Shown: one piece after another, positions 1 to 64,000 of the stretch
How positions within the stretch are numbered: the stretch's first letter is position 1
Layout: every line of letters begins with the position of its first letter
DNA from: Crambe crambe
Taxonomy: Eukaryota > Porifera > Demospongiae > Poecilosclerida > Crambeidae
DNA length: 64,000 nucleotides
Reading direction: 5' to 3'
Assembly (NCBI GenBank): GCA_963924555.1
Contig: OZ004594.1
Location: forward strand, 6,417,563-6,481,562
Notes under the pieces: model-generated
Seen by the model: the letters and a program-made list of their open reading frames with translations, nothing else
Told to the model about the DNA's origin: nothing
Database searches by the model: none
Position numbers and translations under genes: made by a program

Positions 1-165
1 CTCCCTTCCACTCACAGGGAGTGAAGTAGCTTAAGTAGTTTGGTAATATGGGTGCAGTTACTGAGATTAGGAGGAACTATGCCAGTAATCTTCTGCAGAA
101 AATAAATTACTGGTTCAAATGCCATTTCCTTGGCCACACCCATTATTTAAAAGTTGTGTTCTTGT

Positions 166-236
166 GATGGCAAAAATTAGTGAGTGATGGCAAAAATTAG
201 TGAATGATGGCAAAAAATAGTGAGTGATGGCCAAAA
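166..236. repeat. Short tandem repeat, about 17-bp unit
   Basis: About four imperfect copies of a unit reading like GTGATGGCAAAAATTA follow one another. It lies just downstream, in gene sense, of the minus-strand exon at 397-687, so it would be intronic to gene a. No coding potential. Confidence 0.7.
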
Positions 237-396
237 AAATTAAATGCTGATTGGTGGCTGAAATAGCCTAGTGTTGTTGACCAATGTGGACAGAACTCTG
301 AGCTAGACATTATTATTACGTACGTACGCACGAATGTTTTTTCTAGCCCTAGATAAGTAAGTATACTCCCATACAAGGGATACGTCATATACATAC

Positions 397-687
397 CTGA
401 TGGTAATGTAGCATTATACACTAGAAGTGGAGGTGATGGGACAGAGAATGCAGATGTAGTTGATCCATTCAGAGAATACATGTTTCTTTCACAAAAGTTT
501 TGTGGTGGACAAGTTATAGTCCTAGCATTACGATCTCCAGTACAGTTGAGTGATGCATCATTGTTGTCTGTTATGATGAATGAATCCACACACTGTCTTC
601 CTCTCTCATCCATGCTTATATTCACACTGAGGTCTGATAGTGGACGCTCACTTGATGGGTTGCTGACGTTGAAACTCCAAGTAGCAT
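397..687 (-). CDS. Gene a, extracellular beta-sandwich-like exon
   Basis: An open reading frame is bordered by an acceptor (TTATGCAG before 687) and a donor (GTATGT, complement of 391-396). The 291-bp exon enters and leaves in phase 1, as expected of shuffled extracellular-domain exons. The peptide starts ATWSFNVSN, has N-glycosylation sequons and several cysteines (RQCVDS, LNCTG, ITCPPQNFC), and looks secreted. Its entry phase matches the exit phase of the exon at 12164-12526 (joining to GAT), so both probably belong to one minus-strand gene; other exons may lie between. The next exon would be beyond the left edge. No domain family is recognised with certainty. The open frame continues past the donor, but the extra residues look intronic. 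Confidence 0.6.
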
Positions 688-958
688 CTGCATAATAAGA
701 AGCAAATGATTACTAAAGCAATGCAAGCTGCTAGTAGTAATTTCTATGTCACTCATATTCTAGATACATCATGCTAGATAAATTATTCCCTTTGATATAA
801 TAGGTAACTTTATTGTATTTTGCGTGGGTGAATCAAAGGAGTGGCACCGTGCTATATCCTTCATATAACAGCATAAAGCACCACTGATCCAGCTGTGCAC
901 CATTGAGTTGTGTGGTTTCCAAACAGTGTGATTATTGACCAAAAAATCTAATCAAGAC

Positions 959-1166
959 TTCAAAAAAGTTCAGCAACAATAGTCAGTAAAGTAACCCCTT
1001 ATTACCAAACTATGAGCGAACTATTCCTACTTCCCTCCCATGACAGGCCAAGATAAGATATAAAGGGAGTAAAGTAGGAATAGTTAGCTCGTAGTTTGGT
1101 AATATTGATGATGGGTAAGGGGTTACTTAACTGAAGTTCACTCTCTTGTTGCTGAACTTTTTTGAA
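959..1166. repeat. Foldback MITE, about 208 bp
   Basis: The outer parts are inverted copies: TTCAAAAAAGTTCAGCAACA at 959 pairs with its complement ending at 1166, and the inner parts (GTAACCCCTTATTACCAAAC, then CTATTCCTACTTCCCTCCC) pair with 1060-1135. The inner sequence GGGTAAGGGGTTACTT resembles the arms of the 46.1-46.6 kb palindrome, so both may belong to one broad family. No ORF of interest. Confidence 0.75.
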
Positions 1167-1194
1167 CCGCACACAGCCATCCCTACTTTTCTTT

Positions 1195-1790
1195 TTTAGT
1201 TAGAACTTTGTTCAAGGGCCAACCGCATACCAAGTAGCAGTTAGGGTAAAGGTTGTCATATGAATAAGCTGTTCAAGGGGTGTGATTTCCATCTATCAAG
1301 CTCAGCTAGCTGCTAGTTCATGCTATAAAGAAAGCCAACACCAAAGCCTAGGGAAGAGCAACAAGGTACGAGCAACAAGGTACAAGTAACAAGGTACAAG
1401 CAGCTAGTTTAAGTTGCTGGTTATTTTCCACATGACTCTCTGCTGTTGGATTGTCCATGCACGAAGCTTTCATGGCTGACTAGCTAGCTTTAGTGTATTT
1501 GTAAGCTATAGAACTATCTCGCATGCATGAATTGGGAAAAGGTCGCTAATATAACGTTAGTACGTGACATCTACTTATGTATAGGGACAAAATGGCGTCC
1601 TGCTGGCCTCACTGAACTACCAGCGTTTGCTGAGCAATGGCTGAGAAAGAGAAGATATTATGTTATTTCCAGCTCTTTTATTACAGTAGTAAGTTCTGAG
1701 AAGAATGAAACTCTAGAGTGCATGTAAGAGCATTATCAAGTTTTATTATTAATTTTTCTACTTGGTATGGTAACATCATTTTTTTTATGC
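1195..1790 (+). repeat. Interspersed repeat D, copy 1
   Basis: A roughly 600-bp non-coding repeat bounded by inverted ends related to CTACTTGGTATGCGGTTG. The same body, inverted, occurs at 9905-11330, and shorter pieces occur near 52.7 and 59.8 kb. Diagnostic internal words are GCATGAATTGGGAAA and CTGAACTACCAGCGTTTGC. The 66-codon frame within it (1527-1727) is repeat sequence, not a gene. Confidence 0.7.
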
Positions 1791-2238
1791 AATGCTTATT
1801 ATAGGCAACTGGATGCTGTGATCCTGCTATCCAAGTTAAAGTTCAGTACGAGCTGAAATGAATCTGATGGAATGACTAATGCTGATGGAGCTCGTATCTA
1901 GCTCTCTACAGTTAAGGACCTTAATTTTTAAAGGGTGTTATGCATGTATCTGATATACTTAATTAGTATTGCATCAAGGCTTGATTCATAACCAGACTAG
2001 GGCCTAGGTTTTATGCTCTGAGCATCGACATCAGCTAATGACAGATTCGCTAGTCAGTTGTGAAGTCAAGGTCCAAGAATCATAATGTGTACGGGTGTGG
2101 GGCATAAAAATGTTTGCCATGTTGTAGGTTGAAAGCTAGCAAGTTGAACATGTTGAGTTAAAGGTAAAGGATTATAGCGCAGTCAATTTTGAGCAGTGTG
2201 GTATAAAAATTTGAATGAACCATTTCTGAAATAAGTTG

Positions 2239-2272
<34 letters not shown>

Positions 2273-2984
2273 GACCAGATGAAAACAGCCGATTTTAGAA
2301 GTCACTGTAAAATGATACTGCTTTGTCTTCTGCTCTTCATACTCGAGTCCTAGCACGTTGAAGGTGTTCTGTCTCCAAGTTAGGAGTTGCTGACTGTAAG
2401 AGGGAAGTATTCTGGAGTTATGAAAGAAAATTAGTCCAATGGAGCAATCCATGCCATCCCTACTTAGAACACTCTCTGATTATAGAAGGGCCATGTACTA
2501 TGAACTCTATTGTCAACAATGCCATAAGCAGAAGAGAACATGGTTCAGCTCTCGATTATCAGGAGGCCATTATTTGGTGAACCTGAAGTACATTCGCCTA
2601 TTCATTTTATTGCTGGTAGGATGATTCATGTATTCACTTGTGTGGGCATGCTGCTTACACAATAGAAAACTTTCTTGGCATAGAGTATAAATTTGTGTAA
2701 CCAATTTTAGTATCAGTGTTCCCAATGCAGAATACCTTAAGCATAGGGGCCAACTATGCCTTCAAGTCATCTTCCCTATGATCTGGTCAATAGAATGCTG
2801 ATTTATTAATCTTTGATGTCCCTATTATTTAGGTATTGTAGAACAATTGACTGAAAGGTGAAAGGTCTATACAAGCTGCTGTGCATGAAGTCAAGAATAC
2901 TACTCCTGATTACTCTAACAAGTTAGTCTTTAAAAAGACTTGATGCCTCGGCACATAGTAGACTTGGCTATAATGCATTATTAC
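1791..2984. other. Non-coding stretch with a GAT microsatellite
   Basis: No supportable exon was found. A (GAT)n microsatellite of about 30 bp lies at 2241-2270; on the complement it reads as a run of histidine codons, which creates a spurious frame at 2183-2452. The rest is AT-rich intergenic or intronic DNA of the gene a region. Confidence 0.6.
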
Positions 2985-3195
2985 TAGGGTATGTTCGTGT
3001 AACATATTCAATTGGCGAGCGAAGCAGTTGGTGAAAGTCATTTGTACTTTGACTTACTAAGATATTGCAGCTGCATACATAGGAGGCTGTATAATGCTTA
3101 CCACAAGCACTTAGAAAGCCAAGCGCCTACAATCCACTTAGCGCCTCTATGACAAAATGCTGTAGAAAGCAATAAGCTCTAGCTGTTTGTTCTAA

Positions 3196-5424
3196 CAGTC
3201 TAATCACCAGCATTGGCGAGGCCCATAGGGCTAATACAACTTTAATTGCACAGACACGCACTTTTATCACTCACCAGTTTACGGAAGTATCCGGAGAGAG
3301 TGTTTGTGGTCAAATTCACTTCCTTTAGTTGTAGTGCCGAGATTTTCCCTTTACAGAAGGCATAAAGCTGCCTGTAGCTGCACCTTGCACGGTACTAACT
3401 CCACTATAATTTTAATAGCAAATGCACGTGCGAAGCAGCTGCTACATTTTTGTGGTCTTTGATGTTATGATAATCAATCGTGTTGTGGGCTGTGACATTT
3501 GTATTTCACACTTTCTGCCACTACTTCGAAGGTATGTAGAGCTCCTCCTATTATAAGTGGCATGTTATGCGTAATAAAATTAACTGTCCATTAGTGCATG
3601 TCTGTAATACAGCCTTTGCTTTATAGAGCCTTTGAATGCTACTCATAGCTTGAAGCTATACTGTTCATTGAATATACAACAATTAGTAATGGCCTACTGA
3701 ATAAGAATAGTGTGTTGGTATTAGCTATTAGCTAGCAGTAGTCCATCCAAATCTTTTACTATAGCTATACACACACTATAGCAATGACAACCCTTGCCCA
3801 TGGACCATGTCACTCTGTAAGCAGTGATCGCACTTAAAAATATTGATTGACTATTAATCATCATGGGACACTTTCAGACACGGATACCTCTGCCAGGCTT
3901 CCATGAAGCAAATCAAAAGGAAAACCCTTAGCTAACATTAAAAATTTCCATCCTTGATGGCTGCCCAACCAAGCAGGTAGCTACGAACAGAAACAATTTG
4001 AAACAATTTGTTGTATTCAGAACTGTAAAAAACTGACATACAGCACCACCAATCTTTTAATACCCCAGGCCAACCCCAGATAAAGTTGATATTCTCTCTT
4101 GATATGATAGGTACAGATGTGTATCACATACATTTGATACTATTATGTTTCCTGGGAGTAAGATTTTCATCCAATTGAGCAAGAGTTACACTAAAGACTC
4201 TATAGGTTCCTGAATCAGAATGCCCTTATCTCTCTTTGAACTCTATCCCAGAAGAGCTACTACCACACTTTATGTCTGTACTCCTTTTTCATGGGATCGG
4301 GAATACCAGTTTTCTCTCTACATTCTATCATTTTTCTCCTTCATCAATAATGAAACTGTGTGGTTCACTAGGACAAGTGACAGCAGATCCTGCCTCCCCT
4401 TCCCTCCGACTTGTTGGCTGTGGATATTTTAGAGTACATTCATCATGATTTCAGCAATCTTCACCAGTCACCCTCTTTTATTCAATGAAATCAGAGTCTC
4501 CCCATGACTTGCACTATCATCAGGAGAACAGCGTGGGAGCAAGCAGACATGACCATGCCCTCTACCGAAGCGCTAAAGCTCCACTGGAATTGCTCCCTGT
4601 GGTATTAGAGATGCGGCATCATGCAACTTCCAACAACATTGATCTTCCAGGTAAGTTAGCTGTTTGAGAAATGTAATTAAGATTCGATTTTTAGCTCACT
4701 GACACACATACATTTACCTATATAGCTGGAAATGGTTCGATGGAAAAGTCCAAAGTGTCTTAGACGTTCCTGAAAACATGGCAAGAGTTCAGGAGAGGTT
4801 GGATTTTGTTTTCAATGGGTGTGGCTAAAAATTGACAAGCATACAAATGTGGACCAGGATGCAAGTGTGTCAACTGTTTAAATAGCTCCTATGACAACAG
4901 TCTCAATCATCCTGAAGCAGTGATGGAGCTGTAAACATTGATGGACTTCAGAAACAGAATGAAGAATTGATAGGAGATAATAATAGTGATGAAGAACATG
5001 AACTAAATGATAGACAGGATGAATGGGTGTGACATTTGCATTTTACAATACTTATATCCACAAAATTGCTAGTGTATATTATACAAGCATTACAGCACAG
5101 GATCCAGCTAGAATCTGAAGTGTCCACTGCTAGGAACGAAAATTCTAGCAAGAAACACTATGACGTGATGAAACTAGCCAAGCAACAGAGGCAACATATA
5201 GCTGAATTTTCTGCCTGTTTAAAGCTTGCAACAATGTTTACTGTGCAGTAATACTTACCTAGGTTTCATCTTTAGCCGAAAGTGCTCTCCATATTGCTTC
5301 TTCGGCTTCTAAGAGGCAGTTACAGTCCATACAAAATACCTGCACAGTTTCTGTTTTTCGACTACAATTTATGACATCATTCCTACTACATGGTAATTAA
5401 TTGCATGCACTGGTGATTAGACTG
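3196..5424. mobile_element. DNA transposon G, 2.2 kb, CTAA target duplication
   Basis: Perfect 15-bp terminal inverted repeats, CAGTCTAATCACCAG and its complement, define the ends. The 4-bp duplication CTAA flanks them (3192-3195 and 5425-5428). The interrupted repeat F supplies an empty site, because intact F copies read TTCTAAGTGC with a single CTAA. Coding content is decayed (see 4727-4885), so the element is probably dead. A related terminus, GGTGGTGATTAGACTG, occurs near 46.93 kb. CMC, Academ and Sola elements can give 4-bp duplications; the superfamily is not settled. Confidence 0.85.
4727..4885 (+). pseudogene. Decayed CXC-domain exon inside element G
   Basis: One frame reads WKWFDGKVQSVLDVPENMA and ends in FNGCG followed by a stop. 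About 20 bases later the sequence encodes CGPGCKCVNCLN, the typical end of a cysteine-rich CXC-type zinc module. CXC modules occur in tesmin/TSO1 proteins and in several transposon proteins. Stops and small indels interrupt the frame and no complete gene remains. Upstream frames at 4236-4448 and 4485-4667 may be further decayed exons of the same gene, but were not recognised. It is the only hint of what element G encoded. Confidence 0.5.
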
Positions 5425-5588
5425 CTAAGTGCTATGGGCATGTTTCATTTGTGGGGTCAAAGGTCAAACAAACGTGTGCGCATGCGTATTATTAACTATG
5501 CCCGCTAGCTATTGACGTACGTATAATAATATTATATCTCGAGCTCCGTTGACATGACAAGAGAGTGGCTCGCTTCACTCGCCAATTA

Positions 5589-6235
5589 TTTTGGTTGTCA
5601 CTGATTTCTTTTTTGCGCAATTATGTGACTGCTGTACAGTCAAGGTCACGTGCATGCGTTTGTGTGTGCTACTAATAGGACGTATGTACCACGCATAGTC
5701 GCCTCCAGCACTGCGCCTCAGCACCTTGGTGCTGAGGCAAAAATAGAGAGGTATACTGTAAGGTTACGGTATAAGTTAATGAGGTATGTAATTACACTGG
5801 CTATGAGATGCTATGGTTGAAAACTACAGTTTCATACTGACTAGCACTTCCTACTCTACACAATACTGGTTCAGATAAGGGGTTGTCATTTAGAAATTCT
5901 ACTGGCAGTATGGATTTAGCCAACTGTAGCTGCTATTGTTTGAAACAGCAGAAGCCACTGATAGAAAGCAAAGTCTGATAAACGTTGATCGCTGTATAGC
6001 TGAGATATGGTGCAGAGTATCAATCAAGTGTGAAAGAATCAGACCAACAGAGCCAAATTGAACCTCTTGTATAGCAAGTGAATCAAGCATGATTTGAAGT
6101 AAAAGGTAGGGATTGTCATGTACGTTGGTCAAAGCGGGAAGATGATGTCGAGCTACTGCTCAGAATGCATTGAAGATGGTAATTTCTGGTGGTAAATACC
6201 CATAGCAGAGTGTAGCTGTGAAAAAAATTAGTATA
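5589..6235. repeat. Partial copy of repeat E and flanking non-coding DNA
   Basis: From about 5776 the sequence (GTTAATGAGG, GCTATGAGATGCTA, GAAAACTACAGTTTCATA) matches the body of repeat E at 54893-56267 but lacks its ends. A short hairpin around GCCTCAGCACC and its complement lies at 5713-5742. The 77-codon minus frame at 5899-6132 falls in this repeat and is not proposed as a gene. Confidence 0.55.
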
Positions 6236-6632
6236 GGTAATTGGCGAGCAAAGCGAGCCTCTCTCTGGTCATGTAAACGGGAGCTCGAGATATATATATG
6301 TATACGGTATGTCATGGCTAGCGGGCATAGTTAATAGTACGCATGCGCACGTTCGTTTGATCTTTGACCCCACAAATAAAACGTGCCCATAGCACTTAGA
6401 ACAAGTGTAGCTAGAGCTTATTACATGCTTTCTACAGCATTTTGTCACAGAGGCGCTAAGTGGATTGTAGGCGCATGGCTTTCTAAGTGCTTGTGATAAG
6501 CATTATACAGCCTCCTGTGTATGGAGCTGCCACAACCACTGCAATATCTTAGGCTTAGTCAAAGTACAAATGACTTTCACCAACTGCTTCGCTCGCTCGC
6601 CGATTGAATATGTTACACGAACATACCCTAGT
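6236..6632 (-). repeat. Repeat F, uninterrupted copy
   Basis: This is the complement of the F sequence at 2985-3195 plus 5425-5588, ending CGAACATACCCTA. It serves as the empty-site reference for element G. A second partial F end (GACGAGCGAAGCGAGCC) follows directly at 6634-6700. Confidence 0.8.
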
Positions 6633-6700
6633 TGACGAGCGAAGCGAGCCACTCTCTGGTCATGTCAACGGGAGCTTGAGATATATATATATTTATATAT

Positions 6701-7304
6701 ATATTTATAGCCCGTTGCCATGGTAACGGACTGATTTACATGGATTTATAAATGTGATACAGTGCATGTAATTGTAGCCTGGGGTGGTGTTTACAGGGAA
6801 AAGTTAGATATAGATTCTGCAAAGTTGATATTGTACTTTTAAGGAGTTGTGACTAGACTGAAAGGTGAGTATGTGACAGTATAGAGTTCTGTCCTTATAC
6901 TAACTACTCTCAGAAAAGAATTTTAATATTATTCATTGACCACATTCCCCATTTCAAACCCAACAAGCTTTTCAGAGAGTAGCCAGCATAAAAGGCAGAA
7001 CTTGCGAGCTGTGTAACAGCGTGGCTGGTATTCTGCACTAGCTGCCCTACTTGCCATTCAGCGTCCAACCATAATTATGTCCAACCATAATTATGACGCT
7101 GTGCCCCTACCGCTGTGCCCCTACCTACCATGGGCAACACAGTGAGTGGGTGGGTTATAGAGTGAAAGATAGTTCGGTACCATACGAATCACGAGGTTGA
7201 AGTGGGATGGCCATATTCTTGTAAGCAGCCAAAAGTAGCTACATCGCTATAGAGACAGAAGCACTGAGCATGAGTAGTACACTCGGTGTGGGCTATAAAA
7301 TAGT
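6701..7304. other. Non-coding stretch
   Basis: Mostly AT-rich sequence with a short direct duplication (ATAATTATG-containing words near 7070-7095 and CTGTGCCCCTACC near 7100-7125). No exon or recognised repeat body was found. Confidence 0.5.
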
Positions 7305-7412
7305 TATTAACCACACGCATGCGGTTTGTAGTGAATTATAAGCACTCGCCCCTCGGGCTTCGCCCTCGTGCTTATAATTCGACTACAAACCTAGCGCTTG
7401 GTTAATAACTAT
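7305..7412. repeat. Short hairpin element with GC-rich loop
   Basis: AGTTATTAACCACACGCATG pairs with the complement near 7395-7412, and GTGAATTATAAGCACTCG pairs with CGTGCTTATAATTC. The loop CCCTCGGGCTTCGCCCTCG is itself nearly palindromic. Similar architecture is seen at 7860-8012, 8355-8455 and 56520-56640. Confidence 0.7.
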
Positions 7413-7859
7413 TACTTAGAACATGGCTTGATTGATTCTGCAATCTGATTGGTCAGTTAGAGGTAGACTAGTTCACTTATTTACTGGGAGGTGTCTACAT
7501 ATATACTTACCTCCTCTCAGGGCATAGGTAAGTCTACATATATTCACTCCGTGCCTGATTAGAACTTAGCAACGCACTAACCGTTTCCAAGGAAGTAGCT
7601 GTAGCGCTGAGATTTTATGGCAAGAACAACGTAGACATCACAGATGAACTGAACAACCCCAGCGTATTCTAAGGTAAGGCCAGGGCCAGGGTCAGGGATG
7701 GAGCTCGAGTGAGGTAGAGGGCAGCTTGGGTTGCTACAGTAGTCTAGCTCGTCTGTTATGTCTCGGTTGTTCACGTCAAATAGTCTAAGCATGGCGAGTC
7801 GCCGAGTATTTGAAACTAGCTAGCTAGCTTTAGCGCTAGGTTGTCAAGGTTATTGCCAT
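7413..7859. other. Non-coding stretch between hairpin elements
   Basis: No supportable gene. The 71-codon minus frame at 7577-7792 has no recognised domain or splice support, and its Pro/Gly-rich segment comes from an imperfect CCAGGGCCAGGGTC-like simple sequence. Confidence 0.5.
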
Positions 7860-8012
7860 GTTCTAAATTAGTTAGACACCTCGACCAACGGGATTTACCG
7901 TCTGTATAAACCCTCAGGCCCCTAGTAGCGCCCTCGCTACGCTCGGGACGCTACAGCCCAGGGCCTTCAGGTTTATACAGACGGTAGATCCCTCGGTCTC
8001 GTTGTCTAACTA
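7860..8012. repeat. Hairpin element with GC-rich loop
   Basis: The stem GTCTGTATAAACCC near 7900 pairs with its complement near 7980, and the outer TAGTTAGACA pairs with TGTCTAACTA. The loop (GCGCCCTCGCTACGCTCGGG) is GC-rich. It belongs to the same structural class as 7305-7412, though stem sequences differ. Confidence 0.7.
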
Positions 8013-8334
8013 TTATTTATAATATATATACGTATGTCAATAGCTAGCGGGCATAATTAATAATACACATGCGCACGTTCCTTTGACCTTTGACCCCACA
8101 AATGAAACATGCCCATAGCACTTAGAACAAACAGCTTGAGCTTATTGTTTTCTACAGCATTTTGTGATAGAGGTACTAAGTGGATTGTAGGCGCTTGGCT
8201 TTCTAAGTGCTTGTGGTAAGCATTATACAGCCTCCTATGTATGCAGCTGCAATATCTTAGTAAGTCAAAGTACAAATGACTTTCACCAACTGCTTCCCTC
8301 GCTGATTGAATATGTTACACGAACATACCCTAGT
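8010..8334 (-). repeat. Repeat F, third copy
   Basis: Matches 6236-6632 closely, with the same internal words (GCTAGCGGGCAT, TTTCTACAGCATTTTGT) and the same right end GAACATACCCTA. It also matches the split copy at 2985-5588. Confidence 0.75.
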
Positions 8335-9904
8335 TACATGCTTTTGAGTGTAATTTGGGTATAATTATATGAGGAACTGGCTAGGTAATTGCACGAGGCG
8401 AAGCCTGAGTGCAATTTTAGCAGTTTCGAATGCAATTATACCCAAATAGCATGTGATTGCCCATTAATCATATGGTAAATTACTTGTATCAGCCAGGCAG
8501 CTGCGCTGTTTATGTGAACCTATAATGCTTGCCACAAATACTTACTTCAGCCTAGCGGTGGCCTACTAGGCCGACAATCCACTTAGATAAGCCTAGTGCC
8601 TAGAAAAAGCGCTGTAGAAATCAATCAAGCTTGCCTACAATCTTCAGAAATGTCGTTACTAGGTTAGTCTGCACATGCACAGTAGGTAGGAGTGAAATTA
8701 TGAACAACGAGTGAAATTAAGGATTAATTTCCCGCGAACTAATGAGGGTAAATGTACTAGTAAATATTAACCATATGATTAGACTTGTAACTAGTTCTGT
8801 GAAATTTTTTCCCCTACTTGGTATATAATTAAGGGCAACTGCATACCAAGCAGAAAAATAATATTGGCATTTTAATTTTAAACGACATAACAGAGTTTTG
8901 TTTCAGAAAAAAACACATAGTTCAGTGAGGCCAGAAGGACGCCATTTTCTTTTCTGCACATAATAATTATAGATTGTAACAGTGTCTAGAGGATCCTAAG
9001 GCCTATGCTTCAAAACTCTTGACACAGTTGAGAGCTTAGAATGGCTTCAAATATAGCTAACCAGCCAAGAAAGCTTCGAGAATGGATGTGGAAAATCACT
9101 AAAACTAAGGTACGCTTTCCAGCTTATACGCTTGAAAATATAAACTAACTACATTACCTTTGGTACCTTGTTGCTCTTCAGCTCTAGTTCGAAACTCTGC
9201 CTTTGCACAGGGATGACCAGGAATAACATTGTTTTCTCAGCAATGACTGAAAACTAGAAGATGGCACAATTTTTGGCTTAATATGATAGAAATGGGAACT
9301 GGAGTGCATATAAGAGTAGAAATATTATTTATTTATTAATCTTCTCCTTGGTATGTAATTTTCAAGGGTAACCTCATACCAAGTAGAAAAATGTTATTGG
9401 TTTATAGATACTATGCCATGCAAGGGTTTGGGTTTCGAACTAACTAAAGCCTAGGGGTACCGAAGGTAACATAGATAGCTTAGTCTATATTTCTAAGCGT
9501 ATAAGCTGGGAAACTTATTAGTTTTTGGTGATTTTCTACACAACTCTATTCTCCATGAATAGCTAGCTTAGTGCAATATTGGAAGTTTTTCTATTTGAGT
9601 ATAATAGCTGGCCTAGCCCCACACTAGTGGGTTGGCTCTGGAGTTCATATGTATGTATGTATGTATGACCCAATCTGGGAAGAGGGACCTTATCACAATT
9701 CTTACTGTTAATAGGTCTTTATTACATCATAAGTATCTAGGGTCTTTCCCTGCTAAGCAGCCATGTGGTTGACTATGTGTGGCTTCAAGGTGCTTAGTGC
9801 CCAACTAGTAGTCTAGCTAATCTATGATTCTTTGCAGGTTGTTCTGTTGCACCAGAATAAATTTTTCTACTTGCTATGCGATTTCCCTTGAAATTACATT
9901 TTTT
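8335..9904. other. MITE fragments, no gene
   Basis: A hairpin with stem GGTATAATTA / complement and a GAGGCGAAGCCT-type loop lies at about 8355-8455. Degenerate repeat F sequence lies at about 8520-8640. D-type termini (CTTGGTATATAATTAAGGGC, and CCTTGGTATGTAATTTTC) occur near 8815 and 9348, with D-like inner words around 9000-9200. No exon is supported. Confidence 0.55.
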
Positions 9905-11330
9905 AAAAATAATCTAATGTATGGTTTCTGCTCTTACATGCACTCTAGAGCTTCATTCTTCCCATCTCAGAACTTACTACTACTGTCATAAAAAGAGCCA
10001 GAAATTACACGAAATCTTCTCTTTCTCAGCCATTGCTCAGCAAACGCTGGTAGTTCAGTGAGACCAGCAGAATGAAACATTTTTTTCCCTAGCTACATAA
10101 TTCAACGTCATGTAGCATAAGTCGCCAATTATCGACCGGCACCTATTATCGACCGCAGCAGCATCTATTATCGACTACTTAGTATACGGAAAGTCTATGG
10201 TAGTAAACAAACGTAAACGGATTCTAAGAAAATGGCTGCATTGAAAAAAAATTACAAGCTCTAGAGAGAAAATAGAACTTCAACAGCACGTATTTATCAA
10301 CTGCAGTATGAAAGTAAGTTACACGTTACCTATCGTCATGGCTCCGTAAATCACTTAAAAGGTACGAAAGCTATCGACTTAAAGTCGAATTTGGTGCTTG
10401 TTTAGTGAGGACTGTAGGATAGATTATGACTGGATTCTGTAGGAATATGAAACAAAGACTAATGAAGATTGTGTTCTAAAAGGATCACCAAAATCCAACG
10501 AAAAGGAGAGCTTCTGCAGCAGTTCCATTCCACCGTTAAATTGTGAAGCAGTTTATGGTAGAAATGCTTCGTTCATTTTTTATAAAATTTGTTATGATGA
10601 TATATTTTATAGCATAAAATAGTAGCTATAAAAGTATCTTTTTAAGGGCCCTAACATGTAGTGGAGCAGAACTGAAAAAAAGAATGGAACAGACGATGAT
10701 TGATATTATGATTTTCAATGGGTGGTCGAAAATAGGTACCGGTGGTTGATCAATGATTTTTTAGTTGACGTAGTAGATTCAGCATAGCAAAGTTCTATCC
10801 AATTGTGAGAAAAATAATTTATATGACGTTATGGAGGATGAAATTATCTTTCTTATGGTTGTTGTTTGAGACTTTGATGAACATCGGTGATGGAGATATG
10901 GTGTGAGGGGCAAAGTATGGTTGATAATCGGCGACTTACGCTACTAACGCATTTATCAGCGACTCTTTCCCAATTCATGCATGTGAGATAATTCTAGAGC
11001 TTACGAATACAGCACTAAAGCTAACTAGTCAGCCATGAAAGCTTCGTACGGAGAATCCAACAGCAGAGAGTTGTGTGGAAAAAATCACCAACGGGCTTTC
11101 CTGCTTATGAACTAAGCTATCTGTGCTACCTTGTTGCTTGTACCTTATTATTTGTACCTTATTACTCTTCCCTAGGCTTTGGTTGGCATTCTTTATAGCA
11201 TGAACTAGCACCTAGCTAGATAGATGGAAACCCCACCCCTTAAACAGCTCATTCATGTGACGACCTTTACCAAATATTCCAATTAACTGCTCAATATTGT
11301 ACTTGGTATGTGGTTGGCCCTTCAAAAAGA
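9905..11330 (-). repeat. Interspersed repeat D, copy 2, interrupted by C1
   Basis: Inverted relative to 1195-1790. The left part covers the TGCACTCTAGAG, CAAACGCTGGTAGTTCAGTG words. The right part resumes after 10943 with TTTCCCAATTCATGCATG and runs to the CTTGGTATGTGGTTGGCC end. Removing C1 restores continuity with D copy 1 at a TA dinucleotide. Confidence 0.75.
10115..10941. mobile_element. MITE C1, TA target site, mariner-like ends
   Basis: Ends are GCATAAGTCGCCAATTATCG and an inverted relative (CGATTATCAACC-type complement of GATAATCGGCGACTTACGC). A TA dinucleotide flanks both ends (10113-10114 and 10942-10943), as for Tc1/mariner elements. The 827-bp body has no transposase frame, and a second copy of nearly the same length is at 54926-55746. 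The insertion lies inside repeat D, whose uninterrupted copy gives the empty site. Confidence 0.75.
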
Positions 11331-12163
11331 AAAAAAAAGAAAAAAAGAGAATGTTTCTGCTCTTACAGGCACACTCTTATAAAACTCCGATCTCAGTATC
11401 ATACTAGAGCCAAAATTCTTCTATACCCATAGGGATATCCTGATCGTATCCTAGTGCATACCAATAGGAGTATCCTGGTATGTCCATACCTGTGTGTTGA
11501 TCTTTCAGGACATCCTGAGATGTCCCAGGATATAGCATACAATACTATGGATGTCCCTCTCTTACATGTAAGTATATTAGGAATAGAAAGTCATTCCAGG
11601 ACATAGAGTAGGATAACTCAGTCATGATAGGTTTACTAGGACAACTAAGACAAATGGTGTTAGTCCTGGACACTAGTGTAGTTCTTAGCCATTGCTGAGA
11701 AAACACAGATAGTTAAGTGAAGCCAATAGGACACTATTTATGGGCTGATGGTAACATTCTAATATTTTTTTTGGACATGATAATCTAATAATGGCAGAAA
11801 ATGACCGGATAAATGAAGAAATTGACCAGAAAATGTCCTGTATGCACTATGTCTTGTATCAGAGTGCTGAGATAAAGTAAACTCGTCTTAAAAGCACGAT
11901 AATGAGAATAGAGTAGCAATATTGGCTCAACTGCAAGGAGGGCCAGTATTGCCACAATTATTATATTTTTCACTTATCTATTCTGTTAACAATTCACAGC
12001 CACTTTTAAAAAATGAAAAAAGGATGGAAACAAGTTTCTAAATAAAACAGGTTACATACGTATGTTAAGACGGGGACCTTAAATCTAGTTGAGCTGTATA
12101 GTCTCGTATCAAAACAAGCCCTACATTTCAGCTGCATAATTATAGCCAAGTTACAATACTTAC
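11331..12163. other. Non-coding, probable intron of gene a
   Basis: Holds a diffuse run of ATCCTGG/CCAGGAT-type words at about 11420-11660 that looks like a degenerate tandem repeat. No splice-bounded exon was found; the hydrophobic 62-codon frame at 11785-11973 has no supporting splice sites. Confidence 0.5.
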
Positions 12164-12526
12164 CCATAAACACTGTTTGTACAGACTGAACATCAGTTGC
12201 ATTATTCGTGATAATAGGACGTTGACATCGCACATCAATGGTTCCAATGGATGGAGTAACAACAACAGTAGCAGTGCTGACTATAACAGATCCGTTGATA
12301 AATCCATCAAAAAAGTATAAAGCATCAGAAGAGTTTACACCACCGTTCATTATAACTCCAGGAGTTACTGCTGCCACAACTGAGCTTGATAGATCACTTT
12401 GTTGGGTGATAATCCACTCATGGGTGTCATGATTTAGTGTACAGGTGAAGACTACTCGCTCGCCAGGACAAGAAAAATTCCTTCCATGTTGCACACGACT
12501 GGACCACTGGAGTTCAGCAGTCCTCA
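12164..12526 (-). CDS. Gene a, Ig-like domain exon
   Basis: The exon is bordered by an acceptor (ACACTAG before 12526) and a donor (GTAAGT, complement of 12158-12163). Its 363 bp enter and leave in phase 1. The peptide has the layout of an immunoglobulin-like domain: a first cysteine in VVFTCTL, a tryptophan in HEWIITQ, and a second cysteine in TIDVRCQRP, plus several N-x-S/T sequons (NFS, NSS, NGS). It joins in frame to the signal-peptide exon at 12844-12898, so it is the first extracellular domain of a secreted or membrane protein. Continuation of the frame to 12006 is past the donor. The Ig call rests on the spacing pattern only; a related beta-sandwich fold is possible. Confidence 0.75.
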
Positions 12527-12843
12527 CTAGTGTTGGAAAATAAAAATAGATTATTATGAAAAAGAAGAAATGCAGTATAATTTGATTGAATGATCAAGGG
12601 ATGACTAGCATAAATATCTAAAAGTCAACTAATAATGTGACTTGTGTGAATCCATTGTACATGTCATATCATGTTTGAAGGTGGAGTTAAGGATGACATT
12701 ATTTTGAGATGTAACATCACTATGCACTATACATACATCTGTACATGACAGCTATAATAGGTGTGAAACACACAGATTACAGCAATGAACACAGTAGCCA
12801 AAGAAAACTTTAAAAACTTAAAGAAAGTGCTATGGATACCTAC

Positions 12844-12898
12844 CATTGTGAAAAATTCCTGTCAAGAAAAGAACTGCAATCAAAGCAATCATTTTCAT
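12844..12898 (-). CDS. Gene a, signal-peptide exon with start codon
   Basis: An ATG at 12898 directly follows a TTTGCAG sequence and opens the peptide MKMIALIAVLFLTGIFHN, a classic signal peptide with a basic start and a hydrophobic core. The exon ends at a GTAGGT donor (complement of 12838-12843) in phase 1, and joins to the Ig-like exon at 12526 as HNVRTAELQW. This fixes the 5' end and minus orientation of gene a. The ATG could instead follow a 5' untranslated exon, since an acceptor precedes it immediately. Confidence 0.75.
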
Positions 12899-13317
12899 CT
12901 GCAAATAAATGAAGTAACATACATAGTTAGAATGCTGATTGTGCCTACAATTATACGTAAATACTATAATATCAGAGAGAAATCAATACATAGCTCTTTC
13001 TATGTAGGGGTTACTTGGAGGGCTGTACATCAAAATTAATACTAAAATCAGCTTGACTTCACTACTGTGCACATTACAGACCATGAAGTGGTTGTCAAGA
13101 ATGTGACTGACACTTTTCAATATCTGAACTATCATGGTGAGTATATAGTGATGCATGAAGAGGAAGTGAGATTAGCCACCCACAGACATTTCAAACTGAT
13201 ATCGTATACATTAGGGAAGTACTCACTGTACTTTAATCATATGTAAACCTGCACCATGTCCAGGTCCACATAGTGTCATCCATGGCTTTAAAGGAATATT
13301 GCAGAACATTAACATAA
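12899..13317. other. Non-coding, upstream of gene a
   Basis: Would contain the promoter or first intron of gene a on the minus strand. No clear TATA or other motif can be defended. The 84-codon plus frame at 12785-13039 overlaps the signal exon antisense and is not credited. Confidence 0.4.
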
Positions 13318-13745
13318 TAATTGGATATCAAATACATGCGCATGCGTATTATTGAAAAAAATGGCTTCCAATGATTATCAACTCTTTCGAGGATCGATGA
13401 GTACAAAAGATCGTAGCTGGTAGAATTTGGAGTGGATTTATCCAGAAATCATAGCTGTAGCTTGAGTGGTTCGAGAGATATGGTTGTCTAAGAATAATAA
13501 TAATAAAATAATATAGAGAAGAATCCAGTGATTTACCTGCTTGCCATATTTCTGAAATGGTAAGCTTCCTGGTCCTGAAACTTGGTCTGCACTTTGTAGT
13601 AGACTCTAGTAGGCTGGATAATCATTCACAGTAGCTTTTGTTAAGTCCAAGTGGGGGAACTACAACTTCACTTTTATATGTGGTGCGCACAGCCATCCGC
13701 GTCATCCCTACATAGAGAGAGTTACCGCTCTCTCTGATACTTAAT
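13318..13745 (+). repeat. Interspersed repeat R, copy 1
   Basis: Begins near ATTGGATATCAAATACATGC with the palindromic core GCGCATGCG, and ends in a hairpin ATCCCTACATAGAGAGAG...CTCTCTCTGAT. Other copies: 35750-38525 (interrupted by B1 and B2), 44106-44640 and a partial tandem copy 44641-44885. A shared inner word is GATTTACCTGCTTGCC. Non-coding, about 430-530 bp. Confidence 0.8.
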
Positions 13746-14530
13746 TAAGACTAGTGCACTATAGCGGAAGTTTATTATGACATTGATTCATCACATCAAC
13801 ATAGCTCTTTTAATTCAAGATGCCATAAACAGGTTAGATACCTTGCTGAATGGGAGTGACTGTGTTTAGGCCCCTCTAGAGTGGTTACATGAATCAGAAA
13901 CCAGAAACTATACAGAGAGAGGGTTATGAATTAAAAATTCATGTATAGTTACTTAATCCCTTCAGAGATTGACCAGTAACAGGAATTTGCACTAGGAGCA
14001 TGTATATTATTAGCTATAGCTCCACTTTTTGTGGATCACCAAACTGACCCACTCCAAACATCATAATCTAGCTACATGTCAATATTTTACATGAGTAAAA
14101 CAGGCTAATGAACTCCAGAAACCACAGCGCACCAACTTACTAGCTATGCTCCAAGAAACAGGATGTCACACTCACATTAATATGCGCATAACATTACTTG
14201 CGCGTGCGAATACCTAAAGACATGTTAATGCATAGTGCCTTCTGGTGAGAAGCTTCTTTCACTGAGTTTTAAGGAAAGCACATCATTCATGGCTACTTTT
14301 CTAAGTAATGAATCATAATTCATCAGGTAGCCTCTGAGATAAAGAAAACAGATAACCTCCGAGATAAGGATAAGTCTTTTCCCCTGTGTATATGTAGTCT
14401 GGTATTTAGATAAGCTGGAGACATGTAATACTTGGACTTATACACTAGCTGGTGCTATAACATTTAGTAATGGAGTAACCTTCCAGTTCCTCAAAGAAAA
14501 GGGGAGGCAAGCATAACAATAAATTTTTCC
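13746..14530. repeat. Duplicated spacer segment a, carrying empty sites
   Basis: Paralogous to spacer DNA at 16430-16502 plus 28470-28522 plus 33190-33530, and to 46980-48550. Shared words include AACAGGTTAGATACCTTGCT, CAGTAACAGGAATTTGCACT and CCTCCGAGATAAGGATA. Here the sequence is continuous where the other copy carries the transposons at 16503-28469 and 28523-33189, so it serves as the unoccupied target for both. Confidence 0.75.
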
Positions 14531-16502
14531 CATATCACTGTCTCCTTGATAGGAAAGCTAACATGAAAGCTAAATGACACTGCTTTGACTCTTCAATAGT
14601 CCTACCACACTGAAGGAGTTGCTTATAGTAGAAGACAAATGATTTGTATTATTCAAATGGAGCATCCCACTTGAATAATAAAACAGCAGCTTGAATCCGA
14701 CTGGTTATTAAAAGAGAGTAGCTATATGCATTCTAAAAATGAAAGTGCATGCTACATATCTAAGGAATGTACTCTGTAAACAGCTGCATACCTTCACAGT
14801 AAAAACAGAAGCGTTATATGTACACTAAATATCCCAATACACACACACTATAAGTGTGCAGTGTACACTTTCGTTTTTACAGTGCACTCTTGTAAACTGT
14901 TTACAGGGAGCATTGCGGTTTAAAGTACACACTTAGCTATAGTGGAGCTATTTCTTATAGCATGGGTGCAGACAATGCAAGTAGATCATAATGTGTGCAC
15001 CTTGGATTTACAGTTTTAAGATTGCCTGCAGCCATCTTATAATAGTGTGATCTGGCTTGGGAACATTAAATGCTTAGACTAGTGTACTAGCGGAAGTTTT
15101 AAGTGCAATCATGATGTCAATATAATAGCTCTAACTACAATTCTGTTGGTAGCATCTTCAGCAAATTAGTAGTTGTCATGATTACAATAAGATGATGTCA
15201 TCCAATAAAATGCACCATTAAGGAAGGGTGGCAGCATACTACACCCACACACGGTTGCTAAGGAAAATCAACTTCAAAACTATTCATGATAAAAATTTCT
15301 AACTTGCACCAAAAAGTTATTAAGTACCAGAATAGTACTACATACATAAAAAATGAAGAAAGACAAATTATAAAGACTGATGTTATGACCAATTTCATTC
15401 TCAAGGTAAACTGTGTTGCATCTCAATGACCACTTGGAATTAATGGCTGATTCTTTGATATACAGCTTCTTATACTTATTTCCATATTTATTTTTTGTCA
15501 ATTCACAATTTATTTTTTAATTTATCCATATAGGATCTTGTGTCCTGCACATTCTGTACTAGCTACTAGCTTTAAACTAAAGCAAAATGTACCTTATCAA
15601 GTACTTGCCATATAATTATGCAAAATATTGGCCCATTCCCATGCATAGTTCCTGAGTTACAGTAATTTGTTCATTATTCATGCTAGCATGGATTTTAAAG
15701 GTGCCAAAGCAGCTGCTGCTATTGCGCTATTTCAGTAGCTTCGTCTCCAGGCCCTCCTGTACGCAAAAATATTGCAAAATCATAGAAACCCATAGCGTGG
15801 GTGTGTCCAAGGAAACGCAGTCCCATCGCATACGTCACCATGACGAATCGGTACTACGACCACGTACGAGCACATGGCCGGCCAGGCCTAAGAAAGAAGA
15901 GGCATCGAGCCATTGAGCTGCCACTGAATTTGAGTGTTGCTACGCTTTGCTAGCCTAGTATGCTCCATAGCCTAGCAACAGATAGTATCAGAGCTGCCTA
16001 TTGTTAGACAGTAAAGCAAGTAGTTTAGATTTTAGGCTTAGCTGGATTATAAATAGATCAGCCTCAGAATTCTTCATGAGTTTTAGTAAGTCCTTGGTTA
16101 TATAGCCATAGCAAATTGGTCATTTTGTTGTAGCGAAACAGCGGAAGTTCTTCTGAACACCTGGTCATAATGCTCTCGTACACTGCCCACGCCCAATCAG
16201 ACGGTTCTACCCTACCGTGACTTCGTGAACCGGGCCTGGGGGGATGAGGCTATTAGCACAGTGGTGCTTGTGGTTAATTAGTGCTTGTACCAGTGCATGC
16301 CTCAGTTACTATGTGCGGCTACCCTTAAGCATCATGTCAAATTCTTTCTTATGATGCTTATACTTTGTATATACTCATCATAGTAGGTATGGCTTTCTTA
16401 GCTCACTTATTTTTGAGATGCTATAAACAGGTTAGATACCTTGCTGAATGGTGTTTAGCTCCCTCTAGAGTGGCTGCACGAATCAGAAACCAGAAGGATT
16501 TC
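14531..16502. other. Non-coding spacer with one foldback repeat
   Basis: A foldback lies at about 14769-14905 (CTGTAAACAG...CAGTAAAAACAGAAGCG pairing with CGTTTTTACAG...CTGTTTACAG). GGGCCTGGGGGGATGAGGCTA near 16233 resembles sequence at 46957, another trace of the segmental duplication. From 16430 the paralogous spacer resumes up to the transposon at 16503. Frames at 15280-15501 and 15680-15916 show no domain or splice support. Confidence 0.5.
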
Positions 16503-16539
16503 GGTTGTGTGCACAAATAGAAGTATATCCAAATGATGT

Positions 16540-16616
16540 AATGCATAATGATGGAATGCATAATGATGTAATACATAATGATGTAATGCATAATGATGTA
16601 ATGCATAATAACATGT
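16540..16616. repeat. Minisatellite of 15-bp ATGATGTAATGCATA units
   Basis: Five near-identical units lie just inside the left terminal repeat of the large transposon, whose inner part (CCAAATGATGTAATGCAT) overlaps the first unit. The complementary right terminus has only one such unit. Frames such as 16421-16606 are products of this repeat. Confidence 0.8.
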
Positions 16617-16679
16617 AATTTCGTGTATATGATGATAATGAGTATAATTATGCTATATAGCTACATGTAGTTTATTAGA

Positions 16680-17515
16680 GGTAGTGAGTATTACAGCAGA
16701 CAGTAAGACTGCATGACATAGGCAGTATAAATAAATACTTGCTGACAGTAGGACAGTATGACACATTAATATGTAGCTAGACAGTTGGACTTGTAGACAG
16801 TGGGACAGTACACAGTGGACACTTGGGACAGTAAGACACTGGGACAGCTAGTAGCTATTACATGCAGACAGTGGGACAGTAAGACAGTGTTAAAGACTGG
16901 GACAGCTAGTATTACATGCAGACAGTGGGACAGTAAGACAGTGTTTAAAGACAGTATTACATGCAGACAAATAAGACAGTGTTAAAGACTGGACAGCTAG
17001 TATTACATGCAGACAGTGGGACAGTAAGACAGTGTTGAAGACTGGACAGCTAGTATTACATGCAGACAGTGGGACAGTAAGACAGTGTTTAAAGACAGTA
17101 TTACATGCAGACAAATAAGACAGTGTTGAAGACTGGACAGCTAGTATTACATGCAGACAGTGGGACAGTAAGACAGTGTTGAAGACTGGACAGCTAGTAT
17201 TACATGCAGACAGTGGGACAGTAAGACAGTGTTGAAGACTGGACAGCTAGTATTACATGCAGACAGTGGGACAAGACAGTGTTGAAGACTGGACAGCTAG
17301 TATTACATGCAGACAGTGGGACAGTAAGACAGTGTTGAAGACTGGACAGCTAGTATTATATGCAGACAGTGGGACAGTAAGACAGTGTTGAAGACTGGAC
17401 AGCTAGTAGCTATTAGTGGGACAGCAAGACAGTGTTAATGACAATAATTACATCAAACAGTGGGACAGTAGCTATATAGCTAGCTAAGACAGTGGGACAG
17501 TAAGACAGTAGCTAA
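16680..17515. repeat. Left subterminal minisatellite, about 53-bp unit
   Basis: Seven or more copies of a unit built from GAAGACTGGACAGCTAGTAT, TACATGCAGACAG and TGGGACAGTAAGACAGTG, with shorter variants at both edges. The GGGACAG and TAAGAC words recur, in inverted orientation, in the right array (GTCCCAGAGTCTTA), so the two arrays face each other like subterminal transposase-binding repeats. The repeat-only frames at 16800-16985 and 16890-17114 are not genes. Confidence 0.85.
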
Positions 17516-17670
17516 TGAGCACATGGTGTAGTTAGCTAAGCACATGGTGTAAGATTTCATGAAGTCAAGGTAACTATAGCTAGCTAACTAGCTACTTAGT
17601 TATAAGAGGATCTATTGTTAGCTCAGCTATATCTAACTAATGTTGCCCATCTTGCTTGGCTAATACAGGT

Positions 17671-19848
17671 ATGATGGCTAGCCCCCCTGGATTAAAGCGA
17701 CAGCGTCTACTTATGGGCCCATCAATTAATGTGTCCCCAACTCATGCCCAGGAAGTCTCTCAAGCAGCTCAAAATTCTCCTTTCCCTTGGAAAGATGCTG
17801 TACCTGAGGAGATATCCAACTGGTTTGAGATGTACGCTAAGTCGAGAAACACCCTTCCTGAGTTCATTTTCACTGCAGCACTTACCACTGTAGCTGCTCT
17901 TATGGGTCCTAAAGTATATGTGAGGCTACGTAAGGAATATCCTGAACCTGTAAATCTTTTCACAATATGTATGGCCGAACCTGGTGCAGGGAAAAGTCAA
18001 GCATTTAGGATGTCAATTATTGATCCTATAATGTCACTGGGATCCCCTTTAAGTAACATTTTAGTTGATGAATATACCCGTAGAGGACTGTTTAGGCACC
18101 TACAACAGAATTCTGGACGGGGACTGCTTGCTTATGAAGAGCTTACTTCCTTTTTTGACCAAGTACACCGAAGACAGCTAGAAGGTAGTGGAGAAAGGCA
18201 AATGTTTTGCCGTCTTTATGATTCTGGCAGATGGACAAGCAGTATTGGTACATTTAATTGTTTTCATATACTGTAGCTATCACTTGCTGTTCTACATCAA
18301 AATTCTGTAGTGAACATAGCTATGAAGTTATGGATTTTGTTTGCAGGAACTCTTAACAAGGAAGGATCTAAAGAAGAAGTTAATGAGGCCTGCATTTGCA
18401 TCTGTGGGTTTCTACAGCCTGGACCTTTTGTTCAGAGAATCTTGCCTACACTGCTTGAGTCTAATGATGGCTTTGCTGATCGTCTACTGTTATGCTCACC
18501 ACATCCAAAACTCCTACTGGAGAGAGAAGTGGAAGAGTGGTGTGAAAAAATGCGTGCCCAGCAACTTGAAAACCTGTGCCAACCATATGCACTCATTGCT
18601 GAAGTTCACCATGATCTTGACTCTCCATTATATTACGAGTATAATAGTGCAGCAAAAGAGGTGTGCTTTTCCTTCTCGGATGAGATGACCACTATTATGA
18701 ATGATCAGTGGCAATCTGGGAAAAGCACCCATGGTAATGTCTCAAAGGATAAACGAACTATGATCAGGTAACTTACTGATCTCCATGCATTGATCCCTGG
18801 CACTGTGTGTAAACGTGTGTGGGCATGGCACATGTAACCAATGGTTTTGTGGTTTGTATTAATTATCACCAGAGGAAGGCTGTTAACCATTTCAGTACAA
18901 ACCAACCTGAAATCCAGTGGTGTCTACATACTTATTTCATCCCCAGCCATGATAATGTGTTTCTGCCTCCCAGTTAGTCTTTCCTTCAAGTCTTGGAGTA
19001 TTCTATGTAGATAGAAATGCAATATTATTATTCATTTATAGATTGAGTGGAGTTCTGCATGTATTGTACTATGTTATGAAAGAGTGCTTCAAAGAAGGAT
19101 CATCAAGGGAAGGAGCTGAGCCAGAAAAATTTACCATACCTCTTATTATTCCTGAAAATGTTGCAAGGATGGCAGTCCACTTAACAGAGTATTATCAGAG
19201 TCAAAGGATGGCTTATGAGAAGGTAAGTATAGTATTGTTAGTCCCATGGTGTATTGTTCTAACTGCATGGTCTGGGTTGTTATGTAATTTATAGTGTGTA
19301 ACTTATAGTGTATAATGTAGCTATGTTACTACATGTGGAGATTTTCCCTTCAACAAGTGTTGATATACAATATCATGTGTAAACCAGTGAGAAACCATGC
19401 ATGCAATAAATTAATCTTATTTTAGGGAATTGAAGCTGCTTCAAATCAAGCCATTGAACAGGAAGCACAGGCCAAAAGTCCGGAAACCCATATACTGCTG
19501 AGTAAGGGGCCATTTTGTACACCAAGAAGTGTTATTAAAAACATGACAACAAAAGTTCGTCCCAAACTAGATGAAATTGCTGATTATATGAAAAAACTTG
19601 ATGATCGCCACATTGGTACCTTTGTGAATATAAATCAAAAGGAACGAGCCTATTTCAAGCTACTTCCAGAAGATGATCATAAAGAAAGTATCTGCAGTAT
19701 AATAGGATCAAGATGGGAGGAGTATATTTCTAATTTTAAAAAAATTGATACTAAATACATCACGTTAACCCAATTTAATAGGCTTTTGGCCTCCTCTCCA
19801 TATTCCACTGAAGAAATGGCTCAGTATGAAATATATCCCAGGAAATAA
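17671..19848 (+). CDS. DUF3987-like P-loop ATPase, four exons, intact
   Basis: Exons 17671-18247, 18347-18767, 19042-19222 and 19426-19848 join in frame with GT-AG borders and total 1602 bp, or 533 residues plus stop. The start chosen is the ATG of MMASPPGLKR; an upstream 5' exon is possible because an acceptor (TACAG) precedes it. The protein has a Walker A motif, EPGAGKSQAF, about 110 residues in, and a hydrophobic-acidic GLLAYEELTSFF strand typical of Walker B about 55 residues on. A C-terminal helical part follows (LSGVLHVLYYVMKE, ending YEIYPRK). DUF3987 ATPases are best known from bacterial and phage replication modules and resemble helicases; that is family knowledge. Here a role in replicating or moving the element is inference. 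It converges on the transposase gene with about 130 bp between. Confidence 0.8.
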
Positions 19849-19978
19849 TTACGTACATGTACTAATCTCCAATCCGATCTACTCACATAGCTACAAAGAA
19901 TTATAGCATAAGCCTCCAAACTCTAGGCTGTATGTGGTACATCATTTTTATAGCATATAATTATACGTATTATAGTTG

Positions 19979-22900
19979 TTATTGGGTTTGACGTTGATAT
20001 ACTATTTTACTTTTAAAGGATAGTTTCCTGGAAAGTTTTTGTATTTCGTCTTGTGTTCGTTCAAATAATGCGAAGTCAAGTCTGAGTTCTTTAGTTATGG
20101 TAAAAATTGCGCAGTATATCTGATATAGCTTAGAAATATCTAGACTCTGAATATCTTCAGAGCAGAAGTTTTTTCTTTCCTCTTCCAGTAAATAATGTAT
20201 AATGCTGCTTACTAACAAAAATTCCATGTTGCTGAATCCACCAGTTGTGACTGGTTCTCCCATATCTCTCATGAATGTTAAAGATTTCTTCCCTTTGAGT
20301 GGAATAGATTGGCCTTGATGTGGTTCCCGTTTACGTTTCTGGCCTACTTTTGGGGGCTCATTCTTTGGCTTTATTCCAAAAGGGTTAGTACAATTTTTAC
20401 ATTTGCACACTTCTAGACAAGCCAGTTTTTCATTGTAGCAAGGGCAGCGGCAAGTATATTGAGTGATATCGAAGGAGCATGGCATCCCCTTCACTGATTT
20501 CCTGCCACAGTTACAACCTTTAGATCGCTGTTTTTTACTGCTACATTGAGTCTCCTCTGTTGGAGTAGTACTTTCTTGCACGATCGTATCTGTTTTAACT
20601 GCAGGCACAGCAGCACTGTAATGCCCACTTCCAAACTGATTGTATGCTAGAAATATTGGATCCATGTTCAATGTTGGAGAATGAGTAGGATGTTGAATAA
20701 CCACAGGCATATTCTTCACAGATGTAAACACCACAATAGGAGCCTTCAATATGTTACTAATTGCAGCTATTACAAGGTCTCCAACATTTGATGCAAATTC
20801 ACCACTATGGAGAAAATCACTGGCTTGTTCTTGTAGTTGGTTGCCAGTCATAAATTCCTTGTATTCATTAGAATACTCACCAAGCCATTCTGCTACAATC
20901 AAACTTCTCAATGTGGTAATTATCATATCAAATGGATTCTTGATATCAATTCCACAGCACTGTTGTAAAAATTTTCCTAGAATCATATTTCCATTGTTAA
21001 CCTGGTACTTCATATTGTGTATAATTGAATATAACAGACAGTTACCATCTTTAGGGGCTGAACTTTTAGAAAATTTCCAAGACTTAAGCACTTGATCAAG
21101 CCTTTCTTCGTGTTCCTGAAGTTCCTTATCACAAGTGGTTGACAATTCCATAGTGATGGGATCAAACAAGGAATTCAATGAAGTTGCCATAAAGGGAAAA
21201 TGTAGTACATCAATAAAAGCTGTTTCACTCACTTTATTTACTGCCACAGAAGTAAAGTACCATGCTAAACTCTTCATCAGGATACCTTTCATATCAGGTA
21301 TCGATACCAGTAGTTCAGTATGAGATAAATCCAGATCATCCTCATCACTAGTCAATTCCACATTACAAGATTGGTTGTCATCATTATCAATGCTAGTTTG
21401 TAAATTTTCCTTGGCATTTTCAATAGATATACCATTTATTCGCTCATATGCCTCGTGAAAGGTGCACGAACTGATGGTCAGAATATTCGGTACAGAAGTG
21501 GATGGCATTGGACTATCTTTGAATCGGAGCCCAAATTTTTCTGGTGTGATTGCAGTTTCAGCATGCAAAAGTTGGTAAAATTCGATAGAGTTTTGCAATC
21601 TCTGCTCTACCCTTGATGCCATTTTCACATTGTGCCTGAAGAAACATTCTGTAAATAGACCATATGCCAACTCAACTCCATACCTGGAAGCAGACATTAT
21701 GTTATTCAAGTTCTTGTGTAATTCCTCATTTCTGTTGGTTCCACGTCCTGGTTTAATCCCTGACAGGCATCCTTTTTTCATGTGTACTCGAATATTTTCT
21801 ATTTCTTTTAATGCTGACTCATTCATTACTGGTTGCTTATTATATTCTGCATCTTTCCATTGTTCCTTAAACTTGTCCAAATTTGATTCCAAAATCTCGG
21901 GGGCGGGTGTTATTAGTTTACGATCCTTTCCAAGATCAGAAGGATCCCTAAAGACTAGCCTCCAGTCATCCATGAAAACTTTCCTCAAAGGATGTTTCTT
22001 AGAGACCTTTTCTCCGACCCTTTTAATAGCATGGAAAAGATCCAACTTTACTTTTAAATCAAATCCAAATACTTCTTGTAATTTTTTTCGCCATGCACAG
22101 CAATTATCTACATAAAATTCTGAAACTTTTTTCTTTTGTGCTTGGAATCGTCTCTGCAATGCTGTAATTGCATCTCTAACCACATCAAATGCTACTCCAG
22201 ATGTCAACTTCCAAGTTACTACCTGACCAGATGAATTCAATATGCAAAATAGGGCACCATACTGTGTAATCCATCTCCTATCACCACTTCTGGAAATTCC
22301 AATGTTAGCTGTACAAAATAGAAAAATTGGCTAGTCCCCCATTGTTGTACAGTGAACCCTCACTGAACACCTACAGATTATCTAAAATACTGTAGTCCTT
22401 TCAGCCTTTATCCCTCATATAGCTACAATAGTTATAGCCTATAGCTAGTTATACACTGGCTGCTATAATTATAATAGTTAATCTTACTTGCTGATGCAAA
22501 AGTATGATCACAGCTTAGCCACGAGTTTTGATCATCAATGGTAGTGTTTTGCATAACTTTAATGTAGACATCTTCTTTCTCCCAAAAATCTGCCAAAAAG
22601 CAGCTTGATATTGAATGGTTTGACGGCAAAGAGGATGAAAACAATTCTAACCATTCTTCCAGTGAAGGAAAAGTATCCATTTTACTTCCTTTCGTTGCTA
22701 CAAATTTCAATTTCTGGCGATGATACCACCATTGAATCCTTTCAAATAGAACCTCACGTACTTTATGAATGCTCATTCCAAATGAAATAAGTGAGCATAT
22801 AAGCTGAATGTGTTCCAAGGTAAATCCAGTAATGTGCCATAATTTGAAAGGCACAAAACAGGTCGGTATTTCTTTCAAAATACCCGGATGATAACCAACA

Positions 22901-23325
22901 ACTTCATGGTTCTTGGAGCATGCATAAACACGGCATACTAGTAAAGTAATGCCATAAACACCATAAATCTTTCTAGGGTCAGATCGTAGACCTCCCATTC
23001 CATTTCTCCAACCTCTTGCATGAAGAGGGATATTTGGCACATTTAACATTGTGCACTTTGGACACACTACTTTTATCTTTGGAAATTGCTCCAGAGGGGA
23101 CCATAAAATTATTGGCGGCATCAAATACATCTCAGGTACCACACAAGTTTCCATTAATAAGGTCCTAGGACAGTTTTCGAATGTCATAATAGCAGGTGCA
23201 GCTGGACATTGATCATCAAAATCTTCACATAGTTTAGCAAGATGAGTACACCAAGAAAGTGGAAGTTTAACAGCTGTGGTCCTGGTCACTAAAGTAAACA
23301 AAATGAAGAAGTAGCTGCAACCCAT
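19979..23325 (-). CDS. DDE-transposase-like protein with OTU and CXC domains
   Basis: Two main coding blocks, 22488-23325 and 19979-22308, join at a 179-bp intron (donor GTAAGA, acceptor TTGTACAG) in phase 1. The first has a zinc-like pair (VVCPKC, YACSKNH) and ends at WLSCDHTFASAS, the likely first catalytic Asp. The second has a second Asp in FYVDNCCAWRKK and a Glu in GRGTNRNEELHKNLN, giving a D-D-E set. About 200 residues later an OTU-like cysteine protease domain starts at KDGNCLLYS (Cys) and ends at GSGHYSAAV (His). A cysteine-rich CXC-type module follows (CNCGRKS, CRCPCY, CKCKNCTNPFG). Total length is roughly 1050 residues. The start is uncertain: MGCSYFF may be intronic, since TTTACTTTAG just inside it looks like an acceptor. 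The OTU part may remove ubiquitin-like tags; that role is inferred. Confidence 0.8.
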
Positions 23326-23806
23326 GTTCTTTCAAGTCCTGGAGATCGAGAGCGCAGAGCTTTTTACACATGCGCACAATCATTGCTGATATGCGCGCGG
23401 GATATTAGCTGTCCCAATGTATATGTCCTATTGGTGTCCACTGTCCTATGTCTCACTAGCCAGTCACTAGTTACTGTCCCAGAGTCTTATGTCCTTCCTC
23501 TAGGACTAGATATATCACTGTCACAGAGTCTTATGTCCTTCCTCTGGGACTATAGATGTATCACTGTCACAGAGTCTTATATCCTTGATTACTCCAGCAC
23601 TAAATGTGTCCCAGAGTCTTATGTCCTCCCTCCAGTAGACTAGATGTATCACTGTCCCAGAGTCTTATGTCCTCCTTCCAGTATTAGATGTCTCACTGTC
23701 ACAGAGTCTTATGTCCTCCTCCACTACTAGATGTATCACTGTCCCAGAGTCTTAGCTATGTCCTCCTCCACTACTAGACGTCTCACTGTCCCAGAGTCTT
23801 GTCTCC
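23326..23806. repeat. Right subterminal minisatellite, left half
   Basis: About nine copies of a 44-46 bp unit containing TGTCCCAGAGTCTTATGTCC and CTCCAGTACTAGATGTATCA lie at about 23405-23806. On the complement it reads GGACATAAGACTCTGGGACAG, related to the left array. The array is cut at 23806 by the Ty3/Gypsy element and continues at 28004. The spacer 23326-23404 probably holds the transposase promoter on the minus strand. Confidence 0.8.
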
Positions 23807-23979
23807 TGTGGTATCTCCGAAATAGTAAAGAGTAATAGTCTGTTGATAGCTAGTTCTCTATATATAAAACAGCTGCTAGCATGATCATGCACCTCTAAGC
23901 AGGTGCTAACCTGTAAACATGTAACCTAATTATAAACAGTACATGTAACTACATGTGTAACTAGTATAGTTATACCACA
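23807..23979 (-). repeat. 3' LTR of the Ty3/Gypsy element
   Basis: 173 bp, bounded by TGTGGTAT and ATACCACA, and the same base for base as the copy at 27831-28003. In element orientation this is the downstream LTR. It carries a TATATATA motif that could be a promoter core. Confidence 0.95.
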
Positions 23980-23991
23980 TCTCTCTTTCTC
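23980..23991 (-). promoter_or_regulatory. Polypurine tract of the Ty3/Gypsy element
   Basis: On the minus strand GAGAAAGAGAGA directly precedes the 3' LTR, the expected position of the plus-strand primer for reverse transcription. Confidence 0.8.
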
Positions 23992-24000
23992 AGAGTTTGG

Positions 24001-27000
24001 TTAGAAATGGAATCGGTCAGGGGGGTGAATTACTGTTCCGGTTTGGGACCTTGTCATAATCTGGCGGGGAGGAGTATCAGGTTGTTGAACTCCATCGGAA
24101 GTCTGGTCATTAGGAATAACATTGAGGTGGCGGCGATTCCTCCTCACTAAGCCAGTGGGCGTTTCAACTATGTATGACCTTGGAGCATTGGCTGGTGTGA
24201 TTACCTGGCCTGTGGTCTCAGTCCCAGATGTGATTTGCACTTCTGTGTTGTTAGGAATAGGAGGGAGTACTCGAACACGATGACGGCTGTCAAAATTCTG
24301 CTTCTGCTTTTGTTTAAATTCCACATCCTTACGTCGAAATTCGTCCAGATATGGCCATTTCGGTAGCAACAGATCATCAACTTGTGGCAGTGCTGTACGG
24401 AGCTGTCTGCCCATTAGGAGTTCTGCTGGAGAAATATTACACCAGGGAAGGGGTGTGCTTCGATAACTGAGTACTGCTTGGTAGGGATCTTTTGACTCCT
24501 TCAACAGCTTCTTAACTGTTTGTACGGCCCTTTCGGCTAGGCCATTGGATTGCGGATAATGAGGGCTGCTGGTAATGTGGCAGAAATCGTAAGTTTTGGC
24601 AAAGTTAACAAACTCCTGGGAAGAGTATTGAGGGCCATTGTCACTCATCAGGGTTTCTGGTATACCAAATCGTGCAAATATGGGTTTCAAAACTTCGATG
24701 ATGCTGGCTGAAGTGGTGGTTTTCAACTTCACAACTTCGACAAATCTGGAGAAATAGTCTATGACTAGTAGATAGGTGGCTCCATTCAGCATGAATAAGT
24801 CTGTTCCAATCCTCTGCCAAGGGTAGTCTGGGAGTTTAGTTGAGAGAAGTGGTTCGCTTTTCTGTGAGGTATTTTTGATGCACTCTGGGCATTTTTCGAC
24901 CATGTCAGCAATATGCTGTAAAATACCTGGCCACCATACTGCTATTTTGGCTCGCAATTGACACCGTTGTATGCCCTGGTGACCACAATGTATTTTGTGA
25001 AGAATTTCTTTCTGCAATTGTTTAGGTACTAGGATCCTTCTGCCATACAAAAGTAGATTGTTATGAACTGTGAGTTCACTTCGTACATGCCAATATGGCA
25101 CGAGTGTGACATCGATGTCCCTTTTTTCATTTGGCCAGCCATGTCTGCAGTAATTGATGAGGGATGAACAAACAGGATCTGTTGCTTGTGCCTTCCGGAA
25201 CTCGTCTAGACGTGAACTGTTAGCTGGTAAGTGGTCAACGCACATTTCCATCAGTGACTCTGCCTCCTCCTGGAGTTTTTGATCTCCATAGTATGATAAT
25301 GGGGCTCGAGACAGCGTATCTGCAGTGTACAATTCTTTTCCTGGGACATGGATTATGTGATAATCAAATCGGTCTAACCTCAATCGAAATCGGAGAACTC
25401 GGGGTGGAAGGCTATTGAGGTTTTTTGCTCCCAGCAATGGGACCAGCGGCTTGTGATCGGTCTCAATTATGAATGGTTTTCCCAAGATGTAGCTGGAGAA
25501 CTTTTCACATGCCCATGTGCTGGCAAGGGCCTCCTTTTCAATTTGTGCATAACGCTGTTCAGTCTCAGACATAGAGCGGGAAGCGAATGCTACTGGCTTC
25601 CAGGAGGTTTCAGATTTCTGCAATAGGACTGCACCCAGGCCGTAAGATGATGCGTCAGCTGAAACTTTTGTGTCTGCTTCTGGGTCGTAGAGTGCCAAAA
25701 TTGTTTCATTAGAGAGTTCTGATTTAACCTTTTGGAAAGCTTGGTCCTGTGGAGTGCTCCACACCCACTGTTTCTGTTTGCTCAGTAGTTCTCGTAGAGG
25801 TTTAGTCAAATCAGCCAAGTTCTTTGAGAATTTCCCCAGCTGGTTGACCATTCCTAGGAACCTCCTCAGCTCAGACACTGTTTTAGGGGGGTCCATCTCC
25901 AGAATAGCTGAGGTCTTGTTTGGATCTGCTTTGATTCCTTTCTCGTCAATGATATGACCAAGATACTTTAGTGATCTTTTTGCGAACTCACATTTTTCCA
26001 AATTTAATGTTACTCCTGCAGCTTGAACTCGCCTGAAGACTGTGTCAAGGCGAGTGTTGTGCTCATGTAGGTCTTTCCCAAAGATAAGGACATCATCCAT
26101 CGAACAGAGTACGCCCTCAAGACCAACTAGGATTTCAGACATTCGTTTCTGGAAGTGTTCAGGGGCACTCGAAATGCCAAACGGTAATTTGTTGAAACAA
26201 AATCGTCCGAATGGGGTCAAGAAAGTTGTGAGAAGTCTTGATGGTTTGGCTAGGGGTATTTGCCAAAACCCACTGTTTGCATCAAGTTTGCTAAATACTC
26301 GTGCACCGGCAAGTTGGGCCAAAGTCTCATCAACTTTCGGTAAGGGGTGAACCTCTCGGAGAACATTTGAGTTAAGGGGTTTCAAATCTACACACACACG
26401 GATTTTACCCCCTTTTTTTGGCACAACTACCATTCCAGCGCACCATTCGGTTGGTTCATCAACTCTTGAGATTACTCCCATCGATTCCATTTTTTCCAAT
26501 TCCTCCTTGACTTTAGAACGTAACGGAAGTGGAACATGCCTCGGGGCAAATATTGAATGTGGGGATGCACCTGGCTTTAATTTGATAGTATACTCACATC
26601 CAAGGTTCCCAAGTCCTTGAAACGTTGGTGAGTATTTCTGTACAATCTGTGAGCGAATATCTGTAGTTTCCCCCACCCTTGCTACCAGGTTCAGCTGAGT
26701 AATAGCAGGGAGACCAAGCAGGTTATTCTTGAGTCCGTTGATTACGAACACTTGTTGTGTAGTGGTGATCTTCCCCTTAGAGAGTTTGGCCATGAATTGT
26801 CCTGTGACATCCAAAAGTTGTTTGGATGGTCCATAAAGGATCTTTTCTGCTTTGCTGAGTCTGGGTTTATCCAGACTTTCAAACGTTTGCTGGGAAATGG
26901 CAGTGACTTCTGCTCCAGTATCCAATTTAAATACTGTTTCTTGTCCATTTATACTTATCTTGTCGACCCAAAATGTTTTGGGATTAGATTCAACAGTATT

Positions 27001-27801
27001 CAAGAATGCTGCTTCCAAATTACATTCTTCTGTTACTTCTACTTCTGAAATTTTTTTGCTGAAGCATTGAGAGCTAAAATGCCCTCTCTTTTTGCAATTA
27101 TGGCACTCGGCATCTATGGCTGGACATTTTTCACGGGGGTGTGGGCCTCTCCCACAGCGAGAACAAGCTTTAAGTGTCCTGGAATTGTATTTTCTGCTTG
27201 TTGCGGGATACTTTCCTCGCCTTGAAGCTAGTTCATTCACAGAACTGAATTCTTTTGATCCTTTTAGTTCCTGTTGCTGTTCATGGACAGCTTCGTTTTG
27301 ACGTACCATTTCTTTTGCTTTCTCCAACGAAAGATCAGGGATTAGTTGAAGTCTCTCAGACAGTTCAGAATCAAGTATTCCCACAATGAGACGATCGCGT
27401 ATGAGTTCTGGTGTCATCGTTCCATACTCACAGGTTTCTGCCAACTTGTATAGTTCAATGATGTATTGTTCCACAGATTCCCCCTGTTGCTGATTTCTTC
27501 TGTTGAAAACAGCTCTTTCAAATATAACATTCCTCCGTACTTTGAAAAACTTGTCAAATTGCAATAGAACTGAGTCATATTTCTTTCTGTCATCCTCTGA
27601 AATACCTGTAGAGGTCAAAACATTCTCTGCTTCTTCCCCAAGACAATATAGCAGGGTACTAATCTGTCTATCTTCAGGATCCCTACTCAGGTTTGATGCA
27701 ACTCGAAATTGTTCAAATCTTTTTTTCCATCTGGGCCAGTCATTAGGGTTGCGGAAATTAAAGGCATCTGGAGGTTGTAAACGAATATGAGACATTTTCA
27801 A
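24001..27801 (-). CDS. gag-pol: Ty3/Gypsy Gag-Pol polyprotein, 1266 aa, single frame
   Basis: One uninterrupted frame. Residues 1-200 are a Gag-like capsid region. Two CCHC zinc knuckles of CX2CX4HX4C form lie at about 213-226 and 233-246. The aspartic protease has LDTGAE at about 293-298. Reverse transcriptase follows (VDLKPLN, KLDANSGFWQI, and SMDDVLIFG at about 567-575). RNase H includes KVSADASSYGLGAVL and ETDHKPL. Integrase shows an HHCC zinc site (HCGHQG to CPECI) and a D-D-E core (GTDLF, SDNGPQ, GLAERAV). Order PR-RT-RH-IN places it in Ty3/Gypsy. Gag and Pol share one frame, so no frameshift is needed to make Pol. The frame starts 30 bp inside the 5' LTR. No stops or missing catalytic residues were noticed. 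Confidence 0.95.
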   Translation of the reverse strand: MKMSHIRLQPPDAFNFRNPNDWPRWKKRFEQFRVASNLSRDPEDRQISTLLYCLGEEAENVLTSTGISEDDRKKYDSVLLQFDKFFKVRRNVIFERAVFNRRNQQQGESVEQYIIELYKLAETCEYGTMTPELIRDRLIVGILDSELSERLQLIPDLSLEKAKEMVRQNEAVHEQQQELKGSKEFSSVNELASRRGKYPATSRKYNSRTLKACSRCGRGPHPREKCPAIDAECHNCKKRGHFSSQCFSKKISEVEVTEECNLEAAFLNTVESNPKTFWVDKISINGQETVFKLDTGAEVTAISQQTFESLDKPRLSKAEKILYGPSKQLLDVTGQFMAKLSKGKITTTQQVFVINGLKNNLLGLPAITQLNLVARVGETTDIRSQIVQKYSPTFQGLGNLGCEYTIKLKPGASPHSIFAPRHVPLPLRSKVKEELEKMESMGVISRVDEPTEWCAGMVVVPKKGGKIRVCVDLKPLNSNVLREVHPLPKVDETLAQLAGARVFSKLDANSGFWQIPLAKPSRLLTTFLTPFGRFCFNKLPFGISSAPEHFQKRMSEILVGLEGVLCSMDDVLIFGKDLHEHNTRLDTVFRRVQAAGVTLNLEKCEFAKRSLKYLGHIIDEKGIKADPNKTSAILEMDPPKTVSELRRFLGMVNQLGKFSKNLADLTKPLRELLSKQKQWVWSTPQDQAFQKVKSELSNETILALYDPEADTKVSADASSYGLGAVLLQKSETSWKPVAFASRSMSETEQRYAQIEKEALASTWACEKFSSYILGKPFIIETDHKPLVPLLGAKNLNSLPPRVLRFRLRLDRFDYHIIHVPGKELYTADTLSRAPLSYYGDQKLQEEAESLMEMCVDHLPANSSRLDEFRKAQATDPVCSSLINYCRHGWPNEKRDIDVTLVPYWHVRSELTVHNNLLLYGRRILVPKQLQKEILHKIHCGHQGIQRCQLRAKIAVWWPGILQHIADMVEKCPECIKNTSQKSEPLLSTKLPDYPWQRIGTDLFMLNGATYLLVIDYFSRFVEVVKLKTTTSASIIEVLKPIFARFGIPETLMSDNGPQYSSQEFVNFAKTYDFCHITSSPHYPQSNGLAERAVQTVKKLLKESKDPYQAVLSYRSTPLPWCNISPAELLMGRQLRTALPQVDDLLLPKWPYLDEFRRKDVEFKQKQKQNFDSRHRVRVLPPIPNNTEVQITSGTETTGQVITPANAPRSYIVETPTGLVRRNRRHLNVIPNDQTSDGVQQPDTPPRQIMTRSQTGTVIHPPDRFHF

Positions 27802-27812
27802 TAGCTAGTGTT

Positions 27813-27830
27813 CAATCACCGCTGCCACCA
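27813..27830 (-). promoter_or_regulatory. Primer-binding site of the Ty3/Gypsy element
   Basis: Immediately next to the 5' LTR, the minus strand reads TGGTGGCAGCGGTGATTG. The leading TGG complements a tRNA CCA end, as expected. Which tRNA is used was not determined. Confidence 0.7.
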
Positions 27831-28003
27831 TGTGGTATCTCCGAAATAGTAAAGAGTAATAGTCTGTTGATAGCTAGTTCTCTATATATAAAACAGCTGC
27901 TAGCATGATCATGCACCTCTAAGCAGGTGCTAACCTGTAAACATGTAACCTAATTATAAACAGTACATGTAACTACATGTGTAACTAGTATAGTTATACC
28001 ACA
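27831..28003 (-). repeat. 5' LTR of the Ty3/Gypsy element
   Basis: The upstream LTR in element orientation, 173 bp and identical to 23807-23979. Followed by the CTCC target duplication at 28004-28007. Confidence 0.95.
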
Positions 28004-28330
28004 CTCCCTCCAGTAAGATGTATCACTGTCCCAGTCTTATGTCCTCCTTCCAGTATTAGATGTCTCACTGTCACAGTCTTATGTCCTCCTCCACTATAGA
28101 TGTATCACTGTCCCAGAGTCTTAGCTATGTCCTAATTAGCTACTCCAGTAGCTACACTAAATGTATTATGTCCTTGATGTATCACTAGCTGTCCCAGAGT
28201 CTTATGTCCTCCCTCCAGTACTAGATGTCTCACTGCATGTCCCAGAGTCTTATGTCCTCCTCCACTACTACATGTATCACTAGCTACTAGCATACTGTCC
28301 CAGAGTCTTATGTCCTCCCTCCAGTACTTT
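28004..28330. repeat. Right subterminal minisatellite, right half
   Basis: Six or seven further units of TGTCCCAGAGTCTTATGTCC continue the array broken at 23806. The unit at the break is restored when the LTR element and one CTCC are removed. From 28331 to the terminal repeat the DNA is plain AT-rich sequence. Confidence 0.8.
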
Positions 28331-28678
28331 GTCTTTCATCTGGTAAATATCTGTTCCACTGACCAGAGTAAATGCTTTTACCTATTATATCTACAATAAT
28401 AATTATATAATTATAATGGGTGTAACTGTATTACGTCATTTGGATATACTTCTACTTGTGCTCAGAGCCAGGATTTCTGCGAGGGTATGAATTGAAAATC
28501 CACCAATCAGACTGTACTATAGGCCATCAGTAGTAAAATACCTGTTCAGGGTTGCTCGACCGACTTAGAAATTCAAGACCTGAGAAAATTTATTTTTAAG
28601 TGCGCATTATTTAGAAACACACATGCACAGGTGCGAACAGCTGCTAAAACTAGACTCGAGATTCCCAAGGACCAAGAC

Positions 28679-31600
28679 ATGATCTGGCTTCTGGTTTTTG
28701 TGATATGCGGGGTTGCTATTGCCTTTGGACCTGGATGGTTCGAAGTTCACGAAGGTGTAACTTTGGCAGATCTTCTAGAGCAAGTGACAGGTCAGAAGTA
28801 TCTGGAAACTGGTGTGAGTGTGAAAACAGCTAAAGATGAACACTCCCCAATGCATGCTGCTGCCTTAAGCCAGCCCCTATCAACATTCTATTCATATGGT
28901 GATCGGTATGTTAAGTTTACAGTAACACCTCAGGAAACAAGTAGAGTAACGGAGGTAGTAAACGGACAGTCAACAAAGTTGTGGTTTTTCCCGGCGGGTT
29001 AGCGAGTGCAAGGAAGATTGCAGGGGGGCTTTGGATAGCTATGGGCCTACCTCGCTCTATCCAGGCAGGAAGCTAAGCAAGTCCTATTATGCTGATTTCT
29101 GGGAGAGATTTAGAGTAGGCGCCTACTGGAGGCAGTTAACGGACAATAGAGGCAGTTGGCGGACAGCTCTTAAAATGAAGGTAAAATGGCTGCACATGTG
29201 CTTATTATTGTAAGAAATGATAATGATAATGATAATAGAAGATAACATGATTCAGTTTCTTCTTCTATCATTAACACAGGAGATGGTCCAGGACTTGAAA
29301 CTTGCTTAACCTTCAAGCTGGAGTGATCATGTACCATGCTCTTTGGTATACAATATTTTGCTGCTGTTTCTCTGACAGACACCTTCCCCTCTCTAACTTC
29401 CTCTGCAGCTCTCTCCAGATCTTCGGATTTCCAATTTCTCCGCTTCCTTGCTGTTGCCATGGCCTATTATAAAGATCATTACCCATTATTATTCACTGTC
29501 CAGTAACTGCCTCCACAATAAGAATCTATTTACGCCAAAATTGCTGATACTGTGTCAGTCATGTTATTTTATGAAGGGTACATTTGGAAAGAGCAATAAA
29601 TTTGCTCTTTATTGATATATAATGTTTTGTGTTTACATGTAGTTTTTGTTTACTATGTGCAGTTATAAAGTTGGTTTTTCTTACAGTTATTTTTTCCATG
29701 CCTCATTATTTGACCGAGATACTAACTATGATCATTCAAAGCAAAAATTGAGCAGGAAAAAACTACGCAAATTTACTGAATTAGCTGTAGATTCTTACTC
29801 TTAAAAAATCACTACTGTCAGCAAAATTTGAAATCTCCCGCCTATTGGTACCAATTTTACCATGGGTCAAAGTCTAAAGTGTCCGTAAACTACCGCTGTC
29901 CGTAAACTCCCATCGCTACTCTACATCTGGGGTTATTGATGCCGTTAGTATATTGATGAGGCCTAAGAATGCAAAGCATCTCCCTCCCAAGCATAATACT
30001 GTTCATAACAACAAACAGTTGCTTTTCAATGATGTTTGTGTGCTGCTATCTGAAAAGAATGTTGGATTTACAATTGATGAAGTTCAAGGTATTGGGCATC
30101 ATATTGTGCAAACATTAACAGATATATTATGGTATATTGATGGCCAACATCATAAGTTTGACAGCAGAAGTAGGCATGGAAAGGTTACCCCTATACCTAG
30201 TTTGTTTTCAAGATTTAATAAGGGAGATAAAGACAATACAGGAGGATATAATGATTGGAGGTCAAAGCGAAGGAAGCCCCCTCAGTTGAGCCAAAAGGAT
30301 ATTGTTGAACATAAAAACAAATTAGTTACACTTATTTCTCACCCTCGATTATGCACGGCTCAGTGGAAAGAAATGAGAAATGAATTAGAGTGCTTTGTGA
30401 AATGCTTACATGAGTATGCAAATCAGATGAGAGAAAACTTGGTTCACAGTGAAGAAAGACATCATAGCCAACAGCCTCTTCGTTTACTAGAAGTGGACAG
30501 TGCATCCCGTGACATTCCTGCAAGCAAGGCACCTATCAAACCAATCTATGCCAGGTTGTTGTGCCGTTTGGAAAAAATCGACTATTATGATCCCATTCTA
30601 ATAGATACCAGCCTTTCTGTGTCCGACAAATACACGAGATATCGGTTCTTCAAGGATTTAGAACTATCGTGTTCTATTCATCTCTTTGTACACCATGCAG
30701 GCAGCCAACTTGGTAACATATATTATTGTTGGAAAATACCAGAAGATGAGAAGGATAGGTGTCAGCGAAAGCATGGTTTGGTAATGGTCCAAGTGAAAAG
30801 TGAAATCCCAGTATATGCATCACGAGCTATGCGGAAGGCATTTTCTGATCGGTACCAGCATGTCAAGAAACTCACTCCAGTAATATTCCGAAGTATGTAC
30901 CGATACCTCACTGATGATTCTACTTCAGAATCACAGAATCTAGATATTGACAAACGTCTGGAGATGATGCTGGATGATCCAGATGTGGACCTTGTTGTAG
31001 ACAAGAGGGAACTAAATCAAGGTAGAAAATCTAACTTTGAAGCTTTCTGGAAGGAAGTGGATATGCTGTTGGAGGAGTATGGGAAGGCTGTTCATGAGCG
31101 GAGACATGGACCAGATGTGGCACATATGCCTTTTGCTATCTCAATACCTGACCTGATAAAGCAAGTTGCTAGCAGACTTCCTGAAGATTCTCCCATACCG
31201 TCTGAGCCATGGGTTCGTTTTCAGTTCTGGCCAAAGAACAGATTCTCGGAAACTGCCAAACGTTACAGTTGCCGATTTGATGTCAAGTATAAGGTTCAAA
31301 GTCGACAACTTCGTAAATCGCACATTGACGCTCGATACTGTGCTGTCCTTTTTCGCTATTTGAAGGAAATGACTGTCAAGTTTCGTGATAATGCTACACT
31401 TGTATTTTTAGATGACAAGAGCAAGATACCAATAGGTGAGTGCATGTAGTTACTGTATTGCTATTATCTAAACATAGCAGTTTAGCCTTCATGTATTATT
31501 AATAATAATATAGGAGAACCAGATTGTCCTACTAGTGCCGTTCCTCGTAATACACATGCTCTGACAACCAGTTCTACAATATTGGGTGCGTGCGACCATG

Positions 31601-32992
31601 ATTTCACAAAGTTCAACCTTACACCATCTGTTTATTTAATATGCGACATCCCTGATGATCCTGTCCTATCTTTTTACCGTGGCCAACCAGTTGTGATACT
31701 GAAGGATTCGGTTTTTTCAACCCTCAAATCCCTACCGGCACATGGCAGAGTTTGTTAAACTGGCCAAGAAAAACTTCTGTGAAAATGTAGTGCCACCTGT
31801 GATGTTCTTCTACCATGATGGTGGACCCGATCATCGTTTGAAGTATCATTCAGTCATGATCAGCTATATTTGTGCCTTTCGGTGGCTGAACCTTGATTTC
31901 TTGGTAGCTGTTCAAACTGCTCCCAACAATAGCTGGCTTAATCCTTGTGAGAGATTGATGTCTATACTCAACCTTGGGTTGCAGTGTGTGTCTACTACAC
32001 GTTCAATGGCATCTCCTGAAATTGAAAAGGTTCTGAAATCATGCAACTCTATGAGTTCTATTCGCAAGGAAGCAGATTCAAACTCTCTGCTTGAGAAAGC
32101 TGTGGTTGATTCACTTCAATCTGTCATCTCACTAGTTGAGAAGAGGTTTCAAAGATTATCACTGAAGGAAAATGTGTTTCAAATAGGTGAATCAGCTACC
32201 ACTGATGACATCGAGTGCCTATGGAGCTTTGCAGACATGATTGATGATCAACTATCCATGTCCAACACCACTCAAAAGGACATTCAAAAGGCCAAGACCT
32301 TTTTGAAGTTTGTTGAATTGCATTGTCATCTTAGGAAGTATTCGTTTCAGATCAAGAAATGTAGCGATACCTCATGCTGCCCACCTTCACGACTACCTAC
32401 AGAAATATTTTCCAAACTAAAGTGGCTACCAGATCCCACTCTTACATTGGATAAAGGAAATTACAAAACATTTCAAGAATTGTATGGACATGATACAAAA
32501 GATACCGACTGTCCATCCATGGCCATATGCCGTGAAAGAGAACAAGAACCATCATCTTTATTCACAGCTTCAAAGGTTCGGGGAGTGGCCCAATGTTTGG
32601 CCTATGATAAACCTAGGTGTTTATACTGTGACAAGCAATCAATCTACAAGGAAAATGAAAATATTGTCATTCTTGCTATAGAGAGTAACTTATACATATG
32701 TGGCTCTCCTATCTTCCCAGAAAATCACCCTCTATCTGAACTGATTAGAGTGCGCCACAGTGTGTCATGCAAGTCACCTATCGAACGATCTTATTACTCA
32801 AACAAAACCCTGAAGTTACCCTCCCTGTGTGTTTATTGTGGTGAAAAAGATTGCTCTATTCCTGAATCTTTCCAGCAACGTTTCAAGCACGTTCTCCCAA
32901 TATGTGCTGGTTGCTCTGATAAGAAGTTAGAGCCCATTACATACATGCCTATTAAAATTGGAGTAAAAAGAAAGCACCCTGATACTGCATAA
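28679..32992 (+). CDS. DDE-transposase-like gene of element A, with one frameshift
   Basis: Likely exons: an N-terminal block from ATG 28679 (open to 29002, 3' border unclear), about 29949-31435, and 31514-32992. The second-third join uses GTGAGT and TATAG and rebuilds FLDDKSKIPIGEP, so the first catalytic Asp lies at the splice. The second Asp is in YHDGGPDHRLKYHS and the Glu in SWLNPCERLMSILN. The tail has paired cysteine motifs (CVYCGEKDC, CAGC) ending KRKHPDTA. The N-terminal block matches the ORF of element B2, and the tail matches that of B1. The third exon hits a stop after AHGRVC because a T-run at 31712-31717 seems one base too long; downstream the correct frame continues from HMAEFVKLAK. 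This is either a disabling mutation or a sequencing error. The nested insertion at 29126-29916 lies in the first intron. Confidence 0.75.
29126..29916 (-). mobile_element. Pogo/Tigger-like element nested in element A
   Basis: TA flanks both sides (29124-29125, 29917-29918). The ends are imperfect inverted repeats in which GGCAGTTAACGGACA and GGCAGTTGGCGGACA are repeated twice on the left, and matching GTCCGTAAACT words appear twice on the right. It lies between the N-terminal block and the second exon of the element A transposase, probably in an intron. It carries only an N-terminal piece of a transposase (29320-29460), so it is non-autonomous. Confidence 0.65.
29320..29460 (-). pseudogene. 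Psq-type helix-turn-helix fragment, pogo/Tigger family
   Basis: The peptide opens MATARKRRNWKSEDLERAA and continues through VSVRETAAKYCIPKSMVHDH, a pipsqueak-type DNA-binding helix-turn-helix as found at the start of pogo, Tigger and jerky proteins. It goes on to PGPSPVLMIEEE, the usual linker, and then degenerates into a Leu/Ser-rich tail with no DDE domain. It is a truncated transposase rather than a full gene. Frame open to 29170. Confidence 0.7.
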
Positions 32993-33192
32993 AAAGCATA
33001 CCCTAACTTTTCATCCACTCTCACAGTTTGTTTCTACTTGTTTACACTTTCACATTTCAGTTTGTTTCCACAACGACCACAAAACTCCTCCAATTAAAAA
33101 ATTTTCTTTAAAAAAATTTTTTTCCTACCTACCTACCCATAAATTTGCACCAACTGCAACCCTGAACGAACAATTTAATACTGATGGCCATA

Positions 33193-34713
33193 GTTAGTTA
33201 ATTTAACCAGTAACAGGAATTTGCACTGGGAGCTATTTGTGGATCACCAAACTGACCCACCCTCAACATCATAAATCTGACTTCACAAAGTAAAACAGGC
33301 TAATGAACTCACAGCGCACCAACACTGATGTGAACAGCTTGCTCCGGATGTCCAATAAAGCCACACCCATTATTATGAATTCATTAATTACTTGCGCGCG
33401 CGAATGCACTGCTAGCTATTTTCAAGTTTTATATATAAATGAGTCAGGTAGCCTCCAAGATAAGGGCAACCTCCGAGATAAGGATATAAAGTCTTTCCCC
33501 TAAGTATCTCTGTTTGGAGGTTCCGCTGTTAAATAACATCAGCTTCATTGAGTGACATTATATACCATTAAACCATGCAGTCAGTAAACTCACACTACCT
33601 ACTCTATTTTGAACATCATTTTTCTTGAAATGATTTCGAGTTCAACTGAAGTGGAATCTTTGTTGTGAACAGCCTGAGATTTGCAAAGAATCAAATGAAC
33701 CATAGTTCATGGTTGTAGCTAAGTATTTTATTTCTGATCTTTTTGATCCTGCTAGCTCTCTCGTGTTTTTCTTTTCTATAATTATTGTTGGAGGACATTC
33801 CATCAGTAGCTCTTCTCTTCAGTGGAATTTCCACTAAACCATTTTCCTGTTGCTAAACAATGCTTCAAGTGATAAAAGTTTTCACATAAAAGTCTTAACT
33901 AGTAGCAAAAATTTCACTTACTGCATGATTGTGATGGTGGTCGTAGACATGTTTCTGTGCAGAATAATTTCAGTCCATGTACACCACTACACAGATAATG
34001 TGACACACTTTTTGCACAGGAAAGTGACAGCTAAAGTAGAAGTTCTATAGTCAAAAGCTACAGAAAGAAGCATGCTCCATTTGGATGAGTAGAGATATCC
34101 ACATAATGTAGCTATGATGAAATTCAGTCAAAATAATGGTCAATATGATTTTTAAAGAACTCATTCAACTTGCTGTGATATAGCTGTAAATGTTGTAGCT
34201 GATTCTATAAATATTCTCCAGAAGGGATTTGACATGTGATTGTTGATTTAGCCAAGTATCTTTGAGTGCTAGCTACTCACAGGAGATGATCAGGTGTAGC
34301 TACCCAAAACTTTGAGATCAAATAGCTATTAAAAGTCTTAGCTATATAGCTAAAGGGAAATGAATAATACTTGACTAGCTACATTTCTTGTACATTGTAA
34401 TGTTGGGGTGGATCCAGGAATTAGAAAAGGAAGGATGATGACTGTAAGACCATAGCCATCATAGGGGTAGAAGGTAGGATACAGAACACGCCATTTAGAG
34501 CATAAAATTGGATTCTTTTAGATCGCATCTGGTGCATTTGAGAGGCAAAACCAGTTATACACCCACACAATTGGTCTGACCTGCCTGACTGCTTTTTGTA
34601 ATGAATGTATACATTATGATGTTATGTCAAGAGCTAATTATACATCATACTATTGTAGCTTAGTATTAAATCATCTATCTACAATAACAAAATCATAGCA
34701 GTAAGCAAAACAT
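33193..34713. repeat. Duplicated spacer segment b
   Basis: Resumes the paralogous spacer after element A: CAGTAACAGGAATTTGCACT at 33209 and CCTCCGAGATAAGGATA at 33467 match segment a. From about 33600 to 34710 it matches 48580-49718 (for example AGCAAAAATTTCACT, GCATGATTGTGAT, AGCATGCTCCATTTGGATGA). No gene is supported; frames at 33303-33503 and 33850-34050 lie in duplicated non-coding DNA. Confidence 0.7.
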
Positions 34714-34810
34714 TCACTTGAGATATCCATATGCTACATTGTCTTTTAGTTCCAGCTCATCTTTATCTTTGACAACAATGATGACATCTTCATAAATCGG
34801 AGCAGGTGGC
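34714..34810 (-). CDS. Gene b, C-terminal cytoplasmic tail exon
   Basis: After an acceptor (CACTATAG) the exon encodes PPAPIYEDVIIVV and ends DNVAYGYLK plus stop. It is nearly the same as the tail exon of gene c (49719-49818), one codon shorter, and enters in phase 2. Two tyrosine motifs, IYEDV and YGYL, could be phosphorylation or adaptor sites; that is inference. The matching transmembrane exon is at 38862-39004, with transposons in between. The short linker exon expected between them was not found. Confidence 0.65.
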
Positions 34811-35182
34811 CTATAGTGTTTGATATTAGTATGCAAGTATGCAAGGGTTTCACTAAGAGATGTTTAGTGCACTATGAGTATGCATGCATGGGTTCATGGG
34901 TTTTCATATTTTATAGCTATAAAATGAATATTTAAGATGCTAAACTGAGGTGAGTTAAGCAGAAACTAATATAATGTTCACTGTAGAGTATGTGAGGTAT
35001 GAACTAAGCATCTATAAAGATGTCCACTGCACATAACATTAGCGAGGCTGGAATAATTCCCTCCTTGTGTCCATTTATACAGTTCTAGGGGTACTGTTGT
35101 GGCAGGGGTATCTGGTTGATGGCTCCCTTCCCTGTTGCCTTTTTTATCTGAAGGGGGTATGTTGTATATGTTATAGTTAAAT
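34811..35182. other. Intronic DNA of gene b
   Basis: Paralogous to about 49819-50060 (CCACAACAGTACCCCTAGAAC versus its counterpart near 50040). The 107-codon minus frame at 34978-35301 spans this and the foldback and is not credited as a gene. Confidence 0.5.
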
Positions 35183-35482
35183 AAGGGAAAAAGCATTTCG
35201 TGAGATGAAAAAAGATGTAGGGATGACCACTGCTCAAAAGAGTAAGGAAACAAGAAGGATGGAAATGGGATCAATCTTTGTTCTGTATATCCAGCCAACA
35301 ATCCCTACATATACGTCGGGTAGCTTCAGATTATAATGTAGTAATGTATGTATATGTAGGGATTGTTGGCTGGATATACAGAACAAAGATTGATCCCATT
35401 TCCATCCTTCTTGTTTCCTTACTTTTTTGAGCAGTGGTCATCCCTACATCTTTTTTCATTTCACGAAATGCTTTTTCCCTTA
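35183..35482. repeat. Foldback palindrome P1, copy 1
   Basis: The two arms of about 120 bp are near-perfect complements: AAGGGAAAAAGCATTTCG at the left edge pairs with the right edge at 35482, and GGATATACAGAACAAAGATT pairs around the centre. A second copy is at 41671-41930. The same flank (TTGTTCCTGGTCTTTTTTCC) follows both, so the duplicated unit extends to about 35740 and 42130. The matching frames on both strands are palindrome artefacts. Confidence 0.85.
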
Positions 35483-36161
35483 CTTGTTCCTGGTCTTTTT
35501 TCCTCTCTTTTATGGTTTTCGCTATGTATAGAGTTCATTCATCTATGTGTAGCTATGCAGGGACAAATAGTTCTCCAGCATACCAGCCATCATTATCAAC
35601 GAATCAAGGTGTAGTGTACTTGGAGGTCGAAGATGGTCTACCGTGGTGAATCTAAATCCCCGAGTCGATACAGTAGTCTATCATCATCTAGAGCTAGCTA
35701 CATGTAGTTCCTAGCTAGCTAGCTAGCTAGCTAGAGACAGTTGAGTAATATTATAATTTCGAATAATTGGATATGCGCATGCGTATTATAGAAAAGATGG
35801 CTTCCTAATTGAATTAGTCGAGTGCTGTGCTCCGTAGTGTCTTCGACTCTTTCGAGGATCAACGAGTAGAAAAGATCGTAGTTCGTAGAATTTGGAGTGG
35901 AATAATAATAAGGCCACTTAATTAATTATTAGTTTCTCATCCTTACCACATCCTGTTTTTAATGCGGTGTGCGGGTACTTATTATTTATTATGTAACCTG
36001 TTTATTTTAGGACATAGAACTTCAAGAAGCAAGGTCAACAGTACAAATTACAGCTAGCCACACAAAATTATTACACTGAATATTAAATAAATGTTATATG
36101 AATGAATAAAAAATAGCAGTTACTTCTTTCTCTTCTTGGCACCACTGGATTGAGAAGGGAC

Positions 36162-37178
36162 TTACCTTTTACGCTTTGATACAGCAGGCTTCTTGTGAAG
36201 ACAATTGTTACAAATTGGATACTTGTCTTGCAAATCATCATCCTCAGCCACATCAGAGCAACCACAATAGAAGCAGAGAGGCTCATGGTAAGTTCCATAA
36301 TATGGAATTTCCATAGGTGACGAACATAGCAGGTTTGTTCTAGTGAACACTCGACACAGAATCGATGACTCATCATCGATATCTTGTAAACTGCTACCAC
36401 AGGAATATTGGACTTCTTCTAGGATCTTTTCTAGCTTTGTTTTCTCCCACCGAGTAACTACATTCTTTGCATATAGCAGCCTCCACTTCTCACATTCATG
36501 ACACTGAATCACAACATCAACATTTCTTGCATACTGTGCTGTGGGAGTAAATGGCATTCCATTTCCTTTCTTTTCTGCAAGCTTTTTCGAGGGGCAATGT
36601 TCTTCAGTAGTATCATCTTTACCATACAAATACTCAATAAACTGTCCTAAACTCGATACAGCTTCCCCAACCTTCACTTTGGTACTAACACGAACCATTT
36701 CTTGCTTACTTTTACCAATCAAACAGTTAATTATAGCAGAAACCAATTCGTCAGGGATAGATGAAGTTCCATCAAGCTGTCCAGAGGCATAGAGTGTGAA
36801 CAGTTCCAACAGGGTTACTAATTATTAATGAACAAAATTAATGAACACAAGAAGGCTAATTAAAACCACAATAATCAGCACAGCATCTCAGCTATAGGCT
36901 ATACTAATAGCAAGCTAACAAATGATGGCACCCCCCCCCCCCCCCCCCCCCCAAACTGTTGAGGAGAGTTATAGCTAGCTAAATTTCTGCCCCCATACTG
37001 TACTGATTGTGGTTAGCCTTCTAGTCTCTTCCTCTCCCATCCCTACTAGGCCTAGTAGCTACTAGCAATCCAGAGCGAATGGCTTATCCAGATATACTTT
37101 ACCTTGCTCAGAGACAGAACAGCCATACCAGTTCTTTAACACCCTGCTAGACCTGATTTGCACAACAACAAACACCAT
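36162..37178 (-). CDS. B1 protein, C-terminal transposase module only, 243 aa
   Basis: Exons 37103-37178 and 36162-36817 join in frame (GTAAAG donor, AATTAG acceptor), 732 bp in total. The protein starts MVFVVVQIRSSRVLKNW. Its middle has CHECEKWRLLYAK and its end has CFYCGCSDVAEDD followed by CNNCLHKK and a basic KRKR tail. These match the order of cysteine pairs at the end of the element A transposase (CLYCDK, CVYCGEKDC, CAGC). No D-D-E residues are present, so it cannot be a transposase by itself. It may be an accessory or repressor-like product, or a deletion derivative that kept an open frame. The intron holds a run of 22 C at 36931-36952. Confidence 0.65.
36931..36952. repeat. Homopolymer of 22 C
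   Basis: An uninterrupted C run within the intron of the B1 gene. Its true length is doubtful, because such runs are prone to assembly and sequencing error. Confidence 0.9.
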
Positions 37179-37292
37179 CTTGCCGCCTTTTCACACTCAG
37201 CTGACAACCGTTCAAAAAAGACCGGGTGAGCCATCACATTTTTCTGATGCGGTAGGTAAAAATTGATGCGGGCGGGGATGAGAAACTAATAA

Positions 37293-38257
37293 GGCCATGC
37301 AAACTAAATTCACTGTTTATCGTCACCGCCCGCATCCAAAAAAATTTTATCTTAAAAAAATTCAGAGTTCAGAGTTCATGTTTTAATACAGCACGTGCAC
37401 CGCAACAGGCACATGTGTGCAATTGCACAGAGAGTCAGGCTCAACGCTTGCTAGTTTTATGGCGGAGAAACAGTTAGTATCAGTTTCTGTGGTGAGCAAC
37501 AACCGTTGTCTTGTTCCTTGGTCAGTTATTTTGGTCGACCCAAGAGACAGTTTCGAAGATCTACTGAACGCAATGAGAGCTGGCAAGTATGGGACGATTC
37601 CTACAGAACCATTGCTTGACCGTGCTGACAGTATTGAAACTGTTTTGGTCGGTAACATCAAACCATCTTTATCCATTGTAGGCAAGGACATGAACGTCGT
37701 TCAGGTATGTCGTACCTTCGGTTTCTTCATAAAAATTTCAGTTGCACAACCAGAACCACCTAGACAAAATGCTTTTGATATTTTGATGGCCAATCAACGA
37801 AAATTAAGCAGGCCTGCACTTCCCGAGTATGTTGAAGAGCGAACCAAAAGAGATAAACTCTTTGATGATATTGTGAAGTTATTGGAAGGAATGGGAAAGA
37901 AATGGTGCAGTGGAGAAGTGCAGTCTGGAAAGTCTTTTCTAACAAATGTGATTTTGTATATAGATGGACATCATGAGAGCATTGAGATCCAAGCTTGTGG
38001 AGTACCAGAGCTTTTTATACTGTGTATACACTGTGGAGGCACTGAATTTTGAACGTGGTTTTATCTGATTGTACATGTATATAAGAGAGAATATTACTAT
38101 AATTGCTTTACTTTTTTGTGTTTACAGTTAGCCGCCATAGCTAGCTAGTGTCTTGTTATTTGATCATACTTATATTGAATATTGAATATTGACCTCCCTC
38201 CCTCATGCAAATTTAGAAATCTTGTGACGATAAACAGTGAATTTAGTTTGCATGGCC
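37293..38257 (+). mobile_element. DNA transposon B2, perfect 34-bp ends, nested in B1
   Basis: The ends start GGCCATGCAAACTAAATTCA and are perfect complements for 34 bp. TAA flanks both (37290-37292 and 38258-38260). Removing B2 and one TAA rebuilds the right terminus of B1. At 965 bp it encodes only the N-terminal part of an element A-type transposase (37459-38052), so it must depend on a full-length relative. Perfect ends suggest it moved recently. Confidence 0.9.
37459..38052 (+). CDS. B2 ORF, N-terminal transposase module only, 198 aa
   Basis: The frame starts MAEKQLVSVSVVSNN. It contains SFEDLLNAMRAGKYG and, later, FLTNVILYIDGHHE, matching LADLLEQVTGQKY and LTDILWYIDGQHHKF of the element A protein in the same order. 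It ends HCGGTEF with no DDE region. In element A an intron and a pogo insertion break the same stretch, while here the region is one continuous exon. It is either an internally deleted transposase gene or a short regulatory form. The next intact domain would need to come from elsewhere. Confidence 0.6.
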   Translation: MAEKQLVSVSVVSNNRCLVPWSVILVDPRDSFEDLLNAMRAGKYGTIPTEPLLDRADSIETVLVGNIKPSLSIVGKDMNVVQVCRTFGFFIKISVAQPEPPRQNAFDILMANQRKLSRPALPEYVEERTKRDKLFDDIVKLLEGMGKKWCSGEVQSGKSFLTNVILYIDGHHESIEIQACGVPELFILCIHCGGTEF

Positions 38258-38525
38258 TAATTAATTTTAAGTGGCCTAAGAAGAATCCAGCGATTTACCT
38301 GCTTGCCGTATTTCTGAAACGGTAAGCTCCCTGGTCCTGAAACTTGGTCTGCACATTGTAGTAGGCTCTAGTAGGCTGGATAATCATTCACAGTAGCTTT
38401 TGTTAGGTCTAAGTGGGGGAACTAGAATTTCACTTTTGTATTAGTCTATAGGCGGCGCGCGTGGCCGTCCGAGTCATCCCTACATAGAGAGTGCTACCGC
38501 ACTCTCTGATTATGGCTTAGTTCGC

Positions 38526-38861
38526 CTTGTTGTCCAAATGAACAGCCTCGTGTATTTCCCACAAACCGCAATAAAATCATAGCTAGTTTAACTGGTTTGT
38601 ATTATCAAAACTCTGTGTTTATGTTATTGCATATGGTAGGCCACCATTGCTATACATGTGCATGGTTTTAGCAGTATAAACTATATTATGGCTTCACTGT
38701 ACAAAAGAGGTACATACATGCATGGAATTTATCTTGTCCAAGCTGGGGGCTTATAAATTCAGACGAATATGAATCCCATATGAATTAGAGAAACCACAAC
38801 CATGCCTCCCACCTCCCACATTATATCATTATGTAGAAACATGTATATATTACCTACTAAC
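38526..38861. other. Non-coding, intron of gene b
   Basis: AT-rich sequence between repeat R and the gene b transmembrane exon. No linker exon equivalent to 53130-53169 was identified on the minus strand. Confidence 0.45.
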
Positions 38862-39004
38862 CTTTACATACATAACACCAGCAACTGTGATGACGATAAT
38901 GATTAGCACTACAACTATTGTGATTATAATTCCAGCAATGGCACCAGGAGGTAGAACTTGTGGCTGATGAGGAATAATTGTGCCAGTACTAGGGATAATT
39001 ATGC
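38862..39004 (-). CDS. Gene b, transmembrane exon
   Basis: Bordered by an acceptor (CTTGTGCAG) and a donor (GTTAGT, complement of 38856-38861). It encodes a Pro/Thr-rich stalk followed by the hydrophobic stretch AIAGIIITIVVVLIIIVITV and MYVK, a single membrane span with a basic stop-transfer. It enters in phase 1 like the transmembrane exon of gene c, but leaves in phase 0. Extracellular exons for gene b were not found to the right, where transposons dominate, so the gene may be broken. Confidence 0.65.
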
Positions 39005-40117
39005 CTGCACAAGATATTATAATATTCTGAATATGCTTTAGAGCATGTGAATTGTCATTAGAATGTTAAAATCTTATCTGTGGCTGTTAGGGTCTAAGAA
39101 GGGAAACAGCTGGCAAAGCTAACATGATTTGATAGAGAAGAATCTTCAGGACTATATGAGAAACAATTCAGCGAGGAACAGCTTGATACTGTATAGTTGT
39201 ACGTAGGACGAGTTTAGTAGTCCTAGTTAGTAGACTCAGAATTATGAGCACCAGAGAAATATTTTTTGGAGAGAGAGAGTATGAAGACAGTCTGACACAG
39301 TTCTTTATAGCTAGTGACAATGAGGTGCTCATGCTTATGAAACATGTGGTGATCATAAGACAGAAGTTTAAGATTACACTAATAAAATAGAGGCTATTTT
39401 TAGCTAACTACTGAAAGGTCAGAACATTACACTTCCCACCTCTTAAGGTTCCCCTGGATAATCTGCTTACAGTTCCTTAGAGTATTCAAGTTCTCATTAC
39501 TATCAGTTGAATTATTTTGTGGTTGGGGTTCAAATAGAGTTAATGGGTTAGGGTTAGACCCACTGTATCACCACAATTGGTTGCGGTGTACAAGTTTTGG
39601 CTTTGACTTTTGTCTGAACTGAATCCAATAGACATTTTCTTGACAATTGAATAAGGGCCTTCCCAGGGCTGTTGTAGCTTTGGGTCATCCTTTCTTATGG
39701 ATCCATAGGAGATCCCGCATAGAATTTTTAGCAGCAGAAATATTTTTGGGGAGAAAGAGAGTATGAACATAGTCTGTCACAGCTCTTTTATAGCTAGCGA
39801 CAATGAAGTGACCATGATCATGGGGTGGTCATAAGACATAAAAGTTTATGATAACATTGCTTAGCCCTATACTGTACTATATATGTGTCGACTGCTCTCT
39901 TCACATATTTGGCTCAACTAGATTCACTGATCCATCTACCGGTCCGTCTGATTCATGTGCATCCTCAACCTGCAAGTATAGCTGATTGAACTTAATTTGG
40001 CGCTCGGGGCTGGCTATGCCAAATCAGTCTTGAATTCGCTAATAATCATTGTAGAGTTAGCTAGCTGAGTGCACATGGCAATAATTATCATAGTTTGTTA
40101 TCAATTACATGCTTAGA
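39005..40117. other. Repetitive non-coding DNA with a retroelement remnant
   Basis: A segment of about 200 bp occurs twice in similar form (39230-39380 and 39720-39860; shared words GAAATATTTTT, TATAGCTAG, GACAATGA). Between them lies the integrase remnant at 39545-39720. No host exon was seen. Confidence 0.5.
39545..39720 (-). pseudogene. Decayed integrase C-terminal (GPY/F) module of a Gypsy element
   Basis: The minus strand encodes KLQQPWEGPYSIVKKMS and, after a one-base shift, KSKPKLVHRNQLWWYSG. Together these match the GPY/F chromodomain-like end of Ty3/Gypsy integrases in layout. The frame is broken and no other part of the retroelement is nearby. Confidence 0.65.
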
Positions 40118-40408
40118 ACATAGATACTGTACATACATGAGTAGGGATAGGAAACGCGCAATTAATTGATTCTATTTTTGATCATCCGCGTTATGCTCAC
40201 GTGATAATAATAATTAATGTTGTTGCTAAGAGAAATTGTCTACTCCCGGAATTATATGCTCGAAAAATAATGTTAATAAGGTCAAGAAAGTAATCTCTTT
40301 AATTCTTGAAAGCCCAGAGTACCTTCTGGATACACCAAGGAACACCATCACAAGGAGAGCAGCAACAGAGCTACATAGGATGCCACCTCAACTGTCTATC
40401 ATTCTTCA

Positions 40409-41472
40409 CTGAAAGAGATTGCATTTGCTGGTTCCAAAATAGACGTTGGAATGAATCTTCTGGAAAATCTTTAATGATTTTGCCTTGGTTATCATGGATA
40501 GATCATGGCTTAGATTGTTGTCTACTTCAATGCTGCTTGATGTGATCAATTTACTTATGCTCTCTTTGAGCCTTTTCACTTTCTTTTCTGCTGCAACACA
40601 TCTAGCCTTTAAGCCTCTATATTGCTTGAATTTCTGAGGTGTATTCAGATATTGCATGTTAGTGTGACTTGAGGTAGAAGCATGCACAGAAGGTGACATA
40701 GTGGATACAGTGTGTGCACGATAGTGCATTGCTCTAAGGTTGCTCCTATATGAAGTGCAAACATTACATCTCTTTCCAGTGATCAGGATATCTTCGCACA
40801 AAGTGGTTCTAACTGTAGCCGGGAGTGCCTGTCATGCAATACACATTATTACATAGCACTGTTAAATGCAGTACACTTGTATGGTGTCTTACCTTGGTAT
40901 TATCTAGATATGCCACTACTCTACCATCTGAAGAGACAACATTCTTCTCTTTACGCTTAGCAATCATATCTACAAACTTCCTATCTTCATTACCATGGCA
41001 TAATGTTGAATTGTCAAGAATTTCTAATAATGATGATATTGAGTTGTGGTCAACCCTAGATGGAACTGTATCAAGTGCTCTGCAACAGTGAGGTTGAATT
41101 TTCTGTCCATACACATGAACAGTCCAAGAGCTATCACTTTTGATGGTAAGGCAGTATTTCATCACAGTACATTCAGCAGACATTTTACAGAAAGTAATGC
41201 ATTCATTCATGAGTGGTGAGACATCCTTCCATTCTGAACTAGGGAGAGTTATGCGCTGTTTTATGGAAGCCAATTTCATATTCACCTATACACAGGAGTT
41301 GACATTATTTTTTAGGTACCTATGATCATAGAGTACCACTTACTCTCTGCTTATAATCTCCATAACGTTTTGTACCCTTCTTTGGTGGGCGCCCTTTGGG
41401 CCTGATGATATACTCTGCTGTCTTTCTTTCTTCGTTTTTTTCAACCTTGAGGCGTAATTTTCGTTTCCCCAT
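40409..41472 (-). pseudogene. Transposase-like gene with AT-hook, 3' end broken
   Basis: Three exons join in frame: 41344-41472, 40893-41285 and 40409-40828 (GTAAGT/TATAG and GTAAGA/GACAG borders). The N-terminus is basic with an AT-hook-like RPKGRPPKKGTK. The middle has no recognised domain. The third exon has a zinc-like CEDILITGKRCNVC block, YRSNLRAMHYR, and a coiled segment AEKKVKRLKESISKL. This order resembles P/THAP9-like proteins found in transposons of sponges and cnidarians (from memory). The reading frame then slips: an alternative frame gives LFWNQQMQSLSVKN and QLRWHP before a stop, so the catalytic part is lost. I call it a truncated transposase gene. A genuine short protein is less likely but possible. 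Confidence 0.55.
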
Positions 41473-41670
41473 TACTTGCTTCTGTTTATACCAAACAAAG
41501 ATTCCTTATATTTATGGCATGTAGTAACCATTACTATGTATAATGATAAGAAATGGAAATTGAAGAAACTTATATGCCTTGAGAAAGAATCCCGCAAACT
41601 CTGTCTAGAATGTCACTAAGAAAAACACTAAAACCAGCAATGAACATAATACCTATCATTCTAAATGGGA

Positions 41671-41930
41671 TAAGGGAAAAAGCATTTCGTGAAATGAAAA
41701 AAGATGTAGGGATGACCACTGCTCAAAAAAGTAAGGAAACAAGAAGGATGGAATCTTTGTTCTGTATATCCAGCCAACAATCCCTACATATACCTCGGGT
41801 AGCTTCAGATTATAGTGTAGTAATGTACGTACATGTAGGGATTGTTGGCTGGATATACAGAACAAAGATTCCATCCTTCTTGTTTCCTTACTTTTTTGAG
41901 CAGTGGTCATCCCTACAGCTTTTTCCCTTA
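41671..41930. repeat. Foldback palindrome P1, copy 2
   Basis: Near-identical to 35183-35482 but shorter by internal deletions. The same outer AAGGGAAAAAGCATTTCG and inner GGATATACAGAACAAAGATT words are present. Frames on both strands here are mirror artefacts. Confidence 0.85.
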
Positions 41931-42152
41931 CTTGTTCCTGGTCTTTTTTCCTCTCTTTTATGGTTTTAGCTATGTATAGAGTTCATTCTTCTATGTGTAT
42001 GCAGGGACAGATGAAAGAAGAATAGTTCTCCAATAGCATACCAGCCCAATCATTATCAACGAGTCAAGGTGGAGGTAGAAGATGCTGAAATAGCCCGAGT
42101 CGATACAGTAGTCTATCATCATCATGATCATTATTCTAGCTACATATAGGAC

Positions 42153-44094
42153 CTAAAGTCTATTCGCGTTCACCTTGACCTTCTTATATCCGCGATAACT
42201 TGCTCAATTCTTGACCAATTTCAAAATTTCAAATACCAGCAGCTAGCTAATTATCTGAGATTTATGATGATGCTTTTTATAAGGACTCATTCCTTACCAG
42301 TAAGAAGTTAGCTGTATGTCCCATAAGCAAAGTATGGAGCTGCCATTCACCACAAGGAATGTAGTGCGCGCGCATTGCGCGCGATAGAGCAAAACAATGG
42401 CTGCCAGGTGCTACTGATTCTCGAGTAAGTTAGCTAGCTTACGCGAGTAACTGCTGGTTAAAACTAAGAAATATGAATTATAGAATAGTTTAGCTAACTA
42501 GAAAACTGAATCACAGAATCTTTTAGCTAACTAGATTGATAGAATCAATGAGAAGTCACATTATCAAGTTTAACTACAATATTCGAATCACTGCTAAACT
42601 TCCCGGCAGTTTAGCTTATACAGAACATACAGAATAATCATTGCTAAACCCTCCAGGAGTTGCTGGGATCAGGAAAGGAAGGAGCAGGCTTGAGATGTCA
42701 GCTAAACCACCCTACCTCTCTGGGGATTGTCCAGTAGAAGACAGGGCAGAAGTCCAGGGAGAGTCATGGCAGGCATGAGAGAAAGTCATGCAAAAACGAG
42801 AAAAGAACTTGATCTAAACTGATAACACGTGGCTTGCCTCCAATTACTCGCGCATACCTCTAGCCATAACCATAGATATACTAGACTACGTACACAGGAT
42901 TGGAAACAGGGCATGCGCGCGTAGAATTTATAGACCATCCGTGTAGGTACCTGGCGAACAGAGAAATCTTACACAAAATAGGAAAGAGGGTGAAAGGCAA
43001 GGTATTTAGCGCAGCAATAATTATGATTATAAGTGAAAAGGCTCAATGACCTATAGCTGTAGTAGTTTATCATGTCAGTTTAGTCTATTTACTGTTGCTA
43101 TGGAAGAAAAACGTGGAAACAGGTGACTGAAAAGTTTTGTGGCACTCCTACTACTAAAATAGAAGTCTAGCTGCCTTACTTTTGGTATAAAATGAAAGAT
43201 ACTAGTTGACCATATGTACTAAAGTAGTTTTAATTTTGTGCAGGGCTGGAGATGGCATGCCATTTGCCATTGATGGTTTAAGAAGCCATTTCACTATGTT
43301 GTTGTTCTTATATGAGGAGATGAGATACCTCCTTGTATCAGGGGCAGGAAAGGATACACTGGGGCAGCTTTATTCTTCATCTTGATCCCTCAAAACAAGT
43401 ATATCACAACAAATCTCTCGATGAATTGGATGTTCAGCAGTGCACTATCAGTACTTGTTATTATCATTTTTTTATTATAACATGAAAGGAAATATGTGTA
43501 AAGTGACAGTATTAGTTGCTACATTATAGTATCCTTCTTTACTATAGCTTTTCTTGACAGCCAGCCATGGGTAATCTGAAGAAACAGTAACATCGACATG
43601 ATTTTTTTACAGGCACCTTTAAAAAGTACATATGTACATATGAATGATCACTACCTAACAGATTAGTGGGAAAAAAGAGACTATACTTTTAATATCCAAG
43701 CTCCAGAGGTCGACAAAGTCGAACTACCGTTGTTACTCGCAATTATACCCTCTAACACTTGAGAAACCAGCCTTTTTAAGAACTATGCTTGTTTAGCACT
43801 ATACTAGCCCACTCTTTGCATTCTTTAAACTTACCAATTGGCTATAGTTTAGCAGAAATTTGGCACACCACTTCTCCTCCCCTGTTTGTTTGGGGCAATT
43901 TAGCACGAACAGCTGCCTACACGGATTGTCAGTATTGTCGTTATGGGCGCACGTGACCTGTTTCCAATCCTGTGTACGTAGTCTAGTATATCTATGCCAT
44001 AACTATGTGGCTAATTGGATTAATACGCGTTCTTACGTAAGCTTACTATACCACAGCTACTTCCGGGGCCAAGGTGAACGCGAATAGACTTTAG
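42153..44094. mobile_element. Foldback element K, 25-bp perfect ends
   Basis: Ends are CTAAAGTCTATTCGCGTTCA... and a perfect 25-bp complement at 44070-44094. A second inverted pair lies inside, at 42864-42910 and 43957-44000 (TACACAGGATTGGAAACAGG). The sequence between has no gene; the 75-codon frame at 43860-44087 covers the right arm. Ends are not flanked by a clear duplication. Confidence 0.65.
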
Positions 44095-44105
44095 CTAGCT
44101 AGCTA

Positions 44106-44361
44106 GAGGCAGCTGAGTAATATTATAATTTCGAATAATTGGATATCAAATACATGCGCATGCGTATTATAGAAAAGATGGCTTCCTAATTGAATTAGTC
44201 GAGTGCTGTGCTCCTTAGTGTCTCCTTTTTCATCGACTCTTTCGAGGATCAACGAGTAGAAAAGATCGTAGTTCGTAGAATTTGGAGTGGATTTGTCCAG
44301 AAATCATAGCTGTAGCTTGAGTGGTTCGAGAGATATGGTTGTCTAAGAAGAATAATAATAA

Positions 44362-44393
<32 letters not shown>

Positions 44394-44640
44394 GAGAAGA
44401 AGAAGAATATAGCGATTTACCTGCTTGCCGTATTTCTGAAACGGTAAGCTCCCTGGTCCTGAAACTTGGTCTGCACATTGTGGTAGGCTCTAGTAGGCTG
44501 GATAATCATTCACAGTAGCTTTTGTTAGGTCTAAGTGGGGAACTGGAATTTCACTTTTGTATTAGTCTATAGGCGGCGCGCGCGGCCGTCCGAGTCATCC
44601 CTACATAGAGAGTGCTACCGCACTCTCTGATAATAATAAT
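44106..44640 (+). repeat. Interspersed repeat R, copy 3
   Basis: The most complete copy, from ATTGGATATCAAATACATGC to the hairpin CATAGAGAGTGCTACCGCAC/CTCTCTGAT. It contains an (AAT)n microsatellite at about 44345-44395. It is the uninterrupted reference for R copy 2. Confidence 0.85.
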
Positions 44641-44885
44641 AATAGAGAAGAAGAAGAATATAGCGATTTACCTGCTTGCCGTATTTCTGAAACGGTAAGC
44701 TCCCTGGTCCTGAAACTTGGTCTGCACATTGTAGTAGGCTCTAGTAGGCTGGATAATCATTTACAGTAGCTTTTGTTAGGTCTAAGTGGGGGAACTGGAA
44801 TTTCACTTTAGTATTAGTCTATAGGCGGCGCGCGCGGCCGTCCGAGTCATCCCTACATAGAGAGTGCTACCGCACTCTCTGATAA
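44641..44885 (+). repeat. Repeat R, partial tandem copy
   Basis: The right 245 bp of R, from AGAGAAGAAGAAGAATATAG to CTCTCTGAT, is repeated directly behind copy 3 with few differences, suggesting slippage or unequal exchange at the AAT tract. Confidence 0.85.
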
Positions 44886-46105
44886 TGGCATGTAGTTGTG
44901 TAGAAACTGCCTGTTGAATTGTGTCTATTTAATATCATCCAAAAAATTCCCACAAAGTATTATCCTCAGCATTAAGAATTTGCATGCACAGTTGCATGGT
45001 ACGTGCAGAACCTCAAAGCAGACTATGACAATTGACACTTACTAGAATTTAGAACCTTTTTACATTGATAATCCTCCAGTTATCAATTTCGGAGGAGACA
45101 GCTTAGACCACCGAAAACTTCCCTACTCGCATAAATAACCGTTACTATGCAGGTACCGTAACGAGCTAATTCCATCGCTGTGACGTCATTGCCCGAAAAA
45201 ATTTTGCGCGTTTCCTATCCCTAATGTACAGTATCTATGTCGGAACACTGCTAATCTTTCTACGCCATTTTGAAGGGGGCGGGGCTTATGGGCGGAGCCA
45301 CGTAAGCTTAAGTTTAGCTACAGTAGCCAAGGTCTTCATTTATTATCTGATGATGTTCCAGTCACTCCTTGCTGAATTACAGTACAGATGCTCATCCTAT
45401 AGTAGCATAGCATTGTAGCCAGTACTTTGCTGTAGTGTAGTCAGCTCACTTCACCATGCCATGCACATGCTGTTGCTGTAAACTTTTATATCAACGAAAC
45501 TTAAATAGCTAAACAAATTCTTCAACCAGAGACACTGTATGTACCTACAAAAGAAAAAGATAAGGTTTATGTAGAGCTGGCTTTGTATAGTACTGTACTG
45601 TAGCCTCCCTCATTCAACTTCAAGCACTATAAGAAAAAGGATAGAAACAAGTGAGCGTAAAAAATTTCTTCAAATAAAAAGGTTAAGTAGGGATAGCCTA
45701 AAATCTAACTGGGCCTCGTATGAAAATAATCTTCGCGATATTACCTCATAAAAGGGGTGGGGTAATTAGTAGCAGTTCTCCTCATATAACACCTGCACAG
45801 GATGTGGCCTTTTGATGGCATCCACTATTATGATCACTACACCAAATATGCACAGCCACTGCATAAACTCCCCATACTCCTCCCTCAAGCAAGACATACA
45901 TACCATCTCAATAATTATTTCAGTGATCACATACGTAACAATTAGCTAATGCTGTTCACTTTTTAAATGTTCACTCCTTTCAGTACTCCATTACACTGCA
46001 GATGAAACTCTTCTCCCTGAACGGAATAAAATACTATAAAATTTGATCATTAAATCAATTAAGTATACCTTTAGTGTCTATCAATTTTCATAATCACAAA
46101 AAAAA
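44886..46105. other. Non-coding spacer
   Basis: Contains the right edge of the 40118-45240 inverted pair. A diverged relative of the next palindrome's arm lies near 45640-45730 (AAAAAATTTCTTCAAATAAAAA, AGTAGGGATAGCC). No exon was recognised, so the 5' part of gene b is either lost or too diverged to see. Confidence 0.5.
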
Positions 46106-46612
46106 AAAGAATGCAAACAAGTGAATGCAAAAAATTTCTTCGAAATAAAAATGTGAAGTAGGGATGGCCACAAATTTAGCACATATAGCTATTATAACTG
46201 CAGCTTCATTATAAAAACCAAGTACTGCAGCATCAGAGCAGTATGGCCCAAAAATCTAGCTGGAATATGTATTATAACTGTATGCAAGAGAGTGAACTTA
46301 GTGAAGTGACCCCTTACCCATCATCAAGTACAAGATACTATTCCTACTTCACTCCCTTGGCCCATCATGGCAGTGAAGTAGGAATAGTATCTTGTACTTG
46401 ATGATGGGTAAGGGGTCACTTCACTAAGTTCACTCTCTTGCATGCAGTTATAATACATATTCCAGCTAGATTTTTGGGCCATACTGCTTTGATGCTGCAG
46501 TACTTGGTTTTTATAATGAAGCTGCAGTTATAATAGCTATATGTACTAAATTTGTGGCCATCCCTACTTCACATTTTTATTTCGAAGAAATTTTTTGCAT
46601 TCACTTGTATAA
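46106..46612. repeat. Near-perfect 507-bp palindrome
   Basis: Arms of about 240 bp face each other across a short centre near 46360 (CCCTTGGCCCATCATGG). Left-arm words such as GAAGTAGGGATGGCCACAAA, AGTACTGCAGCATCA and AAGTGACCCCTTACCCATCA recur as complements in the right arm with only a few differences. The outer edge CAAGTGAATGCAAAAAATTT mirrors the right edge. No coding frame. It behaves like a foldback MITE related to the one at 959-1166. Confidence 0.9.
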
Positions 46613-47048
46613 TTAGTAATGCAGCTATTTGCCTACTTGTCTTACCTGTGTGAAAGTGCCAAGAGGACTATTCAGCAAATGGCCCAAGTTTGAAGGGTTA
46701 TGCCCTTCAGAATTGTTAGTAGCTATAAATATCTCCTAGTTTGTGGTAAAAATTCCTAACTTGAACTGCATTTGCAGTGCAGAAAATGTTGTGATTTTGG
46801 TCCTTAGCAACTGAACGATTCGCGAATTCATAACAATTTAGTATACGGAAAACCGTAAATTAAAAGGAGTGGCTAGTGAAATTAAATTTCTATTGTTCCT
46901 ATAGGCACTTCTGGTAGGTGGTGATTAGACTGCTCCACATTCGTAACTACAAAAGGGCCTGAGGGGACGAGGCTAATTAGCTACCTCCTTCACTAAGTTT
47001 TAAGGAAAGCGCACATCATTCATGACTACTTTTCATCTACTTTATTAA
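46613..47048. other. Spacer segment c with a G-type transposon end
   Basis: GGTGGTGATTAGACTG near 46918-46933 is the terminal sequence of element G without its partner. From 46980 the duplicated spacer appears (AGTTTTAAGGAAAGCGCACA, matching 14262), up to the TTAA-flanked element. Confidence 0.55.
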
Positions 47049-47272
47049 AGGGTAGGTTGAATGAAAAAAAATTTTTTTTTAAATATCACCAAAACCCTTT
47101 CAAGGTAGTCTATAAACTAAATATATTATAATTTTAATTCACACTATAGCATAACACCCACAAAAAATCATTCTTTTCAGCTAGAAATCGACATTGACAT
47201 TTACTTCCTGTTGTGGGCGGGGCTTAACGATGACGCAGATGTAGGGATTCGTTTGGCCATATGCTATAAATT

Positions 47273-47714
47273 ATGGCAACAGATGGTAGTCTAGGTGACC
47301 ATAGTTCTGGAGAAAGCACTTTAGACTCAAGCTCTTCACTAGGAAGTAGTTCAGGTGACAGCTCCCTAGCACTTTCATATGAATCTTCTGAGTTTGAAGG
47401 TGCTGATGAGCCAGAAGGAGTGCATCCATTTCTCTATGAGCCTGTTACCAGTAGTGATAGGAGTGATTCAAGTGATGGTGACTCACCTAGACTTCTCAAT
47501 ACAGATTGGTAAGTAAACAACAGTTCAAGTGTATTGAATAGTTAGATTTTTTTTTGTTTCTCAATGTTGAAGGTGCACTTGTGGTCACTGTATGATAATA
47601 CCTACAGCTATAGAATGTCTCTGCTGTAGTGAAATTACAGAAATGATGAATAAAAGATCAACAGAAGAAGTAATTTACTCTTCACCCGGGGTTTCAAAGT
47701 GTTTGCTTGAATAG
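47273..47714 (+). CDS. Small P2X7-ballast-like Cys protein, 125 aa, left arm
   Basis: Exons 47273-47508 and 47573-47714 join in frame (GTAAGT donor, TTGAAG acceptor), 378 bp. The first exon is acidic and Ser-rich, starting MATDGSLGDHSSGEST, with PFLYEP near its end. The join gives DWCTCGHC, then ECLCCSEI: a WCxCGxC...ECxCCxEI pattern like the cysteine-rich ballast region of P2X7 receptors, which exists as stand-alone proteins in many invertebrates. The protein stops at SKCLLE, shorter than a full ballast domain, so it may be cut at the arm's end. Start is an ATG preceded by AAATT. Whether it is expressed or helps the element is unknown. Confidence 0.65.
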
Positions 47715-47778
47715 CTCCTTCAATAGCATTTTCACCATACTGCTGTCTATAGCTATATGCGGTTTGGAGAACCCATGT

Positions 47779-48232
47779 ATTCAAGCAAACACTTTGAAAC
47801 CCCGGGTGAAGAGTAATACACCCTACTTAGTAATACACCCTACTTCTTCTGTTGATCTTTTATTCATCATTTCTGTAATTTCACTACAGCAGAGACATTC
47901 TATAGCTGTAGGCATTATCAAGTGCACCTTCAACATTGAGAAACAAAAAAAAAAAAAATCAATACACTTGAACTGTTGTTTACTTACCAATCTGTATTGA
48001 GAAGTCTAGGTGAGTCACCATCACTTGAATCACTCCCTTCATCATCATCACTACTGGTAACAGGCTCATAGAGAAATGGATGCATTCCTTCTGGCTCATC
48101 AGCACCTTCAAACTCAGAAGATGCATATGAAAGTGCTAGAGAGCTGTCACCTGAACTACTTCCTAGTGAAGAGCTTGAGTCTAAAGTGCTTTCTCCAGAA
48201 CTATGGTCACCTAGACTACCATCTGTTGCCAT
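47779..48232 (-). pseudogene. Mirror copy of the P2X7-ballast-like gene, broken
   Basis: The first exon (from ATG at 48232 to about 47996) is almost the same as in the left arm, with three extra acidic residues (SDDDEGSD). The second exon has lost about 13 bases at the CGHCM position, so after DWCT the frame hits a stop, and it has a duplicated TAATACACCCTACTT insertion further on. The left copy is therefore the intact one. Confidence 0.7.
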
Positions 48233-48462
48233 AATTCATAGCATGTGGCCAAATGAATCCCTACGTCTGCGTCATCGTTAAGCCCCGCCCACAACAGGAA
48301 GTAAATGTCTAATGTCGATTTCTAGCTGAAAAGAATGATTTTTTGTGGGTGTTATGCTGTAGTGTGAATTAAAATTGTAATATATTTAGTTTATAGACTA
48401 CCTTGAAAGGGTTTTGGTGATATTTAAAAAAAAATTTTTTTTTCATTCAACCTACCCTTTAA

Positions 48463-49718
48463 GCTCCAAGATAAGGACAATTTCCGAGATAAGGACAAGT
48501 CTTTTCCCCTAAGTATCCTTTATTTGGAGGCTCCACTATTAAAGTTTAATGACATCAGGTTCATTAACTGAAAAGGATGTTTGATAATTTCCTGCTGATT
48601 GAGTTCAAAAGATGAAGTGGTATCTCTGTTGTGAACAGCACATCAGTATTGTTCTTCTCTTCAATGGACTTTCCACTAAACCATTTCCCTGTTAAAAGTT
48701 TTCATATAAAAATCTAGTAGCAAAAATTTCACTGACTGCATGATTGTGATATTTGTAGCTAAACAGACATGCAGGCATGTTTCTGTGCAGAATAATTTCT
48801 GTACACTGCTACACAATCAGCTAAAGTAGAAGTTCTATATAGCTATAGCTACAGTAGGAAGCATGCTCCATTTGGATGAGAAGAAATTACTAGAGACATC
48901 CATGCACATACTGTATGTAGCTAGCTAGCTATGATGAAATCTCTACTTGCTAATTAGCTATTTTCAGTCAAAATAATTATTGGTTGATATGGTTTTTAAA
49001 GAACTCCTTCCACTTGCTGTGATATGGGTTATACATGTTCAGCTGATTTTATAATATTATTTTGACGTGATTGTTGATTTAGCTAAAGTATCCTTGAGTG
49101 CTACTCATATAGGAAATGATCAGGTGTACTCAAAACTTTTAGACCGAGTAGCTATATAAATAAAGTAATGTCATAGGTGTAGTGCTGCCTGATCAATATA
49201 AGCCAACAATCTTTCACCTCGCTTCAGGGAGAGTCTGGCAGCTACAACTGAATGGTCCATTAAATCCAGGAATTGGGAGTGGGGGCATGATGACCATAAG
49301 ATAGAACACACAACACAACATCTAGAGGGGTCCAGTGGCATAGTCATTCCATGGGGAAAATTTTTGATTCTCTTAGATTGCATCTGGTGCAATTTGAGAG
49401 GTAACCATAATAAGTCGGTTAAACACCCATGCACATATGGCTTATTCCATGGTCTGACCTGCCTGATTGCTAACCAAATAGTTTAGCAGCTATATGATAT
49501 ACTTTTTTATAAGCATATTAAGGGTTATTGAAATGAGAGTGGGGCACTGCCCACCCCCAACCCCTCCCTGTATCTACCCCTGGTAGCTAATATATGATTA
49601 TCATGTTATAATAATTATGTCAAGAGTTTATACATCATAGCTTGGTATTAAATCTATCTACACCTTTCACCAATAAGAGTTATGCAAAAAAGAATCATAT
49701 AGCTAGTAAGCAACACAT
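48463..49718. repeat. Duplicated spacer segment c
   Basis: Matches segment b (33460-34713) over most of its length, for example AGCTCCAAGATAAGGACAA, AAAATTTCACTGACTGCATG and CATGCTCCATTTGGATGA. Ends at the tail exon of gene c, as segment b ends at the tail exon of gene b. No gene within; the frame at 49171-49434 lies in duplicated spacer. Confidence 0.75.
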
Positions 49719-49818
49719 TCACTTGAGATATCCATATGCTACATTGTCTTTTAGTTCCAGCTGATGATCTTTATCTTTGACAACAGTGATGACATCATCA
49801 TAAATTGGAGCAGGTGGT
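49719..49818 (-). CDS. Gene c, tail exon with stop codon
   Basis: Acceptor CACTATAG, then RPPAPIYDDVITVVKDKD and ending NVAYGYLK plus stop. The first codon is completed from the exon at 53130-53169 (CG plus A, arginine). Tyrosine motifs YDDV and YGYL may be phosphorylation or sorting signals. Paralog of 34714-34810. Confidence 0.75.
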
Positions 49819-52800
49819 CTATAGTGTTTGATATTAGTCACTAAGAGACATGTACTATGAATATACATGGGTCTATGGGTTTTCATATTATAGCTACATA
49901 ATGTTGACATCTACCCTGAGGTCTCACATTGTTTATTTTCGTGTATTTTGATTTTTCTTGATGATGACCTCTATAGAGGCCAAAACATTTGAAAACATTA
50001 AAATTAATGTTAGTGAAGTTATAATAATGTATACAGTTTTAGGGATATTGTTGTGGCAAAGGGTATCTGATGAATCCCGTAAATTCATTGCAGGCTATTC
50101 CAGTGAACATGTCACTCAACCAGAGAAGATCCCTTAACCTGCGAAGGTCTTACAGTATAAATGTCATCACTTTCGCATTAGCCCATGAATGACATGGTTA
50201 CTTTTTATTGCATGTTCTGCCACTGCCGAGTTGTATGAGTAGGCTGATGTTAATGCCCTTTGGTGTTCCTTTTAAACAATGTGTTCACAGATGGATTTTT
50301 CATTCCTTTTGATCAAAGCAGTCCATTAGACTTCAATGACTTGGTGATGTGCTTGATTTTAGCAGGAAAATCAGTGCAAATGTTTTCAGCTCTGTTGAAA
50401 AGTATTCTAGCAACTGCTATCTTATGAGCTGAGAGTCAAATGAGAGGTACTTGTCTGTATGGGTTTCCTTCATATACACAGTAGTTGTCAAAGTGCCATC
50501 TTCATGGTGTGTAGCTAACTACAGTATCCAAAAAGGTAGTTTGCCTTCATTCTCTAATTCAAAGTTGAGATGATCCATTATTTGACTTGATAAAAGGGTA
50601 TAGCGTTTCCAAAAAATTGGTGGTGTCACATAAGATGAAATTGCTCCACTCCGTATGGTGCCTGAAGCTATTAGCTCTGCTTGTATCTAAGTCTTACTGT
50701 AAAACTGTACTGGTATACCATCTTCATCAGCTACTCCCTGACTGCCCACAATTACCATCTGCTAGTAAACAGCTACGCAGATCTATCCAAAAATGGGTGT
50801 GGTCAGTAAAAAGTGGGCATGGTCGGACAAATTTCTGGGTACAGGCTAGCCTCGTCCCCAGGCTCTCACGTGTGCACGGAAGGGGGGAGGGGAAGAAAGA
50901 GAGCCTGGTACATACTGACTGCGCATGCTCAGGTTTTCACAGAAATCTGTGAATTTATATTCTTCTGCAATTCTTCTACGCGTAATACTAATGATGTCAT
51001 TGATTCGTAATGTCTACATTGGAGTGTCTAGTGTTCCCCTAGTGATAGTAGCAGTGCTAGTTTGAAGAAGACAGACTTGGAAGGTTAGGTTTTAGCGATC
51101 TCTCCTTGAAGGATGAGCAGCATCTGTAGATCAGACCTGTTTACGAAGGAAGCAGCAATTTCCTACTGGCTTTGGGAAGAGCCTATGTTATAAAATTCTG
51201 ATGAAATTTACGATCACTAGGCTCTCTTTCTTCCTCTCCCCTCTTCCGTGCGCGCACAAGAGCCTGGGGACGAGGCTAGGTACAGGCCTGAGTGGCATAG
51301 CCAGGGAGGGGCAGGGGAGGCATTTGCCCCCCTTTTTTTCAGAGTTCATTCATGTGCGTTGACTTGTATTCACTCCTTATGCTGATGTTTAGTAGTCTTA
51401 ACCTGGCCAACTAGTTATAAGGCTCTTCTTTATGGCAGTAATATTCGAGTGATCTTGCAAGTAGCTGCATTACTACTAAGCTTTGCTCCGCACATGATTG
51501 GGTGTGGCTTCCGGTTAAAATTTTCGTGTGCACTATAGGTGCAGAATCTTTTTTTCTTTTCTGATACCCTGGCTACAGGGGGTTGGACAAGCTTTTCGCG
51601 GCATCGGCTCGCAAAGCTTTGCAAGAGTAGACACGCAGTAAAGAATGATTGGAATGTCATTTTACCTGGGCACAAGAAAGATCTAGTAAGCTAGTTGCTA
51701 GAAAGCAAACCAGTTTTAGTTGGGATTTGAAATTCAGTTAGCAATTAACCTTTTTCTGAATCTCCAAAACAGGATGTGAATCGATAGGGTTCAGTCACTT
51801 TTCAGAAATCTACCTGTTAGATTTATCTACAGTCCAATTCAAGTCCGTTCAAAGCGTACACATCTTGAGGAATAGCAACTTCAAAAAATGTATTGAAATT
51901 CTATGTGAATGAAAAGTGCCTACTCAGCAAGACCTTGTCCGATCCCCCTGCCCTGGCTACGCCTCTGAATGACTGGATCTTTTGAAAGTTGATAAGTGGG
52001 CAAATAGACAGGCCTGTTGTTTTTTTCGTGGGGCAGAAAAAAAGCAAAAGGGTCTGGTATAAATGCATATGCATGTATGCTTAATATTAACTACATACAT
52101 AGTATTGTGCATAATTGTGTGCATGGTGATAATAAAATAGCACGCGTGTTCTATAGCTAGAGCTCCAGCTCTGGCTGACCTACTGGCTCCATCAGTGAAA
52201 ACTAACGGAGACACAATAAAAAACAGCACTAATCCTCTCTGAACCAGTCAAGCCAAGCTTATGGTCAAACAAGAGGTAAGACACTTGATAGCAAAGACTC
52301 TTCCCACTCATGTTTGTAGCCATACAAACAAATCACTTTCAACTGCTTGCACAGAACACTTCTTAAGAGTGAGGTGAGTTAAATCTAGCGCTGGAAGAGC
52401 AAACACAATGAAACTTTGAATGGTCAATGGTCTCTTGCTCCTCAAAATAATGTTGATATAACTTGTGTAACAGTCGTGCATGAAAATATACGTAGTGCAC
52501 ATGTAATTTATATCTGCCCCGGAAAAAAAGTAGGCCTGCTTACTACTATGATTTAACTAGAGTACTGTTCTTTGCTATAATATTATAGAGACTGGATTTG
52601 TGAGTAGACACAATTTTATTCGGGTGCAATTTATGCACATGATGACCCCTTATTATCCCTTAAACTTTGTGCATGATTGAACAAAGGTTTTAGAGCTTAC
52701 CTCTGCTTAAAATCAAAACTCAAAAGTCAGCCATGAAAGTTTTCGTACGGAGAATCCAATCGTGTGGAAATTGGACTGGTAGGCTTATACAGAAGTATAC

Positions 52801-55800
52801 TTTGTTGCTCCTCTGGGCTTTAGTTGGCACAGGAAGCAAGAAACTAGCTTCTTGTTCAAAACTTCACCCCTTACCGAATGTTTATGTGACAGCATTGATT
52901 TTCCCATCACACTTTCCCTTAATGTAGCTATAGTTTATGCATGATGTGTGTGCCTGTGACAGTGACTTCATTGTCCCACAGCACTTGGTACTGCATATCA
53001 CATGCCTTATGCAACACAATAGACAAAATTACTTACTCTATGAAGATCACTAAGAGTGTTTCATAAAGCTATATACATACATACAGAGCTCAATTTTAAG
53101 TGAGTGGACACAATTATGTACAAACTCACCGTAATACCAAGGCATCATTATCTTTGCTGCTCTTTTTCCCTGCAAAAAGGGGGGAAATATTTGAAATTAT
53201 GAAGGATGATGATTACTCAATGCAATTATTCCCTAAATAGCAATTACATACATAGCTAGCTATGGCTAGCTATAGAAGGATTGTATATAGGCCTTGTAGG
53301 CTGCTATAGGCAGTAATAAATCGAGTGGACTAGAAGCTTGAGGATTGCCATTTTCAGACTCTATTGATACACTCTCAGTTAGTAATGTTGAGTCATGATT
53401 TGTAGGACCTTCTTCTTTAAGAAAACTGAGGAAATCATCAGTAAAGTAGTCCTACATTCTCATTGGAATGAGTAACCAAGGCATAACCAAGGACTGAGCA
53501 TGCTCAGTTTCAAAATTAGTATAGAAACTCAATTTCATATATGAAGCCACACCAACTTGAGTGACCATTTATTTGTGCCCTACAGCTCCAAATTTGAAAT
53601 AATTGCACACTTCTGAATGGTACTAAACGTGTGATAATCGTTATGATAATATTGACCAATCAAGTGATAGTATATAGCTATATATTTACCTTTCTTTTTA
53701 TAAATGATCATGAACCTCACCAATATGGCAATCACCAATATTATTATGACCAATATTATGACAACTACTACTGGTACAATTATAACAATTGGAGCAGCAG
53801 GTGGGCTCACAGGTGCCGACGTTGTAGATGTTGTAAAGGCCGCTGCAAGTACATAATGATAATAATATATGTAGTGTAAGTACTGAGCAATGAAAGAGGG
53901 TCCTAGTACCAATATGAATTGCTATCCTCTTTAAAATTCAGAATGATTGAATGTACTACGTAATTGGAATGACAGTGGTCGATAAGTACACCAGAAATAG
54001 CTAGTTCCTAAGGGCACTATCACCCCAGCTACATGGACATTATTTCTTACATAACATACAGTCATTATTGATATCTCCACGAATTGGAAAGCCAATCACC
54101 ATGCCATTCTCTGATAACAACTTGACAGTGAACATACAGTCAGATGGAAGCATAATAACTATCATCACTGGTGTCGAGCCAACAGTCTTATTCATCGAAG
54201 TTGGATCACTATCACAAGTAGCTGAAACTATCGGTGATGATGGTGACTCCAAAATGCTCTGCATAATCTGTACTTTAATTGAATTGTTACTACGAAAGAT
54301 GTTGATAACACTGATAGGATTTGCAACTGCAAGAAGGAAAAAAAAATGATGAATCAATAAATCAAAATAATATGCATGTATATCATCATGAATATTAATA
54401 TCATCTTTGCTATCTTATACTGTGCAAATCGTACAATTTTCATGTTGATGATCTTTTGCCATTGTTATGTAGGTAAAATGTAGTCTAGCACTGGCCCATT
54501 TTTTAGCTTGCATGCAAAATTCAATATTCAAAATTTCACTGCAGCAATACTATCTACGTGTCAAACTACACTGTCTACATTGGTCATAGACACCGTTCTT
54601 AGAATATTGTATTGCTTTGTTTACACCTTTGCATTATGAAAAAGTACTCTGCAAGTCTACTTATAACTATCTGGCTAGCTGCTGTTTGATAGTGTAAGCT
54701 CAATCATACCAGCTTCATATTAATTTTATGGTCAGAAATTTGGATTGCTACATTTGAGATTGATGAATCACTAATTTTCACTGGGGGAATTTTGTTGTTG
54801 TTGTTGTTGTTGCTTTTTTGTAGCAGATCAGAACACTTGAAAATTAACTCGCATGTACATTAATAGCTAAAGCAATAAGGTTATGGTGTTGATCATGAAT
54901 AATTCACGAGTTAATGAGGCGAGTAGCATAAATCACCGATTATCGGCCACATCTATTATCGACCGTTGCAGTATACGGAAAATCTACAGTAGTAAACAAA
55001 ACATAAACGGAGTCTAAGAAAATGGCTGCATTGAAAAATATATAGGAAAAAATTACAAGCTCTAGAGAGAAAACACGACTTGAACAGCACGTATTTATCA
55101 ACTGCGTATGAAAGTAAGTTACTAGCTCACGTTACCCATCGCCATGGCTCCGGAAGATCGCTTAAAAGGTACAAAAACTATCGACTAAAGTCGAATTTGG
55201 TGCTTGTTTAGTGAGGACTGTATGGATAGATTATGACTGGATTCTGTAGAATATGAAACACAGACCAATGAAGACTGTGTCTGAAAATATCACCAGAATC
55301 CAACGAAAAGGAGAGCTTCTGCAGCAGTTCCATTCCACCGTTAAATTGTGAAGCAATTTATGATACAAATGCTTCATTCATTTTTTATAAAATTTGTTAT
55401 GATGATGTATTTTGTAGCATAAAATAGAGTCTTTTTAAGGGCCGTAACATGTAATGGAGCAAAACTGAAAGAAAGAATGGAACGGACAATGATAGGTAGC
55501 TATCATGATTTTCAACGGGTGGTCGAAAATTATTGGTATCGGTGGTCGATTATCGATGATTTAGATGACGTAGTAGATTCAGCATAGCAAATTTTCTATC
55601 CAATTGTGAGAAAAATAATTTATATGACGTTATAGAGGATGAAATGATCTTTCCTATGGTTGTTGTTTGAGACTTTGACTGACGACCATCGGTGAGGGAG
55701 ATATGGTGTGAGAGGTAAAGTATGGACGATAATCGGTGACTTATGCTAGTTATGTATGAGATGCTACAGTTGAAAACTACAGTTTCATAATGAGTAGCAC

Positions 55801-58800
55801 TTCCCACTCTACAACTGAAGGCAAACCAGAAACTTGACTGTTGCAGAGAAACTCAATCACTAAGCAGCCATGTCTTGGTCATTTTTTTCGATACCAATTT
55901 CTTCAAACTAGTCTCTTTTGTGCTTATTCCAGTAGCATAAACCAAGTGGCTCAAAGAGATTTTAGGTAGTAAGCCAACACTCCTGAGTTTTTGTTGATCA
56001 AGTGATCAAACAGCTAAAAAGCGCCAATGATAGCTCTCGCCTACAATGGCTTCTTTTTCGACTCGGTTCATATAATAAGAATAAGTACAAAATATGGTCA
56101 GCACATGGCTGCAATTCGAGAATATTGGCGTCCAAGAATTGATCATGGCATGGCTGCTTAGAGGTTGAGTTTCTTCGCAATGGTAGTGTTTTCGAGTGTC
56201 TTGTTTTCCCAGTAGGAAGCATAAAACTGTAGCATCTCATAGTCATTAACTCATGAATTATTCATGAATAAACACTAAAGGATTGCTATCTGGAAAAGAG
56301 ACATACCTTAGTTATTATGTTAACAGGAACTGCATGGGAATGAACCTATGCATATTCTGCATAAAGCAACTACTAGGTATGGTCTAAAAAGTTACAATTT
56401 GTTTTAGTTCATATCATTCCAGAATGCATGGTCTTGTGTGGATATGTATGTAAATATGAATCAACAAAACTCATTGTAATTTTAATGAAAATATAAAATT
56501 ATATCATATCATAGTCAGCTGTGGTATTCGGGATTAATAGCACGAATAATGCATGGGTAATAGCATGAGGTGAAGCAAAGTGTTACTACCCCTGCATTAC
56601 AAGACAGTATTTAGTCTGTGCTATTAATACCACAGCTAACCATGCTATCACATGCTAATAGTATACTGTTCATAATAGCCACAGTAGCTAGGAGTTCTGG
56701 CTGACTTAGCCAGTCAAAGAATGCATGACTGTATGGCCACAACATAGCTAGCTAGTAGCTAGTACTTAGTTGGTTGTTGTTTTCTCATAGCTAGTAGTTG
56801 TTTTTGGTGTACACTTTAAGTAACTAAGTCTAATAATTAGTGAATGACCTCAGATAAGAGTTCATAAGTGTGCTATTACAGATTCTGAGAAAATTTAGTT
56901 GAAATACTGTATGGCACTCTCCATTAGCTATAGAATCAATTGGCCATTGAGATGCAACACTTGAGAATGAAATCTGTTGTAGCATCTGTGATTTTCATTA
57001 ATTTTTGGTGTGTGTAGTATAATAACTTATAGATGTCTCTTAGATATTGACCGGAAGTTTATATTTATATACAAAACGCTTTCTCTGTGGTGATGCACTT
57101 CTAGCAGTGATTTCGTTTCAAGTATATGTAGTATCAATCAACTTCTAAGGTAATGAAGCTGCTATAATGTGGTATTAATTACATGGTTGTTATGGAAAAC
57201 TAACTTTAACCTTATACATACTCTATAAATCTGTATATGTGCGTCTGTATAACATGACGACATCGTTCAATTTTTTTGTTTAGCAGCTGTGTGGAGAAGA
57301 CTCTACTTACTACATTTGAGTACTTGGGCACTAGTTCCAAGTAAAGTTTTAGGCATACTCAATTATGCTTGAAAAGTCACAGTGTTTAGTGCAATACGTA
57401 CTTGAGTTGTAAGTTTGATCCTATCTTTGTGTTAAAGCTTTGTAAAATTGATTCCTGTGAAAGCAGGTGTTGGGTTGGAATATAGATGCTGGTAGGATCA
57501 GTATTTGAAGGAAAAGGGGTGGAAGGAGAGAAATATATATCCAGCATCTACAGATCTGGATCTTCTGACCTGTGATCCTACCACAGCCTCTTCCTACATA
57601 CGCATCCGCAGCTAGCTAAATATCTGTGTAGTTAAGTTTGTAGTGGGAAATTAAACTTTTGTGAGTGATTCCCGTGTAGAACTTAGCGCAAAATAGCGCA
57701 CAATCTAATGATAATCGTGTTATTACGCGTATCAACTCCTTTCAACTCCACTACAGAATACACGCAATGCATCAACACAAAAACGTGCGAAATCGCAGAA
57801 ATCTGTACGCGTTCGCGCAGTGGCTTTACATTTTTTTTGGTGGATTTTATTTTTGGCCTTGGCTAATTTTCTTAATAATGCGCATCAGTAGCAGTTGAAG
57901 CAGCGTGACTAGCCTCGCGCCAGGCTCTCAGGAAGGGGGAGGGGGAAGGAAAAGAGAGCCTGGTTGCCACTGTCTGCGCATGTGCTGATTTCTTAGGCCG
58001 CGAATCACCACGCACGTGCTATGTTAGTCATAAAACGTCATGGCATAATTAAAACATTCCAAGCGGTTAATACAAATAATCATGGTTTCGACCACGAGGG
58101 TTTTTCGTTTGTGAACAGCAATAGAAGTGTCCTCATCTAGGGTAACACTACTGCAATGAAGAAGCAGTGGGTGATAATCCTTGAGCTGCTGGAGATATTA
58201 TATCTGTTGACCCTGGCATCTTTCCTTACATGTGTGTAATTTGTATGAAACGAATAGTCACAGCACATTTTTATAATGAAGAGAGTCATATAGTATTGTC
58301 ATATAGTATTGTCGAAAAAATAGCCTGCACAACCAAGCTTGAAGTCCTTGAAGAAAGGAATAGTCTGATAACATAAGACTCTTGCCATAGCCCGTGGGAA
58401 GGCACATGAATGAATCTTTTCTGTCGAAAATTGCCCTAACAGTATCCACTTGAGACACACTCCTGTAAGGTCCAGCTTTTTGAGGGCTTAGCAGAATACT
58501 AGCATTTTGAGCAACAAGTATACTTTGACCTATGATGTTTAGTGTTGCAGACATAATTACACAGGCAAGTATCCGGATTCTGCAAAATCGCGGAAAAATC
58601 AGTGCATCGCAGACAGTGGCAACCAGAGCGAAGGAGTCTAACTATTGCTGTAAGCCTAGCTGATAGATCTCAGTCTAGGCTTAGGTAAGTCTAACTATTG
58701 CTGTGAGCCTAGCTAGATCTCAGTCTAGGCTTAGGTACAATGCTTGCTCTCTAGATTGCTTGCCAATCTACTATTAAAACTCTAGCTAGCTGCCTGCTAC

Positions 58801-61800
58801 TCCTGTGCAGTCTATTATGTGTCCCTCTGTCTGTTGGACTCTTGTGCTGATATATTCAGAGGGTGTGTGTATATGTGTCCCTCTGTCTGTTGGACTCTTG
58901 TGCTGACATCATCAGAGGGTGTTAGTCTATTATGTGCCCCTCTGTCTGTTGGACTCTTGTGCTGACATCGTCAGAGGGTGTGTGTGTGTATTAGTAGTCT
59001 ATTATGTGCCCCTCTGTCTGTTGGACTCTTGTGCTGACATCGTCAGAGGGTGTGCATGTGTGTATTAGTCTATTATGTGTCCTTCTATCTGTTTGCCTCT
59101 TGTGCTGGCATCGTCAGAGGATGTCTATTATGTGTCCCTCTGTCTGTTTGCCTCTTGTGCTGGCATCGTCAGAAGATGTCTATTATGTGTCCCTCTGGTT
59201 AAAATATCTTATTATAATAGCATCCGTCCAGTTAGCTAGGTGGGAAGACTTAATGACTTCCAATCTTGGTGATCACGAGTCACTGACAAATCCTGTGCAT
59301 CCGTGGCTATATAGATGGCCTGTAAAGTAAACTGTAGGAAGCACCATGTTTTAGTTGCAGTACACTGACATGTGCCTATCAGTCAGAGCAAGTAGCTGCA
59401 GGTCTGGGCCTGGTAATAAGCTTGGCAGATGGCAAGTAGTCAGAGCTATAATTATTATGCTTCGCTTTACCATTATGATGATGAGCGCCAAAAATATTTC
59501 TTTCACCAAATTATTGGACTAAATTTCACGAAAATGCGCTAAACTGCACTCTTACGCAAATTTACGTGTCCATAATAACATGTAATCTGCGACTTTTTAC
59601 GTGAGATGACGTTACTACGCGTCGATTTTGACAGTGAATTAACGCATTATTACACGCTATATCGCGCGAAGTTCGATGCGGAATTATGTGTGATGATCTC
59701 TTATCATTGCTTTGGTATAAAATCTGGTCATTGATTGTGAAAGTTTTAGAGCTTAGACTAAAGTCGAATTGCTTCACATATAGAGCTAAAGCTGTTAGCC
59801 AGTCAGCCATGAAAGTTTCGTGCACGGAGAATCCAGAGTCATGTGAAGAACTAAGGTAGGTACACTTAGAAACAATCTATCTACATTACCTCTTCTCTGG
59901 GCTATAAGTGCAAGGAAGCAAGAAACTATACTTGTACTAGTTAGTTCAAAACTGTGCCCCTTGTGCAGGCATGACTGGAAATAATGCTCACGTTGTAAAA
60001 CACCAATATAATTTTTCTACTTAGCATGAAGTTGCCAACCAAAAATAAAAACAAAACAATAATAATAACAAAAACAATAACAAAAAACCACTATACTTCA
60101 CCATTTATAGTAGATGAATTTGCTTCAATACAATTATCAACCATAATATTCCAAGAAACATTCAATGGGAAGGTATCTTGTGCAACAGCCATAGTTTGAG
60201 ATGTAGAGCTCATGAAAGTGAATCTCTTGGAAGTATTAGTAAGAAGTGTTTGATTAATCAGTTGTCCATACATAGTAGACCCATTCACCACTATACCATT
60301 TTGTGTAAGTATCGTTTCATCCACAATCTGCATAAAAATAAGATGATAAATAATTTATTGATATAAGCACGACTACATATGAATTATCAAAGAGTACAGT
60401 AGTACTCTCAAAGTAGGGATGGCACAGATGCCCCCCATTGGACTAATACAAAATATTTCTTTTATTACGTAGGAATAGTTTTCTTCTACTGTCAGCAACT
60501 CCTGACTTGAAGACAGAAACAAATTTTATACTGACTTCTAAAATCACCATTTTCCTCTGGTCCTTCATCATCATCATTAAATAGTTCATTGAAAAAAATT
60601 ATGGTAAATAAAAAAGGCCACGTAGAGTCTGTACTTTTACCTATGGCAGTTTTCTGTGAACAAACATCAAAATTATGCTGCCTCCAATAATAATCTCTAC
60701 ATCACTGCCTCCCACCAAGCTGCTTTGATTGTTCATGTCAGTATAAAAGTGGTTTAGGCAGTGATGTAGGGATTATTATAGAAGGCAGCATAATTTTTTA
60801 TGTTTGTTCACAGAAACTGCTATAGGTAAAAGTACAGACTAACCCTACATGGCCTTTATTTATTCTTCCCTTCACTTATTTGATATATTTATATCTCTGA
60901 ATAGCTAGCTAGGCCTTGCATGCACACGTGATCTAGACAGATGTGCGCACAAATGATGTAATTTTAATTTTAAAATGGCTGACATAGTATCATTTAGAAT
61001 GAAAAGTCGTTTGATACGAGTGATTATTTGGGAGGAAAACTGTGTGGATAATGATAATAATATGTGGTTATAACTGTACAAGTTGATATGAATTCGTATG
61101 TGAAAGGATCATGAAGTTACCGCCTGCTAATCTGATGAAGATGCATGATGATGATGAACAAATCATTGGTGCCGATTGTTGATGCTGTTTTGGAGGAGTT
61201 TAAGCGGACATATCATTACCTTCTGCATTGTTTTCCAGATGTAGGCAGTTTAGTTGAGCCTGTAGACGAATAGAAGAGATAAAGAGCCGCACTCTCTGAT
61301 ACTACACCATCATCACATTATATTCCAAATAATTTTCCGACCTGCTAGCTTTTGAACTTAAGACATTAATTTTGCTATGCACAATATAGCAACTTTCAGA
61401 TTAGTGTACTGATCATATTTGCTGTCAAATCAGGGTTTTGTAATGCTTGATTGATTAAAGAGGATTTTACGCTCTTGAAGAGTCTTTCTCGATGCTCAGA
61501 GTGAAACCCCACAAAATGCCCAGACATTAGTCTGGTCAGTGATGTTCAAGGCCTTATGAGTAAGTGATGTAACTGCGACCAAAGCTGACTCTCAGGTCAT
61601 GACTCATTGAAATTGTAAAAATATATATAGACCCCTTGCAGTAGGGCAGGGCTTATCACGAAATGGCCATGTTGGTGTACATCTTGGAGGGTGTGTCTAC
61701 GAGTACGAAGTACACCACTACTGGAAAAGGTTTATTTTCTCCAGACTAGCTTTGCTAAACTAGCGATATGATAAAACCTGCAATAAACAAGTTGCTGCAT

Positions 61801-63173
61801 GAAAATAGCACTACATAGATAAACTATTGAGCAGCAGCAGGAGTCTGAAGTGCAATTTTTCCTATACCTTGTTCACCAACATGGCAGCTGTGCACGATAA
61901 TATGCAGACTACGTTGAAAATTTACAGAAATGCTGAGTCAACTGCAAGGTGTTGGGACCATGCCCCAACCACTACAGCCAACTGACAGCCATGCAGACAT
62001 TGCCCGGGCTACTAGAGAAGGGACTGGCAGAGACTACATCAAAGAGATCAAAGAGACCAGTGACAATGAAGTGAAGACTTAGGTCATAGTTAATAATGTT
62101 CCTACTTTTAGTGACAGCTAAATATAGAACACCATTAGTATATAAATGAGCCATCTTGATTTGACATTTTCAGTTGAGCTTGTACTAGTGATTTGTGCAA
62201 ACTGCTGTTATAATCCTTTTCATAGCTTAACTCACTCTGTTACTCTGGGAGGGTGCCGCCTTAGCCAACCCAGAACCCAACACAAGGGTCTATATCTAGG
62301 TCTACACTCCAAAATGCCCGGTTTATCTACTTTACGTGTCATGTATAGTAGCGCCTGTGTGTGCTATGCATAATTCCATGCTCCAATTGTAATCAAGCTA
62401 GATTGTTTTCTACAGCCTTTTGTCAGTGAATTGTAGGACTTGGCTTATCCAAGTGTTTGTGGCAGCTTTTTATGTATTGAGCTTCCTGGTTGGAACCACC
62501 ACTAACATGACTCTTGTCTCTGACAGCAATATCAAGCACTGGAGCCTATCAGCTACTTTACTTGCTCACTTGCTCACTGTCAAATGCTGCACATTGCTAT
62601 AGTAGTAGTTGTAGAGGCTTTAGGCTTACCTAAGTGCTTTGGTACATATAAACTCAACAGCAAAATCTTCTAAAGAGTTTTAGCACTAAAGAATACTTGC
62701 ATGCTCGCTCGCTGTCAAAATGTTGCACATATTGCCCTAGTATGTGAGGCAGGACACTCAATGTTAAGTTTTGCTGATACTATAGATTATAGCTATGTAG
62801 ATGCCCACTTGATGCTCAAAACCTTGTATCAGGTAACAGAGACACAAACTGATTACCATAAGCTTTATTATTGTGACATTGTTCTTTAGGTGACAATTAC
62901 ATCACCCCCCTGTGTTAATCATTTAGTAGGAACAGATCTATTTATAGCTGACTATTTTTAGGAGGAGACTGATTTTACTATTTAAGTGATTTGTGCTGTC
63001 AGTAGAGAGAGTTCCAATTTATAATAAAATCCTACAATTATAATGTGTTATTTATAGTACATGAAAAGTAAAATTAAAAAATATAATAACTATAAGTACC
63101 TGCCATTGTACATCTGCTATGAATCCAACACTGTTAAACACGACAGAAGAAAGCTCAACACTGCTAAGGAGTT
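49719..63173 (-). CDS. Gene c, single-pass membrane protein, six exons seen
   Basis: Exons on the minus strand: 63100-63173, 60102-60327, 54060-54326, 53690-53842, 53130-53169 and 49719-49818. Every join keeps frame: phases run 1-0, 0-1, 1-1, 1-1, 1-2, 2-stop. The first three encode extracellular segments with N-glycosylation sequons; 53690-53842 a membrane span; the last two the cytoplasmic side. The 5' end with the signal peptide lies beyond the right edge. Gene a (signal and Ig-like exons) and gene b (transmembrane and tail exons) look like tandem paralogs. A receptor or adhesion role is inferred from topology alone. Introns are filled with MITEs, a Penelope remnant and a RecQ-like fragment. 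Confidence 0.7.
50040..50640 (-). pseudogene. Penelope-like retroelement 3' remnant
   Basis: On the minus strand, shifting frames give ELENEGKLPFLDTVVS, GNPYRQVPL, HKIAVARILFNRAE and DFPAKIKHI. These are the order expected of the C-terminal part of a Penelope-type reverse transcriptase. Further on, SAVAEHAIKSNHVIHG resembles the linker and GIY-YIG endonuclease region. There are several stops and frameshifts. It lies in the last intron of gene c and is absent from the paralogous place in gene b. Confidence 0.65.
50845..51280. mobile_element. MITE with about 64-bp ends and TACAG duplication
   Basis: Left end GCTAGCCTCGTCCCCAGGCT; the right end is its complement, with both followed by a CACGGAAG...GGGGA...GAAAGAGAGCC stretch. 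The 5-bp repeat TACAG flanks it (50840-50844 and 51281-51285). No gene inside. A related end (CTAGCCTCGCGCCAGGCTCT) is at 57910. Confidence 0.75.
51286..51970. mobile_element. Possible hAT-like MITE
   Basis: The left side has GGCATAGCCAGGGAGGGGCA and the right side, complemented, reads CAGAGGCGTAGCCAGGGCAG. CAGAGGCG-type ends are common in hAT elements. A target duplication was not found, so the borders are approximate. The frame at 51430-51675 is inside it. Confidence 0.45.
51971..53129. other. Intron of gene c with a D-type fragment
   Basis: Around 52690-52920 the words AGTCAGCCATGAAAG, CGTACGGAGAATCCAA and TTGTTGCTCCTCTGGGCTT match repeat D. The rest has no recognised features. Confidence 0.5.
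53130..53169 (-). CDS. Gene c, 40-bp cytoplasmic linker exon
   Basis: Acceptor TTTTGCAG, donor GTGAGT. It encodes GKKSSKDNDALVL in the frame set by its neighbours and converts phase 1 to phase 2, which the tail exon requires. Its small size is supported only by this phase fit and its splice sites. Confidence 0.6.
53690..53842 (-). CDS. Gene c, transmembrane exon
   Basis: Acceptor GTACTTGCAG, donor GTAAAT. A Thr/Ser/Pro-rich stalk (FTTSTTSAPVSPPAAP) leads into a hydrophobic span rich in Ile and Val (VIIVPVVVVIILVIIILVIA) and the basic stop-transfer IYKKK. Paralog of 38862-39004 in layout. Confidence 0.8.
54060..54326 (-). CDS. Gene c, extracellular exon
   Basis: Acceptor CTTCTTGCAG, donor GTATGT; 267 bp in phases 1-1. 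The peptide runs VANPISVINIFRSNNSI to RGDINND with two cysteines (SATCDSD, PSDCMF) that could bridge a small beta-sandwich. It joins in frame to the transmembrane exon as INNDSAFTT. Confidence 0.7.
54327..54892. other. Intron of gene c
   Basis: AT-rich with a (TTG)n microsatellite at about 54795-54813. No other feature recognised. Confidence 0.5.
54893..56267. repeat. Interspersed repeat E, interrupted by MITE C2
   Basis: Ends TCATGAATAATTCACGAGTT and a complement with one mismatch. TATGAGATGCTACAGTT follows on both sides, so the inverted ends extend inward. A partial relative is at 5776-6215. The frame at 55998-56246 is repeat sequence. Confidence 0.7.
54926..55746. mobile_element. MITE C2, TA target site
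   Basis: 821 bp, closely similar to C1 (10115-10941) throughout, for example GGCTGCATTGAAAAA, CTTCTGCAGCAGTTCCATTC. Ends GCATAAATCACCGATTATCG and complement GCATAAGTCACCGATTATCG; TA on both sides (54924-54925, 55747-55748). Non-coding. Confidence 0.8.
56520..56640. repeat. Hairpin element
   Basis: AGCTGTGGTATTCGGGATTAATAGCAC pairs with GTGCTATTAATACCACAGCT; the inner GCATGGGTAATAGCA and loop GAGGTGAAGCAAAG repeat the style of the hairpins at 7.3-8.4 kb. Confidence 0.6.
56641..57905. other. Intron of gene c, no feature
   Basis: AT-rich sequence. A short inverted pair (ATAGATGCTGG / CCAGCATCTA, 57482-57552) flanks a small loop. No exon or known repeat was recognised. Confidence 0.5.
57906..58640 (-). 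mobile_element. Element with inverted ends and RecQ-like fragment
   Basis: CTGGTTGCCACTGTCTGCG on the left (about 57958) and its complement on the right (58606-58625) form inverted ends. Outside on the left is GACTAGCCTCGCGCCAGGCT, related to the MITE at 50845. A helicase fragment starts near the right end. The target duplication is not clear. Confidence 0.5.
58300..58554 (-). pseudogene. RecQ-like helicase N-terminal fragment
   Basis: The frame starts MSATLNIIGQSILVAQ and reaches SQVDTVRAIFDRKDSF followed by CLPTGYGKSL. This is the Q-motif region plus Walker A of a RecQ-type DNA helicase. After about 25 more residues (DYSFLQGLQAW) the similarity ends, and the remaining helicase motifs are missing. 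It is a truncated, element-borne copy, not a working helicase. Antisense to no other gene; it sits in an intron of gene c. Confidence 0.7.
58641..58804. repeat. Direct duplication, about 45-bp unit
   Basis: GTCTAACTATTGCTGTAAGC and CTAGATCTCAGTCTAGGCTT recur twice in tandem at about 58638-58735. The stem GCCTAGCTGATAGATCTCAGTCTAGGC is also weakly palindromic. Confidence 0.6.
58805..59210. repeat. Minisatellite, about 60-80 bp unit
   Basis: Seven units built from TGTGTCCCTCTGTCTGTTGG and CTCTTGTGCTGACATCGTCA with GTCTATTA spacers of varying length. The frame at 59004-59330 is translated repeat. Confidence 0.85.
59211..60101. other. Intron of gene c with a D-type fragment
   Basis: From about 59740 to 60035 the sequence (CCAGTCAGCCATGAAAGTTT, GGAGAATCCAGAG, TTTCTACTTAGCATG) matches repeat D in minus orientation. 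The frame at 59562-59825 is repeat. Confidence 0.5.
60102..60327 (-). CDS. Gene c, extracellular exon
   Basis: Acceptor TTTTTATGCAG, donor GTGAAG; 226 bp in phases 0-1. The peptide starts IVDETILTQNGIVVNGS and has LNVSWNIMVDNCIEANSS, with several sequons (NGS, NQT, NTS, NVS, NSS), so it is clearly extracellular. It joins to 63100-63173 as VQWQIVDET. Confidence 0.7.
60612..60868. repeat. Foldback MITE
   Basis: Arms of about 100 bp: AAAGGCCACGTAGAGTCTGT and TTTTCTGTGAACAAACAT on the left pair with complements on the right, around a centre near 60740. Non-coding. Confidence 0.8.
60869..63099. other. Intron of gene c, sparse features
   Basis: An R-type end (CCGCACTCTCTGAT) occurs at about 61288-61301. 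Degenerate F-like sequence (TTTTCTACAGCCTTTTGTCA, CAAGTGTTTGTGG) occurs near 62400-62470, with a shorter echo near 62620. No exon was found in this stretch. Confidence 0.5.
63100..63173 (-). CDS. Gene c, most 5' exon in the window
   Basis: Acceptor TATTCAG, donor GTACTT; 74 bp in phases 1-0. It encodes ELLSSVELSSVVFNSVGF and ends ADVQWQ, continuing in frame into 60102-60327. Its short length makes the call depend on phase agreement. Confidence 0.6.
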
Positions 63174-63374
63174 CTGAATAATAAAGGTAGCAAAGTTAGA
63201 TTACAATCTCATTCCATATGAAAAATAAATGTTTTGATCAGTTACCGTACTTGCTCCTAATTAGGTGCTATACTATCTGTTAAGTGCATACTTTCTTATA
63301 CGTACATGATTTGTTAATGGATCCAAATCAAAGTACAAGTGCATGCCTAAAACCAAGTGCTAAAAAAATGGCTG

Positions 63375-63985
63375 TGTTCCTGAGCCTCCACAGCAGAAGA
63401 ACACTAGAAAGAGCTACACTAGAGAGGAGAAATTGAAAGTTATAACTATCATCTGTATAAAGAGAATAACCTATACAAAATAGTCAAGAGGTTTGACTTG
63501 AACACCAAGACCATTCTTCGTTGGGCCAAGGATGAGGATAAAAAAGCAAGGGTGGCTCTAGGTAAGCCTGACTACTTTCAGGTAGCTAGCTAGCACAGAA
63601 CTATGCATACCAGGCCAGAGGCTAGGCAGACGTGTGATATTTGAAAAGAAAGGTGAGTATCCTGACATGGAAGAACAGGCACATAAGGAATTAGCTGAGA
63701 GGGATCGAAGTCAAAGCTAATTGGTGGCTAAAATCTAGAACTAAAATCCACCAATCCTGAATCAAGTTTTATGTTTTCTGATGGGTGGTTCACTGGCGTT
63801 ACAGAATTAACCTACAAAAATATAGCTCAAAAACTAGAGTTTCACCATGCATTCAGCTTCTGGTGATGGAGATGTCCCACAATAAGAAAGATTTCAAATT
63901 CATCAAATGGATCAGGCACCATGTGCAGCTTACCATCTTTACTGATGGGATACCAAGAATAAAATCATTCATTATTTTCTGAATC
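63375..63985 (+). pseudogene. Decayed pogo/Tigger (CENP-B-type) transposase
   Basis: Frames, broken by shifts, give YTREEKLKVITII, then KIVKRFDLNTKTILRWAKDED, a centromere-protein-B-type helix-turn-helix, then GRRVIFEKKGEYPDMEEQAH, the second DNA-binding part with its typical acidic-Pro-Asp motif. Later, FMFSDGWFTG and KNIAQKLE resemble the start of the DDE region. Stops separate the parts, and the element continues toward the window edge. No intact gene. Confidence 0.6.
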
Positions 63986-64000
63986 AGCGGGAGGATCGAT

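Follow-up and report, generated by a model that had tools for sequence, protein, structure and literature searches.

Does a replication-type ATPase gene that lies next to a transposase gene, between the inverted ends of an animal DNA transposon, take part in the transposition of that element, and if so, how? The question is raised by a locus of the sponge Crambe crambe (GenBank assembly GCA_963924555.1), situated in a stretch of 64,000 nucleotides on contig OZ004594.1 (positions 6,417,563 to 6,481,562 of the forward strand), which is called the window here and to which the coordinates refer. A preliminary description of this DNA had proposed a two-gene transposition system in which the ATPase assists the transposase. 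The window copy of the transposon extends over 16503-28469 (11967 bp), and it is composed and surrounded as follows:

13818..13960, + strand: unoccupied paralogous site, where the flanking repeat recurs but the element is absent
16495..16502, no strand: left target site duplication, 8-bp AGGATTTC
16503..16545, + strand: left terminal inverted repeat, starting with GG, pairs with the right end
16532..17408, + strand: left subterminal tandem arrays, 15-nt units followed by 53/144-nt units
17671..19848, + strand: DUF3987 ATPase gene, exons 17671-18247, 18347-18767, 19042-19222 and 19426-19848; 533 aa
19979..23325, - strand: DDE-OTU-CXC transposase gene, exons 23325-22488 and 22308-19979; 1055 aa; residues D273, D347 and E474, OTU pair C703/H842, cysteine cluster from about residue 878
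23473..23806, - strand: right subterminal tandem array, portion before the nested retrotransposon
23803-23806 and 28004-28007: 4-bp duplication CTCC of the nested Ty3-type element
23807..28003, - strand: Ty3-type LTR retrotransposon, nested and not part of the transposon
23807-23979 and 27831-28003: LTRs of the nested Ty3-type element, 173 nt each, 173/173 identical
28004..28340, - strand: right subterminal tandem array, portion after the nested retrotransposon
28427..28469, - strand: right terminal inverted repeat, pairs with the left end
28470..28477, no strand: right target site duplication, 8-bp AGGATTTC

Most of the structural claims of the preliminary description hold. The inverted ends, put at about 40 bp, comprise 43 nt and are 86% complementary, and the direct repeat on either side of them is identical at all eight positions. 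An unoccupied site had been reported near 13.9 kb, and the joined flanks of the element indeed align through it, clearly on the left and more weakly on the right. The two genes converge in the gene models, of which the splice sites were predicted by eye. The statement that nothing but these two genes lies within the ends had to be abandoned, as the window copy also houses the Ty3-type retrotransposon with its gag-pol frame of 1267 aa. This nested element is missing in both other complete copies of the transposon, and its insertion in the right subterminal array is the reason why the window copy is longer than its sisters. Rfam gave no match at the gathering threshold.

The search for further copies covered this one genome (143 Mb in 119 contigs). 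Allowing up to three mismatches, the end sequence occurs at seven sites, while the reversed control pattern occurs at none. Six of these sites are the paired ends of three complete copies, and the seventh is a solo end on C9. Besides the window copy on C17, complete copies are present on C1 (7751 bp) and C3 (8018 bp), at unrelated sites and with the same ends starting with GG. Each is enclosed by a perfect (8/8) duplication of its own, AGGATTTC on C17, ACAGAGTG on C1 and GGGACCCC on C3, all three being different, so that the 8-bp duplication is a constant feature of the complete copies. The gene block is 99.93% (C1) and 99.68% (C3) identical to that of the window copy. Neither protein is shortened in any of the complete copies; relative to the window proteins, the ATPase differs by zero (C1) and one (C3) residues and the transposase by one (C1) and two (C3). 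A fourth copy on C6 is truncated and lacks both ends; even there, interrupted parts of both genes are retained. Neither of the two observations that would have refuted the preliminary description, a separate occurrence of the genes or a missing 8-bp duplication at the ends of other copies, is thus made within this family. Because intact and nearly identical complete copies reside at unrelated sites, the family has been active recently and the gene pair moves as a unit. The element, which measures about 7.8-8.0 kb, is an autonomous DNA transposon of a eukaryote and was active recently.

By comparison, the first gene belongs to a DDE transposase family with a predicted IS256-family fold, behind which lie an OTU protease-like domain and a cysteine cluster. 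The latter two parts had been named in the preliminary description. The OTU domain is recognized by Pfam (E 1.1e-7) and has both the fold and the catalytic Cys/His residues, whereas the MSL2-CXC match of the window protein stays below the cut-off (E 0.003; 17.8 bits vs. 26.7); 19 of 59 relatives match at some level, the best at 5.3e-6. The catalytic fold was judged from the structure predicted for a relative with 36% identity. Its best match is ISCth4, a copy-out/paste-in transposase of the IS256 family, at a high rmsd and in a match list in which the parts outside the OTU domain are little tested; the predicted structure comprises an RNase H-like DDE fold of the IS256/MULE type with the OTU domain behind it. 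The second catalytic aspartate is probably D347, with residue 369 as the alternative. The transposase profile retrieved no relative among 43 pattern stretches of viral contigs, and 33 stretches of GTDB genome contigs contained none either.

In line with the preliminary description, no named superfamily model matches the DDE core convincingly. KDZ membership was rejected: PF18758 matches none of 23 relatives, including the window protein (complete list, E up to 1), KDZ is absent from the 25 families listed out of 42 for the 59 relatives (the unlisted ones matching at most one relative each, at E > 0.08), none of 54 KDZ matches in the genome lies at the element, and hhalign gives a probability of 0.6% against a two-sequence profile. 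By eye, the motifs VDRFH and NTECAEQ looked similar to KDZ. A P element was likewise rejected, as the TNP-like RNase H C-terminal domain PF21789 or another P-type Pfam match is absent from the complete list for the window protein and 22 relatives, and the 134 matches listed for the genome, from 150 scored out of 203 candidates, are all located away from the element. For hAT and IS1595/Merlin there is no Pfam match in the 23 relatives and no hit among the best 50 structure matches, a comparison that weak relatives would escape. Sequence matches to the IS256/MULE group are faint: the NCBIfam IS256 model reaches 24.6 bits at best, far below its curated cut-off of 150, matches 9 of the 59 relatives at all and does not match the window-like P0013, and Pfam MULE matches 1 of 59 (E 0.07).

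The likeness to IS256 (ISCth4) and MULEs consists of the predicted RNase H-like DDE fold, the short terminal inverted repeats and the 8-bp duplications of all three complete copies. The D-D-E spacing is 66 and 107 in ISCth4 and 74 and 127 in the window transposase if D347 is the second D. Unlike these relatives, the window element adds the OTU and cysteine-cluster domains, an intron and the ATPase gene. A layout of two genes for a transposase and an ATPase is known from Tn7 (TnsC), Mu (MuB) and IS21 (IstB), and the resemblance is one of layout; their ATPase and transposase families differ from those of the window element. With KDZ elements it shares the 8-bp duplication, which is not specific for KDZ and is also made by Zisupton (PMC12730594). 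Among eukaryotic DNA transposons, Ginger has an OTU domain and is related to LTR-retrotransposon integrases (PMC2836005) and KolobokP has a homing endonuclease as a second enzyme (PMC9587614); the listed records of these sources mention a helicase-type ATPase for neither. The titles found for DUF3987 concern bacteria, archaea or phages, searches on transposons, eukaryotes, cnidarians and sponges listed nothing relevant, and DUF6729 was not found, all within a literature search that covered sources other than subscription papers and Repbase. No named family fits the whole element, for which a name in those two sources is possible.

As judged from profile matches, the second gene encodes a P-loop ATPase that belongs to the DUF3987 family and is akin to the helicase portion of primase-helicases from phages. 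The Walker A motif EPGAGKSQAF is present as described, from residue 103, and the first exon matches DUF3987 (PF13148) with 54.5 bits against a cut-off of 27 (E 1.4e-14). The designation as replication-type also finds support, as the full-length relative P0070 matches the PHROG family 'DNA helicase' (E 4e-15) as well as the later part of the PHROG DNA primase (E 1.4e-9). The window ATPase has no primase match in Pfam and is a stand-alone protein. Its profile found 50 proteins, including the query members and the window's own, one of which is from the coral Dendronephthya gigantea. Among 29 stretches of viral contigs, it found one relative on the phage-like contig L020 (28-31% identical), preceded by a frame that by eye resembles DNA polymerase I. 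DUF927 and DUF3987 take the place of known helicase domains in the primases of prokaryotic mobile elements, and both are predicted to be helicases themselves (PMC5862659). These primase-helicases share with the sponge elements the ATPase families and their interchangeability; the window ATPase differs in standing alone, without a primase match and beside a DDE transposase in a eukaryote.

Such an interchangeability is suggested by more distant loci in the same genome. A search with exon 2 of the transposase gave at least 42 matches, which we grouped into the four window-family loci and at least 18 diverged loci. At one of the latter (L045, C11:2467261), an intact diverged DDE-OTU gene is oriented head to head with a P-loop ATPase gene in an element of 9066 bp with 47-bp terminal inverted repeats that start with GG (94%) and an 8-bp duplication CATGAAAA/CATAAAAA with one mismatch. 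This ATPase matches DUF927 below the cut-off (E 0.002). What speaks against this name is that PHROG puts a clamp loader first (6e-4) and that GTPases are the closest sequences in the PDB. The ATPase has at least 13 matches in the genome; for seven of them, a diverged DDE-OTU locus is no more than 7 kb away, compared to 0.023 expected by chance, for a radius set after the distances were known; the other six have no such locus within 7 kb. One further pair, at L057, was recognized by reading its DNA. L057 is related to L056, the DNA of the two copies being 93-98% identical, and both have the ATPase in the head-to-head arrangement (DUF927 E 0.011-0.017). In total, a DUF927-like ATPase occurs at 8 of the 18 diverged loci, the locus total being a lower bound and the DUF927 assignments (E 0.002-0.017) being sub-cut-off and based on homology chains, as are most of the KDZ assignments below. 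At the ten remaining loci, all with open frames shorter than 500 aa, no ATPase was found within 7 kb.

Conversely, DUF3987 genes also accompany other transposases. The genome contains 20 DUF3987 loci by our grouping, of which 16 were inspected, including the four of the window family (one truncated). Seven of the 12 inspected loci outside this family (L017, L018, L047, L048, L049 and two in L052) are arranged head to head with KDZ-family transposases, and their partner genes form one homologous set. Only L017 is near a genome-wide KDZ match, the others being recognized by reading the DNA. The L017 partner passes the KDZ cut-off (E 9e-8), the L018 partner matches KDZ at E 0.06, the partners at L047, L049 and both in L052 have sub-cut-off CxC5 matches (E 9.5e-6 to 0.064), and the pieces of the L048 partner tested match neither KDZ nor CxC5. 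CxC5 is a cysteine cluster named for KDZ. Among the other loci, L053 and L019 have a KDZ-like fragment only, L016 has a P-like fragment at 0.45 kb, and no transposase fragment was found beside the DUF3987 gene at L046 and L054. A scan for terminal inverted repeats gave no convincing ends for two loci of the KDZ-DUF3987 type or for one pair in L052, while the controls (window, L045) were recovered. The ATPases of L017 and L018 share 29% and 25% identity with the window ATPase over the aligned part, which makes a recent exchange within this genome unlikely; the L018 ATPase piece has no PHROG match. The pairing of DUF3987 with DDE-OTU put forward in the preliminary description is thus constant within the window family but not exclusive, since DUF927-like or KDZ partners occur elsewhere in the genome. 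In related transposons a DUF927-like ATPase takes the slot of the helicase gene, which has the appearance of an exchangeable module.

What the ATPase does must be weighed against these observations. Its recurrent pairing with transposases suggests that it assists transposition, and the most likely mechanism appears to be replicative, of a copy-out/paste-in-like kind in which the element itself supplies the helicase. We assign a probability of about 50% to the reading in which the element is an autonomous IS256-fold DDE-OTU-CXC transposon that is copied out by its own DUF3987 replicative helicase and then pasted in. The transposase would synapse the ends, with the inverted subterminal arrays as candidate binding sites, and would join one end to the other in the fashion of IS256. 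The ATPase, as the replicative helicase of the element, would unwind the branched intermediate and so allow a copy of the element to be made, which would then be inserted with a stagger of 8 bp. The OTU domain may act in deubiquitination, with the transposase, chromatin or replication factors as its substrates. This copy-out reading with a helicase would thereby explain why two different helicase-type ATPases are found in the same slot. The IS256 fold itself is no proof of copy-out, as eukaryotic MULEs, which are relatives of IS256, classically move by cut-and-paste; IS256 itself is not known to encode a helicase.

As the main rival reading, the element may be a cut-and-paste transposon whose ATPase selects targets or regulates the transposase, like MuB, TnsC or IstB. 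The recurrent pairing fits this equally well, the two-gene layout is that of Tn7, Mu and IS21, and the ATPase stands alone without a primase match. Nonetheless, the DUF3987 relatives tested match helicase/primase profiles best rather than those of AAA+ target selectors, and related elements have a DUF927-like partner, which likewise belongs to a predicted helicase family. We consider a target selector rather unlikely. Slightly further down the scale, and in our view improbable, is an ATPase that is dispensable for transposition, a captured cargo, anti-silencing or host-interaction gene passed between transposons. The passive transfer of TET/JBP between lineages of fungal transposons provides a precedent (PMC12730594), and DUF3987 adjoins both DDE-OTU and KDZ-family transposases in this genome; against it, two different helicase-type ATPases occupy the same slot beside DDE-OTU transposases, and the ATPase is intact and nearly identical in each complete copy. 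As elements do nest in this genome, once even inside the window copy, both genes might also be host or separate mobile genes that lie between the ends by accident. An identical gene pair within identical ends at three unrelated sites, each with a different duplication, refutes this for the window family and leaves it a negligible chance.

Eukaryotic transposons with terminal inverted repeats are normally regarded as moving by cut-and-paste and relying on the host for DNA synthesis. The combination of a transposase with a predicted IS256-type fold and a phage-helicase-like gene suggests that this element may contribute to the replication of its own DNA during transposition. More tentatively, the elements could represent a eukaryotic IS256-type replicative superfamily with its own helicase and copy-out/paste-in transposition, in which DUF3987 and DUF927 modules are swapped between the otherwise unrelated DDE-OTU-CXC and KDZ transposases. 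An IS256-like transposase with a phage-type helicase, and a similar ATPase beside KDZ, would open replicative transposition in animals to direct tests and place the DUF3987 and DUF927-like genes of marine invertebrates in a context.

Some DUF3987 ATPase genes of this genome adjoin transposase genes of another kind. In the stretches L017, L018, L047, L048, L049 and L052 the partner is a KDZ-family transposase gene in head-to-head arrangement; among these partners only the L017 member passes the KDZ cut-off and the others are assigned by homology set or sub-cut-off matches. These pairs number seven, all in one genome, and no published account of a DUF3987 ATPase-KDZ transposase pairing was found in the literature searched. 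Three further loci carry an ATPase gene or a fragment of one:

L016 6457-7777, - strand: DUF3987 fragment, with a P-element-like TNP fragment 0.45 kb away on the same strand
L045 1087-10152, running on into L055: DDE-OTU transposon, 9066 bp, 47-bp TIRs
L020 9980-11167, + strand: DUF3987-like ATPase, 28-31% identical, on a phage-like IMG/VR contig

The proximity in L016 may be coincidental, as P-element-like TNP fragments are common in this genome (at least 134 matches). The L045 transposon has inverted subterminal tandem arrays, and its transposase lies head to head with a DUF927-like ATPase gene, named from a sub-cut-off match. In L020, the ATPase immediately follows a DNA polymerase I-like frame.

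Two features concern copies of the two-gene transposon itself:

Window 23807-28003, - strand: Ty3-type LTR retrotransposon, identical LTRs, 4-bp duplication
L028 972-1154: on contig C9, a solo left end belonging to the transposon family, one mismatch

The Ty3-type element, with a single open gag-pol frame (1267 aa), is nested within the transposon and absent from both the C1 and C3 copies. The solo end spans about 180 bp, and no right end was found in the DNA examined around the C9 site. Immediately right of the window transposon lie two long frames, open over 523 and 429 aa (29878-32992, + strand); neither matches any Pfam family at an E-value of 0.01 or below.

By eye, the window transposase begins with a hydrophobic, signal-peptide-like stretch (23325-23260, - strand), as do its relatives P0032, P0038, P0041, P0046 and P0066 in alignment A1. 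Such an N-terminus is odd, being unexpected in a nuclear enzyme.
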